Shown here: positions 1 through 45,034 of the stretch, in pieces
Numbering within the stretch: the stretch's first letter is position 1
Layout: every line of letters begins with the position of its first letter
Notes under the pieces: generated by a model
The model's database searches: none
Seen by the model: the letters and a program-made list of their open reading frames with translations, nothing else
Told to the model about the DNA's origin: nothing
Position numbers and translations under genes: made by a program
DNA from: Candidatus Nanopelagicales bacterium
GTDB taxonomy: Bacteria; Actinomycetota; Actinomycetes; Nanopelagicales; Nanopelagicaceae
DNA: 45,034 nucleotides
Direction of reading: 5' to 3'
Assembly (NCBI GenBank): GCA_030834095.1
Contig: JAURGA010000008.1
Location: 1 to 45,034 of the forward strand

Positions 1-885
1 AATTAAATCACGTAGGCGTTCTAAGAAGTCTTGAGTAAAGCGACGAGGGTCGTGGCCAGATTCGATAACGCGATCAATTGCTTTAAATAAAGTTGCACCG
101 TCTCTGGCCGCCATCGCATCGATTGCTTCTTCAAGCAATGCGCCATCGGTGTATCCAAGTAATTGAATTGCAATTTCATATGTGACGCCTGACTTGCCAG
201 CGCCTGCAAGAAGTTGTCCAAGAACAGATAACGCATCTCGAACTGAACCACCAGAGGCCCGAACTACAAGTGGAATAACGCCTTTAGCTACTTTGATTCC
301 TTCAGATTCGCAGACTTTTTCAAGATGGGTAGCAAGAATTCCAGGTGGAACTAAACGGAATGGATAATGGTGAGTACGAGATCTAATTGTTGAAATCAGT
401 TTCTCTGGTTCAGTTGTTGCAAAGATAAATAGAACATGTGGTGGTGGCTCTTCTACAACTTTTAACAACGCATTTGCAGCGCCGGGTCCAAGTTGGTGGG
501 CCTCATCAATAATGTAAATCTTGTAACGAGAACTTACTGGTGCAAAGAATGCTTTATCGCGAAGGTCGCGAGCGTCATCAACTAAACCATGTGTTGCAGC
601 ATCTAATTCAATTACATCGATTGAACCTGGGCCGTTAGCAACTAAATCTTTACATGATTGGCATTGGCCACATGGATTTGGCGTTGGGCCTTTTTGGCAA
701 TTAAGTGATCGCGCCATAATGCGAGCGCTAGAAGTTTTTCCGCAACCACGTGGGCCAGAAAATAAATATGCGTGATGAATTTTTCCGGATTCAAGTGCAT
801 TTGAAAGTGGTTCGGTTACATGTTCTTGACCGATAACTTCGCTAAAAGTTGAGGGGCGATATTTACGATACAAAGCTAGTGACAT
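1..885 (-). CDS. dnaX: DNA polymerase III subunit gamma/tau, N-terminal part (runs off window start)
   Basis: This is the clamp-loader ATPase of the replicative polymerase; it opens the beta clamp (DnaN, also in this window) and loads it on primed DNA. The ATG at 885-883 follows a good Shine-Dalgarno (GAGAGGAAG). The 295 visible codons begin MSLALYRKYRPSTFSEVIGQ. They contain the Walker A motif GPRGCGKTSS, a four-cysteine zinc module (CQKGPTPNPCGQCQSC), the Walker B DEAH in IIDEAHQLG, and sensor 1 region FIFATTEPEKL. These are the AAA+ clamp-loader hallmarks of DnaX. The 3' part, including any tau-specific region or frameshift site, lies outside the window. The SRP RNA gene lies directly upstream on the same strand, as in many actinobacteria. 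Confidence 0.97.
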   Translation of the reverse strand, partial: MSLALYRKYRPSTFSEVIGQEHVTEPLSNALESGKIHHAYLFSGPRGCGKTSSARIMARSLNCQKGPTPNPCGQCQSCKDLVANGPGSIDVIELDAATHGLVDDARDLRDKAFFAPVSSRYKIYIIDEAHQLGPGAANALLKVVEEPPPHVLFIFATTEPEKLISTIRSRTHHYPFRLVPPGILATHLEKVCESEGIKVAKGVIPLVVRASGGSVRDALSVLGQLLAGAGKSGVTYEIAIQLLGYTDGALLEEAIDAMAARDGATLFKAIDRVIESGHDPRRFTQDFLERLRDLI

Positions 886-941
886 CGCGCTTCCTCTCTA
901 CTTTTCGTTTCCTAAACCTTTTCGAAACTTACAGAAATATT

Positions 942-1033
942 GGGACCCTTCGCACACCCGCCAGAGCGGACTTACCCTTGCTGCCTTCCAGCCCTGGGGG
1001 AGTTCAGTACGGTAACGCCGCACGAAGGATCTG
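942..1033 (-). ncRNA. ffs: Small signal recognition particle RNA (4.5S type)
   Basis: Read on the minus strand, the apical part carries CAGGGCTGGAAGGCAGCAAG, the SRP helix 8 with a GGAA tetraloop and the asymmetric AGCA loop that binds Ffh. The 5' end GATCCTTCG pairs with the 3' end CGAAGGGTC to form the closing stem, giving an RNA of about 92 nt, typical of the Alu-less actinobacterial form. The ends are inferred from that terminal pairing and from the -10-like element just upstream. It would direct membrane-protein insertion with Ffh/FtsY. It sits between dnaX and a divergently oriented tRNA-Ser. Confidence 0.88.
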
Positions 1034-1039
1034 CGGGCA

Positions 1040-1045
1040 ATCATA
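1040..1045 (-). promoter_or_regulatory. Candidate -10 element of the SRP RNA
   Basis: On the minus strand TATGAT lies 6 nt before the inferred 5' end of the SRP RNA at about 1033, the spacing expected for a sigma-70-type -10 box. No convincing -35 box is visible. Confidence 0.5.
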
Positions 1046-1075
1046 GTAATTAGAGCCGATAGGCTCATCTCCTCG

Positions 1076-1163
1076 GGAGGATTCGCATAGCGGCCGAGTG
1101 CGCACGCTTGGAAAGCGTGTATAGGGCAACCTATCGAGGGTTCAAATCCCTCATCCTCCGCCA
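1076..1163 (+). tRNA. tRNA-Ser(GGA), CCA encoded
   Basis: The 7-bp acceptor stem pairs GGAGGAT (1076-1082) with ATCCTCC (1153-1159), followed by discriminator G and an encoded CCA at 1161-1163. The anticodon arm is CACGC-TTGGAAA-GCGTG with anticodon GGA, which reads UCC/UCU serine codons. A long variable arm (about TATAGGGCAACCTA) marks it as class II, and the T arm GAGGGTTCAAATCCCTC is canonical. It is divergent from the SRP RNA gene, an arrangement shared with other actinobacteria. Confidence 0.95.
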
Positions 1164-1234
1164 GCTTTCGTATTAATTAGCCTGGAACCACTGCCTAATA
1201 ACTTTTCACACAACTTCGGACATCCGCCAGCTTT
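1157..1234 (+). repeat. 12-bp direct repeat of the tRNA-Ser 3' end
   Basis: TCCGCCAGCTTT occurs at 1157-1168, spanning the tRNA acceptor 3' strand, the CCA and 5 flanking bases, and again at 1223-1234, 66 bp downstream. The 54 bases between the copies contain no gene. It resembles a small attachment-site duplication, but no integrase or element accompanies it. Confidence 0.5.
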
Positions 1235-1242
1235 GTTGGGCT

Positions 1243-2667
1243 TTAAATCTCTACGCCGATGTATTTGGTTTCTAAGAATTCGTAGATTCCGGCGAAGCCA
1301 CCTTCGCGTCCAAGGCCGCTCTGCTTCACGCCGCCGAATGGCGCAGCTGGATCCGAAATAACTCCGCGATTAATTGCAACCATTCCTGATTCGATTGCTT
1401 CGGCCGTTTTAATTGCACGCTTTAGGTCGCTGGAATAAACGTAACTAATTAAGCCGTATTCAGTTGAATTCGCTAATTCAATTGCTTCAGCATCGCCATC
1501 AAAAGTAACGATTGGTGCGACTGGGCCAAAGACTTCGTTATTAAGAATTGGGTTTGCCTTATCTACGGTTACAACTGTTGCTGGATAAAAAGCACCAGCG
1601 CCTTCAGGAGTTGTGCCACCAAGTATCAGTTTTCCGCCGGCTTTTACTGCTGCTGAAACTAGATCTGCAATCTTGTTACGTTCCTTAATTGAAACACTGG
1701 CACCAAGTTGGGCACCATCTTCTAAACCAGGAGCAAGCTTTAGTGCACCCATTGCTTTTGCAAACTTTGTTGTGAATTCTTCAGCAACGCTTTTCGCAAC
1801 AATGAAACGATTTGCTGCAGTGCATGCGGCGCCACCATTGCGCATCTTTGCAAGCATTGCGCCAGCAACTGCATCATCAATATTTGCATCATCTAGAACA
1901 ACAAATGGTGCATTTCCGCCAAGCTCCATTGATGTGCGAAGCACGTTATCGGCAGACTCTTTAAGAAGTGTTCGACCTACTTCGGTTGAACCTGTGAAAG
2001 ATAAATTGCGGACTCGTGGATCGTGCAACATCTTTGAAATCATTGGTCCGGTTTTTGAAGGCAGAATGAAATTGACTACGCCTTTTGGAACTCCGGCGCG
2101 TTCTAGAATTTCAATAATTGCGAGCGCAGTAAGTGGGGTCTCGCTTGCTGGTTTCAAAATAACTGTGCAACCTGCGGCGAGCGCTGGCCCAATTTTTCGA
2201 GTTGCCATTGCTGCCGGGAAATTCCACGGTGTGATTAACAGTGAAACACCAATTGGTTGATGCGTTACGAGAATTCTTTTATCGCCCGAAGGTGCTTGGC
2301 GATAATCGCCGGGCGTGCGAACTGCTTCTTCGGCAAACCAGCGGAAAAATTCTGCGGCATAAGTAATTTCACCTTTGGCATCTGAGAAAACTTTTCCATT
2401 CTCCATTGAAACTATTTTTGCCAAGTGATCGGCTTCAGCAATCATCAATTCAAAAGCTTTGCGCAAGATTTCACTTCGAACCCGAGGAGCGGTTTTTGAC
2501 CAAGTTTTGAAGGCGTTGTGCGCTGCGGTGACTGCGGCATCGCAATGAGCCTCGCCTGCGGTGGCAACTTCAGCGATTACACTTCCGGTGCTGGGATCGG
2601 TTACTGGCAGGGTGCCATCGCCTTTTACCCATGCGCCATCAATATAAAGGTCGGTTTTTAATTGCAT
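1243..2667 (-). CDS. gabD: NAD(P)-dependent aldehyde dehydrogenase, succinate-semialdehyde dehydrogenase type
   Basis: This 474-residue ALDH-superfamily enzyme oxidises an aldehyde to the acid; the closest family is succinate-semialdehyde dehydrogenase (GABA shunt or an alternative TCA route). Visible motifs are the cofactor-site ITPWNFP and LKPASETP, the FTGSTEVGR Rossmann turn, general base Glu248 in MELGGNAPF, and catalytic Cys282 in GGAACTAANRF. The C-terminal EVFGPVAPI and PFGGVKQSGLGREGG segments are also family-typical. The sequence around the cysteine departs slightly from the usual GQTC, so exact substrate specificity is uncertain. The ATG at 2667 is preceded by a -10-like TATGCT six bases away, suggesting a leaderless mRNA. 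It is divergent from the transporter gene downstream in the window. Confidence 0.85.
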   Translation of the reverse strand: MQLKTDLYIDGAWVKGDGTLPVTDPSTGSVIAEVATAGEAHCDAAVTAAHNAFKTWSKTAPRVRSEILRKAFELMIAEADHLAKIVSMENGKVFSDAKGEITYAAEFFRWFAEEAVRTPGDYRQAPSGDKRILVTHQPIGVSLLITPWNFPAAMATRKIGPALAAGCTVILKPASETPLTALAIIEILERAGVPKGVVNFILPSKTGPMISKMLHDPRVRNLSFTGSTEVGRTLLKESADNVLRTSMELGGNAPFVVLDDANIDDAVAGAMLAKMRNGGAACTAANRFIVAKSVAEEFTTKFAKAMGALKLAPGLEDGAQLGASVSIKERNKIADLVSAAVKAGGKLILGGTTPEGAGAFYPATVVTVDKANPILNNEVFGPVAPIVTFDGDAEAIELANSTEYGLISYVYSSDLKRAIKTAEAIESGMVAINRGVISDPAAPFGGVKQSGLGREGGFAGIYEFLETKYIGVEI

Positions 2668-2673
2668 GCGGCA

Positions 2674-2679
2674 AGCATA
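2674..2679 (-). promoter_or_regulatory. Candidate leaderless -10 box of the aldehyde dehydrogenase gene
   Basis: TATGCT on the minus strand fits TANNNT and is separated from the ATG at 2667 by 6 nt, so transcription would begin at or next to the start codon. There is no Shine-Dalgarno upstream of this gene. Confidence 0.5.
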
Positions 2680-2748
2680 CGCCTCGATTGCGAAGTAAAA
2701 TTTATGCCAGTGAACCGCAGAATTCCCCGATAACTAGGAAGAGTGGCT

Positions 2749-5094
2749 GTGCCAAAGTCTTGGACTGATGACGCCCCAGAACCGATGGTTCTACACGAGC
2801 ATGCACATTTAGCAGACCCGATTTCATATCGAATCAAGCGCCGGCTTCTAGGTAACCCAATCAATCGCCATTCTCTGGCTGACCAACGACTCTCTAAAAA
2901 GTCTGCCTTTGGAATTCTCTCCTCTGATTGCATCTCATCTTCTGCTTACGGCGGCGAACAAATATTAGTTGCACTTATTCCAGCTTTTGGTTTAGCAGCA
3001 TTTGCAATATTTCCGCCAATGGTGGCAATCATTCTTGCCATGCTACTTATTATCACTTTTTCGTATCGAGATGTGATTGCAACTTACACAAGAACTGGCA
3101 GCGCATATGTTGTTGCAAAAGAGAACTTTGGCACCAAAGTTTCGTTAGTTGCAGCTATTGAATTAATGTTTGGTTACATCATTACGGTAGCAATTCAGGC
3201 TGCTGCTGGTGTCGCAGCAATAATTTCAGCGTTTCCGGAACTCTCTGATTTCAAAGTTCAGATAACGCTTGCTGTAGTAATTCTCTTAACATTTGTGAAT
3301 TTACGTGGCGTTAAAGATGCCGGTCTAATTTTTGTTCTGCCGTCTTATTTATTTATGTTCTCTATGTTTACGGTATTTGGTTTTGGTATTTATCGGAATA
3401 TAAATGGCACTCTGCCAAACTATGCGACTCGGAGTGAGGGCCTGCTGCCACTTGGCGAGTCACAAGGTTTGATTTCACTCGCTGCTGGCCTACTAATATT
3501 AAAAGCATTTGCTAATGGAAGCGCATCTCTTACCGGGTTGGAAGCGGTATCTGATTCTGTTCCACTCTTTAAAAGCCCAGAACATAAAAATGCGCGCACA
3601 ACTCTTGCGCTTATGGCGCTTACTTTAGGAACGTTGATTACCGGAATTGCTTGGTTGGCTCAGAAAACAACTGCGGTTCCTTATGCTGAGGGAACTCCAA
3701 CGGTTATCTCTTTAGTTGCAAAAGCAGCTCTTGGAGATAGCGCATTTGGAAATATCTTTTTCTATATTGTCCAAGCAGGCACCACATTTATTCTCTTTGC
3801 TGGGGCTAATACTTGCTATAACGCATTTCCAAACCTTGTCAGCATGGTTGCAAAAGATGGCTTCCTGCCAAAGCGTTTGACTCAACGTGGCCATCGGTTG
3901 GCCTTCTCAAATGGCATCATTTTTATTACTGGTGGCGCATCAATACTGGTGATTGTTTCCGGGGCAAGCATCACAGCGTTAGCAGCCATTTATGCCTTAG
4001 CTGTATTTGTTGGATTTTCGATTACTGGATTAGGAATGGCAAGAAAAACTATGCGGGAAAAAGTAAGTGGTAGCCGTAAGGATCTTCTCCGACTAGCTCT
4101 TCATTCCCTCTCTGGAAGCATCGCACTAATTACTGTTGTTATTCTCTCTGCAGTAAAGTTTTTTGAAGGAACTTGGATTGTTGTAATCGGAACGCCAATA
4201 GTTGCTGCACTTATGCTTAATTTTAATCGCCAATATATGCGCGAAAGAGAAGCCCTTCTTCTTACCGCTTCACATCAGAGAGCAACATCAATTGCCCGCC
4301 ATGATGTAAGCGTCCTTGTTGACAATCTAGATTTAGCAACAATTGGTGCAATTAGATATGCCCGATCTTTAAATCCTAGGCACTTGAATGCAGTTCACTT
4401 TGTTATTGATGATAGATGGGCAGAAACAATTAGCGCGGGATGGGCAGAGAACGCTGCAGTAAGTGATGTTCCGCTAATCCTGATTGATTGTCCGGACCGT
4501 AGACTTCCAAATGCGGCAGTTGATTACGCAATCCGATCTACTGAAAATAATGGCGTCGAATTAACTTTGCTCTTACCTCGGCGCTCATATTCGCGCTTTT
4601 TAGGGCGAATTCTGCACGATCAGACCGCTGAAACTATTGCCGCACCAATCTCGCAATTAGAGCGAGTTGTTGCAACCATTGTTCCTTTTGACGTCGAACG
4701 TATTTTGGATGGTGGGACGCGGCGCAATGCGTTGATTGCTCCAAAAGAACCTGTGCGCGAAGTGAAAAAGATTGCTGTGGCAAAAACCCAGAGCGCTGAA
4801 ACAGCACCGGTTGGTCATTACAACGAAAACATTCTGCCGATTTCAAATGCAACCTGGCGTAGGCGAGCACATGTTCGTGGCCAAGTAACCGCAATTAGAA
4901 CTGCGCCTTCAGGTGGTGCGCCAAAAGTTGAGGTGGAGATTTGGGATTCAACTGGTGGCATCACATTACAATTCTTGGGGCGTCGTGGAATTGCGGGACT
5001 TGAAGTTGGGTCCACGCTTTGTGCTGAAGGTATGGTGGGTGAAGCTGAAGGATCACTTACGATTCTAAATCCATCCTATGAAATAGTTATTTAA
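2749..5094 (+). CDS. KimA-like APC-superfamily (probable potassium) transporter with C-terminal OB-fold domain
   Basis: The roughly 781-residue protein has three parts. Residues about 45-490 form an APC-fold membrane domain of about 12 helices. Residues about 500-690 are a soluble region resembling a universal-stress-like domain, and residues about 700-781 are an OB-fold (VRGQVTAIRTAP, DSTGGITLQFLGRRGIAG, VVGEAEG-like MVGEAEG, LNPSYEIV). The membrane part resembles Bacillus KimA, a c-di-AMP-regulated K+/H+ symporter: it shares SSDxxSSxAYGxEQIL (here D60, Y67), SYRDVI, AYVVAKENFG and LTGLEA (T262, E265), matching residues implicated in K+ binding. In Mycobacterium the related permease and a separate OB-fold protein flank the ceoBC (TrkA) potassium genes; here they appear fused. 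GTG at 2749 is chosen because AGGAAG (2736-2741) is then correctly spaced; GTG 2743 is the alternative. K+ specificity is inferred. Confidence 0.8.
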   Translation: MPKSWTDDAPEPMVLHEHAHLADPISYRIKRRLLGNPINRHSLADQRLSKKSAFGILSSDCISSSAYGGEQILVALIPAFGLAAFAIFPPMVAIILAMLLIITFSYRDVIATYTRTGSAYVVAKENFGTKVSLVAAIELMFGYIITVAIQAAAGVAAIISAFPELSDFKVQITLAVVILLTFVNLRGVKDAGLIFVLPSYLFMFSMFTVFGFGIYRNINGTLPNYATRSEGLLPLGESQGLISLAAGLLILKAFANGSASLTGLEAVSDSVPLFKSPEHKNARTTLALMALTLGTLITGIAWLAQKTTAVPYAEGTPTVISLVAKAALGDSAFGNIFFYIVQAGTTFILFAGANTCYNAFPNLVSMVAKDGFLPKRLTQRGHRLAFSNGIIFITGGASILVIVSGASITALAAIYALAVFVGFSITGLGMARKTMREKVSGSRKDLLRLALHSLSGSIALITVVILSAVKFFEGTWIVVIGTPIVAALMLNFNRQYMREREALLLTASHQRATSIARHDVSVLVDNLDLATIGAIRYARSLNPRHLNAVHFVIDDRWAETISAGWAENAAVSDVPLILIDCPDRRLPNAAVDYAIRSTENNGVELTLLLPRRSYSRFLGRILHDQTAETIAAPISQLERVVATIVPFDVERILDGGTRRNALIAPKEPVREVKKIAVAKTQSAETAPVGHYNENILPISNATWRRRAHVRGQVTAIRTAPSGGAPKVEVEIWDSTGGITLQFLGRRGIAGLEVGSTLCAEGMVGEAEGSLTILNPSYEIVI

Positions 5095-5748
5095 TTACTT
5101 TCTAATAAAGAGCAGGCGCGCGACTATTAATCCGATTGGTAATCCAATCAATTGAGCAATTATATAAATCCATGCCGAATTAAGAGTTAGCCCGGCAAAG
5201 GTATCGCTCCAGATTCGGGCAAAGGTAACTGCCGGATTTGCAAAGACAAATGATGAGGTTGCGTAGAATGCCGTTGTGATCCAGGCCGGAATAATAAAGG
5301 GTGCAAGATTTGTTCGCTTCTGATCTGTTAACACATGGATAATCATGATTAATCCGGCAGTTGCAAATATTTCGCTGATGAATAAGTTTGTTCCGGTGCG
5401 CTCATTTTGAGATTGAAAAATTGCTGGTTTATTGAAAATAATATTTGCAAATATTGTGCCCGAGAATCCACCAGCGAATTGGGCGGTGATGTAAGCAACA
5501 GCGCGCTTTCCATCAATTCGATTCTTGAACAGTTCTCCTAGCGTGACGACTGGATTAAAATAGGCACCGCTAATTGGGCCCAGCAGAGTGATGATTAGGT
5601 AGAGCATCGAAACAGTGGAGATTGCATTTATTGTTAATTGAACGCCCACATCTTGACTCAGATTGGTAGCCATAATCCCGGAGCCAACTACCGCTAAAAG
5701 TAGAAGCGCTGTGCCTAGGAATTCTGCAAATACTTTCTGAAGTTTCAC
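5095..5748 (-). CDS. MIP-family (aquaporin/glycerol facilitator-like) channel
   Basis: This membrane channel of about 217 residues has six predicted helices and two re-entrant half-helices. The two NPA-type motifs are NPV in GAYFNPVVTL and NPA in FANPAVTFARIWSD, both essential to the aquaporin fold; the first is a conservative NPA variant. Related actinobacterial proteins are annotated as aquaporins or arsenite/metalloid channels, and nothing nearby (no arsR or arsC) settles the substrate. GTG at 5748 is preferred over the longer TTG at 5802, because TAAATT lies 7 nt upstream and the family begins near KLxxxFAEFLGTA. The stop codon abuts that of the convergent KimA-like gene with zero intervening bases. 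Confidence 0.85.
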   Translation of the reverse strand: MKLQKVFAEFLGTALLLLAVVGSGIMATNLSQDVGVQLTINAISTVSMLYLIITLLGPISGAYFNPVVTLGELFKNRIDGKRAVAYITAQFAGGFSGTIFANIIFNKPAIFQSQNERTGTNLFISEIFATAGLIMIIHVLTDQKRTNLAPFIIPAWITTAFYATSSFVFANPAVTFARIWSDTFAGLTLNSAWIYIIAQLIGLPIGLIVARLLFIRK

Positions 5749-5755
5749 AGGGTGC

Positions 5756-5761
5756 AATTTA
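5756..5761 (-). promoter_or_regulatory. Candidate leaderless -10 box of the MIP channel gene
   Basis: TAAATT on the minus strand lies 7 nt before GTG 5748. It supports the shorter start and a leaderless transcript; no Shine-Dalgarno is present. Confidence 0.45.
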
Positions 5762-5831
5762 GTGGAAAGATATGGCTCGTCTAGATTTAGCCACGTGAAC
5801 AATTAGCGAACAGGTCGGGAGGGAAGCTGCA

Positions 5832-6584
5832 ATGTCTAAATCGCCATTTGCATTTAAAGTTTTTGCGCTCTCCGATCTTGGTCTACAACGTGAGGGTAAT
5901 GAGGATTCAGGATTAATCTCCTCTAAATTAGTTGCTGTTGCGGATGGCATGGGTGGACATGCTGGCGGCGAAGTTGCATCAACTATTGCGATATCTGCAC
6001 TTAATTCAGAGCGCATCGATCAAGATTCATTGTTGACTGTCACAAAAGAGATTGATTTGACCATTGTTAATCGCTCGAAGTCAGAGCCAAATCTTGCCGG
6101 AATGGGAACAACTCTTACTGCGCTGCATATAAATGATGGCTCGGTCCAACTTTTGCATGTTGGAGATTCGCGGTGTTATGCATTTACTGGGGGCAAGTTA
6201 AATCAATTAAGTCAAGACCACACGGTGATGCAGGAATTAATTGACCAAGGAAGAATTACCCCGGATGAAGCGATGAACCATCCGCAACGGTCATTATTAA
6301 CCCAGGCCCTAATGGGAGGTTCGGAAATTGAACCGGTTATTCAAATTTATCCGATAAAACTTGGCGACCAATTTCTTCTCTGTAGCGATGGCTTGACTGG
6401 GGTTCTATCTGACTTAGAAATTACCAAGATTATTAAGAAGTATTCGGGGCAAGAGCTTGTGGAAAATTTAGTAGCCGAAACAAAAGCGAAGGGCGCACCA
6501 GACAACGTAACCGTACTTTGGGCCGAAGTAGTTTTGGAAGAAGATGCCAGCTCTACCGCGCTGATCGGGGCGGCTAATGCTTAA
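5832..6584 (+). CDS. pstP: PP2C-family serine/threonine phosphatase, soluble PstP-like
   Basis: This metal-dependent protein phosphatase of 250 residues is expected to reverse phosphorylation by the PASTA kinase encoded immediately downstream. PP2C motifs in order are SDLGLQREGNED (N-terminal metal aspartate), VADGMGGHAGGEVAS (Asp38), GMGTTLTAL, HVGDSRCY, LSQDHT, LLCSDGLTGVL and APDNVTVLWAEV, which is the complete catalytic set. Mycobacterial PstP has an additional membrane anchor and extracellular domain; here the protein ends after the catalytic domain and has no membrane segment. A strong Shine-Dalgarno (GGGAGGGAAG, about 5817-5826) precedes the ATG. The 3' end overlaps the kinase gene by 8 bp, implying translational coupling. 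Confidence 0.92.
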   Translation: MSKSPFAFKVFALSDLGLQREGNEDSGLISSKLVAVADGMGGHAGGEVASTIAISALNSERIDQDSLLTVTKEIDLTIVNRSKSEPNLAGMGTTLTALHINDGSVQLLHVGDSRCYAFTGGKLNQLSQDHTVMQELIDQGRITPDEAMNHPQRSLLTQALMGGSEIEPVIQIYPIKLGDQFLLCSDGLTGVLSDLEITKIIKKYSGQELVENLVAETKAKGAPDNVTVLWAEVVLEEDASSTALIGAANA

Positions 6585-8121
6585 GGTCTTTGGAAATCGT
6601 TACGCGATTGGCGAAATGATTGGCACTGGCGGAATGGCCGATGTTTATATTGGCGAAGACCAGAGACTTTCGCGCAAAGTTGCAGTGAAGGTATTACGAA
6701 GCGATTTAGCCCGCGATCCTTCCTTTGTTGCAAGATTCAGAAAAGAAGCCCTTGCGGCTGCAGGCTTAAATCATCCAGGAATAGTTGCGGTTTATGACTC
6801 TGGTGAAGAGGGCGCTAATTCATACATAGTTATGGAGCTTGTGAATGGGCACACGCTTCGAGAAGAGATTCAAAAATCCATCGCAATTTCAGTTGAACGC
6901 GCGCTAGAAATAATCGAAGGTGTCTTAACCGCTCTTTCATATTCGCATTCAAATGGAATTATTCATCGCGATATCAAGCCTGGAAACATAATGTTGACCG
7001 ATGCTGGCGATGTGAAAGTAATGGACTTCGGAATTGCGCGTGCCATGGATGATATTGGTGCGACAATGACGAGCACTTGGAACGTTGTCGGAACTGCGCA
7101 GTATTTATCGCCTGAACAAGCGACTGGTGAAACTGCAGATTTAAGAAGTGATATTTATTCGGTTGGTTGTCTCCTATATGAATTAGTCGCTGGAAAACCA
7201 CCATTTACCGGTGATACTCCTGTTGCGATTGCCTATCAACATGTCTCAGCTGATTTTCCATTACCGAGTTCAATAAATCCCGACTTGGATGAGAACATCG
7301 ACAAGATCATCACTGTGGCACTGGCAAAGAATCCAGAGGATCGTTATCAAAGTGCTGAGATGATGTTGGCTGATATTCGAAGAGCAAGTCGCGGGCAGGA
7401 TGTAACAACAAAAATCCGCCGAATTATTCCACGTCGTAATTTTCTAATCATGGGTGGCGCCGCCTCGGTATTTATCCTCTTAATTGCCTTTGCCCTAAAT
7501 TCTTTTAATTCAATTACGCCAGCGCCTTCGCTACAAATTCCCAATGTAGTTGGGTTAACTCAAGCTGAGGCAGAAGAATTGTTAGCGGGCTATACCGTAA
7601 ACATTCAGCGGGCACCGGATTCTAGAATTCCTCAAGATAGAGTTGCTTCTCAACTTCCACTTGCAGAAACTCGGGCACCAAAGGGAAGCAGTGTCACGCT
7701 AACTATTTCTGATGGCCCAGGAGACACAACCATTCCCTCAACTATTGTTGGAATGAGCCTAGAAGAGGCTAGGGGTGCTCTTTCTGCGGCTGGCTTATTG
7801 GTAGCACGAATAATTCCTGTTGACTCAACTTCTAGAACTGGAACCGTTCTAAAAATTACACCAGATGCTGGATCAATTCTCAGAGCGGGCAGTGGTGTTG
7901 AATTGGAAATCGCCAGTGGGAGTTTGAAGGTTCCTGCGTTATTAGATTTAACTGGTATTGAAGCTCAAACAATTCTTACTCAAGCAGGTTTTGCAGTTAA
8001 AGAAATTACTGCTTATGACGAGAGCAAGCCAGAGGGAGTTGTTCTGGCTCAGGCACCCGCAGCAGGAACAACGTTAATTATTGGTTCTGATGTTGCGATA
8101 ACGGTTAATAAACAACCCTAA
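6577..8121 (+). CDS. pknB: PASTA-domain transmembrane serine/threonine protein kinase
   Basis: PknB-type kinases sense muropeptides or lipid II and control cell-wall synthesis and division. The 514-residue protein has a Hanks kinase domain (residues about 9-270) with glycine loop GTGGMADVY, Lys38, catalytic HRDIKPGN (Asp132), DFG (Asp150), a Thr-rich activation loop and the SPEQATG segment. A basic juxtamembrane stretch, one transmembrane helix (about 289-308) and three extracytoplasmic PASTA repeats (about 318-380, 383-447, 448-513) follow; mycobacterial PknB has four PASTA units. The gene overlaps the phosphatase by 8 bp. The genes usually placed between phosphatase and kinase (rodA, pbpA, pknA, FHA proteins) are absent. 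The stop overlaps the convergent pabA stop. Confidence 0.96.
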   Translation: MLKVFGNRYAIGEMIGTGGMADVYIGEDQRLSRKVAVKVLRSDLARDPSFVARFRKEALAAAGLNHPGIVAVYDSGEEGANSYIVMELVNGHTLREEIQKSIAISVERALEIIEGVLTALSYSHSNGIIHRDIKPGNIMLTDAGDVKVMDFGIARAMDDIGATMTSTWNVVGTAQYLSPEQATGETADLRSDIYSVGCLLYELVAGKPPFTGDTPVAIAYQHVSADFPLPSSINPDLDENIDKIITVALAKNPEDRYQSAEMMLADIRRASRGQDVTTKIRRIIPRRNFLIMGGAASVFILLIAFALNSFNSITPAPSLQIPNVVGLTQAEAEELLAGYTVNIQRAPDSRIPQDRVASQLPLAETRAPKGSSVTLTISDGPGDTTIPSTIVGMSLEEARGALSAAGLLVARIIPVDSTSRTGTVLKITPDAGSILRAGSGVELEIASGSLKVPALLDLTGIEAQTILTQAGFAVKEITAYDESKPEGVVLAQAPAAGTTLIIGSDVAITVNKQP

Positions 8122-8774
8122 GAATTATTGATTAAGGCGCTTAAACCAACTGCGCGCTTGCGAGCGCCAACATCACCACAAATTTCTAACCAATTCGCTA
8201 AAAGTTCGTAGCCATATTGAGTTAAAACTGCTTCTGGATGGAATTGCACACCATCAATATTTTTATCACGATGTGAAATTCCCATTATCGTGCCATCGGA
8301 ACACTGGGCAGTAATTTGAAGTTCTGCTGGCATTGAATCAGCTTCGATGGCCAGTGAGTGATATCTAGTAGCAATAAAATTATTTGGGATATCTTTGAAA
8401 AGTTCGGTGGCGTTATGCAAAATTTCTGATGTTCGACCATGCAAAAGTTCTGGTGCGCTAGAAATTTTTGCACCATATGCAGCGCCAATAACTTGAAGCC
8501 CTAAACAAATTCCTAGAATTGGAATTCCTTTTTTCTCGCAATACTTAACGACTCCAATACTTGCGCCGGCACTCTGTGGATTTCCTGGGCCAGGTGAGAT
8601 CACTACGCCATCAAAATTCTGACAATGTTCAGGGGCAAGCTCGTCATTCCTGACTACCTGGGTCACGGCGCCGAGTTCATCTAGATATTGCACGATGTTG
8701 AAAACAAAGGAGTCGTGGTTATCGACAACCAAAATCTTCTTCGCCTCTTTGAATCCTGTGCTCCCTGTTCTCAT
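8118..8774 (-). CDS. pabA: Class I glutamine amidotransferase, aminodeoxychorismate/anthranilate synthase component II
   Basis: The protein hydrolyses glutamine and passes ammonia to a chorismate-binding partner (PabB for folate, TrpE for tryptophan). The 218-residue sequence shows ILVVDNHDSFVFNIVQYL, the oxyanion strand GVVISPGPGNP, nucleophile Cys90 in GICLGLQVIG, and the catalytic dyad His179-Glu181 in QFHPEA. The location next to pknB and crgA matches the trpG/pabA gene of Mycobacterium (between pknB and crgA). No partner synthase lies in the window, so folate versus tryptophan use is not decided; in this family the subunit can serve both. About 12 extra residues precede the conserved core, so the true start could be slightly downstream of ATG 8774. 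Confidence 0.92.
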   Translation of the reverse strand: MRTGSTGFKEAKKILVVDNHDSFVFNIVQYLDELGAVTQVVRNDELAPEHCQNFDGVVISPGPGNPQSAGASIGVVKYCEKKGIPILGICLGLQVIGAAYGAKISSAPELLHGRTSEILHNATELFKDIPNNFIATRYHSLAIEADSMPAELQITAQCSDGTIMGISHRDKNIDGVQFHPEAVLTQYGYELLANWLEICGDVGARKRAVGLSALINNS

Positions 8775-8789
8775 ATGGCAATTGTGGTG

Positions 8790-8795
8790 TAATCT
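8790..8795 (+). promoter_or_regulatory. Candidate leaderless -10 box of crgA
   Basis: TAATCT, preceded by TG, ends 6 nt before ATG 8802. It occupies the 27-bp gap between the divergent pabA and crgA starts. No Shine-Dalgarno precedes crgA, so a leaderless mRNA is expected. Confidence 0.55.
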
Positions 8796-8801
8796 CTGCC
8801 C

Positions 8802-9059
8802 ATGCCTAAGTCACCATTGCGCAAAAAAGAGAAGGCCTATATTCCGGAGGCGGTTGCTCAAGCAAAGCCGGTTCCGACTGAGAGCCCAAAGTGGTTAGTC
8901 CCAGCGATGATTTCTGCCTTCATCGGCGGATTAATCTGGATCGTAATTTTCTACATCTCGGCAACTGCCTACCCAATCCCAAATATCGGGGCCTGGAATA
9001 TGGTCGTTGGATTTGGATTCATAGCGGTAGGTTTCTCGCTCGCTACCCGCTGGCGCTAA
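8802..9059 (+). CDS. crgA: Cell division protein CrgA
   Basis: CrgA is a small actinobacterial membrane protein of the divisome that interacts with FtsZ, FtsI and FtsQ in mycobacteria and influences Z-ring assembly and wall synthesis. The 85-residue product has a charged cytoplasmic N terminus (MPKSPLRKKEKAY) and two membrane helices, about residues 30-52 (VPAMISAFIGGLIWIVIFYI) and 64-82. The hairpin topology, the PKWLVP lead-in and the GFxxATRWR end are typical of the family. It is divergent from pabA and close to pknB, the same arrangement as in Mycobacterium and Streptomyces. Confidence 0.93.
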   Translation: MPKSPLRKKEKAYIPEAVAQAKPVPTESPKWLVPAMISAFIGGLIWIVIFYISATAYPIPNIGAWNMVVGFGFIAVGFSLATRWR

Positions 9060-9068
9060 ATACCGCTT

Positions 9069-9086
9069 AATTACAAGCTTGTAATT
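9069..9086. promoter_or_regulatory. 18-bp perfect palindrome AATTACAAGCTTGTAATT
   Basis: A perfect 18-bp inverted repeat lies 10 bp after the crgA stop and about 80 bp before the phoP-like promoter. It lacks a GC-rich stem or following T tract, so it is not a good intrinsic terminator. It has the shape of an operator for a dimeric regulator, but no cognate regulator can be named. Confidence 0.45.
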
Positions 9087-9094
9087 CTCCACAC

Positions 9095-9116
9095 GGTGGA
9101 TAAAGGCTGTGGATAA
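9095..9116 (+). promoter_or_regulatory. Two DnaA-box-like sequences upstream of the phoP-like gene
   Basis: TGTGGATAA at 9108-9116 matches the DnaA box (complement TTATCCACA) exactly, and GGTGGATAA at 9095-9103 differs at one base. Both are in the same orientation, 13 bp apart. They lie 32-53 bp upstream of a candidate -10 (TACGCT, 9148-9153) for the response-regulator gene. Confidence 0.5.
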
Positions 9117-9178
9117 CTCTAAGCACTGCCTATGCGCATTCACAGGCTACGCTCAGGTAAATAGGGGATTCTCACTCT

Positions 9179-9922
9179 ATGACCCTTTTGAAAGAGAAGC
9201 CACAAGTGAACCAGAACGATCAGTCCACCACTCAGAGAATCTTGGTGGTCGATGACGAGAACAGTATTAGTGAATTAATTGCAACCAGTCTTAGATTCGT
9301 AGGCTTCGATGTTCGAACTGCCGCTACCGGATCACAAGCTCTTACGATTGCTGAGGAATTTAAACCACATGCATTGATTTTGGATGTCATGTTGCCCGAT
9401 CAAGATGGTTTCGAAGTCTGTCGCCAACTGCGTCAAGATGGACATAGCGTTGGAGTTCTCTTTCTAACAGCGAAAGATACCGTCGAAGATAAAATTGCTG
9501 GCTTAACAATCGGTGGTGATGATTATGTAACCAAGCCATTTAGCCTTGAAGAACTTGTTGCTCGCCTACGTGCGCTTCTACGTCGCACCGGTGCTATAAC
9601 TATTGAGGGCGATGACGAGAAAGTTAGGTTTGCAGATCTCGAGCTCGATGAAGCGACCCACGAAGTTCGTCGCGCCGGCACATTGATTGAACTCTCTCCT
9701 ACCGAATTCTTACTACTTCGCTACTTAATGATTAATGCTGATCGCGTAGTAAGTAAGTCACAGATCCTTGACCATGTATGGCAATACGATTTCCGTGGCG
9801 ATGCTGGAATTGTTGAAACTTACATCTCCTATCTTCGCAAGAAGATAGATAACTTCGAGCCCGCTCTCATTCATACCGTTCGCGGTGTGGGATATAGGTT
9901 GCGATTACCAGCACGTAAGTAA
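9179..9922 (+). CDS. phoP: OmpR-family response regulator, PhoP-like
   Basis: This 247-residue DNA-binding response regulator pairs with the histidine kinase 20 bp downstream. The receiver domain (about 18-135) has the acidic pair in VVDDEN, phospho-acceptor Asp69 in LILDVMLPD, Thr97 in FLTAKD and Lys119 in VTKPF. The winged-helix domain (about 150-245) has LSPTEFLLLRYL, QILDHVWQYDF, VETYISYLRKKID and HTVRGVGYRLR. The sequence, including DKIAGLTIGGDDYVTKPFSL, closely resembles mycobacterial PhoP, so the symbol is a family-level call. The regulon cannot be read from the sequence. The leader has AGGGGA at about 9163-9168 as a possible ribosome site and TACGCT at 9148-9153 as a -10; DnaA boxes and a palindrome lie upstream. 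Confidence 0.88.
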   Translation: MTLLKEKPQVNQNDQSTTQRILVVDDENSISELIATSLRFVGFDVRTAATGSQALTIAEEFKPHALILDVMLPDQDGFEVCRQLRQDGHSVGVLFLTAKDTVEDKIAGLTIGGDDYVTKPFSLEELVARLRALLRRTGAITIEGDDEKVRFADLELDEATHEVRRAGTLIELSPTEFLLLRYLMINADRVVSKSQILDHVWQYDFRGDAGIVETYISYLRKKIDNFEPALIHTVRGVGYRLRLPARK

Positions 9923-9942
9923 TAAAGAAGTAAACTTCCCAA

Positions 9943-11403
9943 ATGAGATACGGGCTGTCGAACTGGTCACTTCGTAATCGCCTGATTCTGTCAACGCTAG
10001 TGCTGGCCGCTATCGCTATTGCTGCTTCAGATTTTGCTGCATCAAATTCACTACGCACCTTTCTGATAAACCAAGCTGATGCTCAGTTAAATGAAGTTGT
10101 TAAAACTTCAATGTTGCGCCTTGATCGCGCCGGAATTGATACTGCAAATTTAGATGAAGAGGGCGACGAATATGGCTTTCGTCCACTGCGCCCCTTAGAA
10201 GCAGTCCCAACTACTACTGCTGTAACGCTTCTAGATGTTTCTGGAAACATTATTGGACGAATAGGTGGCGAATTTGCTAATTCCATTGATCAAAATGAGT
10301 TTAAGAAACTAACTCCAAAAAAAGTTGATTCGCTCAAAGGTCTGCCCTTCACAATACCCGGTGCTAAAGGCGAACCAGATATTCGTGCAATTGCTAGACC
10401 ACTTCCATCCGGAGAGGGCACTGTTGTAATTTCGGTGGCGCTAGATAGCGTAGATAAAACCGTTGCTGGCCTCTCTGGAATCTTTCTTTTGATTAGTTTT
10501 ATCGTTCTAATTTCTATTGCAATCATCGCCAGATCTTTAATTAAGTTGACCCTCAAACCACTTAATCAGATTGAGAAGACTGCAGCTGCAATTGCAGAGG
10601 GAGATTTATCTGCGCGGCTTCCGCAGGTAAATTCAAGAACTGAAGTTGGACGTCTAACTGGATCTTTGAACACGATGCTTTCGCGAATTGAAGAGTCATT
10701 TGCTGTGCGCACAGAGTCTGAGAATAAATTGCGGCGCTTCGTCGCTGATGCAAGTCATGAACTGCGCACACCTTTAACAGCTATTCGAGGATTTGCAGAA
10801 CTTCATCGTCAAGGTGCAGTAGTAGGTGAAGATAAAACCAGAGAGTTGATATCTAGAATTGAGAAAGAATCAATTCGAATGGGTGCGCTAGTGGAAGACT
10901 TATTACTTCTTGCCAGATTAGATCAATCTAGAGAATTAATTTTTGACCCGGTGGATATTAATCACCTGGTAGCCGAGGCTGTGGCTTCTGCAAAAGCAGC
11001 AGGGCCTGACCATGAAATCACTATTTCGAGCGAGAGTGATGAGATCTTTGTGTTGGGTGATTCGATGCGCATTCATCAAGCTATCGCCAACTTGCTAGCG
11101 AATGCGAGAACCCATACTCCAGCTGGAACAAAGATTGTTGTGAAAATTTTGCAGAGTGATTTAGATACCCGAATAAGTATTTCTGATAATGGTCCTGGGC
11201 TTTCCGACGCTGATCAGAAGCGAGTATTCGAGAGATTCTTTAGAGCAGATCCTTCCCGTGTTCGTGTTGGCGGCGAAGGCAGCGGGCTTGGGCTGGCAAT
11301 TGTTGATGCAGTCATGAAGGCCCATGGCGGCAGTGTTGAAGTTCAATCAAAGCTAGGTGACGGTGCAACCTTCCAAATTATTTTTCCGCAGCGAGAGTTA
11401 TAA
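9943..11403 (+). CDS. phoR: Sensor histidine kinase, PhoR-like partner of the upstream regulator
   Basis: This membrane sensor kinase of 486 residues is in one operon with the PhoP-like regulator. It has a first membrane helix (about 13-29), an extracytoplasmic sensor region (about 35-170), a second helix (about 177-199), and a HAMP domain (LIKLTLKPLNQIEKTAAAIA). The HisKA domain has phospho-acceptor His272 in VADASHELRTPLT. The HATPase domain has the N box (IANLLANARTHTP), the G1 box (ISDNGPGL), the F box region (VFERFFRADPS) and the G2 box (GEGSGLGLAIV). All catalytic boxes are intact. The physiological signal is unknown. The stop overlaps the end of the convergent htpX by 6 bp. Confidence 0.9.
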   Translation: MRYGLSNWSLRNRLILSTLVLAAIAIAASDFAASNSLRTFLINQADAQLNEVVKTSMLRLDRAGIDTANLDEEGDEYGFRPLRPLEAVPTTTAVTLLDVSGNIIGRIGGEFANSIDQNEFKKLTPKKVDSLKGLPFTIPGAKGEPDIRAIARPLPSGEGTVVISVALDSVDKTVAGLSGIFLLISFIVLISIAIIARSLIKLTLKPLNQIEKTAAAIAEGDLSARLPQVNSRTEVGRLTGSLNTMLSRIEESFAVRTESENKLRRFVADASHELRTPLTAIRGFAELHRQGAVVGEDKTRELISRIEKESIRMGALVEDLLLLARLDQSRELIFDPVDINHLVAEAVASAKAAGPDHEITISSESDEIFVLGDSMRIHQAIANLLANARTHTPAGTKIVVKILQSDLDTRISISDNGPGLSDADQKRVFERFFRADPSRVRVGGEGSGLGLAIVDAVMKAHGGSVEVQSKLGDGATFQIIFPQREL

Positions 11404-12288
11404 AGATTCCATTGCTCTAAGAGTTGAGATTCGATCTTCGATTGGAGGATGAGTAGCAAAAAGTTTCGAAACGCTCTTCGCATCTAACGGAGATTCGATC
11501 CAAATATGTGCAACTGCATTCGATCGTTGTTTTACTACAGTGGAATCCCGGGCCAGAATTTCTAAAGCTTTTCGCAGCCCCGATGGGTTTCGAGTAAAAC
11601 TCACCGCTGTTGCATCAGCAAGAGCTTCACGTTTGCGAGAAATTGCTGACTTCAACAGCAAGGCGGCAAGTGGGGCCAGAATCAAAATTAGAAGTGAGAA
11701 GACAAGTGCGATTGGATTGTTGTTGCTCTCTCGGTTTCGAGCACCGCCAAAGAACATCATTCGGGTCAATATGTCAGAGGCAATTGCGATTGCCCCGGCG
11801 GTTGTTGCTGCGACCGCGCTTACTAGCGTGTCCCGATTGGCCACATGAGACATCTCATGCGCAATAACTCCTTGAAGTTCATCGCGATCCATCACATCTA
11901 AAATTCCAGTGGTGAATGCAATCAGTGCATGTTCAGGATTTCTGCCAGTAGCGAAAGCATTTGGGGCGTCGTCATAAACTATTGCCACCTTCGGCATAGG
12001 CAGACCTGAGGCAATACAAACTTCCTGCACCAGCCCAAATAGTTTTGGATTATCTTCCTCTTGAAGCAACTTAGCGCCAGTCATCTTTAAAACTAATTTG
12101 TCGGAGCCATAAAAAGCGCCCCAGACTGAGATTAGGGAGATGCCCACAGCGATTGGAACGATTCCGGTCGTTGCACCACCAAAAAAAGTAAGGGCGGCAT
12201 AAACAAGAATCCACATAAGAATTCCCATGGCAATCAGCAAACCAATGGTTTTACGCCGATTAGCGTTCTGCAGTGTTCTAAAATCCAT
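11398..12288 (-). CDS. htpX: Membrane zinc metalloprotease HtpX (M48B)
   Basis: HtpX degrades damaged membrane proteins. The 296-residue protein has two N-terminal helices (about 14-34 and 40-58), the zinc motif HEMSH (His144, Glu145, His148) in VIAHEMSHVANRDTLVS, two further membrane segments (about 155-180 and 193-215) and the third-ligand region KREALADATAVSFTRNP. It lies 3 bp after lemA, a pairing common in bacteria, so the two are presumably co-transcribed. Confidence 0.95.
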   Translation of the reverse strand: MDFRTLQNANRRKTIGLLIAMGILMWILVYAALTFFGGATTGIVPIAVGISLISVWGAFYGSDKLVLKMTGAKLLQEEDNPKLFGLVQEVCIASGLPMPKVAIVYDDAPNAFATGRNPEHALIAFTTGILDVMDRDELQGVIAHEMSHVANRDTLVSAVAATTAGAIAIASDILTRMMFFGGARNRESNNNPIALVFSLLILILAPLAALLLKSAISRKREALADATAVSFTRNPSGLRKALEILARDSTVVKQRSNAVAHIWIESPLDAKSVSKLFATHPPIEDRISTLRAMESL

Positions 12289-12291
12289 TGA

Positions 12292-12843
12292 TTAGAATTT
12301 TACGTTCGGCACTTCGCGATCCTGTGGATCTTCAACTTCATAGAACTCGCGCTCGGATACCTTTGCAAATCCAACAAAGAAGTTGGTTGGAACAGTCTTT
12401 ATCGCAGTATTTAACTGGCGCACTGAGTCATTATAAAACTGGCGAGAGAACGCAACTTTATTTTCAGTAGTAGCTAATTCATCTTGGAGAGCTGCAAAAT
12501 TTGCTGATGCTTTTAAATCTGGATAAGCCTCAGCGACTGCCAGCAATCCACGGAGCGCCTGAGTAAGAAGGCCATCTGCCGCCGCGGTATCTGCTACAGA
12601 ACTTGCTGTGGTTGCCTTTGCGCGGGCAGTGACTACAGCATCAAAAGTTGATTGCTCGTGTTGCGCATATCCTTTTACAGTCTCAACTAGGTTGGGAATT
12701 AAATCTGCTCGTCGCTGTAGTTGAACTTCAATTTGTGACCAAGCTTCTTCCGCTGTGATGTTTAGCCGAATTAAGCGGTTGTATTGGATTACGAAAAAAA
12801 CTACAAGAAAAGCAACTACTGCTAAGACAATAATTATTTCCAT
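12292..12843 (-). CDS. lemA: LemA family membrane protein
   Basis: The 183-residue protein starts with one membrane helix (about 3-19, IIVLAVVAFLVVFFVIQY) followed by an alpha-helical domain with the LemA signature NRLIRLNITAEEAWSQIEVQLQRRADLIPNLV-type region (residues about 22-55). It also contains QLNTAIKTVPTNFFV. Its biochemical function is not established; it is often paired with membrane proteases or TPM proteins. Here it precedes htpX by 3 bp, suggesting a joint role in membrane quality control. Confidence 0.92.
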   Translation of the reverse strand: MEIIIVLAVVAFLVVFFVIQYNRLIRLNITAEEAWSQIEVQLQRRADLIPNLVETVKGYAQHEQSTFDAVVTARAKATTASSVADTAAADGLLTQALRGLLAVAEAYPDLKASANFAALQDELATTENKVAFSRQFYNDSVRQLNTAIKTVPTNFFVGFAKVSEREFYEVEDPQDREVPNVKF

Positions 12844-12885
12844 GGCTAATTAAACCGCGAATTCGCTGATTTAATTCCTTAGAAT

Positions 12886-13464
12886 TTACTTAATTTGAGA
12901 CTGATGGAAATTTAGCCAAGATTTGCTTGCAGTTGGGCCGCGTTGGCCTTGATATCTTGAACCGTAAAGCGCAGAACCATATGGGTTCTCGGCTGGTGAA
13001 GAGAGCTTGATTAAACAGAGCTGGCCAATTTTCATTCCTGGAAATAATTTGACTGGAAGATTTGCAACATTCGAAAGTTCTAGAGTGATGTGACCAGAGA
13101 AGCCCGGATCAATAAATCCTGCTGTTGAGTGGGTTAGCAAACCAAGTCGACCGAGTGAAGATTTACCTTCGAGGCGTCCGGCAATGTCATCGGGCAGAGT
13201 GATTACTTCGTAGGTGCTCGCAAGAACAAACTCGCCTGGGTGCAGAATAAATTCTGCATTCGCTTCGACCGCTACTTCGCGGGTTAAATCTGATTGTTCA
13301 ATTGATGGATCAATTACTGAATATTTATGGTTCTCGAAAACTCGGAAGAATCGGTCGAGTCGGACATCCACGCTCGATGGTTGAATCATTGCGCCATCAA
13401 AAGGTTCGACCTTTACGCGGCCAGCGCTGATTTCGGCCTTGATATCGCGATCACTTAGTAGCAC
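12886..13464 (-). CDS. dcd: dCTP deaminase (possibly dUMP-forming)
   Basis: The enzyme deaminates dCTP on the way to dTTP; actinobacterial members can also hydrolyse the product to dUMP. The 192-residue sequence contains [32 protein letters not shown], the active-site block [20 protein letters not shown] followed by [14 protein letters not shown], and the C-terminal [11 protein letters not shown] phosphate-binding tail. All are standard for Dcd. The GTG start at 13464 is supported by a -10-like TAGGGT six bases upstream. A divergent acyl-CoA dehydrogenase gene follows on the plus strand. Confidence 0.95.
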
Positions 13465-13470
13465 GGAGAG

Positions 13471-13476
13471 ACCCTA
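13471..13476 (-). promoter_or_regulatory. Candidate leaderless -10 box of dcd
   Basis: TAGGGT on the minus strand lies exactly 6 nt before GTG 13464, with no Shine-Dalgarno. This spacing would place the transcription start at or next to the GTG. Confidence 0.5.
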
Positions 13477-13526
13477 TATCCTCATTACGGCTTGATTAAG
13501 TTACTGGCGGGTAGCATTATTGTGCC

Positions 13527-15350
13527 ATGAGCCACTACACCGCAAACCTGCGCGATATCGAATTCTGCCTCTTCGACCTCCTTAAGCGCGATGAAATTTT
13601 AGGCAAATCAATATTTAAAGATATCGACCGTGACACCTCGATGGGGATGTTGGAAGAAATCAAGCGTTTAGCCGAGAACGATCTTGCTGATTCATTTGTT
13701 GAGAGTGATCGGCTGGGTGTGCAATTCGATAAAGCGACTGGCGATATTAAATTGCCTGAAAGTTTTAAGAAGTCATATCGCACATTTATGGATAATGAAT
13801 GGTGGCGTATCGATGCACCAGTTGAAATTGGTGGCACCTTAATTCCAGCTTCGGTTCGTTGGGCGATTGCTGAAATGGTTCTGGGATCAAACCCTTCAAT
13901 TCATATTTATGCATCAGGTACAGCGTTTGCACATGTTGCATACGTTCTTGGAAATGATCAGCAGAAAAAAATGGCAAAGCATATGGTCGACAACGACTGG
14001 GGCGCCACAATGCAACTCACTGAACCAGATGCCGGAAGTGATGTTGGTGCTGGAAGAACTAAGGCCGTGCAACAAGCCGATGGCACTTGGCACATCACCG
14101 GAACAAAAAGATATATCACTTCTGGAGATTCAGATTTGAATCCAAATATTGTTCATTATGTTCTTGCCCGGCCAGAAGGCGCAGGTCCTGGAACAAAGGG
14201 CCTAAGTCTATTTTTAGTTCCAAAATTTATGTTTGACTTTGAAACTGGGGAACTTGGAAAGCGCAATGGTGTTTATGTAACCAGTGTTGAACACAAGATG
14301 GGGCTTAATGTTTCAGCTACTTGTGAAGTCAATCTTGGCGAGAAAGAGCCTGCGGTCGGATACTTACTTGGGGATGTTCACCAAGGTATTGCTCAGATGT
14401 TTAAAGTAATTGAATATGCCCGAATGATGGTTGGGACCAAGGCGATTGCAACGCTTAGCGCTGGATACCAACAAGCTCTGGCTTATGCCAAGGTGCGCGT
14501 GCAAGGACCAGACCTAACTAAAGCTGCTGACAAGGCAAGCCCGCGCGTAACGATTATTAACCATCCAGATGTTCGTCGTTCGCTAATGGTGCAGAAGTCT
14601 TATTCCGAAGGTATGCGCGCCCTAGTTCTATACACCGCTTCCATTCAAGATGAAATCTTGTTGGCTAAGGCTGCAAATGACACTGATCGCATGGATGACA
14701 TGGAAGCGCTAAACGATTTATTGCTTCCGATTGTTAAGGGTTACGGAAGCGAAAAATCTTGGGTCTTGCTTGGAACCGAATCACTTCAGACATTTGGTGG
14801 AGCCGGCTTTACGCAGGATTGGCCACTTGAACAATATGTTCGCGATGCCAAGATTGATACTTTGTATGAAGGCACGACTGCAATTCAAGGTCTTGATTTC
14901 TTCTTTCGAAAAATTATCAAAGATGGCGGCCGGGCACTTGGATTGCTTGGAAAAGAGATTGCAGCATTTACTGCTACTGGTGGCGCACTTGCTGAAGAGA
15001 AAGCAGCGCTTGCCAAAACTCTTGAAGATTTAAATGCAATGACCGGAACTCTTGTTAGTTTTGCAATGGAATCTCAAGAGAATGTAGAGAAGATTTACAA
15101 GGCTGGTTTGAATACAACTCGCCTTTTGATGTCTGTCGGTGAAGTAATTATTGCTTGGTTGTTATTGCGCCAGGCAGAAATCGCAATAGAAAAATCAGCG
15201 AACCCAGGACGTGATGCTGATTTCTACGCCGGAAAAATCGCATCTGCGAAGTTTTTCGTCAGAACCGTTCTTCCACATATCAAAGCAGAGTTAAAGATTG
15301 TTCTTAGCGAGACTGGTGAGTTGATGGAAATTCCAGAAGGCGCGTTTTAG
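13527..15350 (+). CDS. Acyl-CoA dehydrogenase (FadE5-like, long form)
   Basis: This FAD-dependent enzyme introduces the trans-2 double bond into acyl-CoA, the first step of beta-oxidation. At 607 residues it is the long acyl-CoA dehydrogenase form with an extra N-terminal region (about 1-60) and a C-terminal helical domain. Visible motifs are MQLTEPDAGSDVGAGRTKA and ITGTKRYITSGD (FAD and substrate binding), GLSLFLVPKF, and the catalytic glutamate region DTLYEGTTAIQGLDF. The overall pattern resembles mycobacterial FadE5. No other fatty-acid genes are adjacent; the exporter downstream is unrelated. A -10-like TAGCAT (13512-13517) lies 9 nt before the ATG. Confidence 0.9.
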   Translation: MSHYTANLRDIEFCLFDLLKRDEILGKSIFKDIDRDTSMGMLEEIKRLAENDLADSFVESDRLGVQFDKATGDIKLPESFKKSYRTFMDNEWWRIDAPVEIGGTLIPASVRWAIAEMVLGSNPSIHIYASGTAFAHVAYVLGNDQQKKMAKHMVDNDWGATMQLTEPDAGSDVGAGRTKAVQQADGTWHITGTKRYITSGDSDLNPNIVHYVLARPEGAGPGTKGLSLFLVPKFMFDFETGELGKRNGVYVTSVEHKMGLNVSATCEVNLGEKEPAVGYLLGDVHQGIAQMFKVIEYARMMVGTKAIATLSAGYQQALAYAKVRVQGPDLTKAADKASPRVTIINHPDVRRSLMVQKSYSEGMRALVLYTASIQDEILLAKAANDTDRMDDMEALNDLLLPIVKGYGSEKSWVLLGTESLQTFGGAGFTQDWPLEQYVRDAKIDTLYEGTTAIQGLDFFFRKIIKDGGRALGLLGKEIAAFTATGGALAEEKAALAKTLEDLNAMTGTLVSFAMESQENVEKIYKAGLNTTRLLMSVGEVIIAWLLLRQAEIAIEKSANPGRDADFYAGKIASAKFFVRTVLPHIKAELKIVLSETGELMEIPEGAF

Positions 15351-15375
15351 CCAGTTATAGCCGCTAAGATTCAAC

Positions 15376-16305
15376 GTGCTCAAGAATCGGCGACATGAGA
15401 TCTATCTTTTACTCGGCTCGCTATTCTTTGCAATAAGCAGCATCCCGGCAAAACTTGCCATGGAAGCTGGGCTTTCGGCTTGGCGCCTGACCCAGATAAG
15501 GACAATCGGGGCCTTCTTAATTCTCTTTTTATATGTTTATGCAAAGAATAAAAAATCCCTACGCTTCAAACGCAAGGAGCTTCCAATACTTGTTTCTTTT
15601 GGTGTCTTTGGTTTTGCCGCGGTAAATCTTCTTTACTTCTTGGCTATTCAGCGTCTAAATGTAGGTATTGCACTTATTATCGAATTTACTGCTCCGATCT
15701 GGATTGCGCTCTGGCTGCGATTTATTCAGAAAAAGATAGTTTCTAGGTTGATGTGGTGGGGGCTTGTAATTGGTTTAACTGGATTAGCCCTAATTGCCCA
15801 AGTTTGGCGGGGATTAACTCTTGATGGACTTGGGGTTTTTTATGCACTGATGTGTGCTTTTGCGCTAACCGTATATTTCTTGGTCGGAGAGAAACTAGTA
15901 GGTGTTAAGTCCAGCGAGGCAACAATGGCTTTGGGGCTTGGAATTTCTTCAGCTTTCTTCGCAATTATCCAACCTTGGTGGAGCTTCCCATTTGAACAAT
16001 TACGGGAAGTTGTTCAACTGACTGGAAGACTTTCGGAAATATCAGTTCCGGCTTATTTGCTGGTTCTCTGGGTAATTATTTTTGGTACTGCAATCCCTTA
16101 TTTTCTAGTTTTGACCGGACTTCGGGGGCTAAATGCGGCTACAACAAGTGCAATTGGAATGTCAGAGCCGGTATTTGGTGGAATTTTTGCTTGGATTTTC
16201 CTATACGAAAAACTAAACTTCACACAATCGGTTGGGGTTGTAGTTGTTCTCGTCGGTATCTATCTGGCGAATCGTGCAAGATTTAATGTGAAGGGCGCGG
16301 CTTAA
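15376..16305 (+). CDS. EamA/DMT-family metabolite exporter
   Basis: This inner-membrane permease of 309 residues has ten predicted helices forming two EamA repeats (about 7-135 and 150-300). Examples are LLLGSLFFAISSIPAKLAM, NVGIALIIEFTAPIWIALWL and the second-repeat LRGLNAATTSAIGMSEPVFG. It resembles RhtA/threonine-homoserine type drug/metabolite transporters, but the substrate is unknown. The GTG start at 15376 is preceded by TAAGAT (15365-15370) five bases away. Its stop overlaps the ATG of the carbonic anhydrase gene by one base (TAATG), so the two are probably translated in tandem. Confidence 0.87.
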   Translation: MLKNRRHEIYLLLGSLFFAISSIPAKLAMEAGLSAWRLTQIRTIGAFLILFLYVYAKNKKSLRFKRKELPILVSFGVFGFAAVNLLYFLAIQRLNVGIALIIEFTAPIWIALWLRFIQKKIVSRLMWWGLVIGLTGLALIAQVWRGLTLDGLGVFYALMCAFALTVYFLVGEKLVGVKSSEATMALGLGISSAFFAIIQPWWSFPFEQLREVVQLTGRLSEISVPAYLLVLWVIIFGTAIPYFLVLTGLRGLNAATTSAIGMSEPVFGGIFAWIFLYEKLNFTQSVGVVVVLVGIYLANRARFNVKGAA

Positions 16306-16799
16306 TGGAAAATTTTGCAGACCTGCTTGAATCAAATAAAGAGTATGCGAGTGCCTTTAAATCAATGGGCTTAAGCGGTGAAGCGATAAAAGGTTTAGCA
16401 ATTGTCACATGCATGGATTCGAGAATCGACCCACTTCATATTGTTGGAATGGAAGCTGGCGATGCCAAAATATTGCGAAATGCTGGCGCCCGAGTTACCG
16501 AGGATGTCCTTCGCACATTAGTTCTTGCAACCCACTTGCTAGGCGTGAATCGAATTTTAGTTATGCCACACACAGATTGCAGAATGGCAACCGGTGAAGA
16601 ACACGAAATACATGCTGCGATTTTAGAGAAATCTGGTGTCGACACTAGAGGAATCGAAATTCGTACAGTTAAAGATCAGATGAAGGCACTTGTTACTGAT
16701 ATTCAGAGAATTGAAAGCTATCCCTTACTTGCAAAAAATATAAAGGTTATGGGCGCTATTTATGATGTTGATACTGGAAAACTGGCTCCATTAATTTAA
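16305..16799 (+). CDS. Beta-class carbonic anhydrase, short form
   Basis: It interconverts CO2 and bicarbonate using zinc. The 164-residue protein has the diagnostic CMDSR (Cys36, Asp38, Arg40) and HTDC (His89, Cys92) zinc-ligand motifs and RNAGARVTEDVLRTLVLATHLLG. This size and pattern match the small mycobacterial enzyme Rv1284-type rather than the longer CynT type. Bicarbonate supply supports carboxylases in fatty-acid and anaplerotic metabolism. It overlaps the upstream exporter by 1 bp and the convergent dnaB by 4 bp. Confidence 0.93.
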   Translation: MENFADLLESNKEYASAFKSMGLSGEAIKGLAIVTCMDSRIDPLHIVGMEAGDAKILRNAGARVTEDVLRTLVLATHLLGVNRILVMPHTDCRMATGEEHEIHAAILEKSGVDTRGIEIRTVKDQMKALVTDIQRIESYPLLAKNIKVMGAIYDVDTGKLAPLI

Positions 16800-18208
16800 T
16801 TATCCTTTACAAAGCTCTCAGAATTTTGAGAGTAACTTGGTGCCATATCGCTAAATCTTGCAAAGTGTAGTTGCGCACTTACAGTGATTGTTCGGGTTGG
16901 TCCATTACGGTGCTTTGCAATAATCAAATCTGCTTCACCAGATCGGTTCTGGCCGTCATACATATCGTCACGGTGGAGAAGAATTACAACGTCAGCATCT
17001 TGTTCGATAGAACCAGATTCACGCAAGTCCGAGAGCATTGGCTTCTTATCGGCACGCTGTTCTGGTGAACGGTTTAACTGTGAAATCGCGATAACTGGAA
17101 CATCTAGTTCCTTCGCCAATAGCTTTAGATTTCTTGAGAATTCAGATACTTCTTGTTGACGGTTCTCAACGCGCTTTCCAGCTGTCATCAACTGCAAATA
17201 ATCGATAACAATTAACTTCAAACCATGACGCTGCTTTAAGCGGCGAGCCTTCGCGCGGATCTCCATCAGTGAGAGGTTTGGTGAATCATCAATAAAAAGC
17301 GGAGCTTGTGAAATTTCGCCCATACGTTTTGCGAGACGGCCCCACTCTTCATCTGTAAGTGCGCCAGAGCGAATATTGTTTAGAGCAACTCTGGCTTCGG
17401 CTGAGAGCATACGCATTGTGATTTCAGAGCGACTCATTTCAAGTGAGAAAATAACTGCTGGGTCGCCATTGTGAATCGATGCATAGCGTGCGATATCAAG
17501 ACCGAGAGTTGATTTACCAACAGCGGGACGCGCAGCTAGAACAATCATGTTTCCTGGGTGTAAGCCATTTGTCAGAGTATCGAGATCTTTAAATCCAGTC
17601 TTAACACCTTCGCCTTTAACGCCATTTGAAATCGCTTCAATTTCATCCAGTGCTGCTGGAAGTAGTTCAGATAATTGAATGTAATCCTCGGTTGTGCGAT
17701 GTTCGGTAACTTGAAAAATTTCTGCTGATGCTTGATCAACCGCATCATCAACCTCGCCTTCGCCGGAATATCCAAGTTGAACAATCTTTGTTCCAGCTTC
17801 AACTAGGCGACGCATGATTGCATGGTCGCGAACAATCTTCGCGTAATAACCAGCATTAGCCGCAGTAGGAACCGAATTAATAAGTGTGTGTAGATAAGGT
17901 GCGCCACCAGCACGAGCGATGTCGCCACGCTTTGTTAATTCAGCTGCAACAGTTACTGGATCAGCGGGTTCGCCACGACCATACAAATCAAGAATTGCAT
18001 CGTAAATCAATTCGTGTGCTGGTCGATAGAAATCGCGTTCGCGAATAATTTCGACTACATCTGCAATTGATTCTTTACTAAGCAACATTCCACCAAGAAC
18101 ACCTTGCTCGGCAATTAAATCTTGTGGTGGCGTACGTTCAAATTCAACTGTTGCTGGAATCCGATTGTTGGAGTTGTTTCCGCGGTTGGGGAGTTCTGCG
18201 ATGCTCAT
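16796..18208 (-). CDS. dnaB: Replicative DNA helicase DnaB
   Basis: This is the hexameric fork helicase. The 470-residue protein has the N-terminal primase-interaction domain (about 25-130, PQDLIAEQGVLGGMLLS) and the RecA-like domain with Walker A AARPAVGKSTLGLD, Walker B LIVIDYLQLM, SREVSEFSR-like QEVSEFSRNLKLLAKEL, and the H4 region LSDLRESGSIEQDADVVI. No intein is present. GGGAGG lies 8 bp before the ATG. The gene follows rplI in the classic rpsF-ssb-rpsR-rplI-dnaB order, but a strong terminator and an array of DnaA-box-like sequences separate it from rplI, implying its own promoter. DciA, the probable helicase loader, is encoded downstream of recF. Confidence 0.97.
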   Translation of the reverse strand: MSIAELPNRGNNSNNRIPATVEFERTPPQDLIAEQGVLGGMLLSKESIADVVEIIRERDFYRPAHELIYDAILDLYGRGEPADPVTVAAELTKRGDIARAGGAPYLHTLINSVPTAANAGYYAKIVRDHAIMRRLVEAGTKIVQLGYSGEGEVDDAVDQASAEIFQVTEHRTTEDYIQLSELLPAALDEIEAISNGVKGEGVKTGFKDLDTLTNGLHPGNMIVLAARPAVGKSTLGLDIARYASIHNGDPAVIFSLEMSRSEITMRMLSAEARVALNNIRSGALTDEEWGRLAKRMGEISQAPLFIDDSPNLSLMEIRAKARRLKQRHGLKLIVIDYLQLMTAGKRVENRQQEVSEFSRNLKLLAKELDVPVIAISQLNRSPEQRADKKPMLSDLRESGSIEQDADVVILLHRDDMYDGQNRSGEADLIIAKHRNGPTRTITVSAQLHFARFSDMAPSYSQNSESFVKDN

Positions 18209-18301
18209 TGATAAAGCCTCCCAAAGACCACTGACAGATAGTTGCCAACGTGCGTAATTTAATGAAGTTGGGGTGAGAGGTGTTAGAAAGTCCGAGATCG
18301 A

Positions 18302-18378
18302 TGTGCGCGAGCATGTGGAGAAGCTGGGAATTGAGGTGGATAACTGGTGGACAGGATGTGCATAACAGGTGGAGAAGT
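18302..18378 (+). promoter_or_regulatory. Array of DnaA-box-like repeats with about 11-bp phasing upstream of dnaB
   Basis: In the rplI-dnaB gap, seven successive units begin at 18302, 18314, 18325, 18335, 18346, 18357 and 18368, all in the same orientation (steps 12, 11, 10, 11, 11, 11). Examples are TGTGGAGAAGC, GGTGGATAACT, GGTGGACAGGA, TGTGCATAACA and GGTGGAGAAGT. They approximate the DnaA box TGTGGATAA with one to several mismatches; the 18325 unit is weak. A further TGTGGGTAA lies at 18422-18430. The array sits about 95-170 bp upstream of the dnaB start, so it may regulate dnaB or titrate DnaA. The rest of the gap (18209-18480) holds a possible dnaB -10 and Shine-Dalgarno. Confidence 0.55.
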
Positions 18379-18480
18379 GCGAGGGTCAACCCTCTTTTAC
18401 GCTCAAATTTGTGTTCAACCCTGTGGGTAAAGATTTATTTCTTCATCTCAATATCTAAGAATATTAAAGAGCATTAAATT

Positions 18481-18513
18481 AAAAAGGCCCGCCTCTTTCG
18501 AGACGGGCCTTTA
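18481..18513 (-). terminator. Intrinsic terminator after rplI
   Basis: On the minus strand AAAGGCCCGTCTC-GAAA-GAGGCGGGCCTTT folds into a 13-bp hairpin with a GAAA loop and one G-T pair, followed by TTAATTTAAT. It lies 13 bp after the rplI stop and separates the ribosomal-protein operon from dnaB. It is the clearest intrinsic terminator in the window. Confidence 0.9.
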
Positions 18514-18526
18514 AATTTTGGAGCTA

Positions 18527-18973
18527 TTAAATAGCTTCAACCGAAATGTTTACGTTGGCAGAAACTTGACCTTGAAGTGAAACCTTCGCGGTGTATTTTC
18601 CAAGCTTCTTGATATGTCCGGCAACCTTTACGCGGTGGCGATCGATATCGAGACCAGTAGCGGCTTTGATGCCTGCTGTGATGTCTTTATCTGTCACTGA
18701 ACCGAATAGAACTCCAGTTGCTCCAGCCTTAGATTTAACAACAATCTCGGCCTTCTCAAGTGTTTCCTTAATCTCTCTTGCGTGATCAAGGTCGCGAATT
18801 TCGCGAGCGCTACGAGCACGACGGATTCCTTCAATCTGCTTTTCGCCACCAAGGCTCCAAGCGATTGCATTGCCGCGAGGCAATAGGAAGTTGCGAGCAA
18901 AACCATCTTTAACGGTTACGACATCGCCAGCTTGGCCTAGACCTGATACTTCACGAGTAAGAATAAGTTTCAT
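18527..18973 (-). CDS. rplI: 50S ribosomal protein L9
   Basis: This 148-residue large-subunit protein binds 23S rRNA near the L1 stalk base. The N-terminal domain shows MKLILTREVSGLGQAGDVVTVKDGFARNFLLPRGNA-type features (residues 1-36), followed by the long connecting helix and a C-terminal domain (about 70-148) with GVLFGSVTDKDI. AGGGGA precedes the ATG at a normal distance. It is last in the rpsF-ssb-rpsR-rplI operon, 12 bp after rpsR, and is followed by a strong intrinsic terminator. Confidence 0.98.
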   Translation of the reverse strand: MKLILTREVSGLGQAGDVVTVKDGFARNFLLPRGNAIAWSLGGEKQIEGIRRARSAREIRDLDHAREIKETLEKAEIVVKSKAGATGVLFGSVTDKDITAGIKAATGLDIDRHRVKVAGHIKKLGKYTAKVSLQGQVSANVNISVEAI

Positions 18974-18985
18974 GGTTTATTCCCC

Positions 18986-19273
18986 TTATCGCGCTGTTGA
19001 GGTGTAAGGCAGAAGTGCCATTTCGCGGGAATTCTTTACCGCGGCAGCAATCTGACGTTGGTGTTGGGTGCATGCACCTGTAACTCGACGAGCACGGATC
19101 TTGCCGCGATCTGAGATGTACTTACGAAGAAGATTGATGTCTTTGTAGTCGATATAAGTTGCCTTATCGCGACAGAAAGAGCATGGCTTCTTCTTAAACT
19201 TCTTCATTGCTGCTGCCGACATCTTGCTTACTTTTGGCTTCGGCTTCAGCGTCTTATTATTTCTTGCGCCCAC
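18986..19273 (-). CDS. rpsR: 30S ribosomal protein S18 with extended N terminus
   Basis: S18 binds S6 on the small-subunit platform. The core PCSFCRDK...[15 protein letters not shown]...[29 protein letters not shown] is textbook, including the cysteines of the zinc-type (C+) form. The 95-residue product has about 30 extra basic residues before the core ([17 protein letters not shown]). GTG at 19273 is supported by AAGGAG seven bases upstream; ATG at codon 18 is possible but has no such site. A hairpin and a 4x8-bp tandem repeat lie between ssb and this gene. Confidence 0.96.
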
Positions 19274-19296
19274 TGTGGTGCTCCTTTTTAGGATGC

Positions 19297-19314
19297 CCCG
19301 TCAATTCTGACGGG
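19297..19314 (-). other. Small perfect hairpin between ssb and rpsR
   Basis: CCCGTCA-GAAT-TGACGGG forms a 7-bp stem with a 4-nt loop in the operon mRNA, 24 nt before the rpsR GTG. There is no T tract, so it is not a classical terminator. It could be an mRNA stability or processing element that sets rpsR levels relative to ssb. Confidence 0.5.
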
Positions 19315-19323
19315 AATGGTTAG

Positions 19324-19355
19324 TTGGATAATTGGATAATTGGATAATTGGATAA
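19324..19355 (+). repeat. Four perfect tandem copies of TTGGATAA
   Basis: The 8-bp unit repeats four times without mismatch at 19324, 19332, 19340 and 19348, in the ssb-rpsR gap starting 5 bp from the ssb stop. The transcribed (minus) sense is TTATCCAA. Such perfect short repeats are prone to copy-number change. Confidence 0.9.
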
Positions 19356-19360
19356 ATTAT

Positions 19361-19867
19361 TTAGAAGGGAGGTTGATCATCGGAACCGGCTGAAGACCAG
19401 CCACCTCCGACAGGAGCTGCAGACCATGGATCTTCAGCTGAAGCAGTTTCAGAGACCGGAGTTGAGAATGAACCGCTGCCACCAGATGCACCCGCAGCGC
19501 GAGTTGTCTTTGTGACCTTTGCTGTTGCATTTCGAAGTGATGGACCAACTTCGTCTACTTCAACTTCGTACACAGTGCGCTTTTCGCCTTCTTTGGTTTC
19601 GTAAGAGCGTTGCTTCAAACGACCAGTAACAATTACACGCATTCCGCGAGTAAGTGACTCTGCAACGTTCTCTGCTGCTTGACGCCAAATATTGCAAGCA
19701 AGAAAGAGGCTGTCGCCATCTTTCCATTCATTTGTGTTCTTATCGAGGTAACGCGGAGTTGAAGCAACCGTGAATTTAGCAACTGCAGCACCGGATGGCG
19801 TGAAGCGCAATTCAGGATCGTTTACAAGATTTCCAACCATTGTGATTGTTGTATCTCCTGCTGCCAT
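19361..19867 (-). CDS. ssb: Single-stranded DNA-binding protein
   Basis: SSB coats single-stranded DNA at the replication fork and recruits partners through its tail. The 168-residue protein has the OB-fold domain (about 1-110: [55 protein letters not shown]), a flexible Gly/Ser/Thr-rich linker and the conserved acidic tip SDDQPPF. It lies between rpsF and rpsR, the usual bacterial arrangement. Confidence 0.98.
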
Positions 19868-19912
19868 TTTTCTCTCTTCTCTCTTATCTACTTTAGATGC
19901 TTTTTATTTGTT

Positions 19913-20197
19913 TTACTCTGGACGGACAACTTTTGTACGAAGCACTGCTTCGTTCAAATTTAATTGGCGATCAAGTTCTTTAATCGCGTCTGGACCACAG
20001 TGCATATCAACGACAGCGTAAATTCCTTCTGGCTTTTTATTTATTTCGAAGGACATACGACGACGGCCCCAAATGTCGAGCTTGTCGACAGTGCCGCCAC
20101 TTTCCTTGATGATCTTGAGATATGTCTCAAGACTTGGTGCGACTGTGCGTTCTTCTAATTCAGGATCGAGAATGACCATGAGTTCATATCTACGCAT
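19913..20197 (-). CDS. rpsF: 30S ribosomal protein S6
   Basis: S6 forms a heterodimer with S18 on the small-subunit platform. The 94-residue sequence begins [20 protein letters not shown] and contains [21 protein letters not shown], which is diagnostic. It is the first gene of the rpsF-ssb-rpsR-rplI operon. Its leader can fold into a hairpin that pairs the AGGAGG ribosome site, consistent with S6:S18 feedback known for other bacteria. Confidence 0.98.
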
Positions 20198-20204
20198 AAG
20201 TTAA

Positions 20205-20254
20205 CCCCACCTCCTCTGGACTAAAGCGGCCACGGAATTTCCGCGGCAGGAGGG
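20205..20254 (-). promoter_or_regulatory. rpsF 5' leader hairpin burying the ribosome-binding site
   Basis: On the minus strand CCCTCCT (about 20254-20249) can pair with the purine-rich AGGAGG ribosome site (20215-20210). The region between forms a strong inner stem GCCGCGG/CCGTGGC (20247-20229). This nested structure would limit rpsF translation until opened. Many bacteria have an S6:S18-binding leader here; whether this RNA contains the CCG recognition geometry of that family cannot be decided by eye. The remainder of the gap (20255-20302) shows no clear promoter. Confidence 0.5.
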
Positions 20255-20302
20255 TTATTGCTCCTTCGCGAAATCCACGGGTGTGGCTCTCTTGAAGGAA
20301 GG

Positions 20303-21502
20303 CTAAGCGTAACCCTGTCCGACGCCAGATAAAAATTCAAGGTTCTGTGGGCCAAATTTTGGTGTGGACCTACGCATAAGGCGCAGGCAGAACCAGGTCA
20401 GAGCCCCAACTCGAAGCACAATGGCGACCGCATAGGCCCAGGCGGGAATAGCGAAGTTGGTGCCCGAGACTTCCGCCAAGTATTGCCAGATTGCAAAGTG
20501 ATAAATCAATTCCGCAAATTGCCAGACCCAGAAATCGAAACGATCTCTTTTATCTATCATTGCAAGAATTGCGAGCGGTGTTAACCATAGAACATATTGC
20601 GGTGAATAAACCTTGCTTGCAGTTACAAATATCGCAACAATAAAAAAGGCGATTGTGGCCAACTTTGGAACTTCGGGGATTCCATAAACAAATAATATGA
20701 AGGCAAGTGCTCCCACTGCAAACACGATAAGTGAAACCAAATTTAAATGCCTAATTTCTAATCCAAAAATCTCAAGTGCGTGCCAGATTGATCCCCAATC
20801 TGCCGCTCTCTCGGAATTTAACTTAAAGAATCTAAGCCATCCAGTTGGTGTCGTAATTATGAATGGCAAATTAATTAGCAACCAAGTTAGCGCTGTGATG
20901 GCAGAGTAGACAACCAGCTCTCTAATTTTTGATTTTCTAAAGAGAATTAAGGCGATTGGTAATAACAAAACTATCGGAAAGAATTTGGTTGCGATCGACA
21001 ACCCCAGTGCTATTGCACTCTTATTGTATTTTCTAACATCAAAGTAATAAATTGCGGCGAGCGCGCTTATCACTGCCCAAATATCCCAATTTATATATAA
21101 GGATGCGACAACTGCCGGCGCAATTGGAAGTAGATACCAGAGCTCTGGCTTTAATTTCTTCAGGAAAACTACTGTTGCAATAAAGAGCAGTCCAACTAGC
21201 AGAGCATTGATGTCAAAATAATTTACAAATTTATCTTCACCATCTCCAACTAAGAAGGAGGTTACCCACATGATCAGACCAGTTACTGGTGGATACTCGA
21301 CTGCGTTGGTCGCGCTGCTGTATGGCCAACTATTTGTTATTAATCCACGCGCACCGAAGAGTGCTGGAAAATCTGAATAACAAGCGTGAATGTAATCACC
21401 GGGGGGCGTCCACCCATTTGATCTGCAGTAATCAAATTTAATAAATGAAAGCAGGGCTGCGATGATTGCGAGAAGAACTGCGCTCTTCGCAATTAATTTC
21501 AT
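20303..21502 (-). CDS. GT87-family (DUF2029-like) integral membrane glycosyltransferase
   Basis: The 399-residue protein with about ten membrane segments resembles polyprenyl-phosphate-mannose-dependent alpha-mannosyltransferases and the Rv0051-type protein of Mycobacterium. Features include an acidic loop after helix 1 (GDYIHACYSDFPALF), the aromatic-rich NSWPYSSATNAVEYPPVTGLI segment (residues about 57-77, where NAVEYPP is characteristic), YINWDIWAVI and KFFPIVLLLP. Donor and acceptor are not deducible. Its ATG overlaps the ponA stop by 4 bp, and the order DUF5318-ponA-GT87-rpsF matches Mycobacterium, suggesting a role linked to envelope growth. Confidence 0.85.
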   Translation of the reverse strand: MKLIAKSAVLLAIIAALLSFIKFDYCRSNGWTPPGDYIHACYSDFPALFGARGLITNSWPYSSATNAVEYPPVTGLIMWVTSFLVGDGEDKFVNYFDINALLVGLLFIATVVFLKKLKPELWYLLPIAPAVVASLYINWDIWAVISALAAIYYFDVRKYNKSAIALGLSIATKFFPIVLLLPIALILFRKSKIRELVVYSAITALTWLLINLPFIITTPTGWLRFFKLNSERAADWGSIWHALEIFGLEIRHLNLVSLIVFAVGALAFILFVYGIPEVPKLATIAFFIVAIFVTASKVYSPQYVLWLTPLAILAMIDKRDRFDFWVWQFAELIYHFAIWQYLAEVSGTNFAIPAWAYAVAIVLRVGALTWFCLRLMRRSTPKFGPQNLEFLSGVGQGYA

Positions 21503-23472
21503 TGCCTTGCTGCGAGTTTCTTCTTCTTAGTAGCCCCAGATTCATACTTCCCGGCAAGCTCTGGATCAAGAGTTGGAACTGCATCCAAATATGAAACTGG
21601 ATCAGCGCCGCCGACATATGCGGGCTCTGGGAATTGGGTTGCCGGCATTCCCCTTTGAGCAAGCTTTGTATATGTGTTCCAAACTTGTGCCGGGAAGGAT
21701 CCGCCAGTAAATGCGAAATTTCCACCAATTCCATTTAGTGATTGGGTTGCATTATCCATAAACATTGTGACTGTTGTTGCAAACTCTGGGGTGTAACCAT
21801 TGAACCAAGCTGATGCATTGTCAGTTGTTGTTCCAGTCTTTCCGGCTATCGGCCTGCCCACACCTCTTGCTGCCGCAACACCAGTTCCAGATTTTGTACC
21901 TTGGGAGAGTGCGTAAGTTAAATCTGCCATTACATCAGGTTGAAATACTTGCTGGGCTTGAATTTTTCCTTCATAGAGAACACCCTTGTTTGATCCCAAA
22001 ACTTCTTTAATTAGAAACGGGGTTGCATAAATCCCATTCGCGGCAAAAGTTGCATATGCCGCAGCTATATCAATTACGTGAGGTGATGAAACACCGAGAG
22101 ATATCGATGGGGTTGGCATGAGTGCAACTGAATTAGGAATTCCTGCACGTCTTGCAACATCAACAATATTTTCAAGTCCTGCTGCGATTCCAAGTGGTAC
22201 ATAAACTGTGTTTATCGAATGCGCAGTTGCATAGGCTAAATCGATTTCGCCTTCCTGCTCATTGTTGTAATTAAAGACTGGATATGGCTTACCTAAATCG
22301 TCAAATACTTGCGGGGAGCTTCCGCTCCAGACAGATGAAAGTGGAATTCCTTGCTCTAGGGCTGCGACTAATGCAAATGGTTTAAAGCTAGATCCGGCTT
22401 GGGTAATTGATTGAGTAGCACCATTTAATTGTTTTACTAAGTAATCTTTTCCACCGTAAAGGGCAACAATTTCACCAGTACCTGGCCTGATTGAAACTAG
22501 AGCTTGATTAAAATTCTCAGGGGTGTTCTTTGGACCGCGTGCATCCATAGCCCGTACCGCCGCTACTTGGTTTTTGCGTAGAAGCGTTGTTTTAATTACA
22601 TATCCGCCAGTTTGCAATTGTGACTCTGTAAATCCTAATTTTTCTAATTCCCGAACTACCCAAGACATTACATAACCTTTAGGACCAGCAAGCGCTCCTG
22701 CGGTTACACGTTCCCGAATTACTGGATAATTTAATTTTGCCGCAGCATCAGTGGCCAACCATTCCTTTGAAACCATTCCATCTATTACATATTGCCAACG
22801 CGCCTTTAACCTTGCAGTGTTCTCTTTACTGTATGAAGGATCGTAATAACCTGGTGAGCGTAGAATGCTTGCTAATATCGCAGCTTCTGAAATTGATATT
22901 TGGCTTACGCTCTTGCTGAAATAAACTTCAGAAGCAGTTTGAATTCCATATGAACCACGACCAAAATAAATTGTATTTAAATAACTCTCTAAGATGTCAT
23001 CTTTTGACATCTGGTTCTGCAGCTTCATCGCAATAATAAGTTCTTTTACTTTTCTCGTGATAGTTCGCTCTGGTGTTAGAAATGCAGTTTTTGCATATTG
23101 TTGGGTAATCGTTGACCCGCCTTGGGAATTTAGCGAACCAGATTTCAAGTTATTAAAAAATGCGCGGGCGATTCCCACTGGGCTTACTGCGCTCTGAGTA
23201 TAGAAATTACGATCTTCTGCTGCCATTACAGCTTGACGAACATGAATTGGAATATTTGCAAGCTTTACAACAGTACGATTTTCCGAACCTAGTCGACCGA
23301 TTTCCTTTCCATTTGCATATTGAATAATTGTTGACTGACTATTAACAAATGCATTGGGATCAGGAATGCTTACAGCAAAGTAGGCATAGGCAAATCCGAG
23401 AATTCCAAGGATAAAACCGCTCCCAATAGTGAAAACACCTATTTTGAATAGTTTTCCCTGCAAAATCTTCAT
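21499..23472 (-). CDS. ponA: Bifunctional class A penicillin-binding protein
   Basis: The protein polymerises and cross-links peptidoglycan outside the membrane. It has 657 residues with an N-terminal anchor helix (about 10-33). The GT51 transglycosylase domain has catalytic Glu in AAEDRNFY, QGGSTITQQYAK, RKVKELIIAMKL and ESYLNTIYFGRGSYGIQ. The transpeptidase domain has SxxK as GSSFKPF, SxN as SIN in AHSINTVY and KTG in AGKTGTT. All catalytic motifs are intact. It is shorter than mycobacterial PonA1 and has no PASTA domain. It overlaps the GT87 gene by 4 bp and follows DUF5318 by 29 bp. Confidence 0.97.
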   Translation of the reverse strand: MKILQGKLFKIGVFTIGSGFILGILGFAYAYFAVSIPDPNAFVNSQSTIIQYANGKEIGRLGSENRTVVKLANIPIHVRQAVMAAEDRNFYTQSAVSPVGIARAFFNNLKSGSLNSQGGSTITQQYAKTAFLTPERTITRKVKELIIAMKLQNQMSKDDILESYLNTIYFGRGSYGIQTASEVYFSKSVSQISISEAAILASILRSPGYYDPSYSKENTARLKARWQYVIDGMVSKEWLATDAAAKLNYPVIRERVTAGALAGPKGYVMSWVVRELEKLGFTESQLQTGGYVIKTTLLRKNQVAAVRAMDARGPKNTPENFNQALVSIRPGTGEIVALYGGKDYLVKQLNGATQSITQAGSSFKPFALVAALEQGIPLSSVWSGSSPQVFDDLGKPYPVFNYNNEQEGEIDLAYATAHSINTVYVPLGIAAGLENIVDVARRAGIPNSVALMPTPSISLGVSSPHVIDIAAAYATFAANGIYATPFLIKEVLGSNKGVLYEGKIQAQQVFQPDVMADLTYALSQGTKSGTGVAAARGVGRPIAGKTGTTTDNASAWFNGYTPEFATTVTMFMDNATQSLNGIGGNFAFTGGSFPAQVWNTYTKLAQRGMPATQFPEPAYVGGADPVSYLDAVPTLDPELAGKYESGATKKKKLAARQ

Positions 23473-23501
23473 TACTTAAGGCTACCTTCCAAATCTTAAA
23501 A

Positions 23502-23972
23502 TTAACGACCTCTTAGGGATTTCTCGTGAAGATGCCAGCTCTTTAATTCACGGGCTGGTTTCCAATCGTCATCTTCAAGGGTGTGCGCCTTTCGTGGCGC
23601 TTTTCGAGTTCGACCATCTCCCAACAGGAATGAATAAATAAGGTGGTTCCACCCGCACTCTAAACAAACCTCGACGGTATAAACCCGGAATTCACCATAT
23701 TCATTCTGCATCTCATCTAATTCGGGTAGGGATTTAATCCGCCCTGAATATTGGCCAAGTTGATCCCCAAATGCGTATCGCAATTCTCGAATCTCTACTT
23801 TTTTACAGACCGGACAAGGTCTGGTGGTAATTTCACCATGATGCTTTGCTGCGCGCTTTAAATATGGATCCGCATCACATGCATCCATTGCGGAAGATGA
23901 ACCACGGAAGAGTGCAAGCAAGGTTGAGCGACGATCAAGTGAATAATCGATGTTATCTCGGCGCGACCACAT
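23502..23972 (-). CDS. DUF5318 family zinc-ribbon-like protein
   Basis: This 156-residue actinobacterial protein of unknown function matches the Rv0049 type, which likewise precedes ponA1 in Mycobacterium. The conserved core is NIDYSLDRRSTLLALFRG, DACDADPYLKRAAKHHGE, a first CPVC pair and a second CLEC pair (CxxC...CxxCGWNH) that could bind zinc, and LIYSFLLGDG. ATG at 23972 matches the family's N terminus; a longer reading frame extends to 24155 but runs through the divergent transporter's 5' end. TATTCT 8 nt upstream suggests leaderless transcription. Confidence 0.88.
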   Translation of the reverse strand: MWSRRDNIDYSLDRRSTLLALFRGSSSAMDACDADPYLKRAAKHHGEITTRPCPVCKKVEIRELRYAFGDQLGQYSGRIKSLPELDEMQNEYGEFRVYTVEVCLECGWNHLIYSFLLGDGRTRKAPRKAHTLEDDDWKPARELKSWHLHEKSLRGR

Positions 23973-23980
23973 AATGGCTA

Positions 23981-23986
23981 AGAATA
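23981..23986 (-). promoter_or_regulatory. Candidate leaderless -10 box of the DUF5318 gene
   Basis: TATTCT on the minus strand lies 8 nt before ATG 23972. It shares the 43-bp gap with the divergent MFS promoter. Confidence 0.45.
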
Positions 23987-24002
23987 ATCCAACTTTGGTG
24001 AT

Positions 24003-24008
24003 TACGCT
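24003..24008 (+). promoter_or_regulatory. Candidate leaderless -10 box of the MFS transporter gene
   Basis: TACGCT lies 7 nt before ATG 24016. It is the main reason for preferring that start over ATG 23974 or 23950. Confidence 0.45.
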
Positions 24009-24015
24009 TTGCGCT

Positions 24016-25287
24016 ATGAAGCTAATAGCCCGGTTTGGCTCACTTCCTAAATTGCTTCGGGTGAGGTGGACTGGACAACTTACTGATGGAATGTTCCAGT
24101 CGGCACTCGCATCCTTTATTTTGTTTTCACCAGAGCGCCAGCCAGATGCATTCAAAGCAGCGCTAGCTTTTGCTGTAGTTCTACTTCCATATTCAGTTGT
24201 TGGACCCTATGTTGGAATTTTCCTAGATCGGTTTAGTCGGAAACGAGTCGTTCAATTTGCTAATTTATTTCGCGCACTAGATCTCTTAATAATTGCTTAC
24301 CTGATTTACAAAGGTTCGACTGGAATTGTGTTAACCCTCTTTGTTCTGCTCTCTTTTGGTGCGAATCGCTTAATCCTTGCGGGGCTATCAGCCGGGCTCC
24401 CATTGATGGTTAGTAAAAAGGTTTTAGTTTCAGCAAATGCTTTAGCTGTTACGGGTGGAACAATTTCTGTTGTTATCGGCGGTGGGCTTGGGATTGCAGT
24501 TAAAAATGCCTTGGATTTAACAGATGCTGGTGACTTTGTTGATGGCGTTCTGATTTTAATTAGCGCTGGTGGATATTTGCTCGCTTCAATCTTTGCTTCG
24601 CGTCTGGGTAAATCTGAAATTGGTCCACAAGATCACGAAGTTCCACAGGAGGTTCGTGGTTTCGGTGAGGTATTACAAGGGTTTAACGCTTTAAAAAAGC
24701 ATGGCGATGCTTTGCGCGGAATTTTTGGAACTGGTGTTCAGCGAGGTGGTATCACTGCACTTACTTTGATGGCACTTTTATTAGAGCGAAATACATTTAA
24801 TGATCCGAGCGACCCCGATGCTGGTCTAAGAGGTTTTGCTTATGCCTTGGCGATCGCTGGAATTGGAATTGGCTTGGGTGCGCTTGCTGGGCCTTATGGC
24901 GTCGCCAAGTTTGGTCGGCACAAATGGATGCGCATTTCTATGATTGCTCCAATTGGTTTCCTGATAATTTTTGGTCTCTTTCCAAATGAATTCATGATGA
25001 TTTTGACAGCATTTTTTGTCGGGGGCTTTGGTCAAAGTTACAAAATCACTAATGATGCTTTAGTCCAGTCCAAGATTATTGATGAGTTTCGTGGGCGAAT
25101 TTTTGCCTTTTATGATGTTGCTGTAAATGGTGCAATAGTTTCTGGTGCAATGATTGCTGCGCTAACACTGCCGCCAAGTGGTGTCTCTTTAATTCTGCCC
25201 TGGATGATTGCAATTTCATACACACTCGCCGCACTGGTTTTACTGCGAAAGTCTAAATTTTCGACTGATTCTCGCTCCACCACTTAA
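24016..25287 (+). CDS. MFS transporter
   Basis: This 423-residue major facilitator protein has about 12 membrane helices. After an amphipathic start (LPKLLRVRWTGQLTDGMFQ) come helix 1, the helix 2-3 loop signature FLDRFSRKRVVQF (an MFS A-like motif DxxSRKRV), and a second-half repeat around GPYGVAKFGRHKWM. Similar actinobacterial proteins occur next to DUF5318 or ponA, but the substrate is unknown. ATG 24016 has a TACGCT box 7 nt upstream; the in-frame ATG at 23974 would leave one base between divergent start codons. The last 35 bp overlap the convergent pcnA 3' end. Confidence 0.87.
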   Translation: MKLIARFGSLPKLLRVRWTGQLTDGMFQSALASFILFSPERQPDAFKAALAFAVVLLPYSVVGPYVGIFLDRFSRKRVVQFANLFRALDLLIIAYLIYKGSTGIVLTLFVLLSFGANRLILAGLSAGLPLMVSKKVLVSANALAVTGGTISVVIGGGLGIAVKNALDLTDAGDFVDGVLILISAGGYLLASIFASRLGKSEIGPQDHEVPQEVRGFGEVLQGFNALKKHGDALRGIFGTGVQRGGITALTLMALLLERNTFNDPSDPDAGLRGFAYALAIAGIGIGLGALAGPYGVAKFGRHKWMRISMIAPIGFLIIFGLFPNEFMMILTAFFVGGFGQSYKITNDALVQSKIIDEFRGRIFAFYDVAVNGAIVSGAMIAALTLPPSGVSLILPWMIAISYTLAALVLLRKSKFSTDSRSTT

Positions 25288-26695
25288 GCAATTCAGCTTT
25301 TGCGACATCTGGACCAAGTGGTCCGCGATCCATTCTTAAATCTAATAAGTATTGATAAGCCCGCCCAACAATAGGGGAGGGAGAAATCCCTAAAATTTCC
25401 ATGATTTCTAAACCATCTAAATCAGGCCGAATTTTCTCTAGCTCTTCTTCTGCCATAAGTTTCAAAATTCGCTCTTCTAGCGAATCATAAGTTTGCGCAA
25501 GGCTCTCGGCTTTACGTTGATTTCTAGTAGTGCAATCAGCTCGGGTTAATACATGTAGATGATTTAGTTGGTGCTCTGCATCTCGGATATAACGTCGAAC
25601 TGCCGAATCGCTCCATTCACCAGTGCCATAGCCATGAAAACGTAGGTGTAGAAAGACTAATGATGAAACATCGTCGACAACATCGTTACTAAATCTTAGC
25701 TTTTTTAGGCGCTCTTTAGCCATTCGAGCGCCAACAACTTCGTGGTGATGAAATGAAACCCCGCCACCTGGAATTAGTTCTCGAGTTTTCGGTTTCCCAA
25801 TGTCGTGCAAGAGCGCTGCTAGCCGAATGACTAGGTTTGGTCCATTCAATCGCTCTTCTAAAGAAATTGCCTGCTCTAGGACTTTGAGTGTGTGTTCATA
25901 AACATCTTTATGGTGATGGTGTTCGTCGATCTCTAACTTTAACTTTGGAATTTCAGGAATAACATAATCTGCCAAGCCGGTATCGACAAGTAATGCAATT
26001 CCAATTCTTGGATTTTCTGACATTATCAATTTAACAAATTCGTCGCGGATGCGCTCTGCCGAGATTATTTCAATGCGTCCAGCCATCTCTTTTATTGCGA
26101 CAATTATTTTTGAATCAACATCAAAGCCGAGTTGCGCTGCAAATCTTGCGGCCCGCATCATTCGTAGTGGATCATCTGAGAAAGAATTTTCTGGAGTTCC
26201 TGGAGTCCGCAGAACTTTCCGAGCTAAATCATTTATTCCACCATAGTTATCAATAAATGTTGGAGGTGTGGTTGTGAGTTCGAGCGCCATGGCATTTACT
26301 GTGAAGTCTCTTCGTAGTAAATCACCTTCAATATTGTCACCAAAATTTACTTCTGGGTTTCGACTCTCCGCTTCATACTTTTCGCTTCGGTAAGTTGTAA
26401 TTTCAACAGTTACATCACCAAATTGCGCGGCTATGGTTCCGAATTCTCGACCAGTTTCCCAAATTGAATCTGCATCTTTTTTAATTATTGATTTAGTCTC
26501 ATCGGGTCTGGCATTAGTTGTGAAATCTAAATCATTTCCAAGACGGCCCAAGATTGCGTCGCGAACCGGTCCTCCTACCAAAGCCAGAGTGAATCCAGCT
26601 TTCGCAAACTTCTTGGCCAGTTGGGATGCAAGTGGCTTGCTTGATAGCGCAGAGATAGCGAGGTCGGCGGCGAGAGTTTTCGGGTTCGTTGTCAC
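25253..26695 (-). CDS. pcnA: CCA-adding tRNA nucleotidyltransferase with HD domain
   Basis: It adds or repairs the CCA end of tRNAs. The 480-residue protein has the class II nucleotidyltransferase head LVGGPVRDAILGRLGNDLDFTT (catalytic DLD), the RRDFTVNAMAL motif, PDDPLRMMRAARFA-like SDDPLRMMRAARFAAQLGF, an HD domain (ALLHDIGKPKT, FHHHEVVGA) and a C-terminal helical region. It is divergent from the NUDIX gene as in Mycobacterium (Rv3907c/Rv3908). The GTG start at 26695 has a TAGCCT box 8 nt upstream. The 3' end overlaps the MFS gene by 35 bp. Confidence 0.95.
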   Translation of the reverse strand: MTTNPKTLAADLAISALSSKPLASQLAKKFAKAGFTLALVGGPVRDAILGRLGNDLDFTTNARPDETKSIIKKDADSIWETGREFGTIAAQFGDVTVEITTYRSEKYEAESRNPEVNFGDNIEGDLLRRDFTVNAMALELTTTPPTFIDNYGGINDLARKVLRTPGTPENSFSDDPLRMMRAARFAAQLGFDVDSKIIVAIKEMAGRIEIISAERIRDEFVKLIMSENPRIGIALLVDTGLADYVIPEIPKLKLEIDEHHHHKDVYEHTLKVLEQAISLEERLNGPNLVIRLAALLHDIGKPKTRELIPGGGVSFHHHEVVGARMAKERLKKLRFSNDVVDDVSSLVFLHLRFHGYGTGEWSDSAVRRYIRDAEHQLNHLHVLTRADCTTRNQRKAESLAQTYDSLEERILKLMAEEELEKIRPDLDGLEIMEILGISPSPIVGRAYQYLLDLRMDRGPLGPDVAKAELLKWWSENQSKI

Positions 26696-26703
26696 AGTAT
26701 CTA

Positions 26704-26709
26704 AGGCTA
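26704..26709 (-). promoter_or_regulatory. Candidate leaderless -10 box of pcnA
   Basis: TAGCCT on the minus strand lies 8 nt before GTG 26695. It is in the 32-bp gap shared with the divergent NUDIX gene. Confidence 0.45.
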
Positions 26710-26715
26710 GAGCAG

Positions 26716-26721
26716 TAACCT
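26716..26721 (+). promoter_or_regulatory. Candidate leaderless -10 box of the NUDIX gene
   Basis: TAACCT lies exactly 6 nt before ATG 26728, with no Shine-Dalgarno. It is 6 bp from the opposing pcnA -10-like box, so the two promoters would be nearly back to back. Confidence 0.5.
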
Positions 26722-26727
26722 TGCTCT

Positions 26728-27309
26728 ATGACCACGGCGCCTGTTGGCGGTGGCGAGGCTAAACGGAAAAAACGTCGGAGACGACGTCCTAAGGGCCCGA
26801 CCACACCAAATTTAAATAATTCTCCAACCTCTCAATCTAAACCTGCTGCCAAAAAAGCCGCTCCAAAAAGACCATACGCAAAACGCGTTGATGAAATTAG
26901 TGCTGGCGGACTAGTAATTGATTCAACCGGGACCAAAGGTTTATTAATTGGCCGACGCGATTTAAAAGATCAGAGCCGCGAACGCTTGCTCTGGTCACTA
27001 CCTAAGGGGCATATAGAAGAGGGAGAAACTCCAGAACAGGCTGCAGTTCGTGAAGTTCAGGAAGAGACCGGAATTGAAAGTGAGATTGCAAAAGAACTTG
27101 GCGTAATTAATTTCTGGTTTATGGCTGGCGGTAATCGGATTCACAAAACAGTCCATCATTATCTGTTTAAAGAGACTGGTGGAAAGTTAGCGCCACAATT
27201 AACTGAAGTGGATGATGTGGGCTGGTTTCCGTTAAACGAGATAGTTGAACTACTTGCATATCCAGATGAGAAGAAATTAATTGCGAAATCTGGTGATTTA
27301 GCGATATGA
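26728..27309 (+). CDS. NUDIX hydrolase with basic N-terminal tail
   Basis: This 193-residue nucleotide-diphosphate-X hydrolase has a complete Nudix box (GHIEEGETPEQAAVREVQEETGI pattern, residues about 91-113), preceded by SAGGLVIDS and followed by HKTVHHYLFKE. It corresponds positionally to mycobacterial Rv3908 (mutT4-like), divergent from pcnA and upstream of the DUF6049-murJ genes. The substrate is not evident. The first 55 residues are unusually rich in Lys/Arg (KRKKRRRRRPKGP) with Pro/Ser/Thr, and may bind nucleic acid or ribosomes. The stop overlaps the next ATG (ATGA). Confidence 0.92.
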   Translation: MTTAPVGGGEAKRKKRRRRRPKGPTTPNLNNSPTSQSKPAAKKAAPKRPYAKRVDEISAGGLVIDSTGTKGLLIGRRDLKDQSRERLLWSLPKGHIEEGETPEQAAVREVQEETGIESEIAKELGVINFWFMAGGNRIHKTVHHYLFKETGGKLAPQLTEVDDVGWFPLNEIVELLAYPDEKKLIAKSGDLAI

Positions 27310-28424
27310 AAAAGGTAATTGCTTCGGTATTTGCAATCGGTCTTATCTTATTAAGCGCGCCGACTGCAAGCGCTGAAATTGTTGCAGTAACGATTACTGA
27401 ACCAACTCATCGCCAAATAGATGGGGTGTTTATTGATGATGAACTTACAGCTTTACTTTCATACGATGGTCGCCTTGGTCAATTAGTTTTCAATCCACCT
27501 AGAGGAAACAGGGTTTGGTTTATAGACGCTCAACTTATTGAAGAAGTTACAGCAATGACATCAGATTATGTGCTGTTGGATGGGGAGAATGGCGTCGGTG
27601 GCGATGTAGCGAAAAATTGGTTGAATCAACTAAGTGCCATTACTCGAAGCGATCAAGTAAGTGCTCTTCCATATGGTTCGCCATCAGCGTATTGGATTTC
27701 AAAACTATCTCCAGATAAATCAGATTTCTATTTAAGTTTTGGGGCCACTCGATTAACTGCGCTGTTAGATCGTCAGATAAATCAGATGGCAAATTATCCA
27801 ACTATTACGCCTCCAAAATTAAGTAATTCGACTATGGCTGCCTTTAAAAAGGCCCAGCAAGCTATTGCGCTAAACACTTCTTATATGACCCAAGATGAAT
27901 CTGAAAAGTTTCAAGGACAGAGTGCTGCGGTATTACATCCAGATCTGGATACCAGCGCTCGAAGTGCGTTAGCTCTTGATCTGCTCTCATCTTCTTATGC
28001 TCTCTCGCAGAAAATTCGCCTTGCTCCTGGCCGATTTACCATAACCTCTTCAAAACAGAATTTGCCAATTACTTTAGTAAATGACTTTTCTAATCCAGCC
28101 AAGATTTCATTTAGAGTTGAAACTTTAAATGGAAAAATTTTGGTGGGAAATGTTGCTGATCAAGAGGTTGGCGGAACATCAAAGATTCAAGTAATGATTC
28201 CGGTTGAAGTAGTAGCCTCTGGGAAAAGTACGCTGGTAGTTAGGATTTTTTCAGAGAAGAATAAGCAGCTCGGTAACCCAGTATTTTATCCGGTTAATCT
28301 TCAAGTGATAAGTCCAATCGCAACTTGGATAACAACTGGGGCTGCAGTTGTTTTATTTTTATCTGCACTCATTCAAAGCTTTAGAAGAATTAGGAAGAAG
28401 CGCAGGTTAAAAAGCGATGAATAA
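27306..28424 (+). CDS. Short DUF6049-like secreted membrane-anchored protein
   Basis: This 372-residue protein has an N-terminal signal peptide (about 1-23, KKVIASVFAIGLILLSAPTA, cleavage near ASA-E). The extracytoplasmic region holds a beta-sandwich-like segment near its end (ITLVNDFSNPAKISFRV). One C-terminal membrane helix (about 340-358) and a basic cytoplasmic tail (RRIRKKRRLK) follow. In other actinobacteria a larger protein (DUF6049, often about 700 residues) sits between the NUDIX gene and murJ; this looks like a shortened equivalent. The assignment rests mainly on position and topology. It overlaps NUDIX by 4 bp and murJ by 8 bp, and probably supports MurJ or cell-wall growth. Confidence 0.65.
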   Translation: MKKVIASVFAIGLILLSAPTASAEIVAVTITEPTHRQIDGVFIDDELTALLSYDGRLGQLVFNPPRGNRVWFIDAQLIEEVTAMTSDYVLLDGENGVGGDVAKNWLNQLSAITRSDQVSALPYGSPSAYWISKLSPDKSDFYLSFGATRLTALLDRQINQMANYPTITPPKLSNSTMAAFKKAQQAIALNTSYMTQDESEKFQGQSAAVLHPDLDTSARSALALDLLSSSYALSQKIRLAPGRFTITSSKQNLPITLVNDFSNPAKISFRVETLNGKILVGNVADQEVGGTSKIQVMIPVEVVASGKSTLVVRIFSEKNKQLGNPVFYPVNLQVISPIATWITTGAAVVLFLSALIQSFRRIRKKRRLKSDE

Positions 28425-30015
28425 CCATTCACTTTTAAGGTCATCAACAATTATGGCTGTCGGTACCATAGTTTCGCGGATCACTGGTTTAGTTCGTGGC
28501 TTACTTTTAGTTGCTGTTCTAGGAACTACCTTGTTGGGCGATACTTTCAATGTTGCCAACACTATGCCCAATATTTTATATAACTTAATAATTGGTGGCG
28601 CTCTTACTGCGGTCTTTGTGCCTCAAATAGTTCGTGCGACAGGTGACGCCGACGGTGGAAGTGCATTTATATCCCGCCTGGTAACTGTGACATTTGTTTT
28701 CTTGACCGGTCTAGTCATACTCGCAATTGTTATTGCACCATTACTAGTAGGGCTCTTTGCGACAAGTTATATCGGTCGTCCGGAATTTGAAGTTACCACT
28801 TTATTTATGCGTTACTGCTTGCCACAAATTCTCTTTATGGGACTCTTCGCTCTGCTCAGCCAGGTTGCTAACGCAAAGGGAAAGTTTGGGCCAATGATGT
28901 GGGCCCCGGTTTTAAATAACTTAATAGCTATCGGAGTCTTTGGTTGGTTCTTGATGTATTCGACTCAACCAACTGTCGCAACAATTCCAGATTCTCAAAT
29001 TATCTGGATAAGCCTGGGCTGCACCGTTGGTTATATGGCTCAAGCGCTTATTTTGATTCCTGCAATCGCAAAGACAGATATCAGGATTCGTCTTAGATTT
29101 GATTGGCGAGATTCAGAGCTGCGCAAATCACTGCATCTCGCAACATGGACCATACTTTTTGCTGCAATATCGCAGCTGAGTTATTTAGTTACTGTGAATT
29201 TATCAACTGGTGCTGCAGTGAAATCCTTGGAAGCGGGAATTGAAACTGGAGTCGGTTTTACCCCCTTTAGCAATGCGCTTCTGATCTTTATGTTGCCACA
29301 CTCGATTATCACAATTTCAATTATTACTGCGCTTCTTCCGGCGCTTTCAAAACTTGCGCATGAGAAGAAACCTGCGTTGATTCATGATCAACTTGTTCGA
29401 GCCATCAGGTTGGTGGGAATTGTAACCGTCCCAAGTTCTATTGCATTTTTATTCTTTGGACCGATGATGACTGGAACGCTCTTCTTCGGTATTTCCCAAG
29501 CAGATTCAAATTATCTGGGCTACACACTTAGCGCTCTGGCTCTTGGGTTGGCGCCGATGAGCATTAATCTAATTGCACTTCGAGGTTTGAACGCATTTGA
29601 AAATGTAAAATTACAAGTTTTGAGCAATGCAATTATGAATGTTATCGCCGTTGTCGTTTCAATTGGTGTTGCCCTTTCGCTACCTCCGCAATGGGTGACG
29701 GTTGGGTTGGCTGGAGCTTGGGCTTTAAGTTATTTCTTCGGCGCTTGGAACACAATTTACTTACTGCGTCGTTTCGAGATAAAAGTTTCTATCTCTGAAG
29801 TTGCTGGATTTTATTTAAAACTTGGAGCGTTGGCTCTCGTTGTTGCAGTTCCAGTCTGGTTTTTACGTGATCTAATCCCGGGCGGGAATATCGTGCGCCT
29901 AGCCATCGTTCTAGTTGTATGTGGAATCGGTTATTTAGCGCTCTGCAAAATTACTCGAGTAAGTGAAGTTACAAGTGCCATTCAACTTCTAGCTAGACGA
30001 AGAAAGATAGGGTAA
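28417..30015 (+). CDS. murJ: Lipid II flippase MurJ
   Basis: This MOP-superfamily protein of 532 residues with about 14 helices flips lipid II for peptidoglycan synthesis. The N terminus has the MviN signature TIVSRITGLVRGLLL, DTFNVANTMPN and the essential charged/aromatic residues in GALTAVFVPQI; further blocks include LPQILFMGLFALLSQVANAKG and LPHSIITISIITALLPALS. Mycobacterial MurJ (MviN) has a large C-terminal pseudokinase and extracellular extension that binds FhaA; here the protein ends after the membrane domain. The gene overlaps the upstream membrane-protein gene by 8 bp and is 4 bp from trxB. Confidence 0.95.
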   Translation: MNNHSLLRSSTIMAVGTIVSRITGLVRGLLLVAVLGTTLLGDTFNVANTMPNILYNLIIGGALTAVFVPQIVRATGDADGGSAFISRLVTVTFVFLTGLVILAIVIAPLLVGLFATSYIGRPEFEVTTLFMRYCLPQILFMGLFALLSQVANAKGKFGPMMWAPVLNNLIAIGVFGWFLMYSTQPTVATIPDSQIIWISLGCTVGYMAQALILIPAIAKTDIRIRLRFDWRDSELRKSLHLATWTILFAAISQLSYLVTVNLSTGAAVKSLEAGIETGVGFTPFSNALLIFMLPHSIITISIITALLPALSKLAHEKKPALIHDQLVRAIRLVGIVTVPSSIAFLFFGPMMTGTLFFGISQADSNYLGYTLSALALGLAPMSINLIALRGLNAFENVKLQVLSNAIMNVIAVVVSIGVALSLPPQWVTVGLAGAWALSYFFGAWNTIYLLRRFEIKVSISEVAGFYLKLGALALVVAVPVWFLRDLIPGGNIVRLAIVLVVCGIGYLALCKITRVSEVTSAIQLLARRRKIG

Positions 30016-30019
30016 GCGC

Positions 30020-30949
30020 ATGGGTGAAATACATGAAGTCATAATTGTTGGATCTGGCCCAGCTGGCTATACCGCTGCTATTTATGCGGCTCGCGCCCAA
30101 CTTTCACCAATACTTTATGAGGGCTCAGTCACCGCTGGTGGAGCCTTAATGAATACAACCGATGTTGAAAATTTTCCAGGTTTTCCAGAAGGTGTCATGG
30201 GGCCAGATTTAATGGATTCGCTACGTAAGCAGGCGGAGAGATTTGGGACAAAGTTAATTACTGATGACATAGTTTCTATGGATTTAGCAGGAGAGGTTAA
30301 AACCATCAAGGATGGCTCTGGAAATACTCTGCAAGCAAAAGCTGTGATTCTCGCGACCGGCTCGGCATATAAAGAGATCGGATTAACAAATGAGAAGCGC
30401 TTATCTGGCCGAGGAGTTTCCTGGTGTGCCACATGTGATGGATTTTTCTTCAGAGAGAAAGTAATTGCAGTTGTAGGTGGTGGCGATTCCGCAATGGAAG
30501 AGGCAAACTTCTTAACAAGGTTTGCAAGTAAAGTATTTGTAATTCACCGCCGCGATTCGCTGCGTGCTTCAAAAATTATGGTTGAACGCGCGACGGCAAA
30601 TCCAAAGATTGAATTTATCTGGAATACCGAAGTTATTGATGTTCTTGGTGAGGATAAAGTCACCGGCTTAAAGCTTCGCAATCTTGTAAGTGGGGATGAG
30701 AGCGATAAAGACTTTGATGGCTTATTTGTTGCCATCGGACATCTTCCTCGAAGCGAACTACTTGTTGGCCAGATTGATTTAGATGGTGAAGGTTATGTAA
30801 AGGTTGATGGCAGATCTACTCGCACCAACCAGAAGGGTGTTTTCGCCTGCGGCGACCTAGTCGACCACACATATCGCCAAGCAATTACTGCTGCTGGTTC
30901 AGGATGTCAAGCTGCGCTAGATGCAGAGCGCTTTCTGGCTGGACATTAA
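30020..30949 (+). CDS. trxB: Thioredoxin reductase
   Basis: This FAD/NADPH enzyme of 309 residues reduces thioredoxin, whose gene is 46 bp downstream. It shows the FAD-binding GSGPAGYTAAIYAARA, the redox-active CATC (Cys136, Cys139) in SWCATCDGFFF, the NADPH-binding GGGDSAMEEANFL, and the C-terminal FACGDLVDHTYRQAITAAGSG. The trxB-trxA-cwlM order near parAB/rsmG is the standard actinobacterial one. Confidence 0.97.
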   Translation: MGEIHEVIIVGSGPAGYTAAIYAARAQLSPILYEGSVTAGGALMNTTDVENFPGFPEGVMGPDLMDSLRKQAERFGTKLITDDIVSMDLAGEVKTIKDGSGNTLQAKAVILATGSAYKEIGLTNEKRLSGRGVSWCATCDGFFFREKVIAVVGGGDSAMEEANFLTRFASKVFVIHRRDSLRASKIMVERATANPKIEFIWNTEVIDVLGEDKVTGLKLRNLVSGDESDKDFDGLFVAIGHLPRSELLVGQIDLDGEGYVKVDGRSTRTNQKGVFACGDLVDHTYRQAITAAGSGCQAALDAERFLAGH

Positions 30950-30995
30950 TTACAATTAACTATCTAATTACCGATAAATAGAAGAAGAGGAAAAA

Positions 30996-31319
30996 ATGAG
31001 TGCAGCGCAACCAGTAACAGCAGCTACTTTTGATGAAGTAGTTCTAAAGAGTTCAACACCAGTGCTTGTAGATTTTTGGGCAGAGTGGTGTGGCCCTTGC
31101 CGCGCTGTTGGTCCAATTCTCGATGAAATTGCAACTGAATATGCCGGAAAAATTAAGGTAGTTAAGTTGAACACTGATGAAGAGTCAGCGATTGCAATTA
31201 AGTATGGAATTACCTCAATTCCTACCCTCAATGTTTATGTAAACGGCGAGGTTGTTAAGACGGTAATTGGCGCAAAGCCAAAGCCAGCACTGCTTAAAGA
31301 ACTAGCAGCGTTTATCTAA
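30996..31319 (+). CDS. trxA: Thioredoxin
   Basis: The 107-residue cytoplasmic thioredoxin has the WCGPC active site (Cys32, Cys35) in VDFWAEWCGPCRAVGPI and the cis-proline region GITSIPTLNVYVNG. A GAGG ribosome site lies about 6 bp upstream. It is partnered with trxB and directly followed by cwlM (4 bp gap). Confidence 0.98.
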   Translation: MSAAQPVTAATFDEVVLKSSTPVLVDFWAEWCGPCRAVGPILDEIATEYAGKIKVVKLNTDEESAIAIKYGITSIPTLNVYVNGEVVKTVIGAKPKPALLKELAAFI

Positions 31320-31323
31320 ATTC

Positions 31324-32418
31324 ATGTCTCCATCTGGTGAGGAGACCAATGTAATTTCCTTGGTCACAAATACTTTAACCAGACTTGGGTTTTTAAAAAC
31401 CGCATCCACTAATTTGGGTGCGATTGAAGCAGATGGCCTCCGTGCATTTCAGCAAGAGCGAGGCTTAATAGTTTCAGGCAAGATTGATGAGCCGACAATT
31501 CGGGCAATTGATGAAGCCCGGTGGAAACTTGGAGATCGAATTCTCAGTTTTGTTCCCGGAAAATCAATTCGTGGGGATGATGTTGCATCGCTTCAATCTC
31601 GGCTGATTGAAATGGGCTTTGATTGCGGGCGAGTGGATGCGGTCTTTGGTCCGCGAACCGAGGGTGCGGTTAAAGAATTCCAAAAATCTGTTGGCGTAAA
31701 AGTTGATGGGGTTTGTGGCCCAGCAACAATTATGTCTTTGATGAGGTTATTAAAAACTGTTTCAGGTGGTGCGCCTACTCTCCTCCGTGATAACGCTAAT
31801 CGTGCAATCAGGGGACCAGCACTAGCAAATAAAATAATCGTTCTTGACCCAAGCTCGCTACCAGAAGATCGCGATATAACTTTTGATATTGCCCAAAGAC
31901 TTGAAGGTCGATTAATTGCGCTGGGTGTAACTGTTTTTATCTCGCGAAGCAAAGCCAAGGATCCCAGCGAAAGTGAACGCATTAAATTAGCTAACGAATC
32001 TGGTGCTGATCTGGTTATCTCTTTTCACACCGATAATTACAAAAATGATTTAGCGCATGGCCTTGCTACTTACTATTACGGCAACGATTTGCATGGCGTA
32101 CATTCGGTCGTTGGCGAAAGATTTGCTGCACTTGTGCAGCGAGAAATTACTGCGCGCACTGATTTATTGAATTGTCGGACCCATGCTAAATCTTGGGATT
32201 TGCTTCGCTTAACCAAAGCGCCAACGGTACGTATTGACTTGGGATATTTATCGAATCCTGGAGATGTTAAACGATTGGCAGATCTAGCTTTTCGAGAGAC
32301 TGTTGTTGAATCGATTATGGTCGCAATCCAACGTCTTTACTTATCTGCTGAAAATGATGCGAAGACTGGCACTCTTAAGATTTCAGATCTGCGCAAAGCG
32401 GGACTTCGCAAGAATTAA
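31324..32418 (+). CDS. cwlM: CwlM-like protein: two peptidoglycan-binding domains and a degenerate amidase domain
   Basis: The 364-residue protein has no signal peptide, so it is probably cytoplasmic. It has PG_binding_1 repeats at about 8-64 and 84-141 and an Amidase_3 fold at about 170-340. Active-site residues are lost: the DPGHGG block with the first zinc histidine reads DPSS (175-178), the usual catalytic E of xVExGFLSN is Asp305 (VRIDLGYLSN), and only the SFH histidine (His235) remains. Mycobacterial CwlM (Rv3915) is a cytoplasmic, PknB-phosphorylated activator of MurA rather than a working amidase; position and architecture match. A PknB kinase is encoded elsewhere in this window. Function as a wall-synthesis regulator is inferred. 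Confidence 0.85.
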   Translation: MSPSGEETNVISLVTNTLTRLGFLKTASTNLGAIEADGLRAFQQERGLIVSGKIDEPTIRAIDEARWKLGDRILSFVPGKSIRGDDVASLQSRLIEMGFDCGRVDAVFGPRTEGAVKEFQKSVGVKVDGVCGPATIMSLMRLLKTVSGGAPTLLRDNANRAIRGPALANKIIVLDPSSLPEDRDITFDIAQRLEGRLIALGVTVFISRSKAKDPSESERIKLANESGADLVISFHTDNYKNDLAHGLATYYYGNDLHGVHSVVGERFAALVQREITARTDLLNCRTHAKSWDLLRLTKAPTVRIDLGYLSNPGDVKRLADLAFRETVVESIMVAIQRLYLSAENDAKTGTLKISDLRKAGLRKN

Positions 32419-32459
32419 AAGTCCTTCGGCTGCCCAGTTAACTGTGGCAGGATTAGAGA

Positions 32460-33713
32460 ATGAGCAACGACATCACGCGCATTCACACTGGGGAGATCCA
32501 GAACCTATCTGATCGTTTTGCGCACCGAGCCACGATGATGAAACCAAGTGAGATTCGTTCGCTCTTTGCTGTTGCATCTCGACCAGACATTGTTTCGCTC
32601 GCTGGTGGAATGCCGAATCTCTCTGCTTTCCCGATGGAGATGATGGCGAGTGTTGTCGAGAAACTTATTGTCGAAAACGGGCAAGAGGCTCTGCAATATG
32701 GCAGTGGTCAGGGGCATCCAAAACTTCGCGAACAGATTTGTGATGTTATGGCTCTAGAGGGAATCCGGGCGCACCCCGATGATGTAATTGTTACTACTGG
32801 TTCACAGCAGGCCCTTGATTTAATCTCCCGCATCTTCATTGATCCGGGTGATGTGGTTCTGGCCGAAGCTCCGTCTTATGTCGGCGCGTTAGGGACATTT
32901 CATCAATATGAAGCCAAGGTGGTTCATGTCGCGATGGATGAGAACGGTTTGATACCGATTGCCTTACGCGAAGCAATTACCGCAACTCGTGCCTCTGGCC
33001 GAAAGATTAAGTTTCTATATTTGATTCCAAATTATCAGAACCCGGCAGGTGTTTTATTGACCACTGAACGCCGGACTGAAATTCTAGAAATTTGTCGCGA
33101 GGAATCAATCTTTGTAATTGAAGACAACCCATACGGTCTGCTCGGATTTGATCGCCCTTCACCAAATGCGATGCGCGCCGAAGACTCTGAAAATGTTTTA
33201 TATCTTGGCTCATTTTCAAAGACTATTGCTCCCGGCTTCCGAATTGGTTGGGCACTAGTTCCGCAAGCACTTAAAGAGAAACTCGTTATTGCAAGTGAAT
33301 CTTCAATTCTCTGCCCATCGAATTTCACCCAATTGGCAATTTCAAGTTATCTCTCTGACCAGCCTTGGCGAGATCAGATTGCGTCGTTTACTCAGTTGTA
33401 CAAAGTCCGTCGTGATGCAATGCTTGAAACTTTAGAAGAGACCTTTCCGGCTGGCGCAACTTGGACTAAACCTGGTGGCGGATTTTATGTTTGGGTAACG
33501 CTTCCTCCTGAAATAGATACCAAAGCGTTGATGCCAAAAGCAATTGTTTCAAAGGTGGCTTATGTTCCTGGCACCGCATTTTATGCCGATGGTTTTGGCA
33601 GTTGGTCGCTGCGACTTTCTTACTGTTTCCCAAGTCCAGAACGAATTCGTGATGGTGTGAAATCGCTTGCCGGCGTTATCAAAACCGAGATGGAACTTCG
33701 CGGATTAAATTAA
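32460..33713 (+). CDS. PLP-dependent aminotransferase, class I/II (2-aminoadipate/MocR-related type)
   Basis: This fold-type I aminotransferase of 417 residues has the PLP-lysine in [17 protein letters not shown] (Lys254), the [13 protein letters not shown] entry motif, [29 protein letters not shown] and [14 protein letters not shown]. The pattern matches the LysN/2-aminoadipate and valine-pyruvate group; the substrate cannot be fixed. A similar aminotransferase lies next to parB in many actinobacteria. It has a plausible AGGA ribosome site about 8 bp upstream. Its 3' end overlaps the convergent parB by 9 bp. Confidence 0.9.
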
Positions 33714-34577
33714 TTTATTAATTCGCTCTAAATCTTCAAGGGTTGCGAATTCGATTGTGATCTTTCCTTTTTGTTTTCCAAGTTCAACAGTGACTCGAGT
33801 ATCCAAACGATCTGACATCTCATCAGCTAACTCTTTAAGTCTTGGTGAGCGAATTTTGCCGGCCTTTGGCGTTGCGGTTCTCTTAGAACCTTGATAGGTA
33901 GCAACGATTTCTTCTGTTGCCCGCACGCTTAAACCTTCAGAAACTATGCGTCCGGCTAGCTTTTCAATCTCGCTCTCGTCTGTAAGTGTTAAAAGCGCAC
34001 GAGCATGACCGGCAGACAATATTCCTGCAGCCACTCGGCGTTGCACACTTGCCGGCAGATTTAACAACCGCAAAGTATTTGTAATTGCAGGTCTAGATTT
34101 TCCAACCTTTACCGCTAGTTCGTCATGGGTATATCCAAAATCGTTTAATAAGTTTTGATATGCAGCACCTTCTTCTAATGGATTTAGCTGGCTGCGATGA
34201 ATGTTTTCAAGCAGAGCTTCGCGCAGTAATTCGTTATCTGGGGTCTGTCGAATAATTACTGGAATAGTTTTTAGACCAGCTAATTTCGAAGCGCGCAATC
34301 TGCGCTCTCCCATAATCAATTCATATTTGCCGCCACCAATATCTCTGACGACTGGTGGTTGCAGAACTCCGACTTCTTTAATCGACGCTGATAATTCAGC
34401 TAGTGCTTCGGTATCAAAAATTGTCCTTGGTTGTTTTGGATTTGGAACAATTGCATTTATATCTACTTCACCTTGATCTGCAATCGTCACGCCAGTGTTT
34501 GTGATTATTGGTTCACTCAATGAAGTTGGGATTAATGAATCTAGACCACGGCCTAATCCGCCTTTGCGAGTACTCAT
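33705..34577 (-). CDS. parB: Chromosome partitioning protein ParB
   Basis: The protein binds parS, spreads using CTP and recruits SMC and ParA for origin segregation. The 290-residue sequence has an N-terminal [11 protein letters not shown], the ParB/Srx CTPase boxes NPKQPRTIF and [13 protein letters not shown], the [14 protein letters not shown] box, the helix-turn-helix [20 protein letters not shown] and a C-terminal dimerisation domain ([16 protein letters not shown]). It overlaps parA by 4 bp. parS-like sites lie at 35468-35483 and 36097-36112. Confidence 0.97.
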
Positions 34578-35488
34578 GCGGTGTGTGCTCCATTATTTAA
34601 ATTATTTGCTTGTCCTAAAACTTCACCGGAACCACGTCGGGCAATCTCTCGCGCAACTGTCATGTATGCAACCGCACCCGGAGATGATGCGTCATATGTC
34701 ATTACTGTCTGATTAAATGATGGTGCCTCTGAAACCCGAACTGCTCTTGGAATTGGACTATCAATTAATTCATTTGGGAAATGTTGGCGAACTGTATTTG
34801 CTACATCATTTGCAAGTCGCGTTCTAGAATCAAACATAGTTAAAACAATTGTTGTAATTCGAACTTTTTGATTTAACATTTGTTGCACTTGTTGCAGAGT
34901 TTTTAATAATAAAGTTAAACCTTCAAGTGAGTAATATTCGCATTGAATCGGAACCATGACTTCTTCTGCTGCGGTTAAAGCATTTACTGTTAACAAACCT
35001 AAACTTGGTGGGCAATCGATAATTACATAATCAAGTCGGGCGCCGATTGCTTCGCGCTCTGCTAATAATTTGTCGAGGGCTAACTTCAATCTTGATTCGC
35101 GCGAGACAAATCCGACCATGTTTATTTCTGCCCCAGCTAGTTCAACATCTGCTGGCGCACACTCAAGATGCGGAAATCCGGCTACCTTTGTAACCACTTG
35201 CGAAAGTGGAAGGTCCTTTACAAGAACCTCATACATTCCAGCCAACTCCTCGCGATCGATGCCCAGAGCGGTGCAGGCATTTCCTTGAGGGTCTAGATCA
35301 ATAACCAGGACCTTTAGCCCACCCATTGCCAGGGCCGCTGCGATATTGACTGCTGTTGTTGTCTTGCCAACCCCACCTTTCTGGTTGGCCACGGTGAAAA
35401 TTCGGGTCTTCAAAGGTGTGGGCATCGGCTCTTTTAAGCGCCTGATCCCAATCACTTTTGAATTGGATGTTTCACGTGAATCATTCAC
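34574..35488 (-). CDS. parA: Chromosome partitioning ATPase ParA
   Basis: This Walker-type ATPase moves ParB-parS complexes over the nucleoid. The 304-residue protein has the deviant Walker [18 protein letters not shown], Walker A' [16 protein letters not shown] and Walker [15 protein letters not shown]. The GTG start at 35488 gives [11 protein letters not shown]; a later ATG (about codon 23, [15 protein letters not shown]) is an alternative that would put the parS-like site in the 5' UTR. It lies 8 bp after rsmG and overlaps parB by 4 bp. Confidence 0.96.
35468..35483. other. parS-like centromere site (one mismatch) in the parA 5' end
   Basis: TGTTTCACGTGAATCA matches the bacterial parS consensus TGTTTCACGTGAAACA at 15 of 16 positions. 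It is read on the minus strand as codons DSRET of ParA. It would nucleate ParB close to oriC. Confidence 0.8.
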
Positions 35489-35496
35489 CTGAGTAT

Positions 35497-36117
35497 CTAA
35501 CCAGCCTTTTTAAGTTCAATCACCCGTGCAAGTGGCAACTCGCCTAATTGGATTTCATGGAGCTCTGCCTTTGCCACTTTTTTGAAGACTTTAGGGGCCT
35601 CTAGCCGTGCTGCCTCTAGCTCGGCCGCCGCGCTCTCGCCTTTCATGGCTAAAAGGGAGCCGCCGCCCATGACTAAATGCCAGGAAACTGTCGCTAATTT
35701 TGGAAGTGGGGCTACCGCCCTTGCTGTAACGAAGTTAAAGCCGCCATTGAAGCTCTCGGCCCGCCCCCTCTTTATGGTTATCTCAATCCCGAGCTCGGAA
35801 ACCACCTCTTCAAGGAAGTCGATTCGCCTCTGAAGCGGCTCTAAAAGCGTCACTTTCAGGTCGGGTCTGGCTAGGGCAATCACAATTCCCGGCAGCCCAG
35901 CCCCGGATCCAATATCTAGGAGCGAGGCCCCTTTGGTGAGCAGGGTTGTAACGGGTATGCAGTTGGCAATATGGCGATCCCAGACTCGATCGCCCTCTTT
36001 GGGTCCGACCAACCCACGGTCAATTCCCCAGGTTGCCAAGATTTCGGCATATCTGGCCACCTCTTTCTGGCGCTCGCCAAAGTAGGTAGAGATCAGGGTT
36101 TCACGTGAAACACTCAT
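35497..36117 (-). CDS. rsmG: 16S rRNA (guanine-527-N7)-methyltransferase RsmG
   Basis: This SAM-dependent rRNA methyltransferase of 206 residues has KEVARYAEILATWGIDRGLVG, the domain-typical DRHIANCIPV, SAM-binding LLDIGSGAGLPGIVIALARP and TLLEPLQRRIDFLEEV, and the later KRGRAESF and TARAVAPLPKL motifs. Loss of RsmG gives low-level streptomycin resistance in other bacteria. Base composition appears higher in G+C than its neighbours (37 of 60 bases in 35881-35940). A parS-like site is embedded at its 5' end. Confidence 0.96.
   Translation of the reverse strand: MSVSRETLISTYFGERQKEVARYAEILATWGIDRGLVGPKEGDRVWDRHIANCIPVTTLLTKGASLLDIGSGAGLPGIVIALARPDLKVTLLEPLQRRIDFLEEVVSELGIEITIKRGRAESFNGGFNFVTARAVAPLPKLATVSWHLVMGGGSLLAMKGESAAAELEAARLEAPKVFKKVAKAELHEIQLGELPLARVIELKKAG
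36097..36112. other. parS site (one outer mismatch) in the rsmG 5' end
   Basis: GGTTTCACGTGAAACA contains the full 14-bp GTTTCACGTGAAAC core and differs from consensus only at the first base. It encodes VSRET in the N terminus of RsmG (MSVSRETLIS). Confidence 0.88.
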
Positions 36118-36146
36118 GTTTTTGAAATCTCGAAGATAAGTGGAAT

Positions 36147-36668
36147 TTATTCAGGCAGAACTACAACACAGCGGTTTGGGTCTTCGCCCTCAGACTCGCT
36201 GGTTAGGCCAATTTCTTGGATGGTGTCGTGGACAACCTTGCGTTCAAAGGCATTCATAGGGCGCAACTTAACTGACTCGCCAGATGCCTTAACTTGCTCG
36301 GCAACCTCGTGGGCTAGTTTTGCTAGCTCCTCTTTTTTCTCGCCTCGGAAGTTATCAATATCAAGCATTAAGCGAGAGCGCTCGCCAGTTGAAGTCTGGA
36401 CTGCAAGACGGGTCAACTCTTGAATTGCATCTAAAACCTCGCCGCGGTCGCCAACAAGGTGCCCTAAAGCTCCGCCGGCTATAGCTAGAGAGGCTCGGTC
36501 GTTCTCAACATCGATATCGATGTCGCCATCAAGATCTGCAATGTCCAGTAGCCCTTCTAAATAATCCGCAGCTACATCGCCTTCTTCTTCAAGGCGGGCG
36601 ACTAGAGACTTCTTATCTAGTTTTTCTGCCTTCTCGGTCTTATCTGCATTCTCAACTACTTCGCTCAT
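36147..36668 (-). CDS. jag: KH/R3H RNA-binding protein Jag (KhpB)
   Basis: This RNA-binding protein of 173 residues has a KH-like domain (about 50-105, ADLDGDIDIDVENDRASLAIAGG region, LVGDRGEVLDAIQELTRL) and an R3H domain (about 110-173) with the RPMNAFERKVVHD signature. The Jag_N domain found in Firmicutes is absent, as is usual in actinobacteria, and the first 35 residues are a charged Lys/Glu-rich tail. It follows yidC in the rpmH-rnpA-yidD-yidC-jag-rsmG series. KhpB homologues influence cell elongation and division in other Gram-positives. Confidence 0.92.
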   Translation of the reverse strand: MSEVVENADKTEKAEKLDKKSLVARLEEEGDVAADYLEGLLDIADLDGDIDIDVENDRASLAIAGGALGHLVGDRGEVLDAIQELTRLAVQTSTGERSRLMLDIDNFRGEKKEELAKLAHEVAEQVKASGESVKLRPMNAFERKVVHDTIQEIGLTSESEGEDPNRCVVVLPE

Positions 36669-36698
36669 TTACTTCTCCCTTTGATTAAATGCTGGTTT

Positions 36699-36734
36699 AT
36701 CCGATATGTCCGATATATCTAATTTGTCCGATTT
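36699..36734. repeat. Four degenerate 9-bp tandem units between yidC and jag
   Basis: The whole gap next to the yidC stop reads as 9-mers ATCCGATAT, GTCCGATAT, ATCTAATTT, GTCCGATTT. The third unit is diverged. Together with the 4x8-bp repeat after ssb, this makes two operon junctions built of short repeats. Confidence 0.7.
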
Positions 36735-36735
36735 C

Positions 36736-37659
36736 TTACTTTTTCTTCTTTTTCTTCTTTGAAGGTTGTTGGCGCTGTCTTGGTTGCTCAATTGCTGGAT
36801 CGACCATGGTGGTTCCCGGCTCATCAGTTGTTGGCAGGCCGGAATTCTTATCCTTTAGTTCCCGCTTTTTCGCTAGCTCTTCATATGCCGGAGACCCTGG
36901 TGTTGGATTTCTCTTAATTACATAAAACTGTTGGCCGAAGGTCCAGAGGTTTGTTGTTGACCAATAAATCAAAACTCCGACTGGGAAGTTAACTCCGGTA
37001 ACTGCAAAAATTACTGGAAATACATAGAGCATAATTTTTTGTTGCTGCAACATCATGTTGTTTGAAGAGTCCATCTTTGGCATTCCCTTAACCATTAACT
37101 GGCGTTGGGTTATGAATGTTGTGGCAGACATGAAAATAATTAAAAGAACAGTTACAAGCTTGGTCTGGGTATTTGAATCACTACTTAAAAAGGTATTTGA
37201 AAGATTTGCGCCAAAGAACTTTGCTTGTTGTGCTGAAATTAATAAGTCACCCTTTAAAAAACCATGAGGTATATCTCTAGCAATTCCATTTAGCACGGTG
37301 AAAAGAGCAAAGAAGATTGGGGCTTGGGCGAGGATTGGAAAACATGATGCTAGTGGATTTGTTTTATGTTCCTTGTAAAGCTTCATCATCTCTTCGGATT
37401 GTTTCTGACGATCGTCCTTATATTTTTTCTGAATTTCCTTCATATGTGGTTGAAGGGCAGTTAATGCGCGCTGGCTTTTGATCTGCTTAACAAAGAGCGG
37501 AATCAAAATAATTCGAATGACAATTACCAGGCCAATAATTGAAAGACTCCACTTGATACTTTCATTTGAATCTTCACCAAAGACATAGCCGAGCAGAGAG
37601 TGGAACGTAACCATGACCCAAGAAACCGCGTAATACAGAGGGTTTAGAATCGATCCCAT
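36736..37659 (-). CDS. yidC: Membrane protein insertase YidC
   Basis: This Oxa1/YidC-type insertase of 307 residues has an N-terminal helix (about 5-27), a second helix at 37-56 (SIIGLVIVIRIILIPLF, with the functional Arg in the hydrophilic groove), a cytoplasmic coiled hairpin (about 60-100: LTALQPHMKEIQKKYKDDRQ), three further helices (about 105-125, 165-185, 205-235) and a lysine-rich C terminus ending KKKKKKK. It cooperates with SecYEG/SRP. Its ATG overlaps the yidD stop by 1 bp. Confidence 0.96.
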   Translation of the reverse strand: MGSILNPLYYAVSWVMVTFHSLLGYVFGEDSNESIKWSLSIIGLVIVIRIILIPLFVKQIKSQRALTALQPHMKEIQKKYKDDRQKQSEEMMKLYKEHKTNPLASCFPILAQAPIFFALFTVLNGIARDIPHGFLKGDLLISAQQAKFFGANLSNTFLSSDSNTQTKLVTVLLIIFMSATTFITQRQLMVKGMPKMDSSNNMMLQQQKIMLYVFPVIFAVTGVNFPVGVLIYWSTTNLWTFGQQFYVIKRNPTPGSPAYEELAKKRELKDKNSGLPTTDEPGTTMVDPAIEQPRQRQQPSKKKKKKK

Positions 37660-37922
37660 TAAATTCTTCCATTCATGCTCGTTGTAGCTGTTTTTATTGG
37701 TGTTTTAGAGCCTTTTGTTAGAACATAATCAACGCCGCCATGAGACCATGGATTGCATCGGACTAAACGCCAAAGTGCCATAACTAAACCTTTTGCCCCG
37801 TATTCAGAAACTGCATCTGATGCGTATGTCGAGCAACTTGGGTAGTACTTGCAGCGCGGTGCAAAGGCTGGCGAAATCCAACTTTGATAAAATTTAATTA
37901 GTAAAGCGAATATCTTCCTCAC
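37659..37922 (-). CDS. yidD: Membrane protein insertion efficiency factor YidD
   Basis: The 87-residue protein has the family signature [24 protein letters not shown] and [17 protein letters not shown], including the three conserved cysteines. YidD assists YidC-dependent insertion. It overlaps rnpA by 4 bp and yidC by 1 bp, the common bacterial rpmH-rnpA-yidD-yidC arrangement. Confidence 0.97.
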
Positions 37923-38278
37923 AGGGCCACCGGAATTTTGCTAAGAACTTTTGCCATAAGTTCATTTAGTTCAACTTCATAATTTGGTTGATTGCGAAGA
38001 ACTCGGATTACAAGTCGGCTATCGGCAGGAATGCTTGAAATGTGTGTTGCGGCCAAGTGGCGTAATTGTCTAGAAACTCTATGTCGCACAACCGACCCAC
38101 CAACTGATTTATTGACAATCAACCCAACCAAAGGCGCACTGGAATTACTGGTGTTGGTTGGATTGTTTGGGTTTGTTTTTAGGTAGACCACAAGCGATAA
38201 AGATGTTGCTCGAAATCCAGTTTTAGTGGTTAGAACAAAATCCTTGCTTGTGCGCAACCGATTCTTGGCTGGTAGCAC
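37919..38278 (-). CDS. rnpA: Ribonuclease P protein component
   Basis: This protein subunit of RNase P is involved in tRNA 5' maturation. The core [27 protein letters not shown] and the RNR-type motif [16 protein letters not shown] are present. GTG at 38278 (MLPAKNRLR) is preferred because actinobacterial RnpA proteins usually begin VLPxxNRL. A TTG at 38290, which directly abuts the rpmH stop, would add four residues. Residues 41-50 ([10 protein letters not shown]) form an unusual Asn/Thr-rich insertion. Confidence 0.93.
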
Positions 38279-38290
38279 GGGTATCGGCAA

Positions 38291-38428
38291 TTAAGCAGAG
38301 ATGTTGGTGCGACCCTTAGCGCGGCGGCGAGCTAGAACTGCTCTTCCCCCACGTGTTGCCATGCGAGCACGGAAGCCATGCTTCTTGGCACGCTTGCGAA
38401 CGTTAGGTTGAAATGTACGCTTTGACAT
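38291..38428 (-). CDS. rpmH: 50S ribosomal protein L34
   Basis: This 45-residue basic protein reads [20 protein letters not shown], then [20 protein letters not shown] and TNISA, a textbook L34. AGGAGA lies 5 bp before the ATG. It starts the minus-strand run towards parB and is divergent from dnaA; the two genes share the 335-bp gap at 38429-38763. Confidence 0.98.
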
Positions 38429-38526
38429 AAAACTCTCCTAAAAATTTCGGGGATCTCTCCTGCAGGTTTTATCCCGCCGGGTCACAACTACTCATTTTTT
38501 GATGAGGGGGTTAGGTTACGGGCACC

Positions 38527-38720
38527 TGTTGATAAGGGTCAAACTCAGGACCGTTGCCCATAGGCGGAAAGGGAGATGCCTGGGCCCAAGAGATATTTGT
38601 GGATAACACCTTGCAATTTCTTGGAATTGCCCCTACTTTCGCCCTCTATCCACAGAAATTGGAGCCCAAAAGGCTCAAGTTTTACTTTAGACCACAGCTT
38701 GTGGATAACCCTGTGGATAT
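38527..38720. promoter_or_regulatory. DnaA-box cluster in the rpmH-dnaA gap (oriC-associated)
   Basis: The 335-bp gap holds TGTGGATAA exactly at 38598-38606 and 38700-38708. One-mismatch forms are TGTTGATAA (38527-38535), CTATCCACA (38646-38654, opposite orientation) and TGTGGATAT (38712-38720). Dense boxes next to the dnaA promoter suggest autoregulation and may be part of a bipartite origin. An AT-rich stretch (38717-38750) follows, with AAGGGG-type ribosome site before dnaA. No coding gene was seen in the gap. Confidence 0.75.
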
Positions 38721-38763
38721 ATCTTTTTTGGGTTTTATAGTTTTAGGAAAGTAAGGGGTTCAA

Positions 38764-40170
38764 ATGGCGCTACTAGAGGTTGATGATCTGGCCACTCTTT
38801 GGGGGGCTGTGATTGCGGAAGTTTCAATTGAATCACCTCAACACCGAGCTTTCTTGTCCCTGACCAAACCCCTTGGGTTGATTCAAGGTGAAGGCGGATC
38901 AAACCTATTGCTCTCTGCCCCAAACGCTTTTGCAAAAGATGTTTTAGAGACCAGGCTTCGTGCGATTTTAAATGAGGCGCTCTCGGTAAAACTAGATCAG
39001 AAAATTAATATTGCAGTCACTGTTGATGAAACCCTGCAAGTTGAAAGTGTTGAAGATGTTATTGATCCAATTGTTATTGAACAACAACCAAAATCTGGAA
39101 CTGGTCGCGATTCAAAATCTGCGGTTGCATCTGAGCCAAGTCAACTAAACCCCCGATATATTTTTGAAACTTTTGTTATTGGTGCATCAAATCGTTTTGC
39201 TCATGCGGCTGCAGTTGCAGTTGCTGAAGCCCCTGCAAAGGCTTACAACCCGCTCTTTATTTATGGTGAGTCCGGACTAGGTAAAACCCATCTATTGCAC
39301 GCTATTGGCGCTTATGCCAAAGAGCTTTATGGCAGCGTTCGAGTTAGATATGTATCAAGCGAAGAGTTCACAAATGACTTCATTAACTCAATTCGTGATG
39401 ACAAAGCCTCGGTTTTTCAGAGACGTTATCGCGACCTAGATGTGCTTCTGGTTGATGATATTCAGTTCTTAGAAAATAAAGAGCGGACACAGGAAGAGTT
39501 CTTCCATACTTTTAACACTTTATATAACGCTAATAAGCAAATAGTTATTTCTAGTGACCGCCCACCAAAGCAGTTAACTACTTTGGAAGATCGACTTCGC
39601 AGTCGATTCGAGTGGGGTTTGATTACAGATATTCAACCGCCAGAGTTAGAAACCCGGATTGCGATTCTTCGCAAGAAGGCAGCCCAAGATAAATTAAATG
39701 CTCCTGATGATGTTTTGGAATATATCGGCAGCAAGATTTCTTCAAATATTCGCGAACTTGAAGGTGCTCTAATCCGAGTCACTGCATTCGCATCACTCAA
39801 TCGCCAACCTGTTGATTTAGGTCTAGCGGAGATTGTTCTTAAAGATTTGATCCCAGAAGTTGGTGGCCCAGAAATCACGGCGACAACAATCATGGCCCAA
39901 ACCGCCACCTACTTCAGTCTTACTTTGGACGACCTTTGTGGAACCTCAAGATCTCGGGTCCTAGTCAATGCCCGCCAGATTGCGATGTATTTGTGCCGCG
40001 AACTTACAGAGTTGTCTTTGCCAAAGATTGGCCAGACCTTTGGGGGCCGGGACCACACAACGGTTATGCACGCCGATCGGAAAATCCGCCAGTTGATGGC
40101 TGAGCGTCGCTCTATTTACAACCAGGTCACAGAGTTAACCAACCGGATAAAACTGCAGGCCCGGAATTAG
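38764..40170 (+). CDS. dnaA: Chromosomal replication initiator DnaA
   Basis: This initiator ATPase opens oriC. The 468-residue protein has domain I (about 1-85), a variable linker II (about 95-130), the AAA+ domain III ([23 protein letters not shown], Walker [16 protein letters not shown], Walker [25 protein letters not shown], arginine-finger region LRSRFEWGL) and the DNA-binding domain IV with the signature [17 protein letters not shown]. The short linker II fits a streamlined actinobacterium. DnaA-box clusters flank both ends of the gene. Confidence 0.99.
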
Positions 40171-40187
40171 GCGGTAATTACATAACT

Positions 40188-40408
40188 TGTGCAGAAAGTT
40201 GTCCCCTTCTTGTGGATAAATTGGGGATAACTGTGGAAAAAGGGGGGTTGGGTTGGGATTTAGGTGTCGGCAGCGAGAGTTAGCCTTGGTTATCAACAGG
40301 TTTCCCACAGCTTAAAAAGGAAGAGGTTTGAGTGTGGTGACCAGGGGTTTTGTTAAATATCCACAGGTTTAAACTCTAGTTACTACGAATATTTAATTAA
40401 ATAGAAAA
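40188..40408. other. oriC: Origin of chromosome replication (oriC) in the dnaA-dnaN gap
   Basis: The 300-bp gap 40171-40470 carries boxes in one orientation at 40188 (TGTGCAGAA, weak), 40211 (TGTGGATAA, exact), 40222 (TGGGGATAA) and 40232 (TGTGGAAAA), spaced about 10-11 bp or multiples. Boxes in the other orientation occur at 40290 (TTATCAACA), 40301 (TTTCCCACA, weak) and 40357 (ATATCCACA). An AT-rich segment AATATTTAATTAAATAG (40388-40404) beyond the last box is a plausible unwinding element. This is the standard actinobacterial origin position. The rest of the gap up to 40470 holds only the dnaN ribosome site (AGGGAAGGA). Confidence 0.88.
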
Positions 40409-40470
40409 GGTTGGGGAGCGGCGAACCTGTGCGGGTTGGCTATCTCGCTTTTAAAGGGAAGGATGATGGA

Positions 40471-41598
40471 ATGAAGTTTGTTGTTGAACGTGATCCGTTG
40501 ATCGATGCTGTGAATTGGGTTGCCCGAAGTTTATCTTCGCGCCCGATTCAAACAGCTCTTCTTGGAATTATGATTGATGTAACTGATTCAATCACTCTAA
40601 CTGGTTCAGATTTAGAGACCTCCACAAAAGCAATCCTTAGCGCGGATATTGCAACAAAAGGAAAAGTTTTAGTTCCGGGAAGATTACTTGCAGAAATAGC
40701 AAGATCTCTTCCAGCGAAACCTGTCACCTTCGTTCTAGATGGCACCCGAGTTTTAGTAACTGCAGGAAGCGCAAAATTTACGCTTCCAACACTTCCTTCA
40801 AATGAATACCCAAATCTTCCAACACTTCCACAATCAGCCGGTGAAATACCTGCAGATGTTTTTGCAACAGCGGTTAATCAAGTAGCGGTTGCGGCCGGAA
40901 AAGATGACTCACTCCCCACACTCACAGGCGTTCATATTGAAATGAATAAAACAACAATCACTTTAGCTGCGACCGACAGATATCGGTTGGCAGTAAAAGA
41001 GATTAACTGGAACCCTAAAGATCAAAATTTAGAAGCAGCAACACTATTAAGAGCTAGAACTTTGATCGACGCAGCAAAATCGTTGGCTGGTGGGGGACAA
41101 ATAACTTTTGCGCTCTCCCCAACTGCATCTAACGAAAAACTTGTTGGGTTTGTTTCTGAAGAAAAAACAATGACATCAAGAACTTTAGACGGCAGCTTCC
41201 CACCATTCCGCCATCTACTCCCAACAGAGTCAACAGCCGAAGCGGTGATTGAGGTTGCGCCATTTTTAGATTCAGTTCGCCGTGTAGCTTTAGTAACCGA
41301 CAAAACCGTGCCACTTCGTTTGGTGTTTGGTAATAACGCTTTGCAATTAGAGGCCGGAACTGGTGAAGATGCACAAGCAACCGAAGAGTTAAACATTAAT
41401 TACACAGGCGAAAATATCAACATCGCCTTTAACCCAACATTTTTAACCGACGGCCTGCAAGCTATTAACGCCCCATTTGTTCACATTTCTTTCACTGGCG
41501 ACAAGAAACCAGCTGTGCTTACTGGAAAGTCAGAACCCGGCGGAGCACCAAACCCCTCATACAAATATTTGTTAATGCCAATGCGTTACACCTCTTAA
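40471..41598 (+). CDS. dnaN: DNA polymerase III beta subunit (sliding clamp)
   Basis: The clamp tethers polymerase to DNA. The 375-residue protein begins MKFVVERDPLIDAVNWVARSL and has the three clamp domains, with FTLPTLPSNEYPNLPTLPQ, LTGVHIEMNKTTITLAATDRYRLAV and the C-terminal KPAVLTGKSE...YLLMPMR. ATG at 40471 is chosen because it matches the family N terminus and has AGGGAAGGA upstream; an in-frame extension to 40411 would run into the origin. It is followed by recF after 20 bp. Confidence 0.98.
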   Translation: MKFVVERDPLIDAVNWVARSLSSRPIQTALLGIMIDVTDSITLTGSDLETSTKAILSADIATKGKVLVPGRLLAEIARSLPAKPVTFVLDGTRVLVTAGSAKFTLPTLPSNEYPNLPTLPQSAGEIPADVFATAVNQVAVAAGKDDSLPTLTGVHIEMNKTTITLAATDRYRLAVKEINWNPKDQNLEAATLLRARTLIDAAKSLAGGGQITFALSPTASNEKLVGFVSEEKTMTSRTLDGSFPPFRHLLPTESTAEAVIEVAPFLDSVRRVALVTDKTVPLRLVFGNNALQLEAGTGEDAQATEELNINYTGENINIAFNPTFLTDGLQAINAPFVHISFTGDKKPAVLTGKSEPGGAPNPSYKYLLMPMRYTS

Positions 41599-41618
41599 AC
41601 ACCTAAGCGATTTACAAA

Positions 41619-42728
41619 GTGTTTATTTCAAACCTTTCACTCACAACTTTTAGGTCATACAAAAACCTAGAACTAGAGCTCAACCCAGGCATCTCAATCT
41701 TTATTGGGCGAAACGGTGAAGGTAAGACAAATATCATCGAATCGGTTTTGTATCTCTCATATCTCTCATCCCATAGAGTCTCTAGCGATCAACCACTAGT
41801 TCAACTTGGAAGCCCCTCGGCATACGTCCGCGCTAAAACCCAACTGCCAGATCGAGAGGTTTTGCTGGAATTGGAAATCAATAGCGAAAAAGCAAACCGG
41901 GCGCGCATAAATCAAAATCCAGTCCGAAGCCAGAAAGAAATTTTTGGAATTGTTCAAGCAATTTACTTCTCGCCCGAAGATTTAGATCTAGTTCGTGGAG
42001 ATCCGAGTGAGCGGCGCAAATTTATCGACCAATTATTGATTTTAAGATCACCAAGAATGGCTGGAGTTATCTCTGACTATGAACGCGCGGTCAGGCAACG
42101 GAACTCTTTACTGAAATCTCGAGCGGGAACCGAATCTCTAGTTGCCTGGGACGAGCAAGTTGCGAACTTTGGTGGCGAAATTATCGCAGCAAGACTTCAA
42201 GCACTTTCAGAGTTCGAACCAATATTTCAAGAAATCTATCGAGACATCTCCTCAGAAAAACCAGCCTTTATTACTTATAAATCCAGTATTGAAGAGCCAA
42301 CTCAAAACCCTTCAGAAAACTCAACCAAAATATTGGAGCGGATGAAAGTAACACGGGCATCCGAAATAGAGCGCGGCCTTACCTTAACCGGGCCTCATCG
42401 CGATGACCTGCTTTTAAATCTCGGAGATCATTTAGTTAAAGGCTATGCAAGCCACGGCGAATCCTGGTCGATTGCTTTAAGTTTAAAATTGGCCACCTAT
42501 CAATTATTAGAAAAAGATGGTTTAAAACCAATATTAATTTTAGATGATGTGTTCTCTGAATTAGACGAAGAGCGAAGAGTCCACCTAATAAAATTAGCCA
42601 AATCAGCGCAGCAAACCTTTATTACTGTTGCGGTTGAAAACGATTTACCAAAAGAGTTATCTGGAGATAGATTTCTTGTGAAGTCTGGTCAAGTCAGTAA
42701 AATATCTAAATCTACGGAAGTGAAATAA
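41619..42728 (+). CDS. recF: DNA replication and repair protein RecF
   Basis: This SMC-like ATPase loads RecA at gaps. The 369-residue protein has FISNLSLTTFRSYKNLELEL, Walker A GRNGEGKTNIIESVLYLS, RRKFIDQLL, the signature GPHRDDLLLNLGDH and the Walker B LILDDVFSELDEERR. The GTG start at 41619 gives the normal N terminus. Its stop overlaps the dciA ATG by 1 bp (TAATG). Confidence 0.96.
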   Translation: MFISNLSLTTFRSYKNLELELNPGISIFIGRNGEGKTNIIESVLYLSYLSSHRVSSDQPLVQLGSPSAYVRAKTQLPDREVLLELEINSEKANRARINQNPVRSQKEIFGIVQAIYFSPEDLDLVRGDPSERRKFIDQLLILRSPRMAGVISDYERAVRQRNSLLKSRAGTESLVAWDEQVANFGGEIIAARLQALSEFEPIFQEIYRDISSEKPAFITYKSSIEEPTQNPSENSTKILERMKVTRASEIERGLTLTGPHRDDLLLNLGDHLVKGYASHGESWSIALSLKLATYQLLEKDGLKPILILDDVFSELDEERRVHLIKLAKSAQQTFITVAVENDLPKELSGDRFLVKSGQVSKISKSTEVK

Positions 42729-43189
42729 TGGCCCGCGATTTAGCTCGAGAGCTTTACCGAGCATTTAGAAACCAATCAAGACGCAATCGTGTAAGTGGCC
42801 CTAATCATGAAGCGCAGCCCCGAGAACAAATTGGTGATCCACAACAAATTGGTTTCGCGTTAGACGAATTAATAAATACCCGAGACTGGAGACAAGGGTT
42901 AGCAGAAGGAAATATTTTCTCTGATTGGGAAAAAATTGTTGGATCAGAAATTGCTACCCACTCACTACCAATTTCAATTGTTGATGGCCGGCTAACAATC
43001 CAAACTTCTTCAACAGCTTGGGCCACACAATTAAATATAATTTCTACAGAGTTGTTAAAAACAATTAGAGGCTCTGCCCCAGGAGCTTTAGTAGAAACCT
43101 TAGTTTTCATCGGGCCAAGCGCTCCGAGTTGGAAGAAGGGCATCCGAACAATTCGCGGTGCCCGCGGCCCGCGAGATACCTACGGTTAA
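42728..43189 (+). CDS. dciA: DciA family (DUF721) protein, probable DnaB loader
   Basis: DciA proteins recruit replicative helicase in bacteria that lack DnaC/DnaI; no such loader is seen here. The 153-residue protein has a disordered basic N-terminal part (about 1-50) and the DUF721 KH-like domain (about 55-130) with WEKIVGSEIATHSLPISI, RLTIQTSSTAWATQLNIIS and LLKTIRGSAPGALVETLVF. Mycobacterial DciA (Rv0004) occupies the same slot between recF and gyrB. It overlaps recF by 1 bp. Confidence 0.93.
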   Translation: MARDLARELYRAFRNQSRRNRVSGPNHEAQPREQIGDPQQIGFALDELINTRDWRQGLAEGNIFSDWEKIVGSEIATHSLPISIVDGRLTIQTSSTAWATQLNIISTELLKTIRGSAPGALVETLVFIGPSAPSWKKGIRTIRGARGPRDTYG

Positions 43190-43367
43190 ACGCTTATCTA
43201 CCGCCCGGATAGTAACCACCCACAACTTCCGTAATTTAAGCCGTCTAATCCACTACACAGGGCTCTTTTGCGGTAGTCCACCAATCATTTAAGGACTAGG
43301 ATTACGGCATTGCTTTAGGAAAAAAAGCCGAGGATTAATTCTCAGCGGATTTGTTTGGGGGTGCTAG
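43190..43367 (+). promoter_or_regulatory. 178-bp gap before gyrB; probable gyrB promoter region
   Basis: No gene is present. The gap holds a near-palindrome GAGGATTAATTCTC (43330-43343, one mismatch pair) about 25 bp before the start and a GGGGG ribosome site (43357-43361) 7 nt before the ATG. gyrB promoters are often supercoiling-responsive, but no convincing -10/-35 pair is assigned. Confidence 0.4.

Positions 43368-45034
<1,667 letters not shown>

Follow-up and report, generated by a model that had tools for sequence, protein, structure and literature searches.

A helically phased array of DnaA boxes upstream of dnaB in Nanopelagicales and other Actinomycetes

DnaA is the initiator of replication, and DnaB is the helicase that it loads. 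Five regions of the Mycobacterium tuberculosis chromosome are bound by DnaA in IDAP-seq, one of them upstream of dnaB, and ChIP-seq in M. smegmatis found DnaA at homologous regions, the one upstream of dnaB included; in a single M. tuberculosis variant, DnaA I282T, reduced binding at dnaB goes with low dnaB expression (Hicks et al., 2020; PMC7738170). The dnaB gene of Caulobacter crescentus has also been placed in the DnaA regulon, on the strength of predicted upstream DnaA boxes and DnaA-dependent expression (Hottes, 2005, as cited in PMC8203912). An earlier, sequence-only reading of the DNA analysed here had known of no described element of this kind at dnaB; for DnaA action at this gene, the mycobacterial and Caulobacter reports overturn that statement. 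Two other systems are close in layout or content. At oriC, phased low-affinity arrays have been modelled as weak boxes of one orientation that extend from a strong box (Rozgaja 2011 model, in PMC4285127), and DnaA-box clusters in Streptomyces coelicolor and Bacillus subtilis repress untimely initiation, analogous to datA of E. coli (PMC5742627).

The rplI-dnaB gap and its array

The window, by which we mean the whole stretch of 45,034 nucleotides that we analysed, belongs to a 1.36 Mb genome of the Nanopelagicales, the acI freshwater actinobacteria. It carries dnaA and dnaN with oriC between them, and, 22 kb from these, rplI and dnaB, both on the minus strand and separated by a gap of 318 bp in which an array of DnaA-box-like units lies upstream of dnaB. 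The features of the two loci are as follows.

16796..18208, minus strand: dnaB, replicative DNA helicase (NCBIfam TIGR00665 DnaB, 536 bits)
18229..18236, minus strand: conserved motif TGTCAGTG, 28 nt before dnaB starts
18302..18310, minus strand: unit 1, TCGCGCACA, in register, no DnaA box by the matrix (-2.9 bits)
18314..18322, minus strand: DnaA box TTCTCCACA (12.5 bits)
18325..18333, minus strand: unit 3, degenerate, in register (-0.6 bits)
18335..18343, minus strand: DnaA box TTATCCACC (9.7 bits)
18346..18354, minus strand: weak DnaA box CTGTCCACC (4.4 bits)
18357..18365, minus strand: DnaA box TTATGCACA (6.6 bits)
18368..18376, minus strand: DnaA box TTCTCCACC (7.5 bits)
18422..18430, minus strand: anchor box TTACCCACA, the strongest in the gap (14.5 bits)
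18483..18512, minus strand: rplI intrinsic terminator, a 13-bp stem with a T-rich tail
18527..18973, minus strand: rplI, ribosomal protein L9 (NCBIfam TIGR00158, 112 bits)
40171..40470, no strand assigned: dnaA-dnaN gap, oriC, with phased boxes at 40211, 40222 and 40232 and DnaA-trio-like GTTACTACGAATA near 40379

The rplI terminator sits between rplI transcription on one side and the array and dnaB on the other, and because it closes rplI, dnaB presumably has a promoter of its own in the remaining gap. A consensus scan of the rplI-dnaB gap found no sigma-70 consensus promoter. An RNA element was ruled out as an explanation of the gap, which gave no Rfam match.

Boxes were scored with a matrix trained on the dnaA-dnaN gaps of 29 relatives, with the window's own genome and the dnaB locus excluded; it converged on TTATCCACA, TTACCCACA and TTATCCCCA. 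The sequence-only reading had described seven DnaA-box-like units in one orientation, and their sequence and steps of 12, 11, 10, 11, 11 and 11 bp (unit starts 18302, 18314, 18325, 18335, 18346, 18357 and 18368) are as it gave them; all can be read as TTATCCACA-like on the minus strand, that of dnaB. By the matrix, five of the seven are box-like, at 4.4-12.5 bits, whereas those at 18302 and 18325 score below zero and keep only the register. That reading had also missed the anchor box at 18422-18430, which stands 54 bp, or five turns, upstream of 18368; the relatives, too, have an anchor-type box where the array ends towards rplI. Within the window's array the boxes are moderate to weak. The near relatives L003 and L004 carry a good box, CTATCCCCA (11.4 bits), where the window has its degenerate unit at 18325, and alignment shows the box at 18346..18354 to fall in an 11-bp unit that both of them lack. 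The 11- and 10-bp steps of the oriC boxes, to which the array had been likened, were confirmed at 40211, 40222 and 40232.

Both the box content of the gap (p = 3e-4) and that of the 77-bp array (p = 1e-4) exceed chance in 10,000 dinucleotide shuffles. Phasing was assessed by searching for the best chain of seven boxes at steps of 10-12 bp, scored with the oriC-derived matrix. The top chain in the window is the dnaB array, at 37.6 bits, with oriC second at 36.0, and the maximum elsewhere in the window, outside the array and the oriC/dnaA region, is -20.3. Across 140 kb of the same genome the maximum is -16.5; shuffles reach 8.6 (5,000 shuffles of the gap) and 0.0 (30 shuffles of the whole window). 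Strong boxes are rare in this genome, as judged by pattern searches and the 140 kb of background stretches: canonical TTATCCACA has five copies genome-wide, four of them in the window but all four outside the dnaB gap.

Conservation in the clade and across the class

We then compared 48 non-redundant rplI-dnaB gaps from Nanopelagicales. Every one of the 48 is enriched in boxes (each p<0.04), with a mean of 5.6 per gap against 1.0 in shuffles, and 244 boxes lie in the plus orientation relative to dnaB against 13 in the minus orientation. Distances between box pairs peak at about 11-12, 21-24, 32-33, 43-44, 53-55 and 64-67, with almost none between. The resulting helical register reaches R=0.77 at a period of 10.85 bp, where the null gives at most 0.20; a stricter subset of 39 sequences gives the same result, and the clade's own oriC has the same 10.85-bp period. 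Between relatives, the boxes and their spacing are conserved while the sequence separating them is not. In alignments, closely related species differ by insertions of 10-11 bp between boxes, and the array thus appears to grow and shrink in approximately whole helical turns. An oriC-like, helically phased array at dnaB, far from the origin, is what the sequence-only reading had proposed, and this is supported. Two of the outcomes that it had named as refuting did not occur: the array is kept in relatives, and its phasing far exceeds that of shuffled controls in both chain score and R.

Because the sequences of one clade are not independent of one another, a class-wide sample is more telling. 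Among 40 genomes drawn from 30 other Actinomycetes families, outside Nanopelagicales, 32 show box enrichment upstream of dnaB (p<=0.05) and eight show no significant enrichment. The register across this sample is R=0.72-0.77 at 11.0 bp, with a null maximum of 0.34-0.39. A box cluster upstream of dnaB, in the same register, is therefore shared at an orthologous position across Actinomycetes, in most of the families sampled.

Further box clusters and conserved motifs

In a blind ranking of 310-bp box clusters, the top four in the window were the dnaA-dnaN gap, the rpmH-dnaA gap, the rplI-dnaB gap and the gap behind crgA (8802-9059; CrgA identified by NCBIfam). Rv0011c is crgA, and the four clusters thus correspond to four of the five regions that DnaA binds in mycobacteria. 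The common sites at oriC, dnaA, dnaB and crgA suggest an ancient DnaA regulon in the class.

The rpmH-dnaA gap (38598-38720, boxes at 38598, 38646, 38700 and 38712) holds the second strongest cluster of the window, which likely serves dnaA autoregulation. Behind crgA, at 9067-9116, a palindrome, TTAATTACA-AGCT-TGTAATT, overlaps an inverted pair of boxes (9085 and 9095), with a third box at 9108. Every Nanopelagicales locus located, in 27 relatives, has DnaA boxes behind crgA; the palindrome and inverted pair recur in most of them, and some have a direct pair. The DnaA site between Rv0010c and Rv0011c of M. tuberculosis, where two DnaA boxes are reported to form a palindrome, is in the same place. 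A further small cluster, G000:C42:18728-18780 (L114, L132; TTATCAACA, TTATACACA and TTATCCCCA; 47.9 bits), was met only because that stretch had been chosen for its strong box, and is possibly another regulated site. Elsewhere in the window, at 938-1160, a small SRP RNA on the minus strand adjoins a tRNA gene on the plus strand.

The dnaB gaps also share motifs other than boxes. The TGTCAGTG motif keeps its place in nearly all Nanopelagicales: searched for as TGTC[AG]G, it occurs 28-30 nt before the dnaB start in 46 of the 48 gaps, and Streptomyces has a similar motif, TTGTCAGTG, upstream of dnaB. TGTCAGTG may belong to the promoter or the leader of dnaB; read as a -35 hexamer, it would put the start of transcription inside dnaB, and the Streptomyces spacing misfits as well. 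From the TGTCAG motif to the nearest box is 20-165 bp, varying widely between species. In 25 of the 48 gaps (for example L024, L034 and L050) the first box has an inverted repeat close by, TCTCA-N-TGAGA or T(A/G)AGA; repeats of this type are absent from oriC gaps.

A second element, TGACCTGC, is found class-wide in 15 of 39 oriC gaps (1.0 in shuffles) and in 14 of 40 dnaB upstream regions (0.9 in shuffles); the window's own dnaB gap lacks it. In oriC it sits beside the unwinding-side box, usually about 12 bp before the box next to the CCCTACTACTA trios and at a near-constant distance (for example L217, L219, L058 and L063). Its genome-wide specificity is only partial: of eight genomes, G002 has no match to TGACCWGCNNTTT and the other seven have 2-5 each, some of these at oriC or dnaB and others elsewhere. 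In the literature searched, no paper links TGACCTGC with oriC.

Proposed function and relation to known systems

The gap thus combines boxes, register, orientation and conservation, and it shows no DnaA-trio signature of unwinding. We propose, with a probability of about 0.66, that the array is a platform for a DnaA filament that controls dnaB, probably by activation. In the Nanopelagicales host we infer DnaA binding, a cooperative filament and the sign of regulation in the following way. DnaA, probably ATP-DnaA, would first bind the near-consensus anchor box at 18422 and from there occupy the weak phased boxes cooperatively along one face of the helix, as at oriC arrays, where this layout allows a DnaA filament to grow (PMC4285127). 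The filament would most likely activate transcription of dnaB; activation is favoured because reduced binding goes with reduced dnaB expression in the M. tuberculosis variant (PMC7738170). Such an array could make helicase supply depend on how much active initiator is present and so couple two limiting steps of replication start.

The strongest alternative, which we regard as rather unlikely, is that the array is chiefly a sink for DnaA near the origin that sets initiation timing, its position at dnaB being incidental. Its many boxes would be duplicated early, since they lie only 22 kb from oriC, the variable distance between boxes and TGTCAG fits such a role, and the S. coelicolor and B. subtilis clusters give it precedent (PMC5742627). 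A pure sink, however, need not be kept between the rplI terminator and the dnaB start across some 30 families, many weak units are poorly suited to titration at low DnaA, and in the one M. tuberculosis variant dnaB expression falls along with DnaA binding at the site (PMC7738170). We favour control of dnaB, as the more probable role, over titration.

That some other protein sensitive to helical phase, such as a nucleoid protein or a response regulator, reads the TGTGGATAA-like units, with DnaA not the main ligand, seems improbable. The gaps do hold the further conserved motifs TCTCA-N-TGAGA, TGACCTGC and TGTCAGTG, but the unit matches a DnaA matrix derived from oriC, and DnaA itself binds the locus in two mycobacteria (PMC7738170).

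Still less probable is that the array serves as a second, auxiliary origin or as one part of a split oriC. The phasing and orientation bias are those of oriC, and TGACCTGC is common to oriC and the dnaB gap in other lineages; against this, a DnaA-trio-like sequence is present in 24 of 30 oriC gaps and in one of 48 dnaB gaps, rplI and dnaB run co-oriented through the site, the skew of the window has no switch there, and the dnaA-dnaN gap carries a full origin architecture. We rejected this explanation on the missing trio sequence, the gene orientation and the skew.

A chance origin, whether from a GTGG-rich stretch that happens to have an 11-bp repeat or from a tandem repeat that has decayed and has no link to DnaA, was rejected as hardly credible: two of the seven units are no boxes and TTATCCACC-type units are sub-consensus, but shuffles, the genome background, the cross-species register and the conservation of boxes and spacing over unconserved intervening sequence all speak against it.

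A broader version of dnaB control by a DnaA filament is held more tentatively: across Actinomycetes, an oriC-like nucleoprotein module, consisting of a unidirectional phased array that gains and loses boxes by nearly whole turns and, in many lineages, of TGACCTGC, may possibly control the helicase gene. If so, origin and helicase promoter would both respond at the same time to assembly of the initiator filament. Streptomyces, mycobacteria and the acI freshwater bacteria all belong to the class concerned, and a strict register outside oriC offers a clean test of DnaA filament formation on promoter DNA.

Of the described systems, the dnaB sites of M. tuberculosis and M. smegmatis share the gene neighbourhood seen here and are places where DnaA binding has been shown; they differ by an extra gene, Rv0057 in M. 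tuberculosis, and the passages of PMC7738170 consulted do not describe box phasing. The dnaB gene of C. crescentus has predicted upstream boxes, but belongs to a distant phylum, and the review consulted (PMC8203912) does not describe a phased array. The clusters of S. coelicolor and B. subtilis are likewise boxes outside oriC, but are defined by their effects on initiation timing. In layout the dnaB array resembles the low-affinity arrays of oriC, from which it differs in having no DnaA-trio signature and in lying in a presumed promoter region. The window array is the predicted acI counterpart of the known mycobacterial DnaA site, and the new part would be the strict class-wide helical architecture, of which the literature searched gave no description.
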